Below, one piece after another: positions 1-64,000 of a stretch of 64,000 nucleotides of DNA. How positions within the stretch are numbered: the stretch's first letter is position 1; each line of letters opens with the position of its first letter. A program made the position numbers and the translations under genes. The DNA lies in the NCBI GenBank assembly GCA_021299035.1, contig JAJTGD010000001.1:1-64000 (forward strand), read 5' to 3'. Under the pieces are notes generated by a model. The model made no database searches, was not told where the DNA came from, and saw only the letters and a list, made by a program, of their open reading frames with translations. Source of the stretch: Oxalobacteraceae bacterium (GTDB lineage: Bacteria; Pseudomonadota; Gammaproteobacteria; Burkholderiales; Burkholderiaceae_D).

Positions 1-2
1 GC

Positions 3-359
3 GATTCAGGCCTTCCAATCGAAATAATCACAATCTGGGAAGACTTCGATAAAAAACTCAAAACTTGGGCGCAAGGATCATTGAATTTATCGGAAGATGC
101 GCTTGATGACCTCCGCTCAGCGCTAGGATTTGATCTGATCGTTACTCGGCTCATCTATCCACTATGCATTGGGTCGGGTGATGCCGCAACTTCGGTCTAC
201 CCGATATGGTTTGCCGACTCGTTACGTCAGTCGATTGAGCCGCTATGGAAAAATTGGTTTGCAGTTTTCAAAAATTCTCAGACTGCGACGACTCTTTCTG
301 GAAGCTCACCTGCGCTCAAGGTACAGCTAGCAGAAGATACGGCAAACAAATCACAGTAA
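3..359 (+). CDS. C-terminal part of an unknown protein (5' end outside window)
   Basis: The reading frame is open from base 3 to the stop at 359, so the gene probably starts upstream of the window; the TTG at 81 is only an internal possible start. The visible part has about 118 residues, with a helical-looking segment followed by a hydrophobic stretch (LIVTRLIYPLCIG) and a Ser/Thr-rich tail. I recognise no family. It ends 48 bases before the next gene on the same strand, so the two may be co-transcribed. Base composition looks more AT-rich than in the rest of the window, and the next gene shares this, which hints at accessory DNA. Confidence 0.55.
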   Translation, partial: DSGLPIEIITIWEDFDKKLKTWAQGSLNLSEDALDDLRSALGFDLIVTRLIYPLCIGSGDAATSVYPIWFADSLRQSIEPLWKNWFAVFKNSQTATTLSGSSPALKVQLAEDTANKSQ

Positions 360-407
360 AGTATTCGATTGCTAAAGTTTTTTTTATCTAAGTACAGGGA
401 GTAATTA

Positions 408-2159
408 ATGAGTTTGCCAAGATCCTTCACAACCCAATCGGATGTGAATAAAGCCATAATTCAGGAAAATCTTTCAGCCGTAAATCAGCAAGGCGACATT
501 GCGTCGAAGTGCGATGGGAATGCCGATCAGGGCGGGCAGCATACGAGCTTACTTTCGAGTAAAGCTACAGCCGATCAGCGAGCGAAAGTATTCATTCCGC
601 CGACTCGAACCATTCCTCGCTCGACTCGAACTTTGACACAAATTCTGCTGCCAGTTAATCCACAGCCGAATATATCGCCAGCATCGTTATCATCAACTTT
701 GTCAGTTCCAGCGACATCGGAACCGACACCGGCTACCACAGGCTTAGCACCTTCAAACGAAACAATGATTACGACCGCAACAGCTAGCTCAGCAACGACG
801 ACAACTACAACGACAACGACAACGACAACGACGACTACCCTGACCGATGTTACAACTGCAAACACTCACCCAACGTCGGTGTTCACACCTAATTCGGCCT
901 TACCGCTTGCAGACACACCGGTGATACCGTCATCTCCACCTAAATTAAAGACCCGAACACGCAGTGAATCATCACCGTCGCAACTGATATCCCCCTTACA
1001 CTTGTCACTCGCAACAGTTCCGTTACTCAATTTAAAATCCGTCTCGCCAGCCAGCAATTCGCAATTTTCCCCAGCGAAAAATGGGACTATTGATCAGCAC
1101 AAGATCATCTTGCCGGAGAACACCTCAAGGGTTCACATCATAGACACTGCGCAGGGGAGTGCGTCAGCACCCTCCACGCCACGTAAATCCCCCCGGCCGT
1201 CGGCCGAGTATCAGCCGTCATCGGTTCGTCAATCAATCAAATCACCCGGAAAAGATCGTCATCCAGACATACAACCGATACCATCGCCCCGGAAACTCGA
1301 CAAAGATTTACTAGCTTTCGCCGATGAAATAGCGGGTCACTGTATCAATGCCATGCTCGGAAGTGGTGTAAAAAATCAAGCGAATTCAATGCGAGTCTCG
1401 GATGTGAAAGCATTGCTTCGCCAAGACCTCAAAATCCCCTTGGACAATCTTTCGCCAGAGCTTCGTGCGCGGCTGCCGAAATCTTTCACCCAATCGATAA
1501 TTTCCCACTCGGCGCTGATTAATTTACTGTACAGCGGAGCTTTCCGGTCGAGTACGGCTGGCAAGACTTTACTTGCTACTCGCCAATCTGTGATGAATGA
1601 CTACAGCAATGACAAGCTCACCATCGCTGATATGGTGAAAAGGGAGGAATCAGACCCGGCGGTCAAAGAACGCTACAAAAAGAACATGGATGATCGCGCG
1701 CTTGCATTCGCCAACTTTGTGTTTGGTTTGAATACGCGTTTTTCGCCAGCAAGCATAATCTCGCCAGAGTTACTCTATCTTTGGAAAGCCATGGATAGGA
1801 AGTTGAGCGCTGTCGGAGCGGGCAGGGAAGGGAGGGAGCGCTTGGCCTACGATCTGATATTGACCCGCATGGTGCTTCGGACTGCGAAGGGCGACGACGC
1901 GGATTCGGCATTGGCGATTCCAACCTTGCTCTTTGCCTCAATCAAGGAAGCGTGTGCCCGTGTATTCCCGGCATTTGCGGCCAAGCTGATCCAGTCATTC
2001 GATAACGAGCGACTTAGTTCCGATAGCAACGTAATCTCCGCTACCACCAGCGTTTCCACCACAACCAATAGCAGTACCACCACGACAAGCACTCGCGGTG
2101 CGAGCATCGGCAGTACCAGCGGCAATACCGCGAATGCCGTCAGTAGCAATAATCAGTAG
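408..2159 (+). CDS. Large Thr/Ser/Pro-rich protein with poly-Thr tract, unknown function
   Basis: This 583-residue protein starts at an ATG preceded by a GGGAG-like ribosome binding site. Residues 1-295 are low complexity, rich in Ser, Thr and Pro, with a run of about 15 threonines near residues 129-143 and several SPRK/TPRK-like basic motifs near 260-295. Residues 297-535 look like a folded, mostly helical domain. The last 45 residues return to Ser/Thr/Asn-rich repeats. There is no signal peptide or membrane segment. The layout (disordered N terminus, helical core) resembles secreted effectors or surface-associated proteins, but I recognise no family and that is only an analogy. The poly-Thr tract comes from a 6-bp repeat, so copy-number changes would keep the frame. 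Confidence 0.8.
   Translation: MSLPRSFTTQSDVNKAIIQENLSAVNQQGDIASKCDGNADQGGQHTSLLSSKATADQRAKVFIPPTRTIPRSTRTLTQILLPVNPQPNISPASLSSTLSVPATSEPTPATTGLAPSNETMITTATASSATTTTTTTTTTTTTTTLTDVTTANTHPTSVFTPNSALPLADTPVIPSSPPKLKTRTRSESSPSQLISPLHLSLATVPLLNLKSVSPASNSQFSPAKNGTIDQHKIILPENTSRVHIIDTAQGSASAPSTPRKSPRPSAEYQPSSVRQSIKSPGKDRHPDIQPIPSPRKLDKDLLAFADEIAGHCINAMLGSGVKNQANSMRVSDVKALLRQDLKIPLDNLSPELRARLPKSFTQSIISHSALINLLYSGAFRSSTAGKTLLATRQSVMNDYSNDKLTIADMVKREESDPAVKERYKKNMDDRALAFANFVFGLNTRFSPASIISPELLYLWKAMDRKLSAVGAGREGRERLAYDLILTRMVLRTAKGDDADSALAIPTLLFASIKEACARVFPAFAAKLIQSFDNERLSSDSNVISATTSVSTTTNSSTTTTSTRGASIGSTSGNTANAVSSNNQ
789..840 (+). repeat. ACAACG hexanucleotide microsatellite encoding poly-Thr
   Basis: Threonine codons ACG, ACA and ACT are reiterated, with at least three near-perfect ACAACG units in the centre. 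The unit is a multiple of three, so slippage would change the length of the Thr tract without shifting the frame. Confidence 0.8.
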
Positions 2160-2215
2160 TTTGTATCACCGGTGTTGGGTACTTGGGCTACACGTATCGT
2201 GAAGTGGTCTTGTCA

Positions 2216-2500
2216 CTAGACCAGCCCAAGTATCCGACCCAATTCAACGAGGTAGGGGGTGTCTTTCAGCGCCTCTCCCTCGACGCTGGCCAGCACCTCG
2301 TCGAGCTTGCTGCGAATCCCGTGTAGCTGGGCGTCTAAATCCGCCGAGGCGCCTTCAGGTTGTTGGAGCATGCGCTTCAGCACCGAAATTTCTTCGCGCA
2401 GCGCATCAAGTTTGGCCGTACCGGATGGCGCAGCTTGAAGCTCCTGCTCAAGATCAGAGACGAGCCGAGCAACGCGTTCCAAACTGAATTCTGATGACAT
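2216..2500 (-). CDS. Small helical DUF4404-like protein
   Basis: The 94-residue product starts at the ATG whose complement is 2498-2500, chosen over an upstream in-frame start because AGGAGGACACT lies directly before it. The sequence is almost entirely charged amphipathic helix, with a conserved-looking core (LEQELQAAP ... LDALREEI ... LDEVLASVEG) and a hydrophobic end (LVELGRILGLV). The pattern fits the DUF4404 family of small cytosolic helical proteins, whose role is unknown to me. It is divergent from the CBS-domain gene, with 66 bases between the start codons, so the two probably share a promoter region. The family name is a recognition from pattern only. Confidence 0.7.
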   Translation of the reverse strand: MSSEFSLERVARLVSDLEQELQAAPSGTAKLDALREEISVLKRMLQQPEGASADLDAQLHGIRSKLDEVLASVEGEALKDTPYLVELGRILGLV

Positions 2501-2566
2501 AGTGTCCTCCTGAAGCGGCATGGTGTGCTTGTGCCAAGGCGATGTCAATCTCTGGAGATCAAACCC

Positions 2567-3019
2567 ATGCTGGTAAGAGACTACGCGAATTTGAATGTCG
2601 TGTGCTGTGAGCCGGATGCCCCGATCGCGGAGGTCGCGGCACTGATGCGGCGCCACCACGTGGGCGATGTGGTGGTGGTCGACAATCAGTTAGATGGGGC
2701 CCGGATACCGATCGGGATCGTTACGGACCGCGATATCTTGGTCGAGACCTTGGCATTGGACGTCGACCCCAAGATGTTCTCGGCGGCCGAGCTGATGAGT
2801 TCGCCTGTCACCACGGTGCAGGAAGACGCCAGCCTGAACGAGGCATTGGGGGTCATGCGCGGGAAGAAAATTCGGCGGCTTCCAGTGGTCAATCGTGCCG
2901 GCGGGCTGTTCGGGATGATTACGTCAGACGATGTGATCAACCTGATTGCATCGGAATTGTCGATGGTCGCAGGATTGATTGTCGAGCAGCCGATTAGGGA
3001 AAGTCGGCTCAGAAAATAA
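2567..3019 (+). CDS. Two-CBS-domain protein
   Basis: The product is 150 residues if started at ATG 2567, which has GGAG nine bases upstream; the longer frame from 2525 lacks a good site. It consists of two CBS domains, roughly residues 7-66 and 77-135, with the typical ends GIVTDRDI and GMITSDDV and the typical ELMSSPVTTVQEDASL linker. Paired CBS domains form a Bateman module that binds adenine nucleotides and usually regulates another protein or acts as a stress sensor. No catalytic domain is fused. The gene is divergent from the DUF4404-like gene. The partner protein cannot be told from the context. Confidence 0.88.
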   Translation: MLVRDYANLNVVCCEPDAPIAEVAALMRRHHVGDVVVVDNQLDGARIPIGIVTDRDILVETLALDVDPKMFSAAELMSSPVTTVQEDASLNEALGVMRGKKIRRLPVVNRAGGLFGMITSDDVINLIASELSMVAGLIVEQPIRESRLRK

Positions 3020-3070
3020 GCGGGATACCGGAAACGGTTGAAGCTCGTCGTGAGCAAAGCGACCCTGTAG

Positions 3071-3118
3071 GTGCTAAGGCTAGGTAGTGCTAAGGCTAGG
3101 TAGTGCTAACGCTGGGTA
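3071..3118. repeat. Three tandem 16-bp repeats
   Basis: The unit GTGCTAAGGCTAGGTA occurs twice exactly (3071-3086 and 3087-3102) and a third time with two changes (3103-3118). The start of a fourth copy, GTGC, follows. The repeats lie between two convergent genes. Confidence 0.85.
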
Positions 3119-3214
3119 GTGCGAAGACATAGCGATATTGCTAGTGCCACGGCACTTTTCAACCTGATCCTTCGTTTTACATAATACAAATTATGCGGCT
3201 TAAAGATGGTTTCG

Positions 3215-3898
3215 TCATCGGCCAACCCAGCCACCACAGACCGGGAAAACCTGGCCCACAAAGCAATCGGCGTGTTGGCTGGCCAGGTAGGCACAGAACA
3301 TCGCATCCTCGCGTGCGCTCACAAGACGACCAAGCGGCACTTCGCGTTTGAGTCTTTCTTGGAACGCTGGATTGGTTTGCACCTCGGGCGGAAAATACGT
3401 GGGGTTTTCAACGAAGTTCTGAGCGATCGCATTGACCTGAATACCTTTGCTGGCCAGTTCGGTACCGACTGCTTGGACCCAGGCCAGTTGTGCGCCACGG
3501 GCCGCGCTGTAGCTTGAAGCGCGCCGCATTCCACGCAAGGCAGATGCGCTCCCAATCAACAGAATTTTCCCGCTACCGCGCGCCAACATCTGCGGCAATA
3601 CGGCACGGGCAAAACGTGGCAGCGGATCCACCATCGCAGAAAACGCATGCCGCCACTCATCATCCATCACCTCGGGCACCGCTGTGGTGGGCGCCGGAAT
3701 ACCCAGATTTAGTAGCAGCACATCGATAGCGCCGGACTCGGCCAACAGCCGCTGCGGATAGTCGGGCTCGGCAACAAGGCCATCCGCTGAAATCAAGTCA
3801 GCGCCACACTCGCGGAAAACCTCCGCTAGCGCCGGCCCCATGAAATCCGATGCCTGCGTCAATAGCACACGCTTGCCAGAGAGATCAATTGACTGCAT
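3215..3898 (-). CDS. Halohydrin dehalogenase-like SDR-fold protein
   Basis: The 227-residue protein has an SDR fold but departs from redox SDRs in the way halohydrin dehalogenases do. The glycine-rich NAD motif is replaced by T14-QASD-F19-M-G21, which fits T-X4-F/Y-X-G. The catalytic set is S117-X12-Y130-X3-R134, with Arg where redox SDRs have Lys. NNAG is degraded to NLG. The C-terminal half (PTYFPPEVQTNP, then GQVFPVCGG) follows the pattern of known haloalcohol dehalogenases such as HheC. These enzymes convert vicinal halohydrins to epoxides without a nucleotide cofactor and can open epoxides with small anions such as azide, cyanide or nitrite. I infer the function from motifs; the subtype and natural substrate are unknown. 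No clear partner gene adjoins it. Confidence 0.82.
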   Translation of the reverse strand: MQSIDLSGKRVLLTQASDFMGPALAEVFRECGADLISADGLVAEPDYPQRLLAESGAIDVLLLNLGIPAPTTAVPEVMDDEWRHAFSAMVDPLPRFARAVLPQMLARGSGKILLIGSASALRGMRRASSYSAARGAQLAWVQAVGTELASKGIQVNAIAQNFVENPTYFPPEVQTNPAFQERLKREVPLGRLVSAREDAMFCAYLASQHADCFVGQVFPVCGGWVGR

Positions 3899-3992
3899 GT
3901 CGTCATCTCCTTGTTAGACGACCTCGATCATAACGGAGTCGCTTGCGCAGGCGCATCCCACGCCGCCCATTAGGCACCTAGTATCGGCACCC

Positions 3993-5174
3993 ATGAGAAT
4001 TCTGGTGGCACATAACGCCTACCTATACCGCGGTGGCGAGGATACGGTGGTCGAGGCCGAGATCAGCTTGCTTCGACGGTATGGGCACGACGTCATGCTC
4101 TACCGCCGCGATAACGCTGAGCTTGACGCTCTGCCGCGTTGGAAGGCAGCAGCCGATAGCGTATGGTCAAAGCGCACCATCGACGAAGTCGGGCGCTTGT
4201 TAAGCGGTTTTCGGCCCCACCTGATGCATGTACACAATACCTTCCCATTGATCTCGCCCTCGCTGTTTGGCGTTGCCGATCGATGGGGTGTGCCGGTCGT
4301 CAAAACCTTGCATAACTTCCGCCTGCTCTGCCCACAAGCCATGCTGATGCGGAATGGACGTTACTGCGACGACTGCGTTGGTCGCTGGCCTTGGCGTGCG
4401 GTGCTACATCGATGCTACCGCGGCTCGCTGGCACAGACTGCGGTCAGTGCGGGTGTGCTATCAGCGCATCGCGCACTCGGCACATGGCGATCGCGTGTGC
4501 ATCGTTTCATCGTACTGAACCAGATGTGCCGCGAGATTTTTGTTCGCGGCGGACTACCCGCTGAAAAGCTTTGCATCAAACCAAACTTTGTTGAGGCCGC
4601 CGGTGCGCCCGGCGATCATCTACGTTCTGGTGGCTTGTTCATTGGCCGACTCGCGCCTGAGAAAGGTGTATTAACCTTGGTGCAAGCCCTTCAACAAAGA
4701 CCAAGCACACGAATCACCGTGTGTGGCAGTGGCCCGCTGCAGAGCGTGGTCGAGCAAAGTAAGCAACTGGATTATGTCGGCTTCGAACGGGGCGAAGCAC
4801 TGCGAGCGCGTATCGCGGGCGCTGCGTTTCTCGTGATGCCGAGCACCGGCATCGAGAGCTTTGGCTTGGCTGCGATTGAAGCATTCGCATGCGGCACGCC
4901 GGTCATCGCGAGTCGACACGGTGGCTTGCGCGAAATCGTCGAGCATGGTCGGAATGGTCTACTGGTACCACCGGGTGATTCCAAAGCGCTTGCCGAAGCG
5001 ATGGATTATGCATTCGCTCACCCGATGCAGATGCGGCGAATGGGGATGGAGGCATATCAGACCTACCTGGCGCGCTATACGCCCGAGCGCAACTACGCCA
5101 CCCTGCTGAGCATCTACCATCAGGCGCTGGCTCCCCTACCCACTTCACTGACTGCCGAAACCATCGATGCCTAA
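3993..5174 (+). CDS. Family GT4 glycosyltransferase
   Basis: The 393-residue protein has the two Rossmann-like domains of GT-B enzymes. The N-terminal half opens with RILVAHNAYLYRGGEDTV and carries a CDDCVGRW...CYRGS cysteine patch near residues 128-147, seen in some exopolysaccharide transferases. The C-terminal half has GLFIGRLAPEKGV and the E-X7-E nucleotide-sugar motif in ESFGLAAIEA. The protein is cytosolic or membrane-associated and transfers a sugar from an activated donor, probably to a polysaccharide or lipid-linked acceptor. It overlaps the next glycosyltransferase by eight bases, so the two are co-translated. Donor and acceptor cannot be told from sequence. Confidence 0.9.
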   Translation: MRILVAHNAYLYRGGEDTVVEAEISLLRRYGHDVMLYRRDNAELDALPRWKAAADSVWSKRTIDEVGRLLSGFRPHLMHVHNTFPLISPSLFGVADRWGVPVVKTLHNFRLLCPQAMLMRNGRYCDDCVGRWPWRAVLHRCYRGSLAQTAVSAGVLSAHRALGTWRSRVHRFIVLNQMCREIFVRGGLPAEKLCIKPNFVEAAGAPGDHLRSGGLFIGRLAPEKGVLTLVQALQQRPSTRITVCGSGPLQSVVEQSKQLDYVGFERGEALRARIAGAAFLVMPSTGIESFGLAAIEAFACGTPVIASRHGGLREIVEHGRNGLLVPPGDSKALAEAMDYAFAHPMQMRRMGMEAYQTYLARYTPERNYATLLSIYHQALAPLPTSLTAETIDA

Positions 5175-6300
5175 ACTTGCGCTGGTGCTCAATGAACCGC
5201 CTCCGTATCGGATTCCGATTCTTAACCGTATCGCTGCCTCGCCAGATGTAAAGCTCAAGGTTATTTTTTGTTGTCGACGTGAGCCAAATCGCTTCTGGGA
5301 TTTGCCCCCAATGAAATTCGATGCAACCTATTTGCGCGAGCGCATCACCACGGTCAATGGACGTTACATCCACAACAACCCCGAGGTCTATCTTGCCCTG
5401 AGCCGTTTCTCACCGGATGTAGTGATCGGCAATGGATTCAATCCTACCCATCTGTATGCGATAAGCTGGTGCGCGCTAACTCGTCGCGTCTATGTACCGA
5501 TGACCGATGGCACTTTGCAGTCCGAGCGTAGCCTTAGCCGGGTACATGTCGGCTTGCGACGCGTGGTATACCGCCGAGCACGCTCGGTAATTGCTGCCAG
5601 TAACGGTGGTTTCGCCTTGTATCAGCGTTATGGCGTACCGCGCACAGCCTGTTTCCGGTCTTGCCTGTGTATCGATAACGACAGCTTTCGCACCGCTGAA
5701 GACAACGCACCGCAAAAAGTTTTCGACTTTATCTTTTGTGGACGACTCGAGGCCGGCAAGCGGCCAGCGTTCGCCATTGAGGTGGCGGCGCGCTGTGCTT
5801 CACTGTTAATGCGAAAAACTCGCTTACTGATGGTCGGCTCTGGTAGTTTGGAAAAATCCTTACGCTTGCGAGCGCAGGCGCATGCAGCAAATGTTGAGGT
5901 AGTGTTTAACGGATTCGCCAAACAAGCTGATCTCCCCGCCTTATATCAATCCGCAAAAGTGTTTCTGTTCCCAACCGAGGCAGATGTCTGGGGTGTGGTG
6001 GCGAATGAAGCCTGCGCTGCGAGCCTGCCGGTAATCATCAGCCCACATGCCGGTGCAGCAGATGAATTAGTGGTCGATCAAAAGAACGGCTTTGTGCGCG
6101 CACTCGACCTGGAGCAGTGGGCCGATTGCGCCGCGAGCTTGTTATCCAATGACGTACTACGGCAGGCCTATGGCCAGCGCTCGCGCGTAATGGTTGAGCC
6201 CTATAATTTCGATCAATCAGCACGAGGCATTATTGAGGCGGTCAGAGCCGCAGTGGGATCTTCCACCTCAAGGAATCAAGCGGTCAGACGTCCGGTCTGA
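5167..6300 (+). CDS. Family GT4 glycosyltransferase (second of pair)
   Basis: The 377-residue GT-B protein starts with an eight-base overlap with the preceding transferase. The donor-binding half shows FIFCGRLEAGKRP and a modified E-X7-E motif in which the first Glu is Asp (DVWGVVANE), followed by PVIISPHAGAADELV. It probably acts with its neighbour in making one surface glycan. Only two transferases are present, with no polymerase, flippase or sugar-nucleotide genes, so the pair may serve a glycan locus located elsewhere. The last 25 bases overlap the end of the convergent pirin gene. Confidence 0.88.
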   Translation: MPKLALVLNEPPPYRIPILNRIAASPDVKLKVIFCCRREPNRFWDLPPMKFDATYLRERITTVNGRYIHNNPEVYLALSRFSPDVVIGNGFNPTHLYAISWCALTRRVYVPMTDGTLQSERSLSRVHVGLRRVVYRRARSVIAASNGGFALYQRYGVPRTACFRSCLCIDNDSFRTAEDNAPQKVFDFIFCGRLEAGKRPAFAIEVAARCASLLMRKTRLLMVGSGSLEKSLRLRAQAHAANVEVVFNGFAKQADLPALYQSAKVFLFPTEADVWGVVANEACAASLPVIISPHAGAADELVVDQKNGFVRALDLEQWADCAASLLSNDVLRQAYGQRSRVMVEPYNFDQSARGIIEAVRAAVGSSTSRNQAVRRPV

Positions 6301-7145
6301 TAATCCCGAACCGCCTGTTCAATTTCAGCCATCGTGTTCATGACGAACGGGCCGTATTGCGCTACGGGTTCATTCAAGGGGCGCCCTGCCAGTACCAGAA
6401 AGCGTGCGCCCTGCTCTGCCGCCGTAAATGCCGCGACATCGCCATCATTCAGCACCGCAGCGCAGTGCGTTGCCAGCGGCGTGTCTGCACCGGCAAGTTT
6501 CAGCTGACCCTCAAATACATAGGCCATCGCATTCAATCCACGCTTGATACGCTGAGAAAAACTTGCACCAGGCGGCAGTTGTACGTCGATGTAAAGCGGA
6601 TCGGTCGACAAGCCCGCAATTGGCCCGGTGATTTTTACATCATCCGTCTCCAACGTGCCCGCAATAATTTTTACTTGGCCGCCCGCGGGAAGTACATGCA
6701 CCGGGATTTCTTCTGGTTGTATGTCGCGGTAGCCGGCCGGCTTCATTTTTTCTGCAGCAGGCAGATTGATCCACAGCTGAAAGCCACGCATGCGGCCCTC
6801 TAATTGCTGTGGCATTTCAGAGTGAATAATGCCGCGGCCTGCGGTCATCCACTGTACGCCACCGCTTTGCAGGTCGCCCTGATTGCCCAAGTGATCTTCA
6901 TGCCGCATATGGCCGTCGAGGATGTAGGTCACCGTTTCAAAGCCGCGATGAGGGTGCGCAGGAAAACCGGCGATGTAATCACCCGGGTTATCCGATGAAA
7001 ACTCATCCAGCATCAAAAACGGATCCAGACGGACATCCTTGCCGCTGCCCAGGCTGCGGCGCAGGCGCACACCGGCACCGTCGGAGGTATTTATGGCGGG
7101 AATAATGCGAGATAGCGTACGAAGCGCGACGTTATCGGTTGACAT
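6276..7145 (-). CDS. Pirin family protein
   Basis: The 289-residue product starts at the ATG complementary to 7143-7145, preceded by AGAGG; a longer frame reaches 7457 but runs into the ppnN coding strand. It has the two cupin halves of pirins. The metal-binding part is seen in FPAHPHRGFETVTY, HEDHLGNQGDLQSGGVQWMTAGRGIIHSEMP, with three conserved His and a Glu. Bacterial pirins bind Fe(II) or other metals; some have quercetin 2,3-dioxygenase activity and others bind and modulate metabolic enzymes. A second, shorter pirin lies at 23325. The 3' end overlaps the convergent glycosyltransferase. Confidence 0.92.
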   Translation of the reverse strand: MSTDNVALRTLSRIIPAINTSDGAGVRLRRSLGSGKDVRLDPFLMLDEFSSDNPGDYIAGFPAHPHRGFETVTYILDGHMRHEDHLGNQGDLQSGGVQWMTAGRGIIHSEMPQQLEGRMRGFQLWINLPAAEKMKPAGYRDIQPEEIPVHVLPAGGQVKIIAGTLETDDVKITGPIAGLSTDPLYIDVQLPPGASFSQRIKRGLNAMAYVFEGQLKLAGADTPLATHCAAVLNDGDVAAFTAAEQGARFLVLAGRPLNEPVAQYGPFVMNTMAEIEQAVRDYQTGRLTA

Positions 7146-7241
7146 GGGCAAACCTCTGACCGGAAAAACTTGCATTGTACCGAGACGCGGCAAATTCAGC
7201 CGCTGGTAAGATCGGTCACTACAACACCCACGAGTCACACC

Positions 7242-8639
7242 ATGAAGTATCCCGTAATGGATGGTCTGGTCGCGCCCGAAGGGCATCTTGAGGTCTTGTC
7301 GCGGCGGGAGATTGCCAAGCTGCTCGACAACAGCCAGACCGGGCTGCACCAATTGTTTCGAAGCTGTGCGCTGGCCGTGCTGGCCTCGGCCGATTACATG
7401 GACGATGGCAAGGCGCTGATGGCAGCCTATCCGGATTTTGACATCCGCATCGTGCATCGCGAGCGCGGCATCAAGCTCGAGTTAAGCAACGCACCTGCCA
7501 GTGCCTTTGTCGATGGACGCATGATTCTCGGCATGCGCGAGCATTTATTTGCCACACTACGCGACATCCTGTTTACCAGTGCCGAGCTGGCGTTGCAGGA
7601 CCATCGCGGCGAACATGATGGCGTCGCGCTGACGGATCTGGTGTTTCATATCCTGCGCAATGCGAATGTGCTGCAAACGGATCTGGCACCCAATCTGGTG
7701 GTGTGCTGGGGCGGGCACTCGATCTCGCGCACCGAGTATGAATACACCAAGCGTGTCGGTTACCAGATGGGATTGCGTGGGCTTGATATCTGCACGGGGT
7801 GTGGGCCGGGCGCAATGAAAGGACCGATGAAGGGCGCCGCGATCGGGCACGCCAAGCAACGTATCGCGAATGGTCGCTACCTGGGCTTCACTGAGCCGGG
7901 AATTATTGCGGCCGAATCACCCAATGCCATTGTTAATAATCTGGTGATCCTGCCCGACATTGAAAAACGACTTGAAGCCTTTGTTCGTGCCGGACACGTG
8001 ATCGTCGTCTTCCCCGGCGGGGTAGGGACGGCAGAAGAAATTCTGTACTTGCTAGGGATTTTGCTACACCCAGAAAATCACGCCCTGCCCTTCCCGCTGG
8101 TCTTTACAGGCCCTGCAGAGTCGGCCGCTTATTTTCATCAGATTGATGAATTCATCGGTGCGACGCTGGGTGCGCACGCGCAATCACTGTACCAAGTAGT
8201 GATCGACGACCCGGAGCAAGTAGCGCGGCTTTGTCGCGAGGGAACGCAAGCAGTGCGAGAGCACCGCAAGCAGCAGAGTGATGCCTATTACTTCAACTGG
8301 CAACTCAAAATCGATGGCGAGTTTCAGCGCCCATTTGTACCGACCCACGCTTCAATGCGCGCACTGAATCTGCGTCGGCAGCAGCAGCCACATCTACTCG
8401 CGGCAGATCTGCGGCGCGCTTTCTCTGGGGTAGTCGCGGGTAATGTGAAGCTGCAGGGTATCCAGGAGATCGAGCGTCACGGATTATTCGAGCTACACGG
8501 CGACACCGAGATCATGGCGCAGATGGATCGGCTATTGAGTGCTTTCGTCGAGCAATCACGCATGAAGCTGCCAGGATCTCACTATCAGCCCTGTTATCGC
8601 ATCAGACCGACACCCGGCGCAATTACTGGAGCAAACTAA
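7242..8639 (+). CDS. ppnN: Pyrimidine/purine-5'-monophosphate nucleosidase PpnN
   Basis: The 465-residue protein matches the length and layout of PpnN (YgdH): an N-terminal regulatory region, then a LOG-type Rossmann domain with CWGGHSIS near 155, TGCGPGAMKGPMKGA near 185-199 and the phosphoribohydrolase motif PGGVGTAEE at 258-266, then a C-terminal extension. The enzyme hydrolyses nucleoside monophosphates to the base and ribose 5-phosphate, and in E. coli it is activated by (p)ppGpp during the stringent response. I chose the ATG at 7242 because it gives the family start MKYPVMDGLVAPEGHLE; a longer frame from 7170 has no family support. The 3' end overlaps the convergent rsuA by 17 bases. 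Confidence 0.93.
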   Translation: MKYPVMDGLVAPEGHLEVLSRREIAKLLDNSQTGLHQLFRSCALAVLASADYMDDGKALMAAYPDFDIRIVHRERGIKLELSNAPASAFVDGRMILGMREHLFATLRDILFTSAELALQDHRGEHDGVALTDLVFHILRNANVLQTDLAPNLVVCWGGHSISRTEYEYTKRVGYQMGLRGLDICTGCGPGAMKGPMKGAAIGHAKQRIANGRYLGFTEPGIIAAESPNAIVNNLVILPDIEKRLEAFVRAGHVIVVFPGGVGTAEEILYLLGILLHPENHALPFPLVFTGPAESAAYFHQIDEFIGATLGAHAQSLYQVVIDDPEQVARLCREGTQAVREHRKQQSDAYYFNWQLKIDGEFQRPFVPTHASMRALNLRRQQQPHLLAADLRRAFSGVVAGNVKLQGIQEIERHGLFELHGDTEIMAQMDRLLSAFVEQSRMKLPGSHYQPCYRIRPTPGAITGAN

Positions 8640-9333
8640 GCTGGCTTTGCTCCAAATAACACCACTCACCTTCTGCAAGCGCTAGCGAGGCCAGCGTCAG
8701 CTGACCGATCGAGATACGCTGTAATGCAGCACAATGATTACCCGCGGCTGCCAACATGCGCTTGACCTGATGGTATTTGCCTTGCGCCAGAACGATCTCC
8801 AGCTGATGCTCCGACACTTGAACACACTCGATCGCAAAGAGTGGCTCGGGTTCATCATGGAGCTGCACACCAGTGCGTAGTGCGTCGATCAGCGATGCGC
8901 TGACCGGCTCTGCCGTTGTGGCGAGATAGCGCTTGGGTACATGGTGCTTGGGCGACGACATGCGGTGGTTGAACGCGCCATCATCGGTGAGCAGCAGCAA
9001 ACCTGTGGTGTCATGATCCAGCCGACCAATCGCCTGCACTTCACGCTCACGAAACTCGTCGGGCAACAGCGTCATCACACTCGGGTGATGACTGGGGCGA
9101 CGCGAGCATTCGATACCGCTCGGCTTATTGAGCGCGATGTACACATGCTCGCGGTAAACCCAGGTTTCATCGAACAAGCTGAAACTGAGGCCATCGGTCT
9201 CGAACTCAGCGCGCTCATCATCCACCACTACACCATCGATGCTGATCTCGCCCTGCCGTATCAGCTGTCGGCAAAAACTGCGTGTGCCAAAACCCTGCGA
9301 CTGCAGGATGCGATCAAGGCTTCGTCTTGTCAT
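8623..9333 (-). CDS. rsuA: 16S rRNA pseudouridine synthase RsuA family
   Basis: The 236-residue protein has an N-terminal S4 RNA-binding domain (residues 4-50) and a pseudouridine synthase domain with the catalytic motif GRLDHDTTGLLLLT, whose first Asp is the nucleophile, and the later KYHQVKRM motif. RsuA modifies U516 in 16S rRNA; the large-subunit enzymes RluB and RluE are close relatives, so the exact target is less certain than the chemistry. It is the last gene of the mltG-to-tatD run and its start overlaps the ankyrin gene by 20 bases, which suggests coupling. Confidence 0.88.
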   Translation of the reverse strand: MTRRSLDRILQSQGFGTRSFCRQLIRQGEISIDGVVVDDERAEFETDGLSFSLFDETWVYREHVYIALNKPSGIECSRRPSHHPSVMTLLPDEFREREVQAIGRLDHDTTGLLLLTDDGAFNHRMSSPKHHVPKRYLATTAEPVSASLIDALRTGVQLHDEPEPLFAIECVQVSEHQLEIVLAQGKYHQVKRMLAAAGNHCAALQRISIGQLTLASLALAEGEWCYLEQSQLSLLQ

Positions 9334-9991
9334 CCAAGAGCCGCGCTAATTCTTTGAAGCCTTGCGCGCGTGCAAAATCCGCTGCAGTCATCTCGGCTTC
9401 ATTTTTTAGGGTGGGGTCAGCGCCTTCATCAAGCAGTAGCCTCACCACTGCACTATGACCACTACGCGCAGCCATCATGAGAGGCGTTGTCTTATTCGGT
9501 GATTCGGCATCAATGAACGCTGACTCATCCAGCAGTCTTTGAATAATCGGGATGCTCCCGGAGGCCGCCGCATAATGGAGTGCCGTCCAACCAACGCGAT
9601 TGATCTCAGCGCCCTTGCCGATCAAGGCCAGAGCACGGGGAATATCTGGCTGGTAGGCAGCAATCATCAGTGCCGTATCACCGTTCAAAGAGCGCGCATT
9701 GAGGTTGACATCCTGTCCCTGTAGCAAGGCAGAAAAAACCCTGGAAGATTTGAGTCGAACAGACATAATCAGCGCAGTATCGAAGCGCTCCGGTTCGACA
9801 GAATTGGGATCAAAACCACGCGCCAAGAGGGACTGCACACGCCTGACATCATCGACCCGCACTGCCTCGAACCATTCGCGATAAGAATCAGCTTTCGGTT
9901 GAAGCAGGCGCTGGAATAGGGAGTCCGCATCGGCCAACACGACCGCTGCCAGCATCTGACGTCGGCCGGGGTTATGTGGTCCCTGCGTCAT
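9314..9991 (-). CDS. Ankyrin-repeat protein in the tatD operon
   Basis: The 225-residue protein has a short N-terminal RRQMLAAVVLADAD segment that could be a weak export signal, then about four to five ankyrin repeats. These are visible as DTALIMSVRLKSSRVFSALL, GDTALMIAAYQPDIPRALAL, GWTALHYAAASGSIPIIQRL, KTTPLMMAARSGHSAVVRLL and the capping MTAADFARAQGFKELARLL. Ankyrin repeats bind other proteins; the partner is unknown. The gene starts two bases after the tatD stop and overlaps rsuA by 20 bases, so it sits inside the operon. Its export is uncertain because the hydrophobic segment is short. Confidence 0.88.
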   Translation of the reverse strand: MTQGPHNPGRRQMLAAVVLADADSLFQRLLQPKADSYREWFEAVRVDDVRRVQSLLARGFDPNSVEPERFDTALIMSVRLKSSRVFSALLQGQDVNLNARSLNGDTALMIAAYQPDIPRALALIGKGAEINRVGWTALHYAAASGSIPIIQRLLDESAFIDAESPNKTTPLMMAARSGHSAVVRLLLDEGADPTLKNEAEMTAADFARAQGFKELARLLDDKTKP

Positions 9992-9993
9992 GC

Positions 9994-10770
9994 TCAGTGA
10001 ATCTGAAACAGCGAGCGAAAATTCTGTGTGGTCGCCTTCGCCAGCGTATCGAGTGGTATGCCCTTGAGGTCGGCGAGGTACTCAGCAACATGCCGGACAA
10101 AGCCCGGCTCGTTGGTCTTGCCACGCATCGGTACCGGGGCCAGATACGGCGAATCGGTTTCGATCAGCATACGTTCGAGCGGCACGGCGCGCGCAACCTC
10201 TTGTAATTCCTTGGCATTTTTAAAGGTAACGATGCCGGAGAAGGAGATATAGAAACCCATCTCAATCGCTGCCTCGGCCACCTGCAAGGATTCAGTAAAA
10301 CAGTGCATTACGCCACCGACACCACCCTTACCAGTGCCGGCGCCCTCTTCTTGCATGATACGCAGGGTGTCATCGGATGCTGCACGGGTGTGAATGATGA
10401 GCGGCTTTTTACTGGCGCGCGATGCACGGATATGGACACGAAAGCGCTCACGCTGCCATTCCAAGTCGCCACTCAAACGGTAATAATCGAGGCCAGTTTC
10501 GCCAATCGCAACAATACGCGGATGTGATGCCAGTTGCAGCAAATGCTCAACACTGGGCTCTTCGGTGTCCTCGTAATCCGGATGCACACCGGCCGATGCG
10601 TACAGATTCGGATGCGCCTCAGCCAGCGCCAACACTTTCGGGAATTCCGGTAGTGTCACCGAGACGCACAGGGCATGACTAACCTGATTGTCCCGCATCT
10701 TCTGCAAGATCTCGGGCAAGCGCTCCGATAGTTCCGGAAAATCAAGATGGCAATGAGAGTCGATGAACAT
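9994..10770 (-). CDS. tatD: TatD family metal-dependent DNase
   Basis: The 258-residue TIM-barrel hydrolase carries the family metal ligands: H6 and H8 in DSHCHLDF, Glu in IGETGLDYY, His in LIIHTRAA, His in VMHCFT and Asp in ETDSPYLAP. TatD/YcfH proteins are cytosolic metal-dependent nucleases linked with DNA repair and turnover. In many proteobacteria the gene follows holB or pilZ, as here, where 35 bases separate it from pilZ. Length is normal for the family. Confidence 0.93.
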   Translation of the reverse strand: MFIDSHCHLDFPELSERLPEILQKMRDNQVSHALCVSVTLPEFPKVLALAEAHPNLYASAGVHPDYEDTEEPSVEHLLQLASHPRIVAIGETGLDYYRLSGDLEWQRERFRVHIRASRASKKPLIIHTRAASDDTLRIMQEEGAGTGKGGVGGVMHCFTESLQVAEAAIEMGFYISFSGIVTFKNAKELQEVARAVPLERMLIETDSPYLAPVPMRGKTNEPGFVRHVAEYLADLKGIPLDTLAKATTQNFRSLFQIH

Positions 10771-10805
10771 GAACAGCGCGTTCCTGAAAAACGCGCCATT
10801 GTAGT

Positions 10806-11174
10806 TCAGATCGTATGCGTCGGCCGTGATGAGCCCAGGGCTGTGCCGAGCAGTTCTTCGATTCTGCGTTTAACGCGGATGCCACTCTCATCGTCAGGGA
10901 ATTGCACGCCGATACCCGCTGTATGCGTAGCACCCTGGGGGGTGATCCAGGCGACTTTGCCTGCGACCGGGTAACGTGTCTCGTCTTGCATCAGCGTCAA
11001 CAACAGAAAAACCTCATCCCCCAACTGACAAGGCCGCGCACCTGGCACAAAAATGCCACCGCGCTGCAGGAAGGGCATATAGGCAGCGTACAGGCCTGCT
11101 CTGTCTTTGATAGTCAGCGACATCACCGAGGGTCTTGACCATTGCAAGGCTTGCTCACCACCCGGCTCTGTCAT
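10806..11174 (-). CDS. pilZ: Type IV pilus assembly protein PilZ
   Basis: The 122-residue protein is the founding type of PilZ domain, with the characteristic VMSLTIKDRAGLYAAYMPFL, GGIFVPG, LGDEVFLLLTLM and VAGKVAWITP stretches. Like PilZ of Pseudomonas it shows no RxxxR c-di-GMP motif in the N terminus, so it probably does not bind the nucleotide itself. It is needed for type IV pilus biogenesis, acting with PilB and FimX-type partners in species studied. Its place after holB is the usual one. The ATG at 11174 is used because the longer frame is only read-through of the holB end. Confidence 0.93.
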   Translation of the reverse strand: MTEPGGEQALQWSRPSVMSLTIKDRAGLYAAYMPFLQRGGIFVPGARPCQLGDEVFLLLTLMQDETRYPVAGKVAWITPQGATHTAGIGVQFPDDESGIRVKRRIEELLGTALGSSRPTHTI

Positions 11175-11184
11175 GCTGTGTTCC

Positions 11185-12216
11185 TTATCTGAATAATCCT
11201 GTGTACTCGAGCAGCATCTGCTCGATGAAGAGACGCGCCGACAGGGGATGATCCGATACAGCACGTCGCATCGCAGCGTCGCGTACTGCCTGCTGCAAAC
11301 GCTCGGCACTCACCCGCGCTGCCAACTGACCGAGCACTTGTTGCTGGTGCGGGAAGTAGCGTACCCGAGCACCCAGCTTCAGTGACAGTAAATCATGCAG
11401 CCAGCGTTGCTGCCACGCGACCAGTTCGGACAAGGCCGCTTTTTGTAATCGCTCTGCAACGATCAAGGGATTCATTGACTCTGGCCGCGCGAGTTGCATC
11501 AGCCATTCATCTTTTTCCGGCATGGCACCCTGCTGCGCCGCCGTCAACGCAGCCAGTGGTGCACCACCATATTCAGCAAGCCAACGTTCAGCCTCTGGCA
11601 CGCCTTGTTCAGCCAACCATGCGCGCGCAGTCTCGGCATCTGGGGGCGAGAGCGCGAAGCGCTGACAGCGCGACAAGATGGTGGGTAGCAAGCGATCAAT
11701 CCGATGCGTCATTAACAGGAACAAGGTATCCGGCGGCGGCTCTTCCAGTGTTTTGAGCAGGGTATTGGCCGCCGTCGTGTTCAAGGCCTCGGCCGGGTAA
11801 AGCAATACCACGCGCAGACCAGCGCGATGGGTGGACACATTCATGAAGGTCGACAGAGCCCTGACCTGCTCGACACGAATCTCTTTGGAAGGGGTTTTGG
11901 TTGTTTTTTTTCCGACACCCTCTTCTGCCTCGGCGCCATCCTCGATCTCTTCGGTTTCGAGGGCGTCGGGGCGAACACGGCGGTAATCCGGATGACCGTA
12001 CTTGGCAAACCAGCCGCAGGAGTCACAGCGGCCGCAGGCATGGCCATCCGGCGCAACCTGCTCGCACAATAGCGATGCAGCGAGATGCTCGACGAAGGCG
12101 AATTTGCCGATGCCCGTCTCGCCATGAAACAGCATTGCATGCGGCAAGCGTTCGCGCAGTTGCTGCAGCCTTTCCCAGTCGGACTGCTGCCAGGGGTAGA
12201 TAGCGTTTGAACTCAT
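11185..12216 (-). CDS. holB: DNA polymerase III subunit delta'
   Basis: The 343-residue AAA+ protein of the clamp loader has a P-loop-like GETGIGKFAF, four Cys of a zinc module (CEQ...CGRCDSC), LLYPAEALNTTAANTLLKTLEEPP and the SRC motif in ILSRCQRF. It carries a charged insertion rich in Glu and Lys near residues 95-120, longer than in E. coli. The delta' subunit is the rigid stator that helps load the beta clamp onto DNA. The start at 12216 gives MSSNAIYPWQ; the longer frame reads into tmk. Its stop lies ten bases upstream of pilZ and its start seven bases after the tmk stop. Confidence 0.94.
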   Translation of the reverse strand: MSSNAIYPWQQSDWERLQQLRERLPHAMLFHGETGIGKFAFVEHLAASLLCEQVAPDGHACGRCDSCGWFAKYGHPDYRRVRPDALETEEIEDGAEAEEGVGKKTTKTPSKEIRVEQVRALSTFMNVSTHRAGLRVVLLYPAEALNTTAANTLLKTLEEPPPDTLFLLMTHRIDRLLPTILSRCQRFALSPPDAETARAWLAEQGVPEAERWLAEYGGAPLAALTAAQQGAMPEKDEWLMQLARPESMNPLIVAERLQKAALSELVAWQQRWLHDLLSLKLGARVRYFPHQQQVLGQLAARVSAERLQQAVRDAAMRRAVSDHPLSARLFIEQMLLEYTGLFR

Positions 12217-12223
12217 GGCCTTG

Positions 12224-12841
12224 TCATTCGCCGCACAAAAAAGCCGCCACTTGCTGCAACTCGCGGCTGATATCGGCAATCGGGCGGGTCGAATCAATGA
12301 CGCGTATGCGGTGCGGGAACGCTTCCGCGCGCTGCAAATACACCTGCCTCACGCGGACAAAGAAGTCATCTTGCTCTTGCTCGAATTTATCGAGATCACG
12401 GGTTCTTTGTAAACGCTCACGCGCCACTTCGAGTGGCACATCGAACAGCAAAGTAAGGTCGGGTTGTAAATCGCCATGCACCCACTGCTCCAGCTGGGAT
12501 AGCTTGTCGAGCGACATACCGCGACCACCTCCTTGATAGGCAAACGTGGCGTCGGTAAAGCGATCCGAGATTACCCAGTCGCCGCGTGTCAGCGCTGGCA
12601 CGATCACTTGAGCAAGATGCTCGCGCCGTGCCGCAAACATCAGCAATGCCTCGGTTTCGAGATCCATGGGTTCATGCAGTAGCAAGGCACGCAACCGCTC
12701 GCCGAGTACGGTACCGCCGGGTTCGCGCGTCGTGATCACGGTTTTGCCGTGCTGGCGCACGCTATCGGCGAAGGCGGCGATATGGGTCGATTTGCCCGCG
12801 CCATCGACACCTTCGAAGGTGATGAATTTTCCGGTTGCCAT
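12224..12841 (-). CDS. tmk: Thymidylate kinase
   Basis: The 205-residue P-loop kinase phosphorylates dTMP to dTDP. It shows the P-loop [10 protein letters not shown] at residues 9-18, the TREPGG base-binding motif, the DRF motif in [17 protein letters not shown] and a LID region with RxxR-type basic residues ([17 protein letters not shown]). Start ATG is complementary to 12839-12841. It lies between mltG and holB, the conserved proteobacterial order, with 13 bases to the mltG stop. Confidence 0.96.
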
Positions 12842-12854
12842 GGTGATCGCGGGC

Positions 12855-13847
12855 TTACTGCCCGCGCTGGTATTTATTGACCGCGCGATTATGATCGTCG
12901 AGGTTATTGGAGAATTCGCTGCTACCGTCACCGCGCGCGACGAAATACAGCGCTTCGGTCGCCGCCGGATTCAGCGCCGCGTTCAAGGCTGCGCGCCCGG
13001 GCAAGGCAATCGGCGTCGGCGGCAAGCCAGGGCGCATATAGGTGTTGTAGGGCGTGTCGGTCTGCAAATGAATCTTGCGCAAGTTGCCATCGAAGGTCGG
13101 GCCAATGCCATAAATGACGGTGGGATCGGTTTGTAGCAGCATGCCGCGCCGCAAACGATTCACAAACACCGCAGCGACCTTCTGTCGATCTGCAGCGGTG
13201 CCCGTCTCTTTCTCAACAATCGAGGCCATGATCAAGGCTTCATAGGGATCTTTATACGGTAACTGCGGCGCGCGCTTGGTCCAAGCCTCATCAAGCATTT
13301 TCAGCATGCGTTGGTGCGCTTGCTGCATCACTAGTAAATCGCTGGTGCCACGATCGAAGAAATACGTATCCGGGTAAAACAACCCTTCTGGAAAGCCATA
13401 GCCCGGCGCGACTTTCTGCATCAGGGTGGCCACATCCATTTCAGCGCTGTCCTTTCGCAGGTACTTCTGACGGCTCATCTCGGCGCGCATCTGCGCAAAA
13501 TTCCAGCCCTCGATAATGGTGAGCGATTCCTTGATGGTGTTACCGCGCGCCAGTGTATCCAGCAGCGAGAGCGGCGTGGTACCTCCCTCGACCCGGTAGC
13601 TGCCCGCCTTCAGACTGCGGGTGCCCGAGCCACGCGCGAGAATCTCCATCAGGATTGGCGAGGCCGGCACCCCAGCCTCTTGAACTTGTCGCATCGCAGC
13701 ACGAATACTGCTCCCCTGCGCAATATTGAACTCAATGGCCGCAGAATCAGGCGGCATCAAGGGTTCCCGAGCCCAGTAAATAAAGAAAGCGGCAGCTGCC
13801 AGCACCAGAAGCGCGAGCAGCGCGACGAGTTTTTTAAAGACTGCCAT
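12855..13847 (-). CDS. mltG: Endolytic murein transglycosylase MltG
   Basis: The 330-residue protein has one N-terminal membrane segment ([19 protein letters not shown]), a LysM-like region ([15 protein letters not shown]) and the YceG domain with the catalytic Glu in [10 protein letters not shown] and the conserved TDPTVIYG and [19 protein letters not shown]. MltG cleaves nascent peptidoglycan strands in the periplasm and sets glycan length. It is the first gene of the mltG-tmk-holB-pilZ-tatD run. The start at 13847 gives [11 protein letters not shown] with the membrane anchor at the N terminus. Confidence 0.95.
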
Positions 13848-13936
13848 TTCAATCCCCAGACCGGCCAACGCGTTTTTGAGCGCGCCTCTATAATTCGCCC
13901 CCAATGATAGTCGCGAAACCGAATTTCCCGGAATTC

Positions 13937-14959
13937 ATGTCGGCGCCCTCGGGCTCCTGGCCGGATTTCCTCGTCAGCCTTGGCGCGACTCGGGCCAGCG
14001 ACGGCCATGATAATCACCCTGACTTTGCCCCGCATCCCGACGCCGGAACTGGCTTTCTTTGCGGGCTCGGCCACCTCGGTGTGATTGAGGCCAGTGGCGA
14101 CGATGCCGCCGGTTTTCTGCATAACCAACTCACCAACGATGTTCAGGGCCTCGATCTAGGCCACGCGGCTCTGGCGGGTTATTGCTCGCCGAAGGGACGA
14201 CTGCTCGCAACATCGATGGTCTGGCGAAGCGCCACCCGTGTTTTTCTAGCGCTGCCACGTGAAGTGCTGCCAGGCGTCCTCAAGCGGCTACAGATGTTCA
14301 TCTTGCGCTCGAAAGTCAAACTTCACGACGCTAGTGACCAATGGGTCGCTATTGGCGCTGCCAGCGCGAACTTCGATGCCACGCCATCTGTCTGGGATTG
14401 TGATACGGATGAAAACGGCACCCTGATCCGGATGCCGGACGCAGGCAAGCTGCAAAGACTAGTGTGGATCGGCACCCCCGAAAAAGCCCAGCAACAATGG
14501 CTGGCATGGTCGTCGCAACTCCCTGCGACATCCTCATCCACCTGGCGCTGGAGCGAGATCATCGCCGGATTGCCTCAAGTCGTCGAAGCCACCCGCGAGC
14601 AATTCGTGCCGCAGATGATCAATTTCGAACTGGTCGGTGGCGTCAATTTCAAGAAAGGCTGCTACCCCGGCCAGGAAGTCGTGGCACGCAGTCAATACCT
14701 CGGCAAAACAAAGCGTCGCACCTTGCTGGCATTTTGCGATGATGCAACCGCCGCTGCCGGTACTGAGGTCTTCTCATCGGCCGACCCCGAACAACCCTGC
14801 GGCATGGTCGTGAATGCCGAGGCGGGCCCTGATGGCCGCATGGCTTGCCTGGTCGAACTCAAGATGGAAGCGCTCGCAGCAAGCGTTCATCTGCGCTCGG
14901 TCAATGGACCTGCGCTGGAATTCGGCGAACTTCCCTACGCACTGAACGCAGAGACATGA
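13937..14959 (+). CDS. ygfZ: Folate-binding Fe-S cluster protein YgfZ
   Basis: The protein has about 340 residues if started at ATG 13937, which follows a GGA-containing site; an in-frame ATG at 13904 would add 11 residues and cannot be excluded. It has the GcvT-like fold and the family signature KGCYPGQE, whose Cys is essential in E. coli. YgfZ uses tetrahydrofolate and helps maintain certain Fe-S enzymes such as MiaB. The gene is divergent from mltG and overlaps the next gene by an ATGA. Confidence 0.93.
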   Translation: MSAPSGSWPDFLVSLGATRASDGHDNHPDFAPHPDAGTGFLCGLGHLGVIEASGDDAAGFLHNQLTNDVQGLDLGHAALAGYCSPKGRLLATSMVWRSATRVFLALPREVLPGVLKRLQMFILRSKVKLHDASDQWVAIGAASANFDATPSVWDCDTDENGTLIRMPDAGKLQRLVWIGTPEKAQQQWLAWSSQLPATSSSTWRWSEIIAGLPQVVEATREQFVPQMINFELVGGVNFKKGCYPGQEVVARSQYLGKTKRRTLLAFCDDATAAAGTEVFSSADPEQPCGMVVNAEAGPDGRMACLVELKMEALAASVHLRSVNGPALEFGELPYALNAET

Positions 14960-15240
14960 GCGATATCTACGTCTACTATCGGGTGCGAAGCGAGTTGGCT
15001 GCGTTGATGCTGCCCCATGTGCGGGCAATGCAGGAAAGGCTGCGCGAAGAATACGGCGTTGATACGCTGCTGAAACGCCGCCCCGAAGAAAAAGACGGCG
15101 CCCAAACCTGGCTAGAAATTTATCCCTCGGTACCAGATGAATTTCTTGGTGCCTTGGAGCAGGCGGCGATTGATGCGCACTTGCCGATCGACGGCGGGCG
15201 CCATATAGAAATTTTTGTGGATTTGCCCCAATGTGCCTGA
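14956..15240 (+). CDS. DUF4936 family protein
   Basis: The 94-residue protein begins SDIYVYYRV and contains RRPEEKDGAQTWLEIYP and a C-terminal HIEIFVDLP, the pattern of the DUF4936 family. That family is typical of betaproteobacteria and is commonly found between ygfZ and an NRDE gene. Its ATG overlaps the ygfZ stop (ATGA), and its end overlaps the next start by ten bases, so the three genes are translationally coupled. Its function is unknown; the linkage suggests a link to ygfZ. Confidence 0.88.
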   Translation: MSDIYVYYRVRSELAALMLPHVRAMQERLREEYGVDTLLKRRPEEKDGAQTWLEIYPSVPDEFLGALEQAAIDAHLPIDGGRHIEIFVDLPQCA

Positions 15241-15947
15241 TCGTTTTTGCCTGGAAGCTGATACCGCAGTGTCCGCTCGTGCTGGCCGCGAACCGTGATG
15301 AGTTTTTCTCTCGGCCCGCACAGTCTGCCGATTGGTGGTCCGATCAACCCAACGTCTTCGCCGGGCGCGACTTGGAGGGTGGCGGCACATGGCTCGGAAT
15401 AAATCGACAGGGGCGCTTCGCGGCACTGACCAATATCCGCAACGGCTACGAACCCTCGCGAGAGAAGCGCTCACGCGGTGAGTTGGTGTCGAATTTCCTT
15501 GGGCAAGATATTTCGGCACAAGAGTATCTCGAGCAGGTTCGTTCAACGGGCGACCAGTACAACGGCTTCAACCTGATTCTGGGCGATGAGCAAGCAATGT
15601 ACTGGGTGTCGAATGGCAACGAGAGTGACTGGCAAGCGATTGAGCCTGGCATCTATGGATTGTCGAATGGGTCATTGGATTCGCCATGGCCCAAGGTGGT
15701 ACGCGCCAAAGCGCAATTTGCCAGCTTACTGTGTCAGGGTGCGCCGGACGATGCCTATTTTGAGATGCTGTCGGATACCACACGGGCTGCCGATAGCCGA
15801 CTGCCTGATACAGGTGTCAGTCTGGAACTCGAGCGCATGTTGTCGCCCATCTGTATCGAATCCGAGCACTACGGCACACGTGCCTCCAGCATTGTGCGAG
15901 TGCATGCTGGTGGTCTGGCAGTGCTGAACGAGCGCGTGATTCGATAG
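15231..15947 (+). CDS. NRDE/TANGO2 family protein
   Basis: The 238-residue protein starts MCLIVFAW and carries the family motif ANRDEFFSRP followed by GGTWLGI and GRFAALTN. Cys2 would become N-terminal after Met removal, as in Ntn-type hydrolases, although the activity of this family is not settled. Eukaryotic TANGO2 has been linked to haem and lipid handling. It is the third gene of the coupled ygfZ-DUF4936-NRDE set, starting ten bases inside the preceding gene. Confidence 0.92.
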   Translation: MCLIVFAWKLIPQCPLVLAANRDEFFSRPAQSADWWSDQPNVFAGRDLEGGGTWLGINRQGRFAALTNIRNGYEPSREKRSRGELVSNFLGQDISAQEYLEQVRSTGDQYNGFNLILGDEQAMYWVSNGNESDWQAIEPGIYGLSNGSLDSPWPKVVRAKAQFASLLCQGAPDDAYFEMLSDTTRAADSRLPDTGVSLELERMLSPICIESEHYGTRASSIVRVHAGGLAVLNERVIR

Positions 15948-15984
15948 CCGGCTGAAATAGCCTCAGCGACAGTTTCAGCTACTG

Positions 15985-16407
15985 CTAAAGCTTCAGCGTC
16001 ATGCGACGGTGCGGAATTCCCGCTTCTACAAACTCGTCGCCCTCGATTTGAAATCCGTGCTTGGTATAAAAATCGACAGCATGCGTCTGAGCATGCAGTA
16101 CCAGGACATGAAACTGCCTGTGCTTGGCCTCTTGCAGCAGCGCCGCTAACACCTCGGAACCGATGCCCTGCCCACGCGCTGATTTGCGGACCGCCATGCG
16201 GCCGATATGGCCATCGGGCAGCAAGCGCCCCGTTGCGACCACTTGCCCTGCTTCATCGTAAGCCACTGCATGGGTACTGACCTCATCGGCCTCATCCCAT
16301 TCCAGTTCAATCGGTACACCTTGCTCGACGACGAAGACTTCCACCCGCAATGATTGCGCGTGATCACGCAAGCTGTCCCAGTCACCCGTGATGATATTCA
16401 GCTTCAT
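15985..16407 (-). CDS. GNAT family N-acetyltransferase
   Basis: The 140-residue protein has a complete GNAT fold. It begins with a strand containing FVVEQGVP, then GRLLPDGHIGRMAVRKSARGQGIG, in which RGQGIG is the acetyl-CoA pyrophosphate-binding motif, and ends with the DFYTKHGFQIEGDEFVEAGIPH region. The FVVEQGVPIELEWDEAD start and C-terminal IPHRRM are typical of the ElaA/YjcF-like subgroup. The acceptor substrate is unknown. It is the last gene of a minus-strand run that starts at 19127. Confidence 0.9.
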   Translation of the reverse strand: MKLNIITGDWDSLRDHAQSLRVEVFVVEQGVPIELEWDEADEVSTHAVAYDEAGQVVATGRLLPDGHIGRMAVRKSARGQGIGSEVLAALLQEAKHRQFHVLVLHAQTHAVDFYTKHGFQIEGDEFVEAGIPHRRMTLKL

Positions 16408-16432
16408 AAAGAGAGTCGGTAAAAAACCATCG

Positions 16433-16867
16433 CTAGCACGCTGATGATTCTTTTTCCATTGCCATCAGTCGCTGACGCCACGCATCGGGTACCGGCACAC
16501 TTTTACGTACCCGGCTATCCGCGTAGACATACATCATCTCGCCAGACACGAGTAATTGATCGCTCTGATAAATCTCCAGGATAAAGCGCATTGAACTGCG
16601 ACCGATCTCGGCACAGCGCACACCAATCTCCAACACATCATCGAAACGCGCCGGTGCGTGATACTCCACACTCGCCTTGCGAGCGAACATTTCCAGACCC
16701 GCCTCGCCTTGTGCAATGACATCGGGTAAGGCAGTAGCACGCCAATACTCGGTGAAGGCCACATCGAAGTAATTCAGGTAATTGCCATTGAAGACAATCG
16801 CCTGCATATCCACTTCCGACCAGCGTACCCTGAGCTGATGAAAGAACCGAAAATCCTCACGCGCCAT
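16433..16867 (-). CDS. Acyl-CoA thioesterase, 4HBT hot-dog fold
   Basis: The 144-residue hot-dog protein starts at the ATG complementary to 16865-16867. The catalytic loop is seen as SEVDMQAIVFNGNYLNYFDVA, the YbgC/FadM pattern in which Asp of the WSEVD segment and the NGNY turn shape the active site. Such enzymes hydrolyse short- or medium-chain acyl-CoA thioesters in the cytosol. It lies 11 bases downstream of an SDR gene, with an MDR reductase further upstream, which suggests an acyl or carbonyl metabolic run of unknown substrate. Confidence 0.9.
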   Translation of the reverse strand: MAREDFRFFHQLRVRWSEVDMQAIVFNGNYLNYFDVAFTEYWRATALPDVIAQGEAGLEMFARKASVEYHAPARFDDVLEIGVRCAEIGRSSMRFILEIYQSDQLLVSGEMMYVYADSRVRKSVPVPDAWRQRLMAMEKESSAC

Positions 16868-16878
16868 ACAACGATCCT

Positions 16879-17784
16879 TTATTTTTCCAGTAAACCCGAG
16901 CGCCACTGCTCACGCAGCTTAGGGGCCTGTTCATAGGGATCGCCTGGGTCACGCGCCTGCAGAATATCCTGCATGCGGCGTTCGACATTGCCTAACGCTT
17001 GTGGATGCGAGTAGATATAAAACTGCCGCGCACGGATGGCATCAAAGGTCATCTGCGCAACCTCAGCTGCACTGACCTTACCGGCGGTGACTGCTTTTTC
17101 CAGCATGGCCTGGGAGAGTTGCTGGCTGCGTGTGGGATGTTCTGAGGGTTTGGTATCTGCCGGTCGTACGGTTTCGGACTGGCTAATCCCGGTGGGTACA
17201 AAATAAGGGCATAGCACCGACGCGCCGATGGTGGAGTCGATCAGGCTAAGATCGTGATGGAGCGTCTCGGTCAGCGCGACCACCGCATGTTTGGAGACGT
17301 TATAAACCCCCATAGCCGGTGGCGTCAGCAGACCCGCCATTGAGGCGGTATTGACGATATGGCCTTGATAAGTCGGGTCCGCTTTCTCACTGGCCAGCAT
17401 GATGGGCGTGAACAACCGTACCCCATGAATCACGCCCCACAGATTCACACCCAGCACCCACTCCCAATCCTGTTGGGTGCTTTCCCAGATCAAGCCACCT
17501 GCGCCGACACCGGCATTATTGAATACCAGGTGAATCACGCCAAAACGCTCTAGCGCCGATTGGGCCAACGACTCGACCTGTTCACCACGACGCACATCGC
17601 AGTTTTGGGACAAGACCTCGGCACCGAGAGCAACAGCGGCGGCCTCGGTTTGTTTGAGACCTTCTTGCTGAACATCGGCCAGCACCAGACGCATGCCGAG
17701 TCGCGCACCTAACAGCGCAAACTCACGCCCTAGCCCACTCCCTGCACCGGTGATCACAACAGTTTTGGCGGCGAAGGATTGCAT
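16879..17784 (-). CDS. Classical SDR oxidoreductase
   Basis: The 301-residue protein has all the classical SDR features: the cofactor loop TGAGSGLG at 12-19, the acidic residue D37 after the second strand, NNAG at 89-92 and the active site S148, Y161, K165 (YNVSK). The C terminus is extended by about 60 residues compared with core SDRs. It would oxidise or reduce a carbonyl/alcohol group with NAD(P); D37 favours NAD. Contrast this intact enzyme with the halohydrin-dehalogenase-like protein at 3215. Its neighbours are a thioesterase and an MDR reductase. Confidence 0.92.
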   Translation of the reverse strand: MQSFAAKTVVITGAGSGLGREFALLGARLGMRLVLADVQQEGLKQTEAAAVALGAEVLSQNCDVRRGEQVESLAQSALERFGVIHLVFNNAGVGAGGLIWESTQQDWEWVLGVNLWGVIHGVRLFTPIMLASEKADPTYQGHIVNTASMAGLLTPPAMGVYNVSKHAVVALTETLHHDLSLIDSTIGASVLCPYFVPTGISQSETVRPADTKPSEHPTRSQQLSQAMLEKAVTAGKVSAAEVAQMTFDAIRARQFYIYSHPQALGNVERRMQDILQARDPGDPYEQAPKLREQWRSGLLEK

Positions 17785-17811
17785 GTCGGATTTTTACAGG
17801 GTGAGCCGTGG

Positions 17812-18807
17812 TCAGACCAGCTTCACCAGTTGCTTGCCAAGGTTCTTACCACGCAGCATACCGATGAACGCCTCAGGCGCAGCGGCGAGACCTTCGGCGA
17901 TGGTCTCGTGATAGTTCAGTTTTTTGGTGGCGACCAATTGCGCCAATTCGGACAGGCCTTGCGGCCACAACTCGAGATGCTCGGAAATGATGAAGCCCTG
18001 CATCATCAGGCGCATCGATAACACCTTGTGCAACGAGTGCACCGGCATCGGCTGACCGTCATAGCCAGAGATCATGCCGCATAAAGCAATCCGACCGAAG
18101 GGGTTCATCTGATTCAAGACGGCGTCCATCACAACACCGCCCACGTTCTCGAACAGGCCGTCAATGCCATCAGGCGCGGCGGCTTTGATATCGCCGAACA
18201 AGTTGCCCGCCTTGTAGTCAATACACGCGTCGAAACCAAAGCTGTCGACCACTAGCTGACACTTTGCTTTACCACCCGCGATGCCGATTACACGGCAGCC
18301 TTGTAGCTTGGCGAGCTGGCCCACCACACTGCCTACAGCGCCGCTCGCGGCAGACACTGCAATGGTTTGCCCAGGCTTGGGCTGCAAAATCTTGTTCAGT
18401 CCATACCAAGCTGTCATACCCGGCATACCGACAATACCCAGATAGGCAGACAAGGAAATCTGAGTGCTATCGACTTTCTTGAGCATGCTGCCATCGGAGA
18501 CACCCATCTCGCTCCAACCCAACATACCCACCACCTTGTCGCCCACCGCAAATTTTGGGTGATTGGAGGCGATCACCTCACCTGCAGTACCGCCGATCAT
18601 GACGTCATCGATGGCTTGCGGCGCGGCGTAGCTCTTGATGTCCTCCATGCGCATCCGCATGTAGGGATCAAGCGAGAGGTAATGATTACGGACCAGAAGC
18701 TGCCCCTCGCCGATCTCCGGCACCGGTACAGTCTCTAGTCTGAAGTCTGTGGGCGCTACGCTCTCTTTCGGACGTGCGGCGAGAACAATGCGCTGATAGG
18801 TTTGCAT
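17812..18807 (-). CDS. NADP-dependent MDR oxidoreductase (CurA/LTB4DH type)
   Basis: The 331-residue zinc-independent medium-chain reductase has the substrate-domain motif LDPYMRMRM, the nucleotide-binding AASGAVGSVVGQLAK and VGGVVMDAVL, typical of leukotriene B4 dehydrogenase/alkenal reductase enzymes such as CurA. These use NADPH to reduce carbon-carbon double bonds next to a carbonyl. It is the second gene of a minus-strand run beginning with a Dabb protein and continuing with an SDR, thioesterase and acetyltransferase. Confidence 0.93.
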   Translation of the reverse strand: MQTYQRIVLAARPKESVAPTDFRLETVPVPEIGEGQLLVRNHYLSLDPYMRMRMEDIKSYAAPQAIDDVMIGGTAGEVIASNHPKFAVGDKVVGMLGWSEMGVSDGSMLKKVDSTQISLSAYLGIVGMPGMTAWYGLNKILQPKPGQTIAVSAASGAVGSVVGQLAKLQGCRVIGIAGGKAKCQLVVDSFGFDACIDYKAGNLFGDIKAAAPDGIDGLFENVGGVVMDAVLNQMNPFGRIALCGMISGYDGQPMPVHSLHKVLSMRLMMQGFIISEHLELWPQGLSELAQLVATKKLNYHETIAEGLAAAPEAFIGMLRGKNLGKQLVKLV

Positions 18808-18821
18808 GGGAAGCCGTTAAT

Positions 18822-19127
18822 CTAGTCGATGTGATAGTCCATACACTGCCGCTCCGACCTGACCGCAGCAACGAAAGGCTTGAGCGCAACATGCTGCGGA
18901 TGATTCTGATAAGCGTCGAGTGCGGCCGCAGATTCAAACACCGAGTACAGCACCACGTCATAGGTGCACTCGTAGCCGGGCTGCGCCAGCGCGACCTCAA
19001 AGGCAAGCGTGCCGGGCACGATATCCGCGCAAGTGTCCAATAGAGCCTTCATTTTTGCTGCGTTGGTCGATTTGTCAGCGCCCTCGGCGTGCTCCCTCAA
19101 CTGCCACATTACGATGTGCTTGATCAT
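18822..19127 (-). CDS. Dabb (dimeric alpha-beta barrel) stress-responsive protein
   Basis: The 101-residue protein starts MIKHIVMWQL, with later AFEVALAQPGYECTYDVVLYSVFESAAALDAYQNHPQH and VRSERQCMDYHID, the ferredoxin-like Dabb fold seen in stress-responsive and polyketide-cyclase-like proteins. Its biochemical role is unknown. It is the first gene of the minus-strand MDR/SDR/thioesterase/GNAT run, with 14 bases to the next gene. Confidence 0.9.
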   Translation of the reverse strand: MIKHIVMWQLREHAEGADKSTNAAKMKALLDTCADIVPGTLAFEVALAQPGYECTYDVVLYSVFESAAALDAYQNHPQHVALKPFVAAVRSERQCMDYHID

Positions 19128-19233
19128 TATCCATTCCGTTTAACCATAGCGAGATTAGCGCCCCTTGAGGGCGGACGAGGATAGCACAGCGCCTTTTCTG
19201 CGAAACTTCGGTGCTATCGGCAGCTCACTCGGC

Positions 19234-19273
19234 GTAAGTTTTTGTAAGTTTCAAGAAAGCGAACTGTAAGTTT
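19234..19273. promoter_or_regulatory. Three GTAAGTTT direct repeats upstream of the MHS transporter
   Basis: GTAAGTTT occurs at 19234-19241, 19244-19251 and 19266-19273, spaced by 10 and 22 bases, close to one and two helical turns. The repeats lie 66-106 bases before the transporter start and could be sites for a regulator; the regulator is unknown. Confidence 0.4.
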
Positions 19274-19339
19274 TCAAACCTACACTCGCCTGCGATGCTA
19301 CGGAAATCCGTTGCAAACATATAAACATAGGGAGACACC

Positions 19340-21001
19340 ATGGCCTCAGATCAGGCAACTGACCACGTGATCACGCCAGAAGAGCGGAAGGTCATTTTCG
19401 CCTCTTCGCTAGGCACGGTATTCGAATGGTACGACTTCTATCTGTACGGTTCGCTCGCCGCCATTATCGCCAAGCAGTTTTTTGCTGGTACAGACCCCAA
19501 CACGGCGTTCATTTTTGCCTTGCTCGCATTCGCAGCAGGCTTCTTGGTACGTCCATTCGGCGCGATCGTATTCGGTCGCCTGGGTGACATGGTCGGGCGC
19601 AAGTACACCTTCTTGGTCACGATTCTGTTGATGGGTGTCTCCACCTTCATTGTCGGTCTGTTGCCCAATTACGCGAGCATCGGTATTGCGGCACCGATTA
19701 TTTTGATTACTCTGCGGATTCTGCAGGGCTTGGCGCTTGGCGGTGAATACGGTGGTGCTGCGACTTACGTTGCAGAGCATGCACCGGATCACAAGCGTGG
19801 TGCTTTCACTGCCTGGATTCAAACCACCGCAACGCTCGGTCTGTTCCTGTCGCTGCTCGTGATTCTCGGTACCCGTACCGCGATTGGTGAGGAACAGTTT
19901 GCCGATTGGGGCTGGCGTATCCCTTTCCTGGTATCAGTGTTCTTGCTGGGTATCTCGGTCTGGATCCGTCTCTCGATGAATGAGTCGCCGGCATTCCAGC
20001 GCATGAAAGAAGAAGGCAAAATTTCCAAGGCGCCGATTTCTGAAGCGTTCGGTCAGTGGAAAAACCTAAAGATTGTGCTTCTCGCATTGGTCGGCCTGAC
20101 AGCAGGTCAAGCAGTCGTTTGGTACACCGGTCAGTTCTATGCGTTGTTCTTCCTGACGCAAACGCTGAAAGTCGATGGCCCAACCGCCAACATCCTGATC
20201 GCTGCCTCGCTGTTGATTGGTACGCCTTTCTTCATCGTGTTCGGTTCTTGGTCCGACAAGATCGGGCGCAAGAAAATCATCATGGCGGGCTGTCTGCTGG
20301 CGGCCCTCACTTACTTCCCGCTGTTTAAGGCGCTCACACATTACGCCAACCCGGCGCTAGAAGCGGCGCAAACCAATGCACCAGTGGTGGTGGTGGCAGA
20401 CCCGGCCGAATGTCAGTTCCAGTTCAACCCAACCGGCACCAAGAAGTTCACGTCGTCTTGCGATATTGCGAAAGCAAAGCTGGCGGCCGCCTCGGTTAAC
20501 TATAAGAACGAGGCTGCACCTGCAGGTACGACAGCGGTGATCAAGGTTGGTGATAAAGAGCTGACCTCGTACAGCGCGGTGGGGCTGCCGAAAGAAGAAG
20601 CAACAGCGAAGGATAAACAGTTCACCGAACAGCTGAAGGCGCTAATTGGTGAAGCGGGTTATCCGGCCAAGGCTGATCCGGCTCAAGTCAACAAACCGAT
20701 GGTGCTGGTCATCCTCGTGATTCTGGTGTTGTACGTGACCATGGTCTACGGCCCAATCGCCGCCATGTTGGTTGAGATGTTCCCGACCCGCATCCGCTAC
20801 ACCTCGATGTCACTGCCCTACCATATCGGTAACGGCTGGTTTGGTGGCTTGCTGCCGACTACCGCATTTGCGCTGGTCGCCTATCAGGGGGATATTTACT
20901 ACGGATTGTGGTACCCGATCGTGATCGCGCTGTTCACCTTCGTGATTGGCACCCTGTTTGTGCGCGAAACCAAAGATAACGATATCAACGCACACGAATA
21001 A
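19340..21001 (+). CDS. MFS transporter, metabolite:H+ symporter (MHS) type
   Basis: The 553-residue protein has 12 predicted membrane segments and the MHS-family signatures GTVFEWYDFYLYG near residue 31, RPFGAIVFGRLGDMVGRKYTF and LGGEYGGAATYVAEHAP. About 105 hydrophilic residues containing two Cys (roughly 350-455) are inserted before the last membrane segments, which is why the protein is longer than ProP or KgtP (about 430-500). MHS transporters import organic acids, betaine or similar compounds with protons; the substrate here is unknown. AGGGAGA precedes the start and a strong terminator follows the stop, so it is probably transcribed alone. Confidence 0.92.
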   Translation: MASDQATDHVITPEERKVIFASSLGTVFEWYDFYLYGSLAAIIAKQFFAGTDPNTAFIFALLAFAAGFLVRPFGAIVFGRLGDMVGRKYTFLVTILLMGVSTFIVGLLPNYASIGIAAPIILITLRILQGLALGGEYGGAATYVAEHAPDHKRGAFTAWIQTTATLGLFLSLLVILGTRTAIGEEQFADWGWRIPFLVSVFLLGISVWIRLSMNESPAFQRMKEEGKISKAPISEAFGQWKNLKIVLLALVGLTAGQAVVWYTGQFYALFFLTQTLKVDGPTANILIAASLLIGTPFFIVFGSWSDKIGRKKIIMAGCLLAALTYFPLFKALTHYANPALEAAQTNAPVVVVADPAECQFQFNPTGTKKFTSSCDIAKAKLAAASVNYKNEAAPAGTTAVIKVGDKELTSYSAVGLPKEEATAKDKQFTEQLKALIGEAGYPAKADPAQVNKPMVLVILVILVLYVTMVYGPIAAMLVEMFPTRIRYTSMSLPYHIGNGWFGGLLPTTAFALVAYQGDIYYGLWYPIVIALFTFVIGTLFVRETKDNDINAHE

Positions 21002-21022
21002 GTACTCGCTGATTTAACTAAG

Positions 21023-21048
21023 CCGCCGGTTCGCCGGCGGTTTTTTTT
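21023..21048 (+). terminator. Rho-independent terminator after the MHS transporter
   Basis: A 7-bp perfect GC stem (CCGCCGG, 21023-21029, with CCGGCGG, 21034-21040) with a TTCG loop is followed by eight T. Confidence 0.93.
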
Positions 21049-21397
21049 CGCGTAAACGCTGCGGGCAAAACAGCGATTTAACCAACCAATTCAAACATCC
21101 TGTTTGATCAAGTGTTTACTGACGCTGCATCATTCGCCGCTTGCGCCGATCGCCAATGTGTACTGACGCTGCATCATTTGCCGCTTGTGCCAATCGCTAA
21201 TCCCGGCTGAATTCGTTGTTTTCACGTTACAGATTTAGGTAAAAGTCACGACAAGAGCACCTGCTCGTCGTCGATCCCTCACCCACCCCCCTATCCGTAG
21301 GGAACTAATTAAATTACAGTCTCGCCAGTCCGAAGTTATCGTTTTAATAACTCGCCTCAAAGCGGTTTCTCACGCCGCGTCATGGATTGGAGCTGCC
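21049..21397. other. Non-coding region between transporter terminator and LysR gene
   Basis: These 350 bases hold the 41-bp tandem repeat, then an AT-rich part near 21300-21355 likely to contain the LysR promoter. I see no reading frame with coding character and no tRNA. Confidence 0.6.
21117..21201. repeat. Tandem 41-bp repeat, period 44
   Basis: The segment at 21117-21157 is repeated at 21161-21201 with four mismatches. Both start TACTGACGCTGCATCAT and end with a CCGCTTG..CC.ATCGC.AAT core. They are non-coding and lie between the transporter terminator and the LysR gene. Confidence 0.85.
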
Positions 21398-22318
21398 ATG
21401 GACATCGAATGGCTTGAAGACTTTCTGGTGTTATCCGATATGTCGAGCTTCACCCGGGCGGCTCAGGCACGCAACGTCACGCAATCGGCGTTCAGTCGTC
21501 GCATCCGTTCACTGGAAGATTGGATTGGTATTTCGCTGGTCGATCGCGACACGGTCCCGCCTCGGCTGACGATGGCGGGTCATTTGTTCCGCGACGCTGC
21601 ACGTGAAATGGTTCGACAGTTGCAAGATACCCGTATCGCCCTTGGCCATCGCAGTAAAGTATTTTCCGGACTCAAGCTGTTTGTCGCGCAATCGCTAGTC
21701 CAGGAAGCTTTACCGGATTGGATACAGCAGATCAACACGCGCATCAGCGGTCTCAAGTTCGATATCCATGCAGGTGAGACGTATGAGGGCGTCATCGCAT
21801 TGAGCAATGGGCGTTGCGACCTGCTGATGGCCTACCATAGCCCGATCGTGCCGATGTCGATCGACGAGAAAATGTCACCGTCCATCACGCTCGGGCATGA
21901 TCGTTTGGTGCCAGTCAGTTTGGCGGACGAGTTCGGCTCCCCAACGCATCGGCTGAGCGAGTCGAAGCTTCGACACTTGCCCCTGCTGGCCTACCCACCC
22001 GAGACATTTTTCGGTCGTATTTGCAATGGACTCATCCGGTTCCGACCAAGTGATCCCAATTTCAATGTCATCGTCCAGACTGCCAATGCACGCGTACTGC
22101 ATACGCTCGCGCGCGCTGGTCTGGGTATCGCCTGGCTACCCGAGCGTTGCGTTGCGCAAGATATTGCGAAACGCCGACTTGCTCTGGCGGGCGATGACGA
22201 ATGGAGCGCGAAAATTGATATCAGACTCTATGCATCACACGAGCGAGCCCGACTGCTGAATGGCAACCTCTGGGACAACATCCGGGACATGAAAAATGAC
22301 AACCTTGTCGTGCGCTAG
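21398..22318 (+). CDS. LysR family transcriptional regulator
   Basis: The 306-residue protein has the N-terminal winged helix-turn-helix of LysR regulators (WLEDFLVLSDMSSFTRAAQARNVTQSAFSRRIRSLEDWIG, residues 4-43) and a C-terminal periplasmic-binding-protein-like effector domain. The start ATG at 21398 lies after a GGAG site. Such proteins bind a small-molecule effector and usually control a neighbouring or divergent gene. No divergent gene is adjacent; the closest candidates are the MHS transporter upstream on the same strand and the downstream wHTH protein. Confidence 0.93.
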   Translation: MDIEWLEDFLVLSDMSSFTRAAQARNVTQSAFSRRIRSLEDWIGISLVDRDTVPPRLTMAGHLFRDAAREMVRQLQDTRIALGHRSKVFSGLKLFVAQSLVQEALPDWIQQINTRISGLKFDIHAGETYEGVIALSNGRCDLLMAYHSPIVPMSIDEKMSPSITLGHDRLVPVSLADEFGSPTHRLSESKLRHLPLLAYPPETFFGRICNGLIRFRPSDPNFNVIVQTANARVLHTLARAGLGIAWLPERCVAQDIAKRRLALAGDDEWSAKIDIRLYASHERARLLNGNLWDNIRDMKNDNLVVR

Positions 22319-22380
22319 GGCATTCAATTGAACCTGCTAGCACATAGGTCGATGACGGCTTCAACCGAAAGTGAGTCCCC

Positions 22381-23190
22381 GTGAAAATTGCACTCAGAGT
22401 TATCGGCGATAGTCTGTTTAACCGACTGGCGAAAGAGATCGCCGCACAAGACTCTACGTTTCCACGGCGGCTAGGAAGCACCCAATTGGTAAGCTGGCAG
22501 CTTGAGCGCCTGGAATCACCGTTCCGTTTAGATTACCTTGACACCGAACCGAACCAAGCGGCGGTCGTATTAGTTGAGATTCGAGACGCAACACAAATCG
22601 AAATGCTGTGGGATTTCGGTCGTCTCGAGTATCCAAGTCTGTGCTACCGCGTGGATTCCGACCTGCCCCCTGTGCCCTTGCTGTTGGTGTTTGATGAGCA
22701 TGCGAGTGCGCCCAGTGCACTCGATATTCCAAAATTAGTCAGCGACTGGGTATGTGGCAAAGACGATATGACCGAAGTGGCACGACGTGTCGTCACTGCG
22801 CTTCGACGTCATAACTGCTTACTCGATGAACTTGGGCTTGGTCTGCTGACCTTGAATTTGGAATCCCGTCGTCTTATTTACCTTGGCGATTTCATTCAGC
22901 TCTCCCCCGCCGAAGTACCGTTGGCCGAATTGTTCATTAGCCATTTGGGTAGCGTGATACCGATGGACGAAATTCTATTGATGTTCAAACTCGCTGGACG
23001 CGCTTCGACGGGAAGCAATATTCGGGTGACGATTTTCCAGCTTCGATTCAAAATTGAATTAGTCACCCGCAACCAGCTCACCATCACCTGTGCCTACGGC
23101 GAGGGCTATGCCTTACGACCCGGCAAGGGTTCACCCCGCCCACCGGAGCACCTTGAAGCGCGCCAGATGATGGCCCCGTTCCACGCCTGA
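22381..23190 (+). CDS. Pseudo-response regulator with OmpR-type winged helix
   Basis: The 269-residue protein starts with GTG at 22381. The C-terminal domain (about residues 168-250) follows the OmpR/PhoB DNA-binding pattern: LSPAEVPLAELFISHLGSVIPMDEILLMF, then NIRVTIFQLRFKIE and ITCAYGEGYALRP. The N-terminal 130 residues have alternating strands and helices like a receiver domain, but I find no acidic pair, phosphorylatable Asp in the usual context, or conserved Lys. It is therefore probably a phosphorylation-independent DNA-binding regulator. No histidine kinase is adjacent. It follows the LysR gene by 62 bases and may be co-transcribed. Confidence 0.75.
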   Translation: MKIALRVIGDSLFNRLAKEIAAQDSTFPRRLGSTQLVSWQLERLESPFRLDYLDTEPNQAAVVLVEIRDATQIEMLWDFGRLEYPSLCYRVDSDLPPVPLLLVFDEHASAPSALDIPKLVSDWVCGKDDMTEVARRVVTALRRHNCLLDELGLGLLTLNLESRRLIYLGDFIQLSPAEVPLAELFISHLGSVIPMDEILLMFKLAGRASTGSNIRVTIFQLRFKIELVTRNQLTITCAYGEGYALRPGKGSPRPPEHLEARQMMAPFHA

Positions 23191-23196
23191 GATCTT

Positions 23197-23241
23197 CCAC
23201 AGTATTCGCGCGAGCTGCGCGATCACTAGTACTGTGGGATC
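23197..23241. other. Imperfect stem-loop after the wHTH gene
   Basis: CCACAGTA (23197-23204) pairs with TACTGTGG (23230-23237), extended by GATC on both sides after a two-base bulge, with an inner CGCG/CGCG pairing. It begins just after the stop at 23190 and lacks a T run, so it may be a transcript-end or RNA-stability structure. Confidence 0.45.
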
Positions 23242-23324
23242 ATTACACGACGTATTTTTCAACTCCCAGCGCCGCCGCCTGCGTCACCAATGCACAACCG
23301 CAGCGCCCCATTCTCAGAGTAACC

Positions 23325-24023
23325 ATGATCGAACTTCGCAAGAGCGAGCATCGCGGTGTCGCCCGTCTGGACTGGCTCCACTCACGGCATAGTTTTTCAT
23401 TTGGTGAGTTCTACGATCCGCAGCATGTGCGTTTCGGACCGCTACGCGTGATTAACGAGGACCAGGTAAAGCCGGGTTGCGGGTTTGGCACCCATGGTCA
23501 TCGTGACATGGAGATCATCTCTTACGTACTCTCCGGTGAGCTTTCGCATCAGGACAGTATGGGTAATGGCTCGGTGATCCGACCCGGCGATGTGCAGCGC
23601 ATGAGTGCCGGTACCGGAATCCGGCATAGCGAGTTCAATCCATCGTCAACCGATGCTGTCCATTTTTTACAGATCTGGATAGAGCCATCCCAGCGAGGCA
23701 TCCCCCCAAGCTATGAGCAATCAAACATCGACAATGCCGCCAAGCGCGGCGTGTTGCGTGTTATCGCATCGCCTGACGGGCGCGAGGGCTCCGTACGGAT
23801 CCATCAAGATGCACTCATCTACGCCAGCCTGTTATCAGGGAACGACCGCGTCGAGTTCGCGCTGACACCCGAACGGCGCGCCTATGTGCATGTTGCGCGC
23901 GGGACCGTTAGCGTCAACGGTACGCGCTTGGAAAGCGGTGATGCGTTGAAGATATCGCAAGAAAGTCGACTGCTATTCGACCAAGCCGGTGATGCAGAGT
24001 TACTGCTGTTCGACCTGCCATAG
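23325..24023 (+). CDS. Pirin family protein, YhaK type
   Basis: The 232-residue bicupin starts MIELRKSEHRGVA, with the metal site in FGTHGHRDMEIISYVLSGELSHQDSMGN and GDVQRMSAGTGIRHSEFNP. This is the short pirin subgroup that includes YhaK and quercetin-dioxygenase-like proteins; the known roles are redox sensing or quercetinase activity in vitro. It is distinct in length and sequence from the 289-residue pirin at 6276. It appears to be a single gene with non-coding DNA on both sides. Confidence 0.92.
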   Translation: MIELRKSEHRGVARLDWLHSRHSFSFGEFYDPQHVRFGPLRVINEDQVKPGCGFGTHGHRDMEIISYVLSGELSHQDSMGNGSVIRPGDVQRMSAGTGIRHSEFNPSSTDAVHFLQIWIEPSQRGIPPSYEQSNIDNAAKRGVLRVIASPDGREGSVRIHQDALIYASLLSGNDRVEFALTPERRAYVHVARGTVSVNGTRLESGDALKISQESRLLFDQAGDAELLLFDLP

Positions 24024-24208
24024 GTGCGGCCGCCGTCACCACATCTGTATTCACTTACCAAACTTGCCAATCGCATCGGGCGCCGCTATGTCAAGCGCCC
24101 GCCATCGCCGTGCGGTGGCATAATCTGGTCTGACGTCCGGCATGCGGCGGTCGCGAGGTATCGCGACGCCGCATTTGCATTTGAGCGCCGGCTTGCAGGA
24201 ACCCCTAA

Positions 24209-24847
24209 ATGCCGCAAAGCACTACCCACTCCGATCACGCGAGTCTGACCCACATGGCCAGCTGTGCACTGCCAACGCCTTGGGCAAGCTTCACCTTGCA
24301 CGCGTTTCTTGAAGCCAGTACCGGTAAAGAGCATCTCGCGATGACCTTGGGCGACATCAGCAATGGCGAGCCAGTGCTGGCCAGGCTGCACTCCGAGTGC
24401 CTTACAGGCGATACCCTATTCAGCCAACGCTGTGACTGCGGTGCCCAGCTGGAGGGCGCCCTCCAGCGCATCGCCGAAGAAGGGCGTGGCATCCTGCTCT
24501 ATCTGCGTCAGGAAGGGCGCGGCATTGGTCTGGTAAATAAAATCCGTGCTTATGCGCTGCAAGAACAAGGCGCGGATACGGTTGAAGCCAATCATCAGCT
24601 CGGGTTTGCCGATGACCTTCGCAACTACGATGTATGCGCACCGATTTTCCAATACTTCGGTATCCGCTCATTGCGCCTGATGACCAACAATCCCCGCAAG
24701 CTCGACGCCTTGAAAGAGCTGGAGATCAGCACCGAGCGGGTGGCCCACATCGCCAGCAGTACTGACCAAAACCAGCGCTATCTGCAAACCAAGGCCAATA
24801 AGCTTGGCCATCTGCTCACGCCGGCCCGCACCCGCACCAACGAATAA
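24209..24847 (+). CDS. ribA: GTP cyclohydrolase II
   Basis: The 212-residue enzyme opens GTP to form 2,5-diamino-6-ribosylamino-pyrimidinone phosphate, the first step of riboflavin synthesis. The zinc ligands C64, C75 and C77 ([16 protein letters not shown]), the catalytic RQEGRGIGL region and the [13 protein letters not shown] motif are all present. The protein is the stand-alone form, not fused to RibB. The start ATG at 24209 has CAGGA upstream; an ATG at 24254 would also keep the whole domain. No FMN riboswitch was recognised in the 185 bases upstream. Confidence 0.95.
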
Positions 24848-25018
24848 GCCTGAAATGCGGCTGCCTGACTTGCGCAGCGGCAGGGCCGGGTAAATCATTG
24901 ATTTTGATCATGTATCGGTTTGTCATTACTCAAATGGCAAAAGGTTCAAGCACGTAGCCTTGGCGGTGAGGGCTTTGACGTAATCTCCTCGTTTCCGCCT
25001 AATCCCCTCTTAGGTTTT

Positions 25019-25044
25019 GCTCTCCGTCGGAGAGCATTTTTTTT
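25019..25044 (+). terminator. Rho-independent terminator between ribA and cytochrome c
   Basis: GCTCTCC (25019-25025) pairs with GGAGAGC (25029-25035) around a GTC loop, followed by A and eight T. It is 170 bases after the ribA stop, so it ends either a long ribA trailer or a separate short transcript. Confidence 0.85.
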
Positions 25045-25135
25045 CCTGGTCGAAAAATCTCTGGCCGCGTGCCAAAATACGCACCGGAAACATCACGGGT
25101 TTCAATAACAAAACCAAGAGAACTAGGAGAGCACA

Positions 25136-25519
25136 ATGTCAGCCGCAAGGAATACCCTTCGCATCACCCTGCTATCAGCCGCCATCTTGCTGACCAGCCA
25201 CGCATCTGCGCAAAACGTCTCGGGTGAAGATCTGTACAAGCAGCAATGCGCGGCTTGCCACGCGATACAGAAAGACGCCCCGCCCGGAATGGGGCCAAAC
25301 CTGCACGGTGTGGTGGGTCGACCTGCCGGCGCTATTGCGGGCTTTGCGCACTCGAAAGAGTTCAAAACCGCGCTAAAAGGCAAGTCTTGGAGCCCTGAGC
25401 TGCTAGACAAGTGGCTGGAGAACCCGCAAAAAGTCGCCAAGGGCACTTACATGATGTACCAGCAGGCCGACCCAGCCGTGCGCGCGGCGATCATAGATTA
25501 CTTGAAAAGCGTCAAATAA
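25136..25519 (+). CDS. Small periplasmic cytochrome c
   Basis: The 127-residue protein has a Sec signal peptide (TLLSAAILLTSHASA, cleavage near residue 26) and a class I cytochrome c domain. The haem motif is C38-AACH-42, followed by GPNLHGVVGRPAG and the axial-Met region near KGTYMMYQQ. Size and motifs match cytochrome c2/c550-like soluble electron carriers. It carries electrons in the periplasm; the partner is unknown, though a di-heme peroxidase is encoded 10 kb downstream. AGGAGAGCACA precedes the start. Confidence 0.93.
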   Translation: MSAARNTLRITLLSAAILLTSHASAQNVSGEDLYKQQCAACHAIQKDAPPGMGPNLHGVVGRPAGAIAGFAHSKEFKTALKGKSWSPELLDKWLENPQKVAKGTYMMYQQADPAVRAAIIDYLKSVK

Positions 25520-25536
25520 CTCACTGATAAAAAACC

Positions 25537-25577
25537 AGAAACTGAAGCGTGAGCTTGTTCAAGCTCACGTAGTTTCT
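25537..25577. terminator. Long bipartite stem-loop after cytochrome c
   Basis: AGAAACT (25537-25543) pairs with AGTTTCT (25571-25577), and CGTGAGCTT (25548-25556) with AAGCTCACG (25561-25569) around a GTTC loop. There is no T run on the plus side; it probably protects or ends the cytochrome transcript. Confidence 0.6.
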
Positions 25578-25637
25578 GAGCTGATACCCGGTCCGTTAGA
25601 CAACTCGGCGCTGTAAACCAGCGCCGCAAGGAAGCTC

Positions 25638-26756
25638 ATGTCCTCCCCGCTGCTTTTCACGCCTATCGCGCTTGGCCCACTGACGCTCGCCAATCGAATC
25701 ATGGTGTCACCGATGTGCCAGTACTCCGGTCACGACGGCAATGCCAATGGCTGGCACTTGGCGCACCTCGGTTCTCTAGCGCTTTCCGGCGCCGGGCTGT
25801 TAACCATCGAAGCTACCTCAGTCAGCCCTGAGGGCAGAATTACGCCCGGTTGCCTTGGCCTCTACAACGATGAGAATGAGCGTTCGCTCAAGACCGCGGT
25901 GGATATGTTGCGCGAGGCCAGCAAGTCGAAGCTGATGCTGCAAATCGCGCACGCGGGACGCAAGGCCTCAAGCGCTCGTCCATGGGAAGGTGGCGCCCTG
26001 CTCTCAAGCGCAGAAGGAGGCTGGGAAACCATCGCGCCATCGGCATTGCCGCACAAGCCAGAAGAAGCAGCACCACGCTCCATGAGTCGCGATGACATTC
26101 AGCGAGTAATCAATGATTTTGCGGCAACGGCAAAGCGCGCGCGTCGGCTCGGGTTTGACGCGATCGAGCTTCATGCAGCGCATGGCTATTTAATTCACCA
26201 ATTCCTGTCGCCGCTGTCCAATCGGCGAGACGATGAATACGGTGGCTCAATGGAAAACCGCATGCGCTTCTTGCTGCAGATTTATGAGGTGGTGCGCGCC
26301 GAGCTGGGGCCGGAAATCGCGCTCGGTGTCAGGGTCACCGGCAGTGACTGGGTTGAAGGCGGTTGGGATATTCATGATTGCATCACCCTCTGCCAGCGCT
26401 TGAAGGCGGTAGGCGCCGACTTTGTCGATGTATCTTCCGGTGGGGTTTCGCCGTTACAAAAAATCAGTATCGGACCCGGTTATCAGGTGGCCTTTGCGGC
26501 GCAGGTGAAACAGGCGGTCGGCATCCCGGTCGTTACCGTCGGCATGATCACTGAGCCTGAACAGGCCGAATACATCCTTCAGTCCGGCCAAGCGGACATC
26601 GTGGCACTGGCGCGGGCTTTTATCGCCGATCCGCGTTGGCCGTGGCATGCTGCCGCTGCCCTTGGGGGCAGAATCGAGGGGCATCCGCAGTATTACCGCT
26701 GCATGCCCGCCAAAATGCCCAAAATCTTCGGCGATACCAGCACTAATCAGCGCTAG
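25638..26756 (+). CDS. Old yellow enzyme family NADH:flavin oxidoreductase (YqjM type)
   Basis: The 372-residue FMN-binding TIM barrel has the thermophilic-like/YqjM features NRIMVSPMCQYS (Cys near 26 modulating the flavin), GWHLAHLG, the HAAHGYLIHQFLSPLSNRRDDEYGGS substrate/FMN motif and phosphate-binding GMITEPEQAE...ALARAFIADPRWP. These enzymes reduce activated alkenes with NAD(P)H, often as detoxification. It follows the cytochrome c gene on the same strand after a stem-loop. Length is normal for the family. Confidence 0.94.
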   Translation: MSSPLLFTPIALGPLTLANRIMVSPMCQYSGHDGNANGWHLAHLGSLALSGAGLLTIEATSVSPEGRITPGCLGLYNDENERSLKTAVDMLREASKSKLMLQIAHAGRKASSARPWEGGALLSSAEGGWETIAPSALPHKPEEAAPRSMSRDDIQRVINDFAATAKRARRLGFDAIELHAAHGYLIHQFLSPLSNRRDDEYGGSMENRMRFLLQIYEVVRAELGPEIALGVRVTGSDWVEGGWDIHDCITLCQRLKAVGADFVDVSSGGVSPLQKISIGPGYQVAFAAQVKQAVGIPVVTVGMITEPEQAEYILQSGQADIVALARAFIADPRWPWHAAAALGGRIEGHPQYYRCMPAKMPKIFGDTSTNQR

Positions 26757-26943
26757 CAGCCGAGCCCATGTCCCGGTATGGGTTTGACAAGCAAAAAATT
26801 TTCAAAACGCGTAGAAAAAGTTTTCACCGAGTCACGGTCGAATCGGCAAGATTGGTCCTGCAAACGCATGGACAAGGCTTCTCCGCTTCAATATGATGTC
26901 CGATTCGCATTTAAAACGCTGATACAAGCGGAGGAGATCCCCC

Positions 26944-28596
26944 ATGTGGTCACAAGTTTATGACCCGTTCAACAATGTTTGGTTGTCGACCATCGCTGCA
27001 GCAATTCCTGTTGTGGTGATGCTGGCGGCGCTTGCCTTCTTCCATATCAAAGCGCATATCGCCGCGCTGATGGGTTTGGTGTCAGCGTTGGTGGTGGCTA
27101 TTGTTGGCTTCACAATGCCTGCAGATGCTGCGATTTCTTCTGCGCTCTACGGCGCGGCCTATGGCCTGTTCCCGATCGGCTGGATCATTCTCAACGTGAT
27201 CTTTTTGTACCAGCTGACTGATCGCAAGGGACAGTTCAAAATTCTTCGTGAGAGCATCGCCGGCATTTCCGGCGATCGTCGCTTGCAGCTGCTGCTGATT
27301 GCGTTCTCGTTCGGTGCGTTCTTTGAAGGTGCTGGCGGCTTCGGTACACCAGTCGCAGTCACCGGTGCAATGCTGATCGGTTTGGGTTTCGCACCCTTGG
27401 CAGCTTCAGGCTTGTCGCTGATCGCGAACACCGCGCCTGTGGCTTATGGCGCACTGGGCACGCCGATCATCGCGCTGGCCGCAGTGACCGGCCTCGACAT
27501 GCTGCAACTGTCCGCTATGGTTGGTCGCCAATTGCCGGTGTTCTCGCTGATCGTTCCGTTCTGGTTGGTCTGGGCGTTCTGTGGCTTCCGCGGCATGTTG
27601 GCGGTGTGGCCAGCGATTCTGGTCGGTGGCGCTGCGTTTGCGATTCCACAGTATTTCATCTCCAACTTCCACGGCCCATGGCTGGTTGACGTTGGCGCTG
27701 CGGTTAGCTCCATGGTTTGCCTCACCTTGTTCCTGAAAGTGTGGCACCCAAAAGAGATCATGACCTCGCCGTCAGGCAAGTTCGAGGGCGCCGATGAACA
27801 AGCACCCGCAACCCTAGGGCACGGTTACTCGCGTAAAGAAGTCATGGATGCCTGGACACCATGGCTCGTACTCTCGGTGATCGTACTTCTGTGGGGCATC
27901 CCAGAGTGGAAGAAAGCACTCGACGGTATCTCGATCATCAAGATCGAATGGTCCCACTTGCATAACGTCATCCAAAAGATGCCGCCGGTTGCACCAACAC
28001 CGAAGATCGAAGAAGCGATTTTCAAACTCAACTGGCTATCGGCGACCGGTACCGGCATCTTCATCGCGTCGGTCATCTCTGCATTCCTGATGGGTTATCG
28101 CGTGCGTGAGATGCTAGCTGTGTATTGGGACACGCTAAAGCTGCTGAAGTACTCGCTGATCACCATCGCTGCGATGCTCGCGCTCGGCTACTGCACCCGC
28201 TACTCAGGTGTGGATTCCACGCTCGGCTTAGCGTTTGCCAATACCGGCATCTTCTATCCGTTCTTCGGCACCCTGCTCGGATGGTTGGGTGTTGCGCTGA
28301 CAGGTTCCGATACCGCATCAAATGTGCTGTTTGGTGGTCTGCAAAAAACCTCGGCCGAGCAGCTCGGTTTGTCGCCGGTTCTGATGGCAGCGGCCAACTC
28401 ATCGGGCGGTGTGATGGGCAAAATGATCGATGCACAATCGATCGTGGTCGCCTCGACCGCGACCAAGTGGTACGGCCACGAAGGTGAGATCTTGCGTTAC
28501 GTGTTCTTCCATTCCATTGCACTCGCTGCTTTGGTGGGATTGTTGGTCACCTTGCAGGCTTACGTTCATCCGTTCACGCTACTCGTGATTCCATAA
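26944..28596 (+). CDS. lldP: L-lactate permease LldP
   Basis: The 550-residue membrane protein has about 12-14 hydrophobic segments and the LctP-family motifs FGAFFEGAGGFGTPVAVTGAML and ALTGSDTASNVLFGGLQ, and ends with a TM segment reaching the C terminus. LldP/GlcA permeases take up L-lactate, D-lactate or glycolate with protons. A strong GGAGGAGA ribosome binding site precedes ATG 26944. No lactate dehydrogenase or LldR regulator gene is adjacent. A rho-independent terminator follows. Confidence 0.95.
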   Translation: MWSQVYDPFNNVWLSTIAAAIPVVVMLAALAFFHIKAHIAALMGLVSALVVAIVGFTMPADAAISSALYGAAYGLFPIGWIILNVIFLYQLTDRKGQFKILRESIAGISGDRRLQLLLIAFSFGAFFEGAGGFGTPVAVTGAMLIGLGFAPLAASGLSLIANTAPVAYGALGTPIIALAAVTGLDMLQLSAMVGRQLPVFSLIVPFWLVWAFCGFRGMLAVWPAILVGGAAFAIPQYFISNFHGPWLVDVGAAVSSMVCLTLFLKVWHPKEIMTSPSGKFEGADEQAPATLGHGYSRKEVMDAWTPWLVLSVIVLLWGIPEWKKALDGISIIKIEWSHLHNVIQKMPPVAPTPKIEEAIFKLNWLSATGTGIFIASVISAFLMGYRVREMLAVYWDTLKLLKYSLITIAAMLALGYCTRYSGVDSTLGLAFANTGIFYPFFGTLLGWLGVALTGSDTASNVLFGGLQKTSAEQLGLSPVLMAAANSSGGVMGKMIDAQSIVVASTATKWYGHEGEILRYVFFHSIALAALVGLLVTLQAYVHPFTLLVIP

Positions 28597-28616
28597 AACC
28601 GAGTGACTGAACCGCG

Positions 28617-28652
28617 AACCGTGCAGTGCTGCAAGGCCTGCACGGTTTTTTA
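28617..28652 (+). terminator. Rho-independent terminator after lldP
   Basis: AACCGTGCAG (28617-28626) pairs perfectly with CTGCACGGTT (28638-28647), and a run of T follows to 28651. Confidence 0.93.
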
Positions 28653-28753
28653 TTTGCTGCCGAGCTAGAAAACACAGCCAATTAACGCAATTCGATTGAG
28701 AGCCCGCAATCAACGTGCCGATCGATTTGCATTTATCGCCGCTAGCCGAAAAG

Positions 28754-28786
28754 ATGTCTGCTCCTTCCACAAACAGGAGCAGACAT
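28754..28786 (+). promoter_or_regulatory. Perfect 12-bp hairpin hiding the ribosome binding site and start codon
   Basis: ATGTCTGCTCCT (28754-28765) is the exact reverse complement of AGGAGCAGACAT (28775-28786), with the 9-base loop TCCACAAAC between. The right arm holds the AGGAG Shine-Dalgarno sequence and the first two bases of the ATG at 28785. In the mRNA this would block initiation unless opened by temperature, a protein, an RNA or a translating ribosome. Confidence 0.85.
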
Positions 28787-29711
28787 GAATGGCATCTCGC
28801 AATCGGGCGCTTACGGTTCGCAAGCCCTGTCACCTCAGGGATTTTTCGGCAGCATGCTAGGCGCTCCGGTCGGTGGGCTGATTGGTCGCGGCATTGGCGG
28901 CATGTTTGGCCAATCTGGCGCCGGCAGCCAGATCGGACAGCTTGCAGGTGGCATTGGCGGCGCGCTACTACCTTTCTCGGCTGATCCGATGCAAGCCTAT
29001 GCACAACAACTCGCACAACAGCAAGTGCTTCAACAACAACTCCAACAACTTCAACTGCAGCAACAACTTCAACAACTTCAACAACTCGCGCAGCAACAAC
29101 AACTTCAACAACCTTCACAGTTTCAACAACCCTCACAGCAGCAGCAACTCTCTCCACAAGGATGGTTCGGCAACCTGATCGGTCAAATCGGTCAGCCGCT
29201 TGGGGGTGCCATTGGCGGCATTTTTGGTCAACCACACATCGGTAGTCAGTTGGGTGGTTACGCCGGACAGCTTGGTCGCATGCTGCCGTTCTCGGCTGAC
29301 ACCATGCAGCAGGCCTATGGACAACAAACCTATGGTCAACAAGCACCGACGCAAGCGTATGCATCGCAAGGCTATGCACCGCAGGGTTGGATCGGCAACC
29401 TGATTGGCCAGATCGGTCAACCCGTCGGTACCGCGATCGGTGGGCTGCATGGGCAACCGGCATTGGGTGGGCAGATCGGAAGTATCGCTGCACAGATCGG
29501 TCGGCTACTTCCGTTCCAAGCCGATCCCGCACAACAAGCCTTGGTGCAGCAAATGGCACAGCAGCAGTGGGCACAGCAATTAGCGCAAATGCAGCTGGTA
29601 CAGCAAATGGCACAGCAGATGGTGCAGCAATTAGCGCAGCAGTTATCCCAGCAGCAGCCCTATGCCACTGCTGGTCAACAAGCCTACGGTGCAGGCCAGA
29701 CCTTGCACTAA
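28785..29711 (+). CDS. Gly-zipper/Gln-rich protein with three internal repeats
   Basis: The 308-residue protein has three copies of a 50-56-residue module at about 16-71, 123-178 and 198-250. Each has PQG(F/W)(F/I)G, a glycine-zipper core such as QPLGGAIGGIFGQP, GxQ(I/L)GxxAxQ(L/I)GR and ends LLPF-ADP. Gln-rich linkers (72-122 and 251-292), mostly QQL and QQM units, join or follow them. There is no signal peptide or Cys. Glycine zippers pack in membranes or assemblies and Gln-rich runs form coiled coils, so self-assembly is a reasonable inference. It leads a run with an I9-like protein and a subtilase. I recognise no named family. Confidence 0.85.
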   Translation: MNGISQSGAYGSQALSPQGFFGSMLGAPVGGLIGRGIGGMFGQSGAGSQIGQLAGGIGGALLPFSADPMQAYAQQLAQQQVLQQQLQQLQLQQQLQQLQQLAQQQQLQQPSQFQQPSQQQQLSPQGWFGNLIGQIGQPLGGAIGGIFGQPHIGSQLGGYAGQLGRMLPFSADTMQQAYGQQTYGQQAPTQAYASQGYAPQGWIGNLIGQIGQPVGTAIGGLHGQPALGGQIGSIAAQIGRLLPFQADPAQQALVQQMAQQQWAQQLAQMQLVQQMAQQMVQQLAQQLSQQQPYATAGQQAYGAGQTLH

Positions 29712-29777
29712 TGGGGGCAAGTGAGGCGCCGGCCGAAACCGGCGCAGCAGTCTCTATCCGCAGTAAAGGAGAACATC

Positions 29778-30053
29778 ATGTCAAGCATCCAAAGTAGTCC
29801 GGGCCGCGGTCGGTACCTCGTCAGCAGCGCTAGTGGGGCCAAGCTGTCCACTTTCTTATCCGAAGTCGGCGCACAACCCGAGGTAAAGCTGGTCGAAAAG
29901 ATTGGCCCGTCAGAAGCACCGCACACCGCAGTGTTCGATATGTCGCATGAAAAAGCTGCGCAGCTAGAGAAAAGCTTCGCTGGCGTGGGCGAGCTCAAGA
30001 TCGAGCCGGATCAGCGGGTGAAGATGATGGACAAACCGGCGACCAGCCAATAA
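29778..30053 (+). CDS. Stand-alone I9-propeptide-like protein
   Basis: The 91-residue protein starts at ATG 29778 with AAAGGAG upstream. The pattern RYLVSSASG, AVFDMSHEKAAQLEKSF, ELKIEPDQRVKMM matches the ferredoxin-like inhibitor I9 fold of subtilisin propeptides, in which the C-terminal strand blocks the protease active site. It has no signal peptide. It lies 66 bases after the Gln-rich gene and 24 before the subtilase, whose own N-terminal region (residues 61-150) has the same strand/helix pattern (ALMHEDKAQALAQQAQ, LIVERDQPL). I infer that it is a chaperone or inhibitor of that protease. Confidence 0.75.
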   Translation: MSSIQSSPGRGRYLVSSASGAKLSTFLSEVGAQPEVKLVEKIGPSEAPHTAVFDMSHEKAAQLEKSFAGVGELKIEPDQRVKMMDKPATSQ

Positions 30054-30077
30054 ACCGTCAATGTCGAAAGGATTGTC

Positions 30078-32015
30078 ATGGCCACTAAATCAGATTCCGA
30101 CAAAGCTTCAGCGGCGTCAAGTACGGGTGTAAATCCGGCTTCGGCTTCGGGGGCGGCGTCAGGTGCGGGCATCAATCCAGCTTCGGCAGCGTCGAGCCCG
30201 GGTGTGAATCCGGGCTCGAGCGTGAATCCCGCTTCACGCGGGATCACGCAGCGCAAGGGTCAGTTTCTGATCGCACCGCGCCGTAATCTGGGAATGCAAA
30301 TGATGGGGATTGCACCACTGAGTTTTTCGATGGTCGAGCAGGCGCTGAAAGAATCACCCGATATAGAGATCATTGATCGCGTTGGACCAAAGCAGGTGGT
30401 TGGCGCACTCGGCACCGGTATGCAAGAAGGCGGTGTGCTGGTGGCGCTCATGCATGAAGACAAAGCGCAGGCACTGGCACAACAGGCGCAAGGTCAGCTG
30501 ATTGTTGAACGTGATCAGCCATTACAGCTGCATGAGGTTAGCTACCTGCAGCAGCCACCTTTGGCCAACTGTAATTTGCCAGCGGCCGGTGCTGCGTTTA
30601 CGGCAGAGTTTGTGGTGATGGGCAAAGGACAACCGGTTGCCGGTGCCGAGGTCTACTTATACGGCAGCATGCTGCCCGCGCAGGGCGTCACTGATGCGCA
30701 GGGCCGCGTGCGGCTCGCACTCTATGGTGAAACTGCGGCCAGTCTGCGTAAGCTATACGTCAAGCCACGCGCTGACTTCTGGAGCTTCTACCAAATGCAA
30801 CCAGATATCAGCGACACCGAGCTCAACATGGTGGGCCTGCGCGCACTCTCCGATTGGCCCAGTCTTAAAAACTTCCCACAGCAACAGCAGCTGACCTGGG
30901 GCCAACGCGCGATGCGATTGGATCAATTGCCTAATACTTTCCGCGGCCAAGGCGTCAAAGTGGCGGTGATTGATTCTGGTTGTGCTAACTCGCATTCAGA
31001 TCTGACGCAGGTAGCGCGCGGCTATGACATCGTCAACAAGTCGGTCAGCACTGCTACATGGAATATCGACACACTCGCACATGGCTCTCACTGCACCGGA
31101 TTAATCGCAGGGCTTGACTCAGCTGGCGGTATTCGCGGCTTCGTGCCGGATGCAGAGATTCATGTCTGCAAGCTGTTCCCGGGTGGGCAGGTCAGTCAAC
31201 TGATTGATGCACTGGAGTACTGCATCGAGCAGCAGATTGATGTGGTGAACATGTCGCTCGGTGGTGCCGAACCCTCGGAAGCGCTCGAGCAGCAAATCGT
31301 ACGCGCCAGGCAGGCGGGTATTGCCTGCATTGTGGCTGCGGGTAACTCGGGTGGCGTCGTGCAATACCCTGGGTCTTCACCGAATGTACTGACGGTTGCC
31401 GCCATTGGTCGTGTCAATGAATTCCCGGCGGATAGCTATCACGCACAGACCGTCACGCCGGTGGTGGATGCCAACGGCTTCTTCTCGGCCAGCTTCACAT
31501 GCTATGGCCCTGAAGTATCAGTCTGCGCACCCGGCGTAGCGATTACGTCGTCCGTACCTGAAAATAGCTATGCCGCGTGGGATGGCACCTCGATGGCAGC
31601 ACCTCATGTCACCGGTCTTGCAGCACTCGCTCTGGCGCATCATCCAGATTTTCGAGGGAGCGGACAAATGCGAAGCGCTGCACGCGTAGAGCGACTTTTT
31701 CAGATCATCAAGCAATCATGTCAGCCACTCATGCTCGGCGACCAGCGCCGTACCGGCTTTGGTTTACCCGATACCTTGCGAGCAGTCGGTTTGGCCGCAC
31801 CACAAGGCCTGCCGACATCTGCCAGCACCAATGCCGGACTCAGCGCATTAATGGGGATACCGGCAATGCAAGCGATTCGCATGGGGTACCGCGATCTGCC
31901 GGCACTACAAGCGCAAAGTGCAGCGCTTGGCATGCCGCTCGGACTGATGTCATTCCCGTTCTCGGGTGGCTACCCGCCCTCTTTGAACACCGGCATGATG
32001 ACTAGCCTTTGGTAG
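30078..32015 (+). CDS. Subtilase (S8 peptidase) without signal peptide
   Basis: The 645-residue protein begins with a disordered Ser/Ala/Gly region bearing NPAS/NPGS repeats (residues 18-53), then an I9-like prodomain (61-150), a carboxypeptidase-regulatory-like beta domain (172-230) and the S8 catalytic domain. The triad is D299 (VIDSG), H335 (HGSHCTG) and S505 (GTSMAAPH), with oxyanion N423. It is complete and presumably active. No signal peptide or membrane segment is seen, unlike most bacterial subtilases, so it acts inside the cell or leaves by another route. The C-terminal 110 residues are hydrophobic and Gly/Met-rich without a known domain. It follows the I9-like gene by 24 bases. Confidence 0.9.
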   Translation: MATKSDSDKASAASSTGVNPASASGAASGAGINPASAASSPGVNPGSSVNPASRGITQRKGQFLIAPRRNLGMQMMGIAPLSFSMVEQALKESPDIEIIDRVGPKQVVGALGTGMQEGGVLVALMHEDKAQALAQQAQGQLIVERDQPLQLHEVSYLQQPPLANCNLPAAGAAFTAEFVVMGKGQPVAGAEVYLYGSMLPAQGVTDAQGRVRLALYGETAASLRKLYVKPRADFWSFYQMQPDISDTELNMVGLRALSDWPSLKNFPQQQQLTWGQRAMRLDQLPNTFRGQGVKVAVIDSGCANSHSDLTQVARGYDIVNKSVSTATWNIDTLAHGSHCTGLIAGLDSAGGIRGFVPDAEIHVCKLFPGGQVSQLIDALEYCIEQQIDVVNMSLGGAEPSEALEQQIVRARQAGIACIVAAGNSGGVVQYPGSSPNVLTVAAIGRVNEFPADSYHAQTVTPVVDANGFFSASFTCYGPEVSVCAPGVAITSSVPENSYAAWDGTSMAAPHVTGLAALALAHHPDFRGSGQMRSAARVERLFQIIKQSCQPLMLGDQRRTGFGLPDTLRAVGLAAPQGLPTSASTNAGLSALMGIPAMQAIRMGYRDLPALQAQSAALGMPLGLMSFPFSGGYPPSLNTGMMTSLW

Positions 32016-32178
32016 AACTGTACTGCTGCACGTGGCGCTGATCACGCCGTCATTGCCTAGTTTTTCTTTAACTTAATTTCTGTGGCATGACAAATGGTCT
32101 GATGGCGCATGAGGGTGCGGTGGAACTTGTCAACCACCGCACAGTCATCATAGACATCACGCCGCGACAAGGAGCATC

Positions 32179-32526
32179 ATGCAACCACTTCACCATCAGC
32201 TTGCGCCAGAACACGCGCTCGCATCGCAAGATAGCTATAACCCGAGTCGGCTACTGGATACGCTGCGCGAGCGGATGCAGCTGAAGAACGATGCCGCGCT
32301 TTCACGTGCACTGGAGGTGGCGCCGCCCGTCATTAGCAAGATACGGCACCGCGCACTGCCGGTAGGTGCCTCGATGCTGATTCGCATGCATGAAGTAACC
32401 GACCTCAGCATTCGTGAACTGCGCGATCTGATGGGCGATCGTCGCGCCAAGTACCGCATCTCGGATATTCAGGGAAAACCGAAAGCGCGGTCGCCTTCGG
32501 CCTTGGGAACCACTGCGCAGAGTTGA
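32179..32526 (+). CDS. Small XRE-like helix-turn-helix regulator
   Basis: The 115-residue protein has an HTH centred on NDAALSRALEVAPPVISKIRHRALPVGASMLIRMHEV (about residues 38-75), followed by LSIRELRDLMGDRRAKYR and a basic tail. The ATG at 32179 is preceded by AAGGAGCATC. Related small regulators are common in Burkholderiales, with no role known to me. It is 163 bases after the subtilase and could regulate that run or simply be a neighbour. Confidence 0.85.
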   Translation: MQPLHHQLAPEHALASQDSYNPSRLLDTLRERMQLKNDAALSRALEVAPPVISKIRHRALPVGASMLIRMHEVTDLSIRELRDLMGDRRAKYRISDIQGKPKARSPSALGTTAQS

Positions 32527-32587
32527 TGTTGCTGGCGTCGGCTAGATGAGGTTGATGGCACCGGCGAGCGGATATTGACGGCGCCGG

Positions 32588-33877
32588 TTAAGTGAACAAG
32601 TTAAACGTGTCGAAACTGCCCGACAGCAGCGACTTGCTGTCGGCATGGCCGAGCCAGCCCTCAATCAGGCTGGCGTAGACACGACGAAAATCCGTGCTGA
32701 ACTTCAAGTTACCGCCCTCGTCCAGATCCGTGAGTAATGGCACGCCACCGTAGTGACCGCCTCGCACGCGATTACCAATCACATACATTTGATTAGCGGT
32801 GCCATGATCCGTACCTAAGCTTGTGTTTTCAGCAGCGCGACGACCGAACTCCGAGAACACCAAGACACTCACATCATCCGCGCGACCAATGCGCTGCATA
32901 TCGCCGATAAAACCGGCAACCGCGTCCGACACATAGGACAACAACCGACCATGTAGCTCGGCTTGCTGCACATGCGTGTCAAAGGCATTGTGGCGATACG
33001 AAACATAAAACAAACGCGTTGGTAGACCCGCATGAATCATCGAGGCCACCTTCGGCAAATCGAGCGAGATAATGCCGTAGTCGACCGGTGTCTTGTAAGC
33101 CTCCCAAGCCGAACGCACCAGCTGCGATGCTTGTCGCGCACTTTGCGCCACCTCATCGAGGTATTTGCGTGAAGCGCTACCCGCCTCTGCAGTAACCGCG
33201 TTATCCAGCAGCGCACGACTCTGGCGCAAGCCCTTGCGCGCAAAGCGCTCGGGATCATCGAACACCACCGGCACATGCCGCGCTGATCGCACGGCAAGCG
33301 ACTGCCGCTCATCGATGTTCACTAAAAAATTCGGAGTGAGCTGCGGATCAATTGCATCCGCCACGCGACCCAGCCAGCCATAAGGCTCACCCGTGTTGGG
33401 CGCGCCGGTGTGCCAATACGCAGCCGAGGTGAAGTGCGAGAACGACGGTTGCGCATAACCACAACCATGCACAATCGCCATCTTGCCGTCTTTGAACAAA
33501 CGCTCAAAGCCCGACATCGAAGGATTGAAACCGAAGCGGTCATCAATCTTGCGCACCTTGTCAGGGCGAATACCAATGCGTGGACGCAAACGATAGTAAA
33601 CATCATCCGCATACGGCACCAAGGTATTCAAACCATCATTGGCACCCGACAGCTCAACTACAACCAGGATAGGCTGCTTGGTTGATGTCGCCGCTGCAGC
33701 CGGAAATGGCAAGCCCAGCGAAAGACCGGCGGCACTCAAGCTCTTTAGCAAGGTACGGCGCGTGAGCAAAGCCTGATCGTGACGATGCTGGCCGTGATTG
33801 TGCAGATGATCGTGTTGATCATCCTGATGATGGCTCTGCAATTGTTGGTGATGATGAGTTTTCACGCTTCGCACCAT
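32588..33877 (-). CDS. DUF1501 protein with Tat signal and His-rich N terminus
   Basis: The 429-residue protein belongs to the DUF1501 (COG4102) group, which shares the alkaline-phosphatase/sulfatase-like fold; typical parts are VVVELSGANDGLNTLVPY, the LVFSEFGRRAAENTSLGTDHGTA segment and VYASLIEGWLG. A twin-arginine signal is visible as TRRTLLKSLSAAGLSLGLPFPAAAA (residues 41-64). Unusually, 38 residues rich in His, Gln and Asp precede it, beginning THHHQQLQSHHQ. The partner DUF1800 gene lies five bases upstream. The pair is widespread in proteobacteria and thought to act in the periplasm, but the reaction is unknown. Confidence 0.9.
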   Translation of the reverse strand: MVRSVKTHHHQQLQSHHQDDQHDHLHNHGQHRHDQALLTRRTLLKSLSAAGLSLGLPFPAAAATSTKQPILVVVELSGANDGLNTLVPYADDVYYRLRPRIGIRPDKVRKIDDRFGFNPSMSGFERLFKDGKMAIVHGCGYAQPSFSHFTSAAYWHTGAPNTGEPYGWLGRVADAIDPQLTPNFLVNIDERQSLAVRSARHVPVVFDDPERFARKGLRQSRALLDNAVTAEAGSASRKYLDEVAQSARQASQLVRSAWEAYKTPVDYGIISLDLPKVASMIHAGLPTRLFYVSYRHNAFDTHVQQAELHGRLLSYVSDAVAGFIGDMQRIGRADDVSVLVFSEFGRRAAENTSLGTDHGTANQMYVIGNRVRGGHYGGVPLLTDLDEGGNLKFSTDFRRVYASLIEGWLGHADSKSLLSGSFDTFNLFT

Positions 33878-33882
33878 GCGGC

Positions 33883-35682
33883 TTAACCTAATTGGTAAAC
33901 AGGGAGTGACAAGATCACGTGCAGCGTATTGCGCAGCGCATCTTCCATATAGCTGTCGGCGAGTTTCAGATCAGAGGTGCCGAGATCTGTCGCCAGCAAG
34001 CTAGCTAACTTGGCGCGTGTATCGCCATCCACCGGCACCACCAAAAACCGCAGCAGCAAATGATCAACCGCTTCTTGCGCAGTACGGCAGCCCGCATCAC
34101 GCACCAGCTTGGCAAGATCAAGTCTCGCTGGCGCACGGGGTATCGGCTTCACCTTCTCAATTGCTTTTCGCCACGCGTGGTAACTCGCCAAGCGCGTATT
34201 GAAATCTTCATCGCGATCGTTTTGCATCGACATCGAGGTCACCTCTTTACCATCCGGCTTGGTGGCGGTGGTGATATCCGCGCCCATCGCGAGCTTGTCA
34301 GCGACCGGCACAATGCCGTAGCGGTCTTCGGGCACTCGGTCAGTGGCGACAAAATCAATCGGTGGAAACACCGTGTCGTAAACAAAATTACCCCTGACCA
34401 GCAGCAGGCCCGGCGTAATCCAGCTGTTACCGCTGGCCCAGCCTGCAACGTTCGGTGGGAACAGCAGCTTCTGCCCCATGGCATCGGTCAGATTATTAAA
34501 ATCCGGGATCCCTGGAATTTCTTTCAGACCCATCCTGCGGTAAGTCGAAACTACCAGTTCAACCGGCGATTTAATGCGCGTGCCGACTGAGGCATCCGCG
34601 TAAAAATCCTGCGACAAAAGCAGTGTCTCGAGGAAGGGTGCGATCTCGTATTTGTTATCGCGCAGCAGCTTGCCCAGCTTGACACGCATCTCGGGCGAAA
34701 TCTCTTCGCGAACAAAATAGCGGTACAGCTTACTGGCAATGAATTCTGCAGTGACGGGCTTCGACAGAATAATGTCGATCACCTGCACGCCATCAAACTT
34801 ACCCTGACGACCGAGCACGGTCTTGACACCATCATCATGCTGCGCCGGATTGATCACAAAATCCAAACCGCGGTAATTCCAACCGGTAAAGGCACGTGCC
34901 GCCTCGCGAATATCTTCTTCGCTGTAATTGCCCACACCCATCGAGAATAATTCCATGATCTCGCGCGCAAAGTTTTCATTTGGTGCGCCCTTCACATTCA
35001 CCGCAGCGTCCAGATACGCCAGCATCGCCGGGTCTTGCGCCACAGCGATTAGCAGATCACGAAAACTACCGGTGGCTTTCGCGCGAAGCGTCTCGTTTTG
35101 TTTGAGCATCTTGCGGTAGTCGCGTACTTTCTCATCGCTGGTCGCAAAATGGCCATGCCAGAAGAGCGTCATTTTTTCTTCTAATGGACGCGGCGTGTTC
35201 AGCATGCGGTTGGCCCACCAATAGCCGATCCGTTGCGATTCCAACTTACTGACACGCAGCCAGTACAAATACCGATCTGCTACCTGCTGCAGCCGGCGAT
35301 TCCCCTCCGGCTTTACTTTCACGCCCAATGCTTCGCCCTCGGCCTTAGCCTTGTCGGTTGCGGCGGGGCGTGAGGGTGAGAAAGGATCCAGCCCGGGATC
35401 GAACGCCCCTGAGGCGTCGAATGGTGGCAAGGCATGACGAATCGATTGATACCGAACCAGCGTGCGCACCGCTACAGCGGGCGTCATCTTTGCGAAACGT
35501 TCGACCTCGGTTGGGGTTCCACCGAAACCCGCGCGCTCCAGCAAATGCGCTGCGCGGTCACGGTTCCAGTCCTTGGCAGGGATGGGGGCAAGTTGATCCT
35601 GCCATTCAGCAGGGGCTGCCGATACGGCCGTCGCGACAAGCGCGAACAGCACGGAAGAAACGTTTCGAATGATTAGATTCAT
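33883..35682 (-). CDS. DUF1800 family secreted protein
   Basis: The 599-residue protein has a Sec signal peptide (LIIRNVSSVLFALVATAVSAAPA) and the DUF1800 signatures AAHLLERAGFGGTP, WHGHFATS, NENFAREIMELFSMGVGNYSEEDIREAARAFTGW and LLLSQDFY. The family nearly always accompanies DUF1501, as here with a five-base gap, and the two are thought to work together outside the cytoplasm. The function is unknown. It is the first gene of the pair; its start lies 282 bases from the divergent di-heme peroxidase gene. Confidence 0.92.
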   Translation of the reverse strand: MNLIIRNVSSVLFALVATAVSAAPAEWQDQLAPIPAKDWNRDRAAHLLERAGFGGTPTEVERFAKMTPAVAVRTLVRYQSIRHALPPFDASGAFDPGLDPFSPSRPAATDKAKAEGEALGVKVKPEGNRRLQQVADRYLYWLRVSKLESQRIGYWWANRMLNTPRPLEEKMTLFWHGHFATSDEKVRDYRKMLKQNETLRAKATGSFRDLLIAVAQDPAMLAYLDAAVNVKGAPNENFAREIMELFSMGVGNYSEEDIREAARAFTGWNYRGLDFVINPAQHDDGVKTVLGRQGKFDGVQVIDIILSKPVTAEFIASKLYRYFVREEISPEMRVKLGKLLRDNKYEIAPFLETLLLSQDFYADASVGTRIKSPVELVVSTYRRMGLKEIPGIPDFNNLTDAMGQKLLFPPNVAGWASGNSWITPGLLLVRGNFVYDTVFPPIDFVATDRVPEDRYGIVPVADKLAMGADITTATKPDGKEVTSMSMQNDRDEDFNTRLASYHAWRKAIEKVKPIPRAPARLDLAKLVRDAGCRTAQEAVDHLLLRFLVVPVDGDTRAKLASLLATDLGTSDLKLADSYMEDALRNTLHVILSLPVYQLG

Positions 35683-35964
35683 GAGAGCTAGCCACCAACA
35701 ACGACTGTAACTTAGGGCGGCGGCACCAGCGGCTGCAGTGACGGAAAAACCGGCGGCCTATGCATTAGCGGGCAATAGACTGAAGCTTATTTTCGGTGTG
35801 TCAAAGTTGCAATACGTCAAATCATGAATTACCTGACACCAAAACCGTATTCAGCCGAGTAGGCGGCTGGCGACCTGCTCCGCAGCGAATGGGTGATGCG
35901 CGCCGCTCCGATTCGGGGCAAAATCCGGTAGTTTCCCAGAATCAAGATTTACAGAAAGACATCG
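35683..35964. other. Divergent non-coding region between DUF1800 and the peroxidase
   Basis: These 282 bases separate two divergently transcribed genes and should hold both promoters. I see no convincing operator or structured RNA. Confidence 0.5.
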
Positions 35965-37047
35965 ATGAAACTCACTTTCTCTTTTTCAAAACGTAGCGGC
36001 CTGATCGCCTTGTTGGTCGGCGCGGGTGCTTTGGGCGTCGGACTCGTCACCGCCGCCGATACCGAGAACGATTTGCTGGAGCGCGCGAAGCAAGTATTTC
36101 GCCCCCTGCCCAATACTGCCCATGTGGATGATTACCCGCATTCGGCAGCCCGAGTAGAACTCGGCAAAAAACTCTTCTTCGAGACGCGTGTATCCACCGA
36201 CGGCCGCACCGGCTGTGTCAGCTGCCATAACCCAAGCCACTACGGTGCAGATTCTTTGCCGCGCTCGGTTGGCGTGCATGGCGTACTCATGCCACGCAAT
36301 GCGCAGACGGTCTTTAATACCCCGCTGCTGGTATCACAGCACTACGGTGGCAACCGGGTCAGTGTTGAAGAGCAGGCGTGGAAAGCACTCACCAGCCCTT
36401 TTGCCTACGGTAACAAGACCTTCGCCGAAGCCGAAGCAAAGCTGCACACGCTAGGCTACAAGCCCTTGTTTGAAGCCGCCTTCCCAAATGAAAAAGAGGC
36501 AGTGAGCGCGCAGAACTGGGCAATCGCCATTGGCGCCTACGAGCGCACGCTACTCACCCCGGCGCCCTTTGATCAGTATCTGAAAGGCGATACCAAAGCC
36601 ATCAGTACTGATGCCAAGGCCGGGCTAGAGAAATTCATCAACTACGGCTGCGCCGGTTGCCACAATGGCTCGACCGTCGGCGGCCAGAGCTTCCAAAAAT
36701 TCGGTCTGGTTGAGGACTACTGGAAAGCGACCGGCAGTGTCGAGATCGCCCACTTCAAGGGCTATGACAAGGGCAAATTCCACGATACCGGCAAAGAGGA
36801 AGATCAATGGATCTTTAAAGTGCCGCAGCTACGCAATGTGGCGATGACACCGCCCTACTTCCATGATGGCTCGGTCGCGACACTGGATGATGCGGTGCGC
36901 GTGATGGCACGTGTCCAGCTAGGTCGTCAGTTGCAAGACCAGGAAGTGCGCCAGATCGTCGCCTTCCTCGGAACACTGACGGGCGAAGTGCCCAAGCAAT
37001 TCAAGGAAGCGCCGCAGTTACCAGTCGCGGCATTCCAGCGACCATAG
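35965..37047 (+). CDS. Di-heme cytochrome c peroxidase
   Basis: The 360-residue periplasmic protein has an N-terminal signal peptide (LIALLVGAGALGVGLVTAADT) and two CxxCH haem motifs at 84-88 (CVSCH) and 229-233 (CAGCH), the CcpA/MauG family layout. Family marks also include LGKKLFFETRVSTDGRTGCVSCH, RNAQTVFNT and VPQLRNVAMTPPYFHDGSV. The usual reaction is reduction of H2O2 to water with electrons from a small cytochrome c, such as the one encoded at 25136. The H-NOX gene follows after 182 bases. Confidence 0.94.
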   Translation: MKLTFSFSKRSGLIALLVGAGALGVGLVTAADTENDLLERAKQVFRPLPNTAHVDDYPHSAARVELGKKLFFETRVSTDGRTGCVSCHNPSHYGADSLPRSVGVHGVLMPRNAQTVFNTPLLVSQHYGGNRVSVEEQAWKALTSPFAYGNKTFAEAEAKLHTLGYKPLFEAAFPNEKEAVSAQNWAIAIGAYERTLLTPAPFDQYLKGDTKAISTDAKAGLEKFINYGCAGCHNGSTVGGQSFQKFGLVEDYWKATGSVEIAHFKGYDKGKFHDTGKEEDQWIFKVPQLRNVAMTPPYFHDGSVATLDDAVRVMARVQLGRQLQDQEVRQIVAFLGTLTGEVPKQFKEAPQLPVAAFQRP

Positions 37048-37146
37048 CGCCGAGATAACCCGCGGCCAGCAAATTTAGTTTGTAATTTAGAACTGAATTT
37101 CACTTTAATCTAGATACCCGAGGAAAACAGCCTGATCCTTATACAA

Positions 37147-37167
37147 AACTAATACTCAACATTAGTT
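37147..37167. promoter_or_regulatory. Inverted repeat upstream of the H-NOX gene
   Basis: AACTAAT (37147-37153) and ATTAGTT (37161-37167) form a perfect 7-bp inverted repeat with a 7-base spacer, 63 bases before the H-NOX start. It could be an operator; the regulator is unknown. Confidence 0.4.
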
Positions 37168-37229
37168 ACTTGTAGTACATTCTGTTTCTGCACTTCAACC
37201 AAGCAAATCAAACCTAAGGGGGCGGCACC

Positions 37230-37790
37230 GTGAAGGGCATCGTCTTCCGTGAATTCATCGACATGGTGGAGTCGCAGTTCTCTACTGAAACTGCCGACAC
37301 CATCATCGAAGCCTCCTCGCTGTCCACCAACGGCGCGTACACCTCGGTTGGCACCTATCCGCATCAAGAGATGGTGGATCTGGTCTCCAACTTAGCCACC
37401 CAAACCGGCATCTCAGTCCCCGATCTATTGCAGCATTTTGGCCGGCATTTGTTTGGGCGTTTCGTGGAAATTCACCCCAACATGACCAATGCCTTCAGCG
37501 ATGTTTTTTCGTTGTTGAGTGCACTTGAAAACACCATTCACGTGGACGTCAACAAGCTGTACCGCGACGCCGAAACACCGTCGTTCACCTATGAGCGAGA
37601 CGGTCAGCAGCAGATGGTATTCATCTACCGATCACGCCGCCGAATGGCCGACTTTGCCCAAGGCTTGATCGAGGGCTGCGTCGCTCATTTCAAGGAAAAC
37701 ATCACCATTCAGCGCGCCGACCTACCCTCGCAAGGAGAAGAAGCTCTGACGCGTTTCACCCTGGTACGCACCACAAATGCCAACGCCTGA
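37230..37790 (+). CDS. H-NOX haem NO-binding protein
   Basis: The 186-residue protein is a stand-alone H-NOX domain. It starts KGIVFREFIDMVE, has the haem-ligating H104 in NTIHVDVNKL, P117 in ETPSF and the Y133-x-S-x-R137 motif that binds haem propionates. H-NOX proteins bind NO, and in some cases O2, and control a partner enzyme. The start is GTG at 37230 with AGGGGG upstream. It overlaps the next gene, a diguanylate cyclase, by 14 bases, so the two are translated together. This is the arrangement of NO-responsive c-di-GMP circuits in other proteobacteria. Confidence 0.94.
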   Translation: MKGIVFREFIDMVESQFSTETADTIIEASSLSTNGAYTSVGTYPHQEMVDLVSNLATQTGISVPDLLQHFGRHLFGRFVEIHPNMTNAFSDVFSLLSALENTIHVDVNKLYRDAETPSFTYERDGQQQMVFIYRSRRRMADFAQGLIEGCVAHFKENITIQRADLPSQGEEALTRFTLVRTTNANA

Positions 37791-38859
37791 GGCGTTACTA
37801 CAGCGACGCCTAGCACGCGAGATCAGCGCGCGGCAACAAGCCGAAAGTCTGCTTGAACAAAAAAGTCTGGAAATCTACGTCGAGAGGCAAGAACGTCAGG
37901 CTACCCTGCAAAAACTGCAGGAAAGCGAAGAACGCTATCGTCTGATCGTAGAACTTTCGCCAGATGCCATCGTGGTGCAGATGGACGGACAAATCGCTTT
38001 CGCCAATCCCGCGGCGCGGCGGATGTTTGCCGAAAATAATCAGCGGCAGCTTATCGGCTCGACATTAAATGACCTGGCCTTGGAATCGGATGTGGCGCGC
38101 ACGACGGAAGATCTCAGCGAGCGTATCGAAACCAAAGCAACGCGACTCGATGGCTCCCGCTTCGAAATTGCGCTGCGCTGTTTGCCTATGACCTTCGACG
38201 GCAAAACCGCTATGCAGGTGGTGGCGCGTGATATTTCTGATCGCAAGAGACTCGAAAAGGAACTCGCCCACTATGCTGCCCACGATGCGCTGACGGGTGT
38301 CAGTAATCGCAGGGCACTGATTACCTCACTCTCTGAAACCCTGGCCTTCGCCAAACGGCATGGCATGCCGTTTTGGGTGGTATTTCTCGATCTTGATCAT
38401 TTCAAGCAAATCAACGATCAATTTGGTCATCGCGCCGGTGACCGTCTACTAGAGACCATCTCGGCGCGCCTTCGCCAATTACTTCGTCAAGATGACATTA
38501 TTGGGCGCTACGGGGGTGACGAATTTGTGTTGCTGTTACGTGGTGGCCCGGAGGCACGACTCAGCACTTCACTATTGGAACGCATCATGCAAGTAATCTG
38601 CGAGCCTGTCGATTTCGACGGTCACACATTGGAAGTGACCTGTAGCCTGGGCGTCACCGCGTATCCGGAAGATGGTGATAGCGAAGATCTTTTGATCGAG
38701 CGCGCGGATGCTGCCATGTATGCCGCCAAATCTTCAGGCCGCAATCTCTATCAGCGCTACAATGCCGACCTCCAGCAGAAACACACAGAGCCAGCACAGA
38801 TTCATCAGCACTCGATAAATCCGATGACCAGAAATCGCAAGTCATCGCCGAAGTCTTGA
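37777..38859 (+). CDS. PAS-GGDEF diguanylate cyclase, H-NOX partner
   Basis: The 360-residue protein has a coiled coil (residues 5-50), a PAS domain (51-155) and a GGDEF domain (168-335). The active site is intact (GGDEF at 246-250) and the product-inhibition I-site RxxD is present as RQDD at 237-240. It should make c-di-GMP from two GTP and be feedback-inhibited. No EAL domain is fused, unlike many H-NOX partner cyclases. The 14-base overlap with the H-NOX gene makes control by NO-bound H-NOX likely, through the coiled coil or PAS domain. No membrane segment is seen, so it is cytosolic. Confidence 0.93.
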   Translation: MPTPEALLQRRLAREISARQQAESLLEQKSLEIYVERQERQATLQKLQESEERYRLIVELSPDAIVVQMDGQIAFANPAARRMFAENNQRQLIGSTLNDLALESDVARTTEDLSERIETKATRLDGSRFEIALRCLPMTFDGKTAMQVVARDISDRKRLEKELAHYAAHDALTGVSNRRALITSLSETLAFAKRHGMPFWVVFLDLDHFKQINDQFGHRAGDRLLETISARLRQLLRQDDIIGRYGGDEFVLLLRGGPEARLSTSLLERIMQVICEPVDFDGHTLEVTCSLGVTAYPEDGDSEDLLIERADAAMYAAKSSGRNLYQRYNADLQQKHTEPAQIHQHSINPMTRNRKSSPKS

Positions 38860-38891
38860 TACTGGTGATGCGGTCTACCTCAACAAAGCGA

Positions 38892-41800
38892 TCACCGAAA
38901 CTGAGGCTTGCAAACATCTGCACCATCGGCAGGCAACTTCTCTCCCATCAGCTTCTGAATCGGCACCCAAAAAATCGATGTCGCCATCCTAACGATGGTT
39001 TGTAGGATATCGCCGGGGTTGGGCCCGACCTTGAACTGATCGAAACTGCCATTAACCTCGATCGGCGTCGCTAAACTTAGAAACTGTGCTGTCTTTGCTT
39101 GAGGTTGCAGCCGAACGCGAAGTCGTTCATCCATAAAATTTACCTGCGCTTCACCATTTACTCGCATGCGGCTGGTGTCAATCACCAACTGACGCTGCGC
39201 TAGTTTGCCATCATTCAGCGTGAAGCGACCCACCGCGCAGTTGACCACCGATGCATTCGACGGATCGAGTGTCGGCAGCAGGGCAACAAACAGATTCACT
39301 GCCCACAGGTCAAATACGCCAGAAGGTAGTTTTTCAGGCCAAACTGCGATATCGATACTGCCGTTGCCATGGGAAAGCATCTGCGACAACCGCGATGAAC
39401 GCGAATTGACATCCATTTTCAAGCTGAAGCGTCCACCCAGATCACTCTCTGGTTTCAGTCGACGACCAATCACGCCGTAGTCAAAGCGATCAATATCGAC
39501 TTTCAAGTCAGCCAGCACATCCTGCTCGCGCGGCTCATACGATAGCTGTAGCTTAGCCTCACCGCCGGGCATGGCTACGATGACGGGGCCAATCTCGGCC
39601 CGCCCCTTCAAGAGTCGCGCATCCAGCTTACCGCTGCCCAGCACATCTTTACCCGAGCGCACCTGCTCAACGCGCACCAACAGCGTGGCATCGGCCTTGG
39701 ATAAAACCTGACGCGACAATAAGCCCTGCGCCTGGTCACTCGCCTCGACTGCTTTGCGCTTCACGCTTGCTGCGTCGGTTTTTTCGTCGGCTGCCGGCTT
39801 GCTGTCCATCGCCGACCACTGCTGTAGCTTGAAGTCATCAAGCTGAATCAGTGGTGCATCCAATGCGATATCGATTTTTGCTTTACCGCTGCTGGTATCA
39901 ACGCCGCCGCGGCCATTCAACACACTGCTACCCACTTGTAAACGCAAGGCGTCAACCGCATAGCCGCGCGCATTCATCCGAAACCGACCCTCGGCCGACC
40001 ACGGCCCCCAAGGGGGCAAGGACACTCGCGCCAAACGGTCCAGCGTATCTAAACGCTCACCGCGCACATCCAGTGCGAGTTCAATGTCACGTGCTTCCAG
40101 ATCACGATCGACACTTCCTGAAAGTAGTAGTTTGGTTTTGGATGCCTCGACCATCAACTCGAAAGGAATCCGGCGCTGCGATTCTGCCAGCGCCTTCAGC
40201 GTGGCACTACGCAGCCTTAAGTTGAGCGGTAGATTGTCGACGACAGCGGTCAGTGCAAGCGTGACGCGCTCTCCCGGTTTGGCCGACAAACTACCTTGCG
40301 CAACCTGTACCTTCAGCTGCGACTGGGTATTCTCGTCACGTACGATAATGCGACCGCCACTGATCTCGCCAAGCACAGAGGCATTCGCCACCATGGTTGC
40401 CAAATTGCGTGAGCGGGTATCGATGTACAACGTCAATCGGTCGATATCCGCATCAATATTTTTAGCGAGCTTTAATTGACGTAGCGCCTGACTCACATCG
40501 ACGGGTGCAGCGGATAACCAAAATTGTGTATGCGGCTCAGCCTCGCGCAAATCCAGCATGATCGCGCCGTCATAACGTGTACCGGCTATGTTGGCAAAGA
40601 AGGGTGAGCTTTGCATGTAACCATCACGCACTCGACCATCAAAGCCCATCTCACCCAGCGCCAGTTGCGAACCACGAATATCACGCGCACGCACACTGAT
40701 ATCTGCATCTTCCAGCACCAGCTTCGCTGGCAAAATAGGAATATCCAGGCTGGCTTTACTGCCCGCTTTAGCAGGTGCAGGTGGCGGTAGCAATTTATCG
40801 AGCTGTTGCAAATCAACGCTGCTAATCTCTAGCTTGGCGTTGAGACGTTGGTGGCTTTGCGTAGTGCTCTGGTCGAGTTGGCTATATAGACTGCTATCGC
40901 CCACCTGAAACACCAGATTCGACAAAGACCAGCGCTGCAGATTTCCTCTGACCCTACCCGCCAAAGCAATCGGTAGCTCTGATTGTGGGTTCAAGCCCAA
41001 CCATGCTGCCACATCGCCAGCGCGCTCGGCGCCCAACGCAAAAGTTAGATCGGCGCTCTGATCCGCACCTTCCAACTGACCCGAAACACGCGCAGATATC
41101 CGCCCTGTTTGCACCGTGAGCGACACTGGCGAACTACCCGCTTCGATCGCAGAACGCAGTGAGGCGCCCGCCAAAGTCGCCACCAATGGTCGCCCGAGCA
41201 AACTCCCACGCAAAGTGCCATCAAGCGCTTTGTCACCGCCTACACCCAGCGACATCTGTTCCACCGTAAAGCTGACCGCCTTACCACCGACGACGTTACC
41301 GTAGCTAAGTCGACTCTCTCGTAGCTGCATCGATAGTGTCAGCGAGCGCATCAATGCATCGCCCTTTGCACCACGCGCATTGACCGACAATGACAACCCA
41401 CCCAACTTACCTTCAACACCCGACACACCAAACAAGAAACGCGACAAGCCACCGATCGGTGATTTCTCAGCGCTAAACGACAGTGACAAAGACGGAGTGG
41501 CTTGTTGAGCATCTACTACGAAGCGGCCACGCATCGGCACCTGTTCAATCTCTGCCGCAACCGGTATCTCAAGCTTGCCCTTGCTGGATTGCAGCCGCAT
41601 CGAGGCATTACGAATATCGCCGGGCAGGCTCAGCCATTGACCAACACCCAGCTGCAAGTCGACATCGAGTTCATCCAGCGCCTGCAAATCGAGTCGTGCA
41701 CCCGCTAGGCTTTGGTACAACGCGCGCAAATCGGGCGGCGGTTCGTCTTTATCGTCCTGCCCCAAGAATGGCCGCAAATCCAATGCAATGATTGCGAGCG

Positions 41801-42803
41801 AACCGGTCAGCTTCGGCGTCTCCGGTCGCGCATCTAACTGCATCCAACCCGCCATACTCGATTTGCCGAGCGTGGCAGACACGCGCTCAAGACGTACCAA
41901 ACCAGGACGAATCGCTACCTCACCGGATAATCCCGCAGCACCCGCATTCGGCAGCTTCACGCCGATCACTTTTCCGAACTGCGCTAGATCTGGCGCGCCC
42001 AAACCAAAACTCAGCGCACTACCTTTCTCGCCGAGCTTGCCCTGGGCCACCAATACGCCATCCGCAAAACTCAGCTGTGCCGATACCGGCCAGCCGGATT
42101 TACCGCGCAATAGATCCGCCAATGGGCCGCCATTGATGGCGAGTTGATAGGGCATGGTGCGCTCGACCATGCCTTTAGCTTTCAGGGTAATACCACCGCC
42201 AACGGGTACAGCGGCGTCGAGTTGATCCAATCTGAACTCTATGGGTCGCGCACTACTGCTCTGAAAGGTCACGGTGATGTTGTCGAGTTCCAGCTGGCGG
42301 ATATCGATGCCTGCCACCTCGTGCGCATCAAAGGCTTGGCCGTCATCCGGCTCGCTAGAAGGTGAACCGTCAAAAGTCCAGTTGTTGATGTCATCATCGC
42401 GCTGCTGAAGCGAGAGCCGCACATCGCTGGCAGCAATTCGATCAGCGCGATAGCGTCCGGCCAGCAGAGGGATCAAGTCGAGCTTCAACTCCAATTGACC
42501 AAGTCGCAAAAAATCACCAGCGGCAAATCCCTTGGGCTGACCAATTGCTAAATCTCGTAGGCGGAGTTGCGGACGCAGTCCGAGCCGTAAATGCACCTTG
42601 CCATCAATACGCACCTCACGACCAACCTGCTTGCTAATCATGCGTGCAAGCGTAGCCCGCTGCGCATTGATGTCTATATCCACACCCACCACCGCCAGAC
42701 CGACCACCAGTAAAACCGGCAATAGCAGGATCAGCACGCCAGCGCCCAGCCAGCGCGGCCAGCGCAACGGATTGGACGATTGGGTAGGCAGTGGTGAGTT
42801 CAC
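38892..42803 (-). CDS. Very large AsmA family protein
   Basis: The 1303-residue protein has a single N-terminal membrane segment (GAGVLILLLPVLLVVGLAVVGV, about 20-41), the AsmA N-terminal pattern (RIDGKVHLRLGLRPQLRLRDLAIGQPKGF) and a very long beta-rich periplasmic body ending in an AsmA C-terminal region near 1150-1260. AsmA-like proteins (AsmA, TamB, YhdP) form long grooved beta structures thought to carry phospholipids from the inner to the outer membrane. At 1303 residues it is about twice the size of E. coli AsmA and close to YhdP. It is convergent with the diguanylate cyclase gene. Confidence 0.9.
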   Translation of the reverse strand: MNSPLPTQSSNPLRWPRWLGAGVLILLLPVLLVVGLAVVGVDIDINAQRATLARMISKQVGREVRIDGKVHLRLGLRPQLRLRDLAIGQPKGFAAGDFLRLGQLELKLDLIPLLAGRYRADRIAASDVRLSLQQRDDDINNWTFDGSPSSEPDDGQAFDAHEVAGIDIRQLELDNITVTFQSSSARPIEFRLDQLDAAVPVGGGITLKAKGMVERTMPYQLAINGGPLADLLRGKSGWPVSAQLSFADGVLVAQGKLGEKGSALSFGLGAPDLAQFGKVIGVKLPNAGAAGLSGEVAIRPGLVRLERVSATLGKSSMAGWMQLDARPETPKLTGSLAIIALDLRPFLGQDDKDEPPPDLRALYQSLAGARLDLQALDELDVDLQLGVGQWLSLPGDIRNASMRLQSSKGKLEIPVAAEIEQVPMRGRFVVDAQQATPSLSLSFSAEKSPIGGLSRFLFGVSGVEGKLGGLSLSVNARGAKGDALMRSLTLSMQLRESRLSYGNVVGGKAVSFTVEQMSLGVGGDKALDGTLRGSLLGRPLVATLAGASLRSAIEAGSSPVSLTVQTGRISARVSGQLEGADQSADLTFALGAERAGDVAAWLGLNPQSELPIALAGRVRGNLQRWSLSNLVFQVGDSSLYSQLDQSTTQSHQRLNAKLEISSVDLQQLDKLLPPPAPAKAGSKASLDIPILPAKLVLEDADISVRARDIRGSQLALGEMGFDGRVRDGYMQSSPFFANIAGTRYDGAIMLDLREAEPHTQFWLSAAPVDVSQALRQLKLAKNIDADIDRLTLYIDTRSRNLATMVANASVLGEISGGRIIVRDENTQSQLKVQVAQGSLSAKPGERVTLALTAVVDNLPLNLRLRSATLKALAESQRRIPFELMVEASKTKLLLSGSVDRDLEARDIELALDVRGERLDTLDRLARVSLPPWGPWSAEGRFRMNARGYAVDALRLQVGSSVLNGRGGVDTSSGKAKIDIALDAPLIQLDDFKLQQWSAMDSKPAADEKTDAASVKRKAVEASDQAQGLLSRQVLSKADATLLVRVEQVRSGKDVLGSGKLDARLLKGRAEIGPVIVAMPGGEAKLQLSYEPREQDVLADLKVDIDRFDYGVIGRRLKPESDLGGRFSLKMDVNSRSSRLSQMLSHGNGSIDIAVWPEKLPSGVFDLWAVNLFVALLPTLDPSNASVVNCAVGRFTLNDGKLAQRQLVIDTSRMRVNGEAQVNFMDERLRVRLQPQAKTAQFLSLATPIEVNGSFDQFKVGPNPGDILQTIVRMATSIFWVPIQKLMGEKLPADGADVCKPQFR

Positions 42804-43156
42804 AAATTTGCGGGGGTGTAGGAGCGAGCAGTCAGTTTGCTATTTTCGGTTGAAATTGGGTGGCTCTGCCAGTTTTAGCGCTCATCAAGCGAGTCATCAT
42901 CTGAACCAAGCATTACGGAATTACACCTGTTCAGGATTATGGCGCCCCAATAATCAGCGATAAATACTGATTTGACACCAATACTTTACTCAAGATGGCG
43001 GCGACTCTTTATGTAGATTCTGAAGTAAAGCTTGTATCTGGTGCCATTTGGAAGATTGCCATATTTTCAACCGTTCTATAGAACAGCGATTCGGATTATT
43101 CTTTGGGTGGAGACTCAAAAGATTATTGAGCCAAAATTGGCTAATCACTTGGAATC
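42804..43156. other. Non-coding region between the asmA-like and fic genes
   Basis: These 353 bases separate divergent genes. They contain a perfect palindrome at 43073-43084 and AT-rich stretches that could be promoters. I see no coding frame. Confidence 0.5.
43073..43084. promoter_or_regulatory. Perfect palindrome GTTCTATAGAAC upstream of fic
   Basis: A 12-bp perfect dyad lies 73 bases before the fic start. It may be an operator, possibly for the Fic protein's own C-terminal winged helix. Confidence 0.4.
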
Positions 43157-44356
43157 ATGAAGTTACCATCCAGCCTACCCATTTCCGCCCTTAGCGTTTC
43201 ATTGATCGCGCAGATTCATGAGCATAAAGGTGCGCTTCGTTCAATGAGCCTACTGACGCCAGAAAAGCTGCAAGCGTTGCGCCAAGTCGCGACGCTTGAG
43301 AGCGTTGGTGCCAGCATGCGCCTCGGATCGGTCGATCTGTCCGATGCAGAAGTGAACCACACAATCTGCATGCTCAGGCAACGTCAACAATCGAGCTCAT
43401 TCATCGAAGAAAAGGCTACGACTGTTTTGGAACCCTCCACGGCTCCAAATATACCGACTAGTCCCTACGATTTTTCTGCAGAACTACTTTCGGATTATGA
43501 GATTGATGAGTTGTTGATGCATCAATCGTCTGAGGTTCGTGTATTTAATGCAGACGAAGAACAGGCTGCCGGTTACTTCGAGGCATTGAATCGGGCGTTT
43601 GATTGGGTGTCAATTGAAATGCTTCGTGAAGAACAGCTTCACGAGCTGCACCGTACTTTGCTTAAGCATAGTAAGAAAGACGTTTGGCACGCGGGCAAAT
43701 ACAAAGCCTCGGCGAACCACCGTTCTTTCAATAACCCAGATACCGGGGCACGCTCGCAATTACCGGGCGCTAATCCCCTTGAAGCGCCCGCCAAACTGAG
43801 AAACCTGTTGCAATGGCTGCAGGGTGAAAGAGAACACCCAACTCAACACCCATTGTTGACCATTGCAGCCTTCATCGCGGGTTTCCACGCCATCCGACCC
43901 TATCAGGACGGTAATGCGCGCATGGGCTTGCTGCTGACCCGCTTGCTGCTGCTGCAGAGCGGCTACTCGCAAGTAGCCTATGCCTCGCTGGAAGCGCAAC
44001 TTGAGCGCGATCGTGACGCGTTTTATACGGCACTCGATAGAACCCTGGCGGGAATTTACAACCCCAACCCGCACTGGGAGCCTTGGACCGCCTTCTTCCT
44101 TAGCTCGCTGGTTGATCATGCGCGGCGGTTGTTCAGTCGCCTTGAGCGCGACAAAGAGATTTTCTCGGCCTTGCCCAAACTATCGTCGGATATTGTGAAT
44201 TTGGCACGTGAACACGGCCGGGTCACGATGGCGGATGCGATCCGCCTCACCGGCAGTAACCGCAATACGCTGAAGCTGCATTTCCGCAAGCTGGTGCATG
44301 AGGGCCGCTTGATGCGGCATGGGATGGGCGCTGGCGTTTGGTACCAGCCACGATAA
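43157..44356 (+). CDS. Fic-domain protein with degenerate active site
   Basis: The 399-residue protein has an N-terminal helical region, a Fic domain (about 155-300) and a C-terminal winged helix (340-399, ADAIRLTGSNRNTLKLHFRKLVHEGRL). The Fic loop reads I246-R-P-Y-Q-D-G-N-A-R255, where active Fic enzymes have H-P-F-x-D/E-G-N-G-R, so the catalytic His is R247, the GNGR Gly is A254 and the second Arg is L258. The N-terminal helix that normally carries the inhibitory S-S-x-I-E-G motif reads A52-S-M-R-L-G57, without the Glu. Fic enzymes transfer AMP to proteins; this copy is likely inactive or altered. It may serve as a DNA-binding or protein-binding scaffold. Confidence 0.87.
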   Translation: MKLPSSLPISALSVSLIAQIHEHKGALRSMSLLTPEKLQALRQVATLESVGASMRLGSVDLSDAEVNHTICMLRQRQQSSSFIEEKATTVLEPSTAPNIPTSPYDFSAELLSDYEIDELLMHQSSEVRVFNADEEQAAGYFEALNRAFDWVSIEMLREEQLHELHRTLLKHSKKDVWHAGKYKASANHRSFNNPDTGARSQLPGANPLEAPAKLRNLLQWLQGEREHPTQHPLLTIAAFIAGFHAIRPYQDGNARMGLLLTRLLLLQSGYSQVAYASLEAQLERDRDAFYTALDRTLAGIYNPNPHWEPWTAFFLSSLVDHARRLFSRLERDKEIFSALPKLSSDIVNLAREHGRVTMADAIRLTGSNRNTLKLHFRKLVHEGRLMRHGMGAGVWYQPR

Positions 44357-44369
44357 GCACCAATAAAAA

Positions 44370-44394
44370 CGGGCGGACTTGTTAAGTCCGCCCG
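44370..44394. terminator. Bidirectional terminator between fic and bactofilin
   Basis: CGGGCGGACTT (44370-44380) pairs with AAGTCCGCCCG (44384-44394) around GTT. On the minus strand the stem is followed by GTTTTTATT, so it ends the bactofilin transcript, and it probably also serves fic. Confidence 0.88.
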
Positions 44395-44439
44395 CCTTAT
44401 TTCTGGGCTGCAGATTTGTGCTGCAGCGCTGATCGGGAA

Positions 44440-44778
44440 TCAGCGTTTATTGTTGAGCATTTCAATCTTGCCGTGCAGTTCGCCACCCTTGCGAATCTCC
44501 AACTCACCGCAGGCAATCTGACCGTGTATCACGCCCGTTGCCTCAATCACCAATAGTCGCGTCGCGGTAGCGGATTGATCCATACGACCTGCAACGACAA
44601 TCTCTTCGGCGGTTGCAATGCCATTCACCACGCCGGAATTCATCACACGCAAAGTTTGCGCGCTTAGTTCGCCCTCTACGGTGCCATTTATAGTGGCCGC
44701 CGCCGGTACCATCAAGCGCCCCTTGGCGATCACACCACTGCCAATAAAGAGGGTTCCTTCTGGTGTTGTTTCCTTCAT
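44440..44778 (-). CDS. Bactofilin family cytoskeletal protein
   Basis: The 112-residue protein is a bactofilin with the repeating beta-helix pattern. Short turns recur as GTLFIGSGVIAKGRL, GTVEGELSA, GVVNGIATAEEIVVAGRMDQ, GVIHGQIACGELEI and GGELHGKIE. Bactofilins polymerise without nucleotides and help with cell shape, stalks or polar positioning. The ATG at 44778 is preceded by AAGGAAG. It lies about 114 bases downstream of the two-component pair on the same strand. It is near the short end of the family and lacks a membrane-targeting tail. Confidence 0.9.
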   Translation of the reverse strand: MKETTPEGTLFIGSGVIAKGRLMVPAAATINGTVEGELSAQTLRVMNSGVVNGIATAEEIVVAGRMDQSATATRLLVIEATGVIHGQIACGELEIRKGGELHGKIEMLNNKR

Positions 44779-44891
44779 TGCATCTTCCTTATTGAGGTAT
44801 TTCGCTCGCCGCAAACGCGCGGCTTAGTCGCGAATTGATCATGCTAGAGTCGGAGAGATAAAGCAACCTACAAAAACCTACATAGCCGTAC

Positions 44892-45596
44892 TTAGATGAT
44901 CTGCAGCGGCACACACAGTTGGTAGCCCACTAAGCGGATCGAGCGAATGCAACGATGCTCCGCGCCGACTTCAAACAGCTTTTTGCGCAAACGAACCATT
45001 TTTACTTCAAGCGTGGCTTTGCGCAGATCATCCGGTTGCTGCCCCAGTGCTTCCATCAACTGCCAATGCTCCAGCTGCTGCCCGGCGCTGGTGGCGAATG
45101 CCGATAGCATCTGCAGTTCGGCGCGAGATATCACCACGGAGCCTTTGGGCCCATTCAGTAACATGGCGCGCGAGTCGACCACAAAACCTTCGCCCCCGCT
45201 TTGGCTGGTAGGAACCTTGGCAAGTTCTATGCGGCGCTGTATCGCCGTGACCGCAGCCAGCAATTCTTCGACCGCCACCGGTTTCGAAAGATAAACGTCT
45301 GCACCACTGTCATAACCCGCAATACGATCATCGACTTGTGTGCGACCACTGGCCATGATGATGCCGGCACCCGGGTTTCCCTTGCGGATGCGCCGCGCCA
45401 ATGACAAACCATTCTCGCCGGGCAGGTTGATATCAATCACAAAAATATTCGCGTGAAATCCAGCCGCCTCATCGTCTAGAGCCTCGGCACAGTCTATGCC
45501 CTGCACTTCATGGCCTTGTTGACGCAGCGCCTCTATGGTCACCGCGCGCAAAGCGTCATGATCTTCAATCACTGTGATATTCAATTTGGCAACCAT
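44892..45596 (-). CDS. OmpR-type response regulator
   Basis: The 234-residue protein has a receiver domain with E11-D12, the phosphoacceptor D55 (VIDINLPG) and K105 (LSKP), and a C-terminal winged helix (about 140-230; SRAELQMLSAFATSAGQ, KMVRLRKKLFE, IRSIRLVGYQL). Phosphorylation of D55 by the cognate kinase should alter DNA binding. Its start overlaps the end of the kinase gene by 16 bases, which marks them as one two-component system. The target genes are unknown; the bactofilin just downstream is a candidate. Confidence 0.94.
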   Translation of the reverse strand: MVAKLNITVIEDHDALRAVTIEALRQQGHEVQGIDCAEALDDEAAGFHANIFVIDINLPGENGLSLARRIRKGNPGAGIIMASGRTQVDDRIAGYDSGADVYLSKPVAVEELLAAVTAIQRRIELAKVPTSQSGGEGFVVDSRAMLLNGPKGSVVISRAELQMLSAFATSAGQQLEHWQLMEALGQQPDDLRKATLEVKMVRLRKKLFEVGAEHRCIRSIRLVGYQLCVPLQII

Positions 45597-47461
45597 ACAA
45601 TAAACCTGACCGAGAGTTCTTGCCGCTCGTAACGCACTGCGCCGCCCAGCAAGCGCACAAAATTAGCCACTAAATAAAGGCCCAAGCCGGAGCCCGAGTG
45701 CCGGCGTGCGCTATCGGCACGATAATATTTTTTAAACAACTGCTCTTCGTCGGGGAAAGTCGCGACACCGGCGCGCAGCGCCACCTCGTTTTCCACGCTG
45801 AGTTCGCAACCTCTCAGACCCTCGTGCATGCCCTGCCGCACACGTAACTGAACCATGCTACCGGGTGGCGAGTACTTGACCGCGTTGTCGAGCAGATTGG
45901 AGACCACTGACTTCAGCAGCTGGCGGTCGCTTTTGATGGTGATTCGCTCCTCGTGATACACCGCAAAGCGCGCCGGGTCTGGTGATTTGCGCAATGACTC
46001 TTCGACCACCTCATCAACGCGGAAGTATTCGTAATTCGAGATGATCTGATCATCCTCGAACTTTTCTACCAACAGACAGCGATCGATCAGATCGTTGATG
46101 CTTTGTAAGGTTCGGCGGGCATGCGACATCATGTCGCTTGTGGGCTGCGGTGTGCCGAACACCATGTGCAGCACCGACAGCGAGGTCTTTAGCTCATGCG
46201 CCAGCATTTCCATGAAGCGGCTCTGCAACTGAGACTTTTGCCGCTCGATCTCGACTTGCTGCGCTGAGGTACGGGCGCGCAACATGGCTAGATTGCGCGA
46301 AGCCTCATTACGAAGCGCACGGACCTGCAACAAGGTCACCAACACTGCGCCGGTCAGGATGCCGTGGATCAGGTACAGGTGCAGGTTTAGCTCGGGCGCA
46401 TCGAACAAGCCCAGCGCATGAGAAGTCGCGACCAACAGCACGCTACAAACCAGCAAGTAAAACAGAATCAAGGTCCGCCTTGTAATGGGCGGCTGGGCAT
46501 CTTCAGCAGCGGTCTGCCAGGCGTTACAGGAAATCGCCGTCGCCAACACTAACAAGGGAGACAGACTGACCAAGAGAATATTGGTGTACATCGCCGGGCG
46601 AACCTGCCCGAGCCCGATCAAGACCAGTTCGGCCGCAAAGGCAACCGCAGCTACGGTCGGGATCAACCTCAGTAGCAGTCGTGCCGGCTGGAAATCGCGC
46701 AAGAAAAAGTAGTGAAAGATAAAACTGACGAATACGTAGCCGCAAATGATCAGATTGCTAACCGTATCGATGGTCATGGCCGACAGCAGATCGCCGAACA
46801 GCACCCGGTTGTAGCCGACCAGCGTCATAGCGTAAATGATGGCCATCAGCTGGGTGATGCTGAACATCGCCATCATGGTTTCGCGCCACTGAACCCAGTG
46901 CAGCACTGCCCATAAAAAGAACAGCAGCAAAACGCCGAGCATCAGCCCGTACACCATCTCCTGCAGCAGACGCGAATGTTGAAACTCTTCCGGCGTCATC
47001 ACCTGCACATGAATGAAACTGGAACTGGTGGTCGAAAGACGCAGCCAAATCTGGCGTGGCTCGGTCGATGCCGGAATGACAAAACCGTGACTAAGCGATT
47101 TGACCTCGGCATCCTGCCACTCTACATGGTCGCCGGCTTTGCGAACCCGGCCTGATGTATCGAGCGGGTCATGCAGCTCAAGATCATCCAGGTAAGTCGG
47201 ACGTACCCGGACAACCCACGTGTCACCCTTGCGCGCGCCGGGGTCACCAGCAATGGACAGCTCTAGCCAAGTAGCAGAAGCGGTGAAGCCTCGGCTGAGG
47301 ACACCGGTGAAGGGCTTTGCTGTGGCACGCTGCGCATCGGCCAGCGACATTTGGCCGCTGGGATCTTCGACAAAGGCACGCGCAATAATGCGGTCATCAG
47401 CCTGAACGAACGACGCAGCACACAGCAACAGCAGCACAGCGAATCGCTGCAGAAATCGCAT
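45581..47461 (-). CDS. Sensor histidine kinase with 7TMR-DISM sensor
   Basis: The 626-residue protein has a signal peptide (residues 1-21), a periplasmic 7TMR-DISMED2-type beta domain (25-165), seven membrane segments (about 170-380), a coiled linker, a HisKA domain with phosphoacceptor H422 (MLAHELKTSLSVL) and a HATPase domain with the N-box NLLDNAVKYSPPG and G-box SGLGLYLVA. 7TMR-DISM proteins are thought to sense small extracellular ligands, perhaps carbohydrates. The response regulator overlaps it by 16 bases. The ligand is unknown. Confidence 0.93.
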   Translation of the reverse strand: MRFLQRFAVLLLLCAASFVQADDRIIARAFVEDPSGQMSLADAQRATAKPFTGVLSRGFTASATWLELSIAGDPGARKGDTWVVRVRPTYLDDLELHDPLDTSGRVRKAGDHVEWQDAEVKSLSHGFVIPASTEPRQIWLRLSTTSSSFIHVQVMTPEEFQHSRLLQEMVYGLMLGVLLLFFLWAVLHWVQWRETMMAMFSITQLMAIIYAMTLVGYNRVLFGDLLSAMTIDTVSNLIICGYVFVSFIFHYFFLRDFQPARLLLRLIPTVAAVAFAAELVLIGLGQVRPAMYTNILLVSLSPLLVLATAISCNAWQTAAEDAQPPITRRTLILFYLLVCSVLLVATSHALGLFDAPELNLHLYLIHGILTGAVLVTLLQVRALRNEASRNLAMLRARTSAQQVEIERQKSQLQSRFMEMLAHELKTSLSVLHMVFGTPQPTSDMMSHARRTLQSINDLIDRCLLVEKFEDDQIISNYEYFRVDEVVEESLRKSPDPARFAVYHEERITIKSDRQLLKSVVSNLLDNAVKYSPPGSMVQLRVRQGMHEGLRGCELSVENEVALRAGVATFPDEEQLFKKYYRADSARRHSGSGLGLYLVANFVRLLGGAVRYERQELSVRFIVWLPN

Positions 47462-47518
47462 CTCGGAGGTTTGTTTTTATTGATCTAGAGCGAATTATCG
47501 CAGACAGCGCGCCTAGGC

Positions 47519-48403
47519 TCAGGCCACCACAATCATTTGCCCAGCCTGACCCGCGCTACCGATCGCACGCTCAGCAGCGAGCAGCAGTAACTCTGCCGAT
47601 GAGACGGTATCGCTGCATGAGGCAAGACCAATCGCCAGATCGATGCGTTGCTTGCCAGTTGCAGTGGCAAATAGCTCACGCGTGACCGCCGCATGAATCC
47701 GACGCGCCGCTTGCATCGCTTTGCCGGTATCGGTAGCGCGCAACACCAACGCAAACAGCCCATCACTGCGACGGCAAAGCGTGTCGGCGCGACGCGCGGT
47801 ACGCGACAGTGCGCCCGTAAGGTGCCGGTCCAGCCGCTGAATGCCTGCGTGGTCTGTCGGTAGCGCCTCGCGGCCGTAGGGGGCGGGGCGAATGATTGCC
47901 AATGATAGTGGCCGCTGCTCTTTTTGATAGTGCAGACATTCCTCGCTCAGCGCGGCGATCAAAGCACCTTGGTTTCCTAACCCAGTCAGGGCATCCACAT
48001 GCTCAGGGTGGTAGATGTCATTCAGCGGCTGTACGTCGCGCACGATGCGATGCCTCTGCTGATCGAGGCGATGAATGATTTGCGCGATATCTCTGCCTTC
48101 GAAATTTGCATCGAGTAGTACTTGGCGCAAGATATTGATCACCTGTTCAAAGCTGGAAGCGGAGATATCGTGCGGATGGTGCTGCTGCGCCATCTTGTGC
48201 GGATCGAAGCTTTCAGTCGGCCTGCCCAGCGTATAAGCAATCAACTCCGCATGATGCTTAATGAATTTTTCGGCATCGACGTTTTCGAAATAACGTCTGA
48301 GCGCGGGGCTGGCAGCAAACCGCTCGTGAAATTGCCGGACAAGACGACGGACGGCGGGCACGCCACCGTATTTGTCGAAAAGTGTAGGCACTGAATGAGA
48401 CAT
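47519..48403 (-). CDS. Truncated haemoglobin fused to a degenerate GGDEF domain
   Basis: The 294-residue protein starts at the ATG complementary to 48401-48403. Residues 6-122 follow the truncated-haemoglobin pattern: LFDKYGGVPAVRRLVRQFHERF at the start, and MAQQHHPHDIS, which places the proximal (F8) haem ligand at H75. Residues 136-290 follow the GGDEF fold (DALTGLGNQGALIAALSEE, IDLAIGLAS), but the signature GGDEF is S213-D-G-L-F217, so it should not make c-di-GMP. It may bind GTP or c-di-GMP, or signal through a partner. The usual globin-coupled cyclases use a different globin class. The inferred role is gas-dependent signalling, with no membrane segment. Confidence 0.85.
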   Translation of the reverse strand: MSHSVPTLFDKYGGVPAVRRLVRQFHERFAASPALRRYFENVDAEKFIKHHAELIAYTLGRPTESFDPHKMAQQHHPHDISASSFEQVINILRQVLLDANFEGRDIAQIIHRLDQQRHRIVRDVQPLNDIYHPEHVDALTGLGNQGALIAALSEECLHYQKEQRPLSLAIIRPAPYGREALPTDHAGIQRLDRHLTGALSRTARRADTLCRRSDGLFALVLRATDTGKAMQAARRIHAAVTRELFATATGKQRIDLAIGLASCSDTVSSAELLLLAAERAIGSAGQAGQMIVVA

Positions 48404-48531
48404 TTGGACCCGATAAAACAATGCAGATAAGATGGATATTATATCTATAGTCAATATATATTGCTTCTTGGTTGTTTTGGCTAGACGTCGAATTGATATC
48501 CTTTTCAAGTGGCCTTAAGTTTTTGGCAAAT

Positions 48532-48545
48532 TTGATATCCATCAC
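48532..48545. promoter_or_regulatory. FNR/Anr-like box between the globin-GGDEF and ABC genes
   Basis: TTGATATCCATCAC differs from the FNR/Anr consensus TTGAT-N4-ATCAA in one position. The half-site TTGATATCC also occurs at 48493-48501. The box lies in the 190-base divergent region and could control either gene in response to oxygen. Confidence 0.45.
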
Positions 48546-48593
48546 ACAGCCGTTCGCGAAGATCATGAACACTGCGGGAATTGCCATGACTTC

Positions 48594-49334
48594 TTGAATA
48601 TTCGTCAGCCGCCATTGGTCAGCCAAGAGATCGCGCCAATCTTTCAGATACGTGCGCTGTGCAAGACCTACAGCTCGGGCAGTAACGAGGTTCGCGCGCT
48701 GCAAGACATCGACCTAGACATTTATCCGGGTGAATTCATCGTTCTGCTTGGGCCATCGGGCAGTGGCAAGTCGACCCTACTGAATATATTGGGCGGGCTC
48801 GACCGCCCTTCCTCAGGTAGCGCGCATTTCGCTGACCATGAGTTGAACGGTGCCAGCGACGACGATCTCACCCTGTACCGGCGCGAGCATGTCGGCTTTG
48901 TGTTTCAGTTCTATAACCTGATGCCCAGCTTGACGGTTCGTGAAAATGTCGAACTAGTGACCGATATCGCCGAGCACCCGATGCTGGCCGCCGAGGCGCT
49001 GCAGTTGGTCGGGCTGGGCGATCGAATGGATCATTTTCCGTCGCAACTATCGGGTGGCGAACAGCAACGGGTTGCGATTGCACGTGCCATCGTCAAGCGC
49101 CCTGCCGTGCTGCTGTGCGACGAACCCACCGGCGCACTCGACTATCAAACCGGCAAACGCGTGCTGGAGGTGATCGAGCAAATCAATCGAGAACTACACA
49201 CCACCACCATTGTGATCACGCACAATGCCGCGATCGCAGGCATGGCGGACCGTGTGCTGTATCTGGGTGACGGTCGGCTGCAAAAAATAAGCGTTAACGA
49301 GCACAAGCTCAGCCCGAGCGAGTTGTCCTGGTGA
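48594..49334 (+). CDS. ABC transporter ATP-binding protein, MacB/LolD type
   Basis: The roughly 246-residue ATPase has Walker [10 protein letters not shown], the signature [14 protein letters not shown], Walker [14 protein letters not shown] and the switch His in VITHN, in the MacB/LolD group that works with FtsX-type permeases. No in-frame ATG fits the N terminus; TTG at 48594 is the longest start, and a TTG at 48615 is possible. It is followed by the permease after 13 bases and then by an adaptor gene, forming a three-gene tripartite-type exporter. Confidence 0.9.
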
Positions 49335-49347
49335 AGTCGAGCCCAAC

Positions 49348-51711
49348 ATGACCGCGCTCGACCGCAAATTATTGCGTGACCTGAAGCGACTGTGGAGCCA
49401 GGCGCTGACCTTAGCGTTAGTGGTGGCTGCTGCGGTCGCTGGTTTTATTACGACGTACAGTGCCTACGACTCGCTGCAGTATTCGCGCGACCGGTATTAC
49501 GCGGTGGGCCAGTTCGCAGATTTATTTGCGGATTTAAAGCGCGCACCAGATCGGGTGATGCAGCAACTGGCACAAGTGCCTGGCATCGCATCCCTCGAGG
49601 CCACGGTAGTGCGCGATGTGCAAGTCAGCATCCCCGGTGTGAGCGACCCCATCATTGGCAAGTTGATCGGACTCGATCCCAAGCATCCACCACAAATCAA
49701 CCGCGTGTTCCTACGTAGCGGGCGCATGATTTCCAGTCAAAGTAGCGGCCCACGCGAGGTATTGATCTCGGAAGCTTTCGCGCTCGCACGCGGGCTACAG
49801 CCCGGTGATCATTTATTCGCACTCATCAATGGCAAGCGCGAACGCCTGCTGGTTACAGGTATCGCGCTTTCACCAGAATTCATCTTCGCAGGCTTTTCTG
49901 GCGCACCCGACTTAAAAGGCTATGGGGTTTTCTGGCTTGATAAAAAAGCATTGGCGAGTGCTTATCAGATGGATGGCGCTTTTAATCATGTGAATCTGCG
50001 TCTCGCACCCGGCGCCAAGCAGGATGAAGCGATTGCCGGTATCGATCATGTGTTGCAGCCATGGGGCGGCATCCGCGCCTACGGCCGCGATGAGCAGCTT
50101 TCGTACACCCGCGTTGAATCGGAAATCAAAGAACAACGGGTGCTGGGCACACTACTGCCTGCAATTTTTCTGGCAATTGCGGCTTTCCTGCTGAATGTGG
50201 TGTTGGGACGGCAGATACTCATGCAGCGGGAGCAAATCGCGGCTATGAAAGCACTGGGCTATGACAACGCGCTTATTGGTTGGCACTACATCAAGCTAGC
50301 GCTGCTGATTGTTGCCGTGGGTGTTGCGCTAGGCATGGTGACCGGCGCATGGCTGGGCGAAATGCTCACAACGCTATATCGCAAGAGCTTCAGCTTTCCT
50401 GAGTTTTATTTCCGCGTTCGCCCATCGCTATTGTTGAGTGCGCTGTTTACCACGGTGAGTGCTGCGCTGGCTGCCACTTGGCAAGCCATTAAAAGTAGCG
50501 TTCAGCTAGCACCGGCCGAGGCGATGCGGCCACGCGCCCCTGGTGTCTATCACCGTACCATCATCGAAGTCTTGGGATGGCGCGCAGCGTTCTCACCGAG
50601 TATGCGCATGGTGTTCCGCAATATGCAACGCAGCAGTATCCGAGCTGGCTTAACGGTGCTTGGCGTCGCCGCATCTATCGCCGTACTCATTGGCGGCACC
50701 TTCTGGGGTGATGCTATCGAGCTGCTACTTAATACACAATTTCGGCAGGTACTGCGTGCGGATATTAGCGTCGGTTTGATAGAACCGAGAAACATCACTG
50801 CCCTGCATTCGCTGGCGCGTCTACCGTATGTATCTGCGGTTGAACCGGCGCGCTCGGTGCCCGTTCGACTGGTACATGAGCATCGACATTGGCGCGGCAT
50901 GATCCAAGGGCGGCCAGGTAGTCCACAGCTGCACCGGGTGGTCGGCTTGGATAAACGCGCGATGCCAATACCCGCTGACGGTCTGCTGTTGACCGACCGG
51001 CTGGCGCGTAAGTTGGGCCTGCGTGTCGGCGAGATGGTGACGGTCGAAGTTGAAGAAGGTCAGCGGACGACGCTCATGCTGCCGGTGGTTGCGGTGGTGA
51101 GTGAGCTGATGGGGATGAGCGCGTATATCGAGCGACGCAGCCTCAACCATTTGCTGCGCGAGGGCGATGTACTGAACCGGGCCACGCTGCTGGTTGATCG
51201 TGGCCATGAAGCCGAGCTGTTGCAACGCATGCAGCAAATTCCTATGGTGGCCGCAGCCTTTAGCAAAGCATCGATGCTGGCGAATGTGCAAGGCATCACC
51301 GCGCGTAACTTGCGAATTATCACGGGGGTGTTGACGATTTTTGCGTCAATTATCGCGGTGGGGGTGGTTTACAACCAAGTACGTGTTGCGTTGGCTGAGC
51401 GTGCTTGGGAACTGGCGAGCTTGCGGGTGCTGGGCTTCACGCGTGCCGAGGTGTCAAAAATCCTGCTGGGTGAGATCGTGCTGGAGATCGCATTGGCGAT
51501 ACCCATCGGTATGCTGGGTGGTCTGGCGCTGGCGAAAGGCATGGTCGCCTTGATAGCAACTGATGAGTTTTTCCTGCCGGCCCAAGTTCAGACCTCGACC
51601 TATGCGTATGCGGTGCTCTGCGTTGTCATTACCGGCGTGATTAGCGCGGCGATTGTGAACCGCAAGATTCGGGAGCTTGATTTGGTGGGCGTTCTCAAGA
51701 CGCATGAATAA
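49348..51711 (+). CDS. ABC transporter permease with two FtsX domains
   Basis: The 787-residue protein has an N-terminal membrane segment (ALTLALVVAAAVAGFITTYSAY), a periplasmic MacB-like domain and FtsX membrane regions at about 265-400, 435-450 and 660-780, giving about eight to ten segments. The duplicated layout is the one in COG0577-type permeases that pump lipoproteins, peptides or drugs out of the inner membrane without crossing it as channels. It is translated right after the ATPase gene and before the adaptor. The substrate is unknown. Confidence 0.92.
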   Translation: MTALDRKLLRDLKRLWSQALTLALVVAAAVAGFITTYSAYDSLQYSRDRYYAVGQFADLFADLKRAPDRVMQQLAQVPGIASLEATVVRDVQVSIPGVSDPIIGKLIGLDPKHPPQINRVFLRSGRMISSQSSGPREVLISEAFALARGLQPGDHLFALINGKRERLLVTGIALSPEFIFAGFSGAPDLKGYGVFWLDKKALASAYQMDGAFNHVNLRLAPGAKQDEAIAGIDHVLQPWGGIRAYGRDEQLSYTRVESEIKEQRVLGTLLPAIFLAIAAFLLNVVLGRQILMQREQIAAMKALGYDNALIGWHYIKLALLIVAVGVALGMVTGAWLGEMLTTLYRKSFSFPEFYFRVRPSLLLSALFTTVSAALAATWQAIKSSVQLAPAEAMRPRAPGVYHRTIIEVLGWRAAFSPSMRMVFRNMQRSSIRAGLTVLGVAASIAVLIGGTFWGDAIELLLNTQFRQVLRADISVGLIEPRNITALHSLARLPYVSAVEPARSVPVRLVHEHRHWRGMIQGRPGSPQLHRVVGLDKRAMPIPADGLLLTDRLARKLGLRVGEMVTVEVEEGQRTTLMLPVVAVVSELMGMSAYIERRSLNHLLREGDVLNRATLLVDRGHEAELLQRMQQIPMVAAAFSKASMLANVQGITARNLRIITGVLTIFASIIAVGVVYNQVRVALAERAWELASLRVLGFTRAEVSKILLGEIVLEIALAIPIGMLGGLALAKGMVALIATDEFFLPAQVQTSTYAYAVLCVVITGVISAAIVNRKIRELDLVGVLKTHE

Positions 51712-51747
51712 ATGCGCTTTCTCCAATGAAGATCATCGGTAAAGAAT

Positions 51748-52941
51748 ATGAAGCAGAAAATTGGAGTGATAGCTGCACTCATCATTTTCCTTGCGATTCT
51801 CGGTTGGGCGTTCTATCCCAAACCATTCGACGTAGATGTCGCTGAAATTCATGTGGGCAATTTCGAGCGCACAATCGAAGAAAGCGGCAAAACTCGCCTG
51901 CGCGATCGCTACGTCATCTCCGCACCAGTCGCAGGCAAACTCGCCCGCTTGACGGTTCGTGAAGGCGACGCCGTACATGCAGGCCAAGTCGTCGCTCTGC
52001 TGTGGCCAGCACCGCCACCACTGTTGGATGAGCGACGTTTGCAAGAACAACGTGAACAAGTGGCAGCTGCAGAAGCCAGCGTCGCACGCGCGAATGCTGG
52101 CCTGCAAAAATCAGAACTCGTCCTATCGCAAGCGCAGGCAGATCTGCAGCGACAGGAGTCGCTGGCGGCGCGCGGGTTTATCTCACCGCTACAAATCGAA
52201 AATGTCCGCCTGACGGTTCAGCAGCGACAGCGCGAGCGAGAGATATCGGCCCAAGAGAGTAATGCCGCGCGTCACCAACTTGCGCAGCTACGTATCGCCC
52301 TGCAGCGTGTCAGCGGTAAAGAACCACTCGCCATACAAGCGGTTGCAGTCACCACGCCGAGTAGCGGCAAGGTGGTGAAGCTAAGACAGCAAAGCGAGGC
52401 CGTTCTGGCGGCGGGTGCCAACTTGCTGGATGTTGGCGACCCGGGAGCGATCGAAGTGATCGTCGAGCTATTAACCGAAGACGCAGCGCAGATAAAACCC
52501 GGCGCACTCGCCACATTGAGTAACTGGGGCGGGCCTGCCACGCTGCAAGCGCGTGTCCGCTTGGTAGAGCCTTCTGCTTTCACCAAAGTGTCCGCACTCG
52601 GGGTTGAGGAACAGCGAGTGAATGTCGTGCTAGCCATCACTTCGCTGCCTGAGGCATGGCAGACCCTGGGCGACAACTACAAGGTAGATGTCACGATTCC
52701 TGTGCAGAGCGCCACCAAGGTGACGATGGTGCCAGTCGGCTGCCTATTCCCGAGAGGTAGTCGTAGTGCGCTGTTTGTAGTTGATCATAGTCGCGCCCGC
52801 ATCGAAGAAGTAGAACTGCTGGCGCGCAATGGGCGCGAGGCGTGGATTAAAACCACGCTTGCAGCTGGCACTAAAGTGATTGCCCATCCAGCCGCTGGCT
52901 TGAAGGATGGCGACCGCGTGAATATCATCGGCGTGAAATAG
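51748..52941 (+). CDS. HlyD-type periplasmic adaptor of the ABC exporter
   Basis: The 397-residue protein has one N-terminal membrane anchor (IGVIAALIIFLAILGWAF, about residues 5-22), a biotinyl-lipoyl half (ISAPVAGKLARLTVREGDAV), an alpha-helical hairpin with long coiled coil (about 90-170) and a beta-barrel C-terminal region. It would link the MacB-like permease to an outer-membrane channel, which is not encoded in this window. It follows the permease by 36 bases. Confidence 0.9.
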   Translation: MKQKIGVIAALIIFLAILGWAFYPKPFDVDVAEIHVGNFERTIEESGKTRLRDRYVISAPVAGKLARLTVREGDAVHAGQVVALLWPAPPPLLDERRLQEQREQVAAAEASVARANAGLQKSELVLSQAQADLQRQESLAARGFISPLQIENVRLTVQQRQREREISAQESNAARHQLAQLRIALQRVSGKEPLAIQAVAVTTPSSGKVVKLRQQSEAVLAAGANLLDVGDPGAIEVIVELLTEDAAQIKPGALATLSNWGGPATLQARVRLVEPSAFTKVSALGVEEQRVNVVLAITSLPEAWQTLGDNYKVDVTIPVQSATKVTMVPVGCLFPRGSRSALFVVDHSRARIEEVELLARNGREAWIKTTLAAGTKVIAHPAAGLKDGDRVNIIGVK

Positions 52942-52959
52942 CTCAACCAGCTTTGTAGC

Positions 52960-55497
52960 CTAACGACGGTGCGCATAGAACTGGTTCTTGATGACTTGCA
53001 CAACCACCAGATAGCTTATGACTAGCAATGCCAGCACACCAAAATAACTCGGGGGCAGCGGTACGAAACCGAAATAGGTACCGAGCGCGGTGAATGGCAA
53101 CAAGATCGCCAGCGATACTGCCAACAATGAAGTGACCGCAAGTAATGGATGCGGGCGGCTCTTCAGCGGGTTGCCGCGAGTACGAATAATAAAGATCACC
53201 AGCACCTGCGTGCACATTGATTCGATGAACCAGCCCGTTTGGAATAGCGCCTCATTTGCTTCAAAAAGCCACAGCAGTAGACCGAAAGTCAGAAAATCAA
53301 ATAGCGAGCTGACCGGCCCGATCACCCACATGAAGTTTTTGATGAGCTGTATATCCAGCACATGCGGCCGCTTTAACTCGGCATCATCAACGGCGTCCAG
53401 CGGAATCGCGATCTCTGACAGATCATACAAAATATTGTTCAGTAAAATCTGCGTCGGCAGCATCGGCAAAAAAGGCAGGAACACCGATGCACCTGCCATA
53501 CTGAACATATTCCCGAAATTAGAACTACTCCCCATCATGATGTATTTCATGATGTTGCCGAAGGTACGACGCCCTTCCATCACCGCGCGGTAAAGCACAT
53601 TCAAGTCATGCTTTAACAGAATCACGTCGGCAGCCGCTTTGGCCACATTGACTGCACCATCGACCGAAATACCCACATCCGCGCTGTGCAAAGCGGGTGC
53701 ATCATTCACACCGTCGCCCAGATAGCCGACCACATGACCCCGTGCACGTAGGGCAGTAATGACACGCTCTTTCTGCGCAGGGTTCAAACGACAAAATACA
53801 TTCGCCGTACTCACTCGGGCTTGCAAGCCCGCACGATCGAGTCGCTCAATCTGGCTACCGAGGACCACACCTTGGATAGGCAATTCCAGCACCTGACAAA
53901 TATGCTGCGTGACGCGTTCGCTATCGCCGGTCACAACCTTCACATCGACACCGGCAGCAAGCAATGCTTTAAGTGCCTGCCGTGCGCTCTCTCGCGGCGG
54001 ATCGAGAAAAGCTGCAAATCCGGCCAGTACCAGTGCTGATTCGTCATCGACTACGGCATGCGGATGATCGATCGGTACTGGCTTATGCGCAATTGCCAGC
54101 ACACGAAATCCCTGAGTTTCTTGTGCCCGGTAGACATCGCGTATTCGATCTCGGAGGTCCCCGTCTAACTCGCTCATCTGATCAGCCGCAACACTATGGG
54201 TACACAGCCGCAGAATTTCATCCGGCGCACCCTTCACCACCAACAAGCGCTGCCCCTCTTTTTCCAGCAACACGGAAACGCGGCGACGCTCGAAATCAAA
54301 TGGCACTTCGTCGATTTTCTTCCACCCAGCAATGTCGATTTTTTTGTGCGCCAGGATGGCCTCATCCATAGGATTACGCAGGCCGGTCTCAAACCAGCTA
54401 TTCAGATAGGCAAGCTCTAAAACCCGTTCACTCTCAATACCTGTTGGGTCGAGATGCGATTCCATATGGACTTTGGCTTCGGTCAGGGTGCCGGTTTTGT
54501 CGGTACACAGCACATCCATAGAACCCAATTCCTGAATCGCTTGTTGCCGCTTGATGATCACCTGCTCACGCGCCATGCGTACCGAGCCGCGTGCCAAGGT
54601 CACTGACACCACCATCGGTAATAGCTCGGGTGTCAGACCCACTGCCAGTGCGAGTGCAAACAAAAAAGATGATAGCCAGGGCTTGTGCGACAGTAAATTG
54701 ACCAGCAACACAAAAAGCACCATGCCGATGGTGAGGCGCAAGATCATGAGATTGAACTTGCGCGTGCCTTGATCGAAAGTGCTTATCCCAATCGGTGCCG
54801 AGATATGCTCGGCGATCGACCCCATGGCGGTTGACGAGCCGGTATGCACAATGCAAATTTTCGCGCTACCCGACAATACCGATGAGCCCATCAGTAGCGC
54901 ATTAGTCGCCGCTTGCAGATCACCACCTTCCTCGACAATGAGCGTCTTGCGCTTCTCTACCGGATAAGACTCACCCGTCAAGACCGCTTGGTTGACGAAA
55001 CAATCATGTGCTTCAACTACCAGGCCATCGGCCGGTACCAAGTCGCCCGCTTTGAGCAGGACGATATCGCCGGGCACGATCTCATTTACGACAATGCTTT
55101 GCTCGACACCGTCGCGCATGACACGGACGCGCAGCGCGATGGATTGCTTGAGTTTTTCAGCCGCATTGCGCGCGCGATGCTCTTGAAAAAAATCCAACGT
55201 GACGCTGGCCAGCACAATCACCGCGATGATGAAAAAATTCGTCAACTCGCCCAGCAAGGCGGACACCATGCTGGCCAGCAGCAGAATCAGTACGAGTGGA
55301 TTTCTGAAATGCGCGAGATATTGCCGCCAAAGAGGTGGCTGGCGCTGTTCAATAAAGCGATTCTCACCGTAGCGCCGCCGCATCTCGGCGGCTTGCTGCG
55401 CGCTTAAGCCCAGATCAGGATGGGTGGGCGTGGGTGCCTGCAACCACCAAGCCGTCGTCAATACGTCAGTAGGTAGTTCAGTCGATAGCGATGGCAT
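52960..55497 (-). CDS. mgtA: Magnesium-translocating P-type ATPase
   Basis: The 845-residue P3B ATPase has the actuator TGES at 174-177, the phosphorylation site D333 in CTDKTGT, the nucleotide-binding KGAPDEIL and the hinge GDGVNDAPAL, with about ten membrane segments. The FxxLxLLGLTPELLPM-like segment (FALALAVGLTPELLPMVVS) and the C-terminal layout match MgtA/MgtB, which import Mg2+ down its gradient under low Mg2+. No MgtC gene or recognisable leader peptide is found nearby. The family could be mgtA or mgtB. Confidence 0.93.
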   Translation of the reverse strand: MPSLSTELPTDVLTTAWWLQAPTPTHPDLGLSAQQAAEMRRRYGENRFIEQRQPPLWRQYLAHFRNPLVLILLLASMVSALLGELTNFFIIAVIVLASVTLDFFQEHRARNAAEKLKQSIALRVRVMRDGVEQSIVVNEIVPGDIVLLKAGDLVPADGLVVEAHDCFVNQAVLTGESYPVEKRKTLIVEEGGDLQAATNALLMGSSVLSGSAKICIVHTGSSTAMGSIAEHISAPIGISTFDQGTRKFNLMILRLTIGMVLFVLLVNLLSHKPWLSSFLFALALAVGLTPELLPMVVSVTLARGSVRMAREQVIIKRQQAIQELGSMDVLCTDKTGTLTEAKVHMESHLDPTGIESERVLELAYLNSWFETGLRNPMDEAILAHKKIDIAGWKKIDEVPFDFERRRVSVLLEKEGQRLLVVKGAPDEILRLCTHSVAADQMSELDGDLRDRIRDVYRAQETQGFRVLAIAHKPVPIDHPHAVVDDESALVLAGFAAFLDPPRESARQALKALLAAGVDVKVVTGDSERVTQHICQVLELPIQGVVLGSQIERLDRAGLQARVSTANVFCRLNPAQKERVITALRARGHVVGYLGDGVNDAPALHSADVGISVDGAVNVAKAAADVILLKHDLNVLYRAVMEGRRTFGNIMKYIMMGSSSNFGNMFSMAGASVFLPFLPMLPTQILLNNILYDLSEIAIPLDAVDDAELKRPHVLDIQLIKNFMWVIGPVSSLFDFLTFGLLLWLFEANEALFQTGWFIESMCTQVLVIFIIRTRGNPLKSRPHPLLAVTSLLAVSLAILLPFTALGTYFGFVPLPPSYFGVLALLVISYLVVVQVIKNQFYAHRR

Positions 55498-55612
55498 TGA
55501 GCACGCAGAGGGAACCGCGCATCATCATGCGCAATCACGCCAGCTTGCCTCGGACCCTATCTAATTGCGCACCAATCTGCGCGATTCATGCGCGCGCGCA
55601 AGTTGGCGGTAT

Positions 55613-58600
55613 CTAGCCGCCCAGCTCTACCAACAAATCCTTGGCAGCCACCACCGCGCCCGGCTTGACATGGACACGCTTGACGACACCATCGGCCTCG
55701 GCGCGAATCATGGTTTCCATTTTCATGGCCTCGATGGACACCAGCGGGTCACCCTTGGCGATTTTCTTTCCGGGCTGTACCGCAACGGTCACCACCATGC
55801 CGGGCATTGGCGCGCCAATATGAAGGGCGTTGCCCTCTTCCGCTTTGGGGTGAGTGACGGCGGATACCACGCCCGCGTGCTGCACCCGAACCATACGTGG
55901 CTGACCGTTCAGTTCGAAGAACAGCTTGCTGATACCTTCGTCTTCAATTTCACTACGACCCACCAGACGAATCACCAGCGTCTTACCCTTATCGATGCTG
56001 ACCGAGATTTCCTGACCATCTTTCAGACCTTCGAAGAACACATCGGTCGGCAGTACGGAGATATCACCATGCGCACGACGATGCTGCGCATAATCCGTGA
56101 ACACCTTGGGGTACATAAGATAGGACGCCAGCTCTGGTTCACTGATTTTGCGATCAACCGCTTTTTCAGCAGTTTCGCGCACCTTGTCTAAATCAACGGG
56201 TGGCACATTCGCGCCATAGCGGCCTTCGAGCGGTTTACCGCCCTGCAGTACTTTTTTCTCGAGTGCTTTCGGAAAGCCATCCGGTGGGAAACCCAGCTCA
56301 CCTTTGAACAAGGAGATCACTGACTCCGGGAATGCAATCTCTTTGTCGGGGTCGGAGACATCGGCAGGCATCAGATCATTCGCCACCATGAACAAGGCCA
56401 TATCGCCTACAACTTTGGAGGTGGGGGTGACTTTCACGATATCGCCAAACAGCTGATTGACATCGGCATAGGCTTGCGAGACTTCGTTCCAGCGATGTTC
56501 GATGCCCATCGCACGTGCCTGCTCACGCAGGTTGGTGTACTGACCGCCGGGCATTTCATGGCGGTAGACATCCGAAGTACCGGAGCGGATATCTGCTTCG
56601 AACGGTGCGTAGTAGCGACGCACGCCCTCCCAGTACTGTGAGATTGCGAATAAGGCATCCTTCGGCAACTGTGGGTCTTTGTCGGTATGCTCAAGCGCAG
56701 CGAGAATAGAGCCGAGGTTGGGTTGTGCGGTGAGGCCACTCATGGCGTCCATTGCCGCGTCAACCGCATCGCAACCTGCTTCAATCGCCGCCAACACACT
56801 GGCAGCAGAGATGCCGCTGGTGTCATGGGTGTGGAAATGAATCGGCAAGCCGACTTCCTCTTTCAAGGCCTTGACCAGCGCACGCGCCGCGTTCGGACGG
56901 CAAACACCCGCCATATCCTTTATGCCGATAATATGCACACCGGCCTTTTCAAGTTCCTTGGCCATAGTGACGTAGTACTTCAAGCTGTACTTGCTGCGCG
57001 CTGGATCAAACGGGTCACCGGTGAAACAAATCGCACCTTCGCACAGTGCACCGGTTTCACATACCGCATCAATCGCGACGCGCATGTTCTCGACCCAGTT
57101 CAGTGAATCGAATACGCGGAATACATCCACGCCACCGGCAGCCGCCTGCTGCACGAAGTAGCGCACCACATTGTCGGCATAGTTAGTGTAGCCAACCGCA
57201 TTCGATGCACGCAGCAGCATCTGAAACAGAATATTCGGCACCGCCTCGCGCAGCTGGGACAGCCTGTCCCACGGGTCTTCCTTCAAGAAGCGCATGGCGA
57301 CATCAAAGGTCGCACCACCCCAGCACTCCATCGAGAACAAGCCGGGCAACAGGCGTGCGTAGTGCGGCGCAATTGCCAGCATGTCGGCGGTACGCATACG
57401 CGTGGCGAACAAAGACTGGTGCGCATCACGCATGGTGGTGTCGGTAAACAGCACCTGTTTCTGATCGAGCATCCAGCGTGAGAACTTGTCGGCGCCCAGT
57501 TCTTTCAGCTTGTCGCGCGAGCCCGGTTGAATCGGCAGATTGCGACCCAACTTCGGCATCGGGGCGTGTGGCAGGATGATGTCCGAGCCTTTGCGGCCTT
57601 TCATCTCCGGATTGCCATTCACCACCACATCGCCAATAAAGCGCAGCAAGCGGGTTGCACGGTCGGCGCGCTTGGCGAACTTGAACAGCTCCGGCGTGGT
57701 ATCGATAAAGCGCGTGGTGCACTCGCCCGACAAAAACAGCGGGTGGTTGATGACGTTTTCAAGGAACTGCAAATTCGTCGAGACGCCACGAATCCGAAAC
57801 TCGCGTAGTGCGCGATCCATACGCGTTGCAGCCTCGCCCGCAGTGGGTGCCGAAGCGGTCACCTTCACCAGCAATGAGTCGTAATACGGCGTAATCACCG
57901 CGCCTGAATAGGCCGTACCGCCATCAAGACGAACACCAAAACCAGAGGCACTGCGATACGCTGTCAAGCGGCCGTAATCGGGTGTGAAGTTATTCTCGGG
58001 GTCTTCGGTGGTAACCCGGCATTGCAAGGCATGGCCGTTGAGTCTGACCTCGTTTTGCAGGGGAATGCGTGCGCCGCGTTCGTCTAGCTGGCCAATCGCC
58101 AAGCCCTCGGTCACACGAATTTGGGATTTGACGATGTCGACCCCAGTGACTTGCTCGGTCACGGTGTGCTCGACTTGAATGCGTGGATTAACCTCGATGA
58201 AATAAAACTTGCCACTGTCGGCATCCATCAAGAATTCGACAGTACCGGCATGGGTGTAATTCACCGCGCGGCCGAGTTTCAGCGCTGATTCGCACAGTTC
58301 AGCGCGGGTGGTATCGTCAAGATACGGGGCGGGTGCGCGCTCGACTACTTTCTGATTACGCCGCTGCACCGAGCAGTCGCGCTCGAACAAATGAATCAGA
58401 TTGCCATGGGTGTCGCCCAGAATCTGCACCTCGACATGGCGCGCACGGCGCACCAGTTTTTCGAGATACATCTCATCATTACCGAATGCGGCAGCGGCTT
58501 CGCGTCGAGCGACCTCAAGTTGGGACGGCAACTCGGCTTCGGATTCAATCACACGCATGCCGCGTCCACCGCCGCCCCAGCTCGCCTTCAGCATCAAGGG

Positions 58601-59068
58601 GTAACCCACCTCGGCGGCCATCGACTTTACTTGTTCGATATCGTGCGGCAGCGCCTTGGTGGCGGGTACCACCGGCACACCGGCTGCAATCGCAGCGTTA
58701 CGCGCAGCGACCTTGTTGCCGAGCGTGCGCATGACTTCTGGCTGCGGCCCGATGAAAGCGATACCGTTGGCGCTACAGGCTTCGGCAAAATCCGGGTTCT
58801 CGGACAGAAAACCATAACCAGGGTGAATCGCATCCACCCCCGCCTCCAGCGCTAGCCGAATGATGTCGTCGATATCCAGATAAGCAGCAATCGGCTTCTT
58901 GCCCTCACCCACCAGATAACTTTCATCGGCTTTGAAGCGGTGCAGCGCAAATCGGTCTTCCGCCGCGTAGATAGCGACGGTGCGGATACCTAGTTCGGTG
59001 GCAGCGCGCATCACGCGAATGGCGATTTCTGAACGGTTTGCAACCAGCAGTTTGTGGATTTTTTTCAT
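55613..59068 (-). CDS. pyc: Pyruvate carboxylase
   Basis: The 1151-residue protein is the single-chain form: biotin carboxylase (residues 1-450, GGGGRGMRV ATP-grasp loop), carboxyltransferase TIM barrel (about 535-800, TTMRDAHQSLFATRMRT start), PYC-specific allosteric/linker region and a C-terminal biotin carrier with the biotinyl Lys in EAMKMETM. It carboxylates pyruvate to oxaloacetate for anaplerosis. The start is taken at ATG 59068, giving MKKIHKLLVANRSEIAIRV; a TTG four codons upstream lacks family support. It stands alone, divergent from the APH-like gene. Confidence 0.95.
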   Translation of the reverse strand: MKKIHKLLVANRSEIAIRVMRAATELGIRTVAIYAAEDRFALHRFKADESYLVGEGKKPIAAYLDIDDIIRLALEAGVDAIHPGYGFLSENPDFAEACSANGIAFIGPQPEVMRTLGNKVAARNAAIAAGVPVVPATKALPHDIEQVKSMAAEVGYPLMLKASWGGGGRGMRVIESEAELPSQLEVARREAAAAFGNDEMYLEKLVRRARHVEVQILGDTHGNLIHLFERDCSVQRRNQKVVERAPAPYLDDTTRAELCESALKLGRAVNYTHAGTVEFLMDADSGKFYFIEVNPRIQVEHTVTEQVTGVDIVKSQIRVTEGLAIGQLDERGARIPLQNEVRLNGHALQCRVTTEDPENNFTPDYGRLTAYRSASGFGVRLDGGTAYSGAVITPYYDSLLVKVTASAPTAGEAATRMDRALREFRIRGVSTNLQFLENVINHPLFLSGECTTRFIDTTPELFKFAKRADRATRLLRFIGDVVVNGNPEMKGRKGSDIILPHAPMPKLGRNLPIQPGSRDKLKELGADKFSRWMLDQKQVLFTDTTMRDAHQSLFATRMRTADMLAIAPHYARLLPGLFSMECWGGATFDVAMRFLKEDPWDRLSQLREAVPNILFQMLLRASNAVGYTNYADNVVRYFVQQAAAGGVDVFRVFDSLNWVENMRVAIDAVCETGALCEGAICFTGDPFDPARSKYSLKYYVTMAKELEKAGVHIIGIKDMAGVCRPNAARALVKALKEEVGLPIHFHTHDTSGISAASVLAAIEAGCDAVDAAMDAMSGLTAQPNLGSILAALEHTDKDPQLPKDALFAISQYWEGVRRYYAPFEADIRSGTSDVYRHEMPGGQYTNLREQARAMGIEHRWNEVSQAYADVNQLFGDIVKVTPTSKVVGDMALFMVANDLMPADVSDPDKEIAFPESVISLFKGELGFPPDGFPKALEKKVLQGGKPLEGRYGANVPPVDLDKVRETAEKAVDRKISEPELASYLMYPKVFTDYAQHRRAHGDISVLPTDVFFEGLKDGQEISVSIDKGKTLVIRLVGRSEIEDEGISKLFFELNGQPRMVRVQHAGVVSAVTHPKAEEGNALHIGAPMPGMVVTVAVQPGKKIAKGDPLVSIEAMKMETMIRAEADGVVKRVHVKPGAVVAAKDLLVELGG

Positions 59069-59278
59069 GGGGTGAGCCAATCGTGAATTGCGTCAGCCGC
59101 GCCGGGCCTTCTGAAGCCCGCCAACAGCGTAAAACCGTGATTGTACGCAAGCTGCTGCGCCGCAATAAGATTCTCTGCTGCACTAGGACTTTTGAACTGC
59201 CGCACAGGCGGCAACCCGGCGGGCGCCAATTCATTCAAAACAGTACGCCCAACCTCCAGCAAGCGATGCCCGTGCCGC

Positions 59279-60325
59279 ATGGCCGTGACCGATACAGCGA
59301 CGCTTCGCTTCCTGCGCCAACCTGATACCTACGGAGTTAGCTCGGCGGTTGAGGTCATTGAGACCCATATGTCCTGGGTATTTCTGGCGGGCGAATACGC
59401 CTTGAAGCTGAAGAAACCCCTGCGCAATGCCTATCTTGATTTCCGTAGTGTCGACGTCCGCTGCCGCGCCTGCGCCGAAGAATTACGCCTTAATCGACGG
59501 CTTGCCCGGGATATTTACCTAGGCCTCGAAACCATCTCGCTAGACGCTGATGGACAATTGCGGTTTGGCGCCGACGGTGAACGGGTGGATTGCGTGGTTC
59601 GAATGCGCCGGCTACCCGAACGCGTGATGCTAAGCACCAAGCTAGTGCAAGGCATGGTGGACCGCAATGTTCTGGAACCCGTCGCAACTTGTATCGCGCA
59701 ATTTCATCGCAACTTACCGCCCTTGCAACCCGTGCCACACCAATGGCGAAAGACGATTGACGAGACAATAGCTAGCAATGCATCTGCCCTGCTGGCCTAT
59801 CCGCATTGCCTACCGAGTGCGGAGGTCGACCGCCTGTGCCAACAACAGCACGCTTTCTTGATCTCCCATGCCGCATGGATTGATGCGCGTATTCATCAAG
59901 GTTGCATGGTCGAGGGGCATGGGGATTTACGCGCGGAGCATGTGTTCGTCAGCGATACCGTGGGCGCGATTGATTGTCTGGAGTTTTCAGCGGCACTGCG
60001 TCAGCTCGATTGCGCTGATGAGATTGGGTTTCTTGCGCTGGACTGCGAGCGGCTGGCAGGAGAAGCGGTAGGCAATGCCCTGCTTCAGCACTATCAGACG
60101 ATCACGCATGACTATCCACCACCTGCGTTGCTGCACTTTTATCAGTCCGTACGCGCAGCAATTCGTGCGCGACTGGCTATCCTGCGCTTGTCAGAACCAA
60201 GCTATCGACCCCATCATGAGTGGGTGGGTCGGTCACGGCTATGGCTGCAACTAGCAATAAAGCATGCAGCTGCTATGCGCTCGGATCAGCCCTGCATCAG
60301 CTCAACAATCGATCCGCCTTCATGA
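59279..60325 (+). CDS. APH-fold kinase-like protein (COG2187 type)
   Basis: The 348-residue protein has the aminoglycoside-phosphotransferase/kinase fold: an N-terminal lobe with WVFLAGEYALKLKKP, including the ATP-binding Lys, and a C-terminal lobe with the catalytic EGHGDLRAEHVF and metal-binding AIDCLEF motifs. In relatives this domain is often fused to a P-loop kinase; that part is absent here. The substrate is unknown and antibiotic resistance should not be assumed. The ATG at 59279 is used because the longer frame from 59141 adds no family sequence. Its 3' end overlaps the convergent PRPP synthetase-like gene by 40 bases. Confidence 0.85.
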   Translation: MAVTDTATLRFLRQPDTYGVSSAVEVIETHMSWVFLAGEYALKLKKPLRNAYLDFRSVDVRCRACAEELRLNRRLARDIYLGLETISLDADGQLRFGADGERVDCVVRMRRLPERVMLSTKLVQGMVDRNVLEPVATCIAQFHRNLPPLQPVPHQWRKTIDETIASNASALLAYPHCLPSAEVDRLCQQQHAFLISHAAWIDARIHQGCMVEGHGDLRAEHVFVSDTVGAIDCLEFSAALRQLDCADEIGFLALDCERLAGEAVGNALLQHYQTITHDYPPPALLHFYQSVRAAIRARLAILRLSEPSYRPHHEWVGRSRLWLQLAIKHAAAMRSDQPCISSTIDPPS

Positions 60326-61272
60326 CAGCGCCTGATCGCCTCGGCCAATAAATCTGCGCAACTGACGACTTCGAGTTTGTTCGCCAAGGCGCTGCCGGGT
60401 GTGAGGCGCAATGGCACGCTATCGGTAATGAATACGCGCTCGATCATTGGGTCGCTGAGCACGCTTGCTGCATCTGCATTGAATAATCCATGCGCAGCCA
60501 GCGCCCACACTGCTGTCGCGCCTTGTTGATGACAAGCCCTTGCGGCGCGTAACAAGGTTTGCCCGCTGCTGATCAGGTCGTCAAACAGCAAGACATGCCG
60601 ACCACTGACCTCACCCACCAGCAACTCACCACTCAATACGCCGGCGCTGCGAAATTTTTCGACGAAGCCCATGGTCACGCTCCGGCCGAGGCTGTGCGCC
60701 AAATTTTGTCGAAACAATGCCGCTCGCTTGACGCCACCGGCGTCCGGCGACACCACAGTCACCGCAGAATCGCCAAGCCGATCAACCAGCTGCTGGGCAA
60801 ATAGCGCGGTACAGTCGAGCGTCTCGGTGCTGCAGCGAAATGCATTTTGAAACGCAGCCGGGTTATGCACCTCCAGCACCAATAACGCATCGGTGCCAAC
60901 GGCTTCGAACAGTTGCGCTAGATATCGCAGCGTGACCGGATCACGCGGCTGGGTCTTGCGATCTTTACGTGCGTAAGCAAGATACGGCACCACGGCCGTC
61001 ACTTCTTTTGCCGCGGCATCCTTGAGCGTTGCAATGAAGAATAGCAAGCGAGTGAGCTTGTCATTGACGCTTTGTGCTGGCTCGCCATACAGCGAGTGCA
61101 GCACGAAACAGCTACGCCCTCGGACACTTTGTAAGGGTCTGGCTTTGTGCTCACCATCCTCAAACACGCGCTCCTCATGGGGGGCGAGCGCCAATCCAAG
61201 CTGCTGTGCGATAGCGTTACCCAGCACATGACTGTGCTCAAGTGCGAACAACAAGAGTGAATTTTTTGGCAT
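60286..61272 (-). CDS. Divergent ribose-phosphate pyrophosphokinase (PRPP synthetase-like)
   Basis: The 328-residue protein has the two phosphoribosyltransferase-like halves of PRPP synthetases. Visible parts are the ATP-binding FEDGEHKARPL and YARKDRKTQPRDPVTLRY, VSPDAGGVKRAALF and the PRPP loop LLFDDLISSGQTL, which departs from the housekeeping VDDMIDTGGT. It is therefore probably a second, specialised PRPP synthetase rather than the essential one. Such copies often sit in nucleotide-salvage or stress clusters; here the divergent neighbours are a DHH phosphoesterase and an Hsp20. The reaction would transfer pyrophosphate from ATP to ribose 5-phosphate. Confidence 0.87.
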   Translation of the reverse strand: MPKNSLLLFALEHSHVLGNAIAQQLGLALAPHEERVFEDGEHKARPLQSVRGRSCFVLHSLYGEPAQSVNDKLTRLLFFIATLKDAAAKEVTAVVPYLAYARKDRKTQPRDPVTLRYLAQLFEAVGTDALLVLEVHNPAAFQNAFRCSTETLDCTALFAQQLVDRLGDSAVTVVSPDAGGVKRAALFRQNLAHSLGRSVTMGFVEKFRSAGVLSGELLVGEVSGRHVLLFDDLISSGQTLLRAARACHQQGATAVWALAAHGLFNADAASVLSDPMIERVFITDSVPLRLTPGSALANKLEVVSCADLLAEAIRRCHEGGSIVELMQG

Positions 61273-61319
61273 GCCGCGAATCTGACGATTGACCAGTACC
61301 GTATCTTGGGCGGCACGGC

Positions 61320-62411
61320 ATGGCTTTCTTTGACGTGTTCAATGGCGATGCCGATGGTATATGTGCGCTGCATCAAGTGCGGCTGCATTGCCCGCGCGAT
61401 GCGGTGCTGGTCACCGGTGCAAAGCGGGCGATTGCGCTTCTGAAAAACGTCGAGGCTCGTGCTGGCGACTCGGTAACGGTATTGGATGTTTGCGTTGACG
61501 AAAACCGCAGCGCGCTGTTGTCTTTATTAGATGCTGGTGTTCGGGTGGATTATGTCGATCATCACGCCAGCCAAGCGTTGCCGGACCACCCGCTACTGCA
61601 CGCAACCATCAATACAGATCCCGCAGTTTGTACCGCCGTACTGGTGGATCAGCAACTAGGTGGTCGCTACCGACGCTGGGCCATTGTGGCGGCTTATGGC
61701 GATAACCTGCCCAACACCGCGCGTCAGCTTGCGCACAGTCTTCGACTTCCCACCCTGGAACGACATGCATTGCGCCAGCTTGGCAAGCTGCTCAACTACA
61801 ACGCGTATGGCGATAGCGTTGATGAGCTGATCATTCACCCCGCTGAGTTATACCGACGTCTGCACCGACACCTCGACCCACTCAGGTTTATATCGGACGA
61901 GCCATTACTCAAGACGCTTGCAGCAACACTTGAAAGTGATTTGCGTCAGGCACTCTTCATATCGCCGGAGCGCGTATCACCCTGCGGCAGCATGACTTAT
62001 CTGCCTGATGCAGCTTGGAGCAGGCGTGTATCGGGCACACTTGCCAATTACCTCGCGCGTGATGAGCCTACTTTTGCGCATGCAGTGCTGCTGCCGACAG
62101 CAGATAAAGCGTGGCGGGTCAGTGTGCGTGCGCCCATGCAATCGCCTTATGGTGCAGATCAACTCTGCAGGCAATTCGCGGGCGGTGGGGGCCGGCCCGC
62201 AGCGGCGGGTATTGATGCCCTGCCGGCTGCGGAGCGTTCGATCTTCATTGAGGCGTTTCGGCAAGTATTTGCTGGTGGGCGCTCGGTACCACAAGACTTG
62301 GTAACGCAAACCCGCTCGATCAGACAAGCCTGCGCCTTATCAAGTATTGAGGCGACAGTGCCTTTATACGAAGCACATCAAAACGCTGGCGACCGCGAAG
62401 CGGATGATTAG
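61320..62411 (+). CDS. DHH/DHHA1 family phosphoesterase-like protein
   Basis: The 363-residue protein has a DHH-type metal site, with FNGDADGICALHQ at residues 5-17 and VDYVDHHAS at about 79-87, and a DHHA1-like end with the GGGGRPAAAGI motif near 292-302. Relatives include exopolyphosphatases, nanoRNases and cyclic-dinucleotide phosphodiesterases; which substrate this protein takes is not clear from sequence. It is divergent from the PRPP synthetase-like gene with 47 bases between starts, and 38 bases upstream of the hsp20 start. Confidence 0.87.
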   Translation: MAFFDVFNGDADGICALHQVRLHCPRDAVLVTGAKRAIALLKNVEARAGDSVTVLDVCVDENRSALLSLLDAGVRVDYVDHHASQALPDHPLLHATINTDPAVCTAVLVDQQLGGRYRRWAIVAAYGDNLPNTARQLAHSLRLPTLERHALRQLGKLLNYNAYGDSVDELIIHPAELYRRLHRHLDPLRFISDEPLLKTLAATLESDLRQALFISPERVSPCGSMTYLPDAAWSRRVSGTLANYLARDEPTFAHAVLLPTADKAWRVSVRAPMQSPYGADQLCRQFAGGGGRPAAAGIDALPAAERSIFIEAFRQVFAGGRSVPQDLVTQTRSIRQACALSSIEATVPLYEAHQNAGDREADD

Positions 62412-62449
62412 CGCTTGCCTTTTACCCCCACTGCATGAAGGAGACAAGC

Positions 62450-62899
62450 ATGGCCAATCTAAGTCGATTTAATCCATTTAGCGACATCGCGCGCAGCACG
62501 CCTTTCGGCAAGCTCGATGAACTTTTCGATAACTTGGAAAACATTCGGCCCTCACGCATGTGGGAGCCGGCACCGCGCATCAAGATGGATGTCGCCGAGG
62601 ACAAACAGTCCTATACCGTGCACGCCGAGATACCCGGCGCGCGCAAAGATGACATCAAGGTGCAAGTTGAGGGGCGTCAAGTCACCATCATGGCCGAGGT
62701 GAAAAAACAGAGCGAGACCCGAGAGGGTGAGCGCACGGTGCATGCAGAGCGCTACTACGGCCGCGAGTCGCGGAGCATCATGCTTGATCATGAGGTCGAC
62801 GAGAAAAAATCAGTCGCTAAATATGAAAACGGCGTACTGGAGCTGAAGCTACCTATTCTCGAAGCATCGCGCGCTGCGCATCACTTGCCAATTCAATAA
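62450..62899 (+). CDS. Small heat shock protein Hsp20
   Basis: The 149-residue protein has an alpha-crystallin domain (about 43-140: PRIKMDVAEDKQSYTVHAEIPGARKDDIKVQVEGRQVTI and YGRESRSIMLDHEVDEKKSVAKYENGVLELKLP) with a short N-terminal arm. Small Hsps form oligomers that hold unfolded proteins for refolding. The ATG at 62450 follows AAGGAG. A short C-terminal tail lacks a clear I-x-I motif, which usually aids oligomer assembly. It follows the DHH gene closely. Confidence 0.93.
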   Translation: MANLSRFNPFSDIARSTPFGKLDELFDNLENIRPSRMWEPAPRIKMDVAEDKQSYTVHAEIPGARKDDIKVQVEGRQVTIMAEVKKQSETREGERTVHAERYYGRESRSIMLDHEVDEKKSVAKYENGVLELKLPILEASRAAHHLPIQ

Positions 62900-63072
62900 A
62901 ACTTAGTTGGCCTGCGGCGGGCACAACCGATATCACTTGGTCGGTGCTCGCACATCGACGGTCTGACGCCCAAGGAATGTCGTCATCCTGTCATCTTGAT
63001 CGGCAATAGTAGAATGGCACCATCTCGCGCATATGAAATGTATATGCGCCGCCTTTGCCAATCAGGGAGACC

Positions 63073-64000
63073 ATGGGATCCGAGCCCACCAATTCGCGCG
63101 CGTCAGACCCTCAGCCATTCGCACCCTACCGGCCACCAAACCGACGCTGGCTGCCGTGGCTATTACTGATTATTGCTGTCGGCCTGATCGGTGGTCTGAG
63201 CTGGTATGCCATCGCGCGTAAAGATCAGAACGCAGAGCGTGGCGGTATGCCGCGTGGCCGCCCACCCGTCACTGTGGGTGTTGCCGCTGCCGGCACCGAG
63301 AGTTTTCCGGTTGAATTAGATGCGCTTGGCACCATCGCGCCAGTTGCTACAGCTGTCGTTCGTGCGCAGGTTTCAGGTGTAGTACAGCAAGTGTCGTTTA
63401 GTGAAGGCCAAATCGTGCAGCGCGGTCAACTGCTGGCGCTAATTGATCCGCGACCCTTTGAAAACGCGCTGATGCAGGTCAAGGGCCAACTGCAGCGCGA
63501 CGAGGCACAACTGGAAAACGCTCGCGTCACCGAGCGTCGCTACCGGCAACTGCAAGCGCAGGACTCGATTGCGCAGCAAGATGTCGATGCGCAAACAGCG
63601 CTCGTTAAACAGCTGGAAGGCACTGTCGCGATTGATCGCGCTGCAGTTCGTAGCGCGCAGCTGAATCTCGACTTCGCTCGCATCACCGCACCCATCTCAG
63701 GCCGGATTGGTCTGCGTAGCGTTGACGTCGGCAACCTGGTAGGCCCCGCTGACGCGACCGGATTGGTCACCATCACCCAAACCGCACCAATCGATGTGGT
63801 ATTCGCAGTACCGCAAGATGCGGTACCCGAGCTAAAGCACGCAATCTCTGGCGGCAAGGCTCTTCCAGTCACCGCATTTGATCGCTCGCGTAGCAAGCCG
63901 CTGGCGGTTGGTCGCTTTCTTGCACTCGACAATGTCGTCGATACCCAAACCGGTACCGTGCGCGCCAAGGCACGCTTCGATAATGCGAACGGTAGCTTGT
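63073..64000 (+). CDS. mdtA: RND efflux periplasmic adaptor, MdtA-like (3' end outside window)
   Basis: The frame from ATG 63073 (GGGAG upstream) is open to the window end, giving 309 residues. It has an N-terminal membrane anchor (WLPWLLLIIAVGLIGGLSWYA, about 26-46), a Gly/Pro/Arg-rich linker, the lipoyl-type RAQVSGVVQQVSFSEGQIVQRGQLLALIDPRPFE and the helical hairpin, then LDFARITAPISGRIGLRSVDVGNLV. The pattern matches MdtA-type adaptors of RND multidrug pumps, normally followed by mdtB and mdtC, which would lie past the window. Confidence 0.92.
   Translation, partial: MGSEPTNSRASDPQPFAPYRPPNRRWLPWLLLIIAVGLIGGLSWYAIARKDQNAERGGMPRGRPPVTVGVAAAGTESFPVELDALGTIAPVATAVVRAQVSGVVQQVSFSEGQIVQRGQLLALIDPRPFENALMQVKGQLQRDEAQLENARVTERRYRQLQAQDSIAQQDVDAQTALVKQLEGTVAIDRAAVRSAQLNLDFARITAPISGRIGLRSVDVGNLVGPADATGLVTITQTAPIDVVFAVPQDAVPELKHAISGGKALPVTAFDRSRSKPLAVGRFLALDNVVDTQTGTVRAKARFDNANGSL

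Follow-up and report, generated by a model that had tools for sequence, protein, structure and literature searches.

Locus and gene features

The window, i.e. the whole 64,000-nucleotide stretch of DNA analysed (positions 1 to 64,000 of contig JAJTGD010000001.1, assembly GCA_021299035.1 of an Oxalobacteraceae bacterium), harbours an hheD-like open reading frame (ORF) between two oppositely oriented neighbours (Table 1). No strand had been given for this ORF in the initial annotation; it is encoded on the minus strand. The Shine-Dalgarno-like hexamer in front of it is located 8 bases 5' of the ATG, and a consensus promoter scan of the divergent intergenic region detected zero promoter-like sites inside.

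Table 1. Features of the hheD-like locus (coordinates refer to the window)
Feature	Position	Strand	Remarks
Probable halohydrin dehalogenase gene of the D subtype (hheD-like)	3215..3898	-	227 aa; ATG 3898-3896, stop 3217-3215
N-terminal nucleophile-pocket motif (predicted), T14-X4-F19-X-G21	3836..3859	-	kept in 92/93 relatives
Predicted catalytic triad, S117-X12-Y130-X3-R134 (Arg replaces the Lys of SDRs)	3497..3550	-	kept in 93/93 relatives
Divergent intergenic region, 94 bp, presumed promoter region	3899..3992		AAGGAG before hheD start
Family-4 glycosyltransferase gene, divergent neighbour	3993..5174	+	positional marker
Gene for CBS-domain protein, convergent neighbour	2525..3019	+	positional marker

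Halohydrin dehalogenases (HHDHs) are defined by two motifs and divided into subtypes, as described in PMC4989007. Both motifs are found at exactly the residues named in the initial annotation. The N-terminal one (window residues TQASDFMG) occupies the place of the glycine-rich NAD(P) motif of classical SDRs; neither this cofactor motif nor Y-X3-K is present in the window protein, which carries T-X4-F/Y-X-G and S-X12-Y-X3-R of HHDHs. The two motifs are no chance pair, since they appeared in order in 19 of 100,000 shuffles of the window protein, and since the hheD ORF is the sole one among the 158 open segments of the window (at least 100 aa, six frames) to contain both of them 80-130 residues apart. 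The other SDR encoded in the window (16879-17784, minus strand) has the usual S-X12-Y-X3-K. Conservation was assessed in 93 related proteins, comprising the window protein, the best 80 of 135 relatives and those of 12 further genomes of the genus. The only exception in the N-terminal motif is an Ile at the Thr position of L092, and S-Y-K was found in 0/93.

Elsewhere in the window, a gene for a haem-NO-binding domain protein overlaps that of a GGDEF protein (37230-38859), together likely forming a nitric-oxide-sensing cyclic-di-GMP pair. Two pirin-family genes are located at 6276-7457 and 23325-24023. An ORF of 583 aa with a threonine run (408-2159) had no Pfam match at 1e-8; in the close relative L002, the ORFs on this side of the CBS gene have 105 and 463 aa. 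A short ORF at 81-359 contains a stretch that resembles it by eye.

Enzyme class and subtype

The gene very probably codes for an HHDH, as judged from its closest relatives. In a phmmer search against PDB, HheD2 (7b73, 317 bits) and a triple mutant of HheD8 (8xxb, 289 bits) ranked highest, followed by HheB chains (167 and 163 bits), 6a41 ("dehalogenase", 99 bits), and HheA and other HHDH chains (84-89 bits); FabG reductases appeared from about 82 bits downward, and HheC chains (60 bits) ranked below FabG. The best solved relatives are thus found well above ordinary SDRs, which supports the class proposed in the initial annotation. Local identity of the window protein amounts to 64.8 % with HheD2 (219 residues), 60.4 % with 8xxb (225 residues), 42.5 % with HheB (219 residues) and 40.4 % with a protein of plasmid pSA2, compared to 29-34 % over shorter stretches or at lower coverage with the correctly framed SDRs L116, L117, L119 and L120. 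Curated profiles yielded generic SDR Pfam matches only (PF13561, PF00106), and no NCBIfam model exceeded its own cut-off among the 25 matches listed of 177. An AlphaFold model (34 sequences, monomer) reached a mean pLDDT of 83.5, with parts of the C-terminal third low. The nine best Foldseek matches of this model in PDB are HHDH chains with TM scores of 0.88-0.89 by query length, 7b73 being the top match (0.89).

By identity, the predicted enzyme is assigned to the D subtype, a level of classification not given in the initial annotation. HheD19-38 are 57-95 % identical to the verified HheD to HheD6 (PMC4989007), and the values for HheD2 (64.8 %) and the HheD8 mutant (60.4 %) fall into this range. 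The window protein accordingly adds a member to a known subtype and is not a new kind of enzyme. The figure of below 30 % identity between subtypes given in PMC4989007 does not fit B and D: window protein and HheB share 42.5 %, and HheD2 and HheB 47 % (PMC5892878).

Phylogeny, the check suggested in the initial annotation and here covering B and D types, places the window protein inside the dehalogenase side, apart from ordinary SDRs, and leaves the HHDH reading standing. The tree of 46 rows was composed of 38 D-like proteins hand-picked from the 93, HheD2, HheB, the pSA2 protein and five ordinary SDRs (two of them without N-terminus, two near-identical; one truncated SDR was dropped beforehand). 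8xxb was left out because L071 represents it; HheA, C, E, F and G, at hand at most as alignment fragments, are absent. The window protein together with the D- and B-type rows was separated from the five SDRs with a support of 100/99, on long branches that elicited a program warning. A D clade excluding HheB obtained a p-AU of 0.394, which neither establishes nor rejects it; in the tree, HheB is next to the D-like rows at the greatest distance. Since the SDRs attach within the rows of the window's genus (87/67), this genus does not appear as a single clade, and a split of 8 genus rows from the other 33 was supported by 95/91. An earlier tree of 105 rows, in which 18 genus rows formed one group (95/90), was set aside: its "SDR" rows L118 and L100 were in wrong frames, and two further rows were HHDH fragments.

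The mechanism of the window protein may be outlined by analogy to characterised HHDH relatives, following general knowledge of the family. Ser117, Tyr130 and Arg134 would hold the hydroxyl group of a vicinal haloalcohol, with Arg134 lowering the pKa of Tyr130, which would then take the proton from the hydroxyl. The resulting alkoxide would displace the neighbouring halide to form an epoxide, and the halide would exit into the T14-F19-G21 loop pocket, i.e. the NAD(P) site of an ordinary SDR. In the reverse direction, small anions could open epoxides. HHDHs typically form homotetramers, a nucleophile pocket replacing the cofactor site.

Distribution, position and selection of hheD

Among the 21 genomes of the window's genus (records titled Oxalobacteraceae, Burkholderiaceae or Betaproteobacteria), 18 carry hheD at 67-100 % identity, a distribution that the initial annotation, made from the sequence alone, could not show. 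In the window's own genome, it is the sole match of its type. No match was obtained in G001 (94 % complete), G018 (75 %) and G019 (88 %). The 1.27 kb between the CBS gene of G018 and the end of its contig are taken up by a different, presumably epimerase-like gene. None of the inspected carrier loci was found to contain this gene, which hints at absence of hheD, yet in other genomes as much as 2 kb separate the CBS gene from hheD. In G019, the contig breaks off within the glycosyltransferase gene, and neither flanking gene of hheD was found in G001.

Across the wider family, the distribution is patchy, hheD being present in 36 of the 294 genomes sampled (completeness of 80 % or more; match limit E up to 1e-50) and 9 of 43 genera. 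A scan of genome contigs yielded 165 stretches with 135 relatives at a tblastn E of 1e-3, of which the best 80 show 57-95 % identity. Described as rare in the initial annotation, such enzymes are so in a relative sense: at least 80 loci (the best 80 of 135) at 57-95 % identity are known from the scan, and 36 of the 294 family genomes carry the gene. Only 1 of 72,556 plasmid records matched hheD at 1e-20, with 40 % identity. Two MAG contigs titled Rickettsia typhi (L046) and Klebsiella pneumoniae (L079) bear hheD genes grouping with Comamonadaceae or Burkholderiales rows; these titles apparently stem from wrongly named bins.

In each of the 18 carriers of the genus, 92-246 bp separate hheD from the glycosyltransferase gene; the CBS gene is on the opposite side in 15 of them, 70-2026 bp away, the longest gap (G014) containing two further ORFs of 129 and 332 aa. 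As to carriers without CBS gene, the contigs of G002 and G017 end within 200 bp of hheD, and in G009 the CBS gene is missing from the 1.8 kb available downstream. Adjacency to the glycosyltransferase gene is a marker of position, with no functional link evidenced. Comparison of the window gene with ten genus relatives revealed an intact frame, internal stops in none of the ten, and dN/dS ratios of 0.059-0.116 in seven, dS being saturated in the other three. Pairwise HheD identities correlate with those of the glycosyltransferase (Spearman 0.61, 120 pairs, 16 genus loci) and of the CBS protein (0.53, 66 pairs, 12 of the 16 loci), at mean pairwise identities of 0.76 (HheD), 0.65 (glycosyltransferase) and 0.76 (CBS protein); such a correlation, from a pairwise comparison of non-independent pairs, is what joint inheritance of the gene and its neighbours would be expected to produce. 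hheD is a stand-alone chromosomal gene at one position in the genus and under purifying selection. It looks long-kept and selected, not newly gained for pollutant degradation.

Pathway partners and gene neighbourhood

The initial annotation noted no haloalkane degradation genes nearby, and a scan of the window agrees: no epoxide hydrolase or haloalkane dehalogenase family was detected among its 53 non-overlapping ORFs with 100 aa or more (52 ORFs searched with Pfam, ORF 7170-8639 with NCBIfam; E limits 1e-3 to 1e-10; about 15 matchless). The sole haloacid-dehalogenase-like domain in the window (PF00702) belongs to a P-type ATPase. The neighbourhood was further analysed in 81 loci of 3.8-12.7 kb each (the window and the best 80 of 135 relatives). 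The six commonest ORF families were hheD and five others (12-75 loci) at a median distance of 0, which are ORFs overlapping hheD in other frames; no further neighbour family occurred in more than 7 of the 81 loci. The 63 co-directional immediate neighbours (gap below 150 bp, minimum length 90 aa, from 50 loci) scatter over 45 Pfam families. The commonest of these, DUF6172, has 5 members among the 63 and was given no weight as a functional clue.

Genus-wide, the search for epoxide hydrolases covered the EHN domain family (PF06441) only; there was no match in the window's genome (G000), and in the 19 genus genomes short weak matches were obtained in five, three of them over the cut-off. A type II haloacid dehalogenase (TIGR01428) scored above the cut-off in 19/19 searched genus genomes versus 2/14 controls. 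In G000, its gene is located elsewhere in the genome (L134:3712-4395, contig C43), between what we take to be a gyrB-like gene, which it follows, and a long ORF with the appearance of a malate synthase gene; the closest solved relatives of the product are 3umb, 3um9 and L-2-haloacid dehalogenases. In 60 family genomes, the haloacid dehalogenase was found in 10 of 11 hheD carriers versus 26 of 49 others (Fisher one-sided p 0.0196, ignoring relatedness). Despite this p value, it was rejected as evidence of a pathway partner, because 36 of the 60 genomes have it in all, kinship is ignored in the contrast, and hheD-less genomes of the genus have it as well.

Native role

HHDHs are employed to produce chiral epoxides and alcohols; the natural role that PMC4989007 and PMC11536340 give them is a presumed one. 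Regarding gene context and physiological role of hheD, the literature found consists of a remark on operons in the former and a presumption in the latter, as far as their accessible text goes: two of the HHDH genes then known are in an operon with an epoxide hydrolase (PMC4989007), and detoxification of natural haloalcohols is the role already presumed in print (PMC11536340). Since only two of the genes then known were so arranged, PMC4989007 leaves room for other physiological functions of HHDHs.

What is added here beyond the enzyme class is genus-wide carriage, fixed position and purifying selection. These, together with the lack of recurring pathway neighbours, favour a role other than recent pollutant breakdown. 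A stand-alone chromosomal gene at a fixed position in the genus and under purifying selection makes a standing role the most likely, if still tentative, reading, i.e. detoxification of naturally encountered haloalcohols or epoxides and not a recent pollutant pathway. It is backed by the close glycosyltransferase gene in 18/18 carriers, by the low dN/dS in 7/10 comparisons and by identities that parallel those of both neighbours. Counting against it are the absence of an hheD match from three genomes of the genus, the lack of an EHN-type epoxide hydrolase match in the window's genome and the patchiness in the family (36/294 genomes, 9/43 genera), a pattern that horizontal gain and loss would fit as well.

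An enzyme of the same class could instead have epoxide opening, or a reaction with a non-halogenated substrate, as its native activity, scavenging endogenous or environmental epoxides with nitrite, chloride, formate or like anions. Purifying selection on hheD would suit such a scavenger, as would the absence of a recurring halo-catabolic neighbour (no non-overlapping family in more than 7/81 loci) and the scatter of co-directional genes over many Pfam families; the nucleophile-pocket motif kept in 92/93 relatives fits halide, but also other small anions, and this reading is considered rather unlikely overall. Also unlikely, and somewhat more so, is a xenobiotic-catabolic gene that belongs to a scattered haloalcohol pathway with the type II haloacid dehalogenase encoded elsewhere in the genome. 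That dehalogenase is present in 19/19 searched genus genomes, has L-2-haloacid dehalogenases among the solved relatives of its G000 copy and is enriched among hheD carriers when kinship is ignored, and a distant relative of hheD on pSA2 adjoins an annotated epoxide hydrolase gene. hheD itself, however, resides at a fixed position in 18/21 genus genomes, on a contig of chromosomal type with core genes, and has a single plasmid match at 1e-20 (1/72,556, 40 % identity); moreover, the haloacid dehalogenase exceeds the cut-off in the three hheD-less genomes, and neither an epoxide hydrolase family among the window ORFs nor an EHN match in the genome was detected.

Generic Pfam matches and the lack of an NCBIfam model over cut-off among the 25 matches listed of 177 are what would be obtained for an ordinary NAD(P)-dependent SDR that carries the motifs by chance, but Arg replaces Lys in 93/93 relatives, TQASDFMG stands at the site of the glycine-rich motif, both motifs arose in 19/100,000 shuffles, and 64.8 % identity to HheD2 extends over 219 residues, rendering an SDR highly improbable. 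A non-functional remnant might likewise lack pathway neighbours; with an intact frame, no internal stops in 10 comparisons and dN/dS of 0.059-0.116 in seven of them, its probability appears negligible.

Returning to the standing role, it may be proposed, more speculatively, that the D-type HHDH is near-core and vertically inherited in this small-genome genus and that it natively acts on an endogenous epoxide or on a haloalcohol of natural, perhaps algal, origin. In that case, housekeeping detoxification would be the original function of the D subtype, and its activity on industrial haloalcohols a by-product. With hheD at one locus in 18/21 genomes and dN/dS of about 0.1 or below, the genus may be better suited to the question of the natural role than isolates grown on pollutants.

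Comparison with known systems

The HHDH-like gene on plasmid pSA2 of Novosphingobium resinovorum (L115:7989-8666) is located directly after an annotated epoxide hydrolase gene, and its product has S-X4-Y-X-G as N-terminal motif, Ser replacing Thr of T-X4-Y-X-G. Its setting looks catabolic, unlike that of the window gene. HheB of Corynebacterium sp. N-1074 (4zd6) shares fold and motifs with the window protein; it has Tyr in the N-terminal motif where the window protein has Phe, and, judged by 42.5 % identity, belongs to another subtype. D-type HHDHs are known from the Pseudomonas pertucinogena lineage, i.e. HheD12 and relatives (PMC6922532). These are gammaproteobacterial and their gene neighbours differ from those in the window; L009, from Halopseudomonas aestusnigri VGXO14, a strain listed in PMC6922532, is 72 % identical to the window protein. 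HheD8 (60.4 % identity) carries the same motifs. 8xxb is an engineered chain, the triple mutant A69F/M124P/R127G with chloride, and L071 (Thauera aminoaromatica S2) differs from it at the three mutated sites only. At residues 69 and 124, the window protein agrees with unmutated HheD8 (Ala69, Met124), but its residue 127 is Ala, unlike HheD8. HheD2 (7b73) originates from a gammaproteobacterium (PMC5892878), a host differing from that of the window, and is like the window protein in both motifs, at 64.8 % identity.
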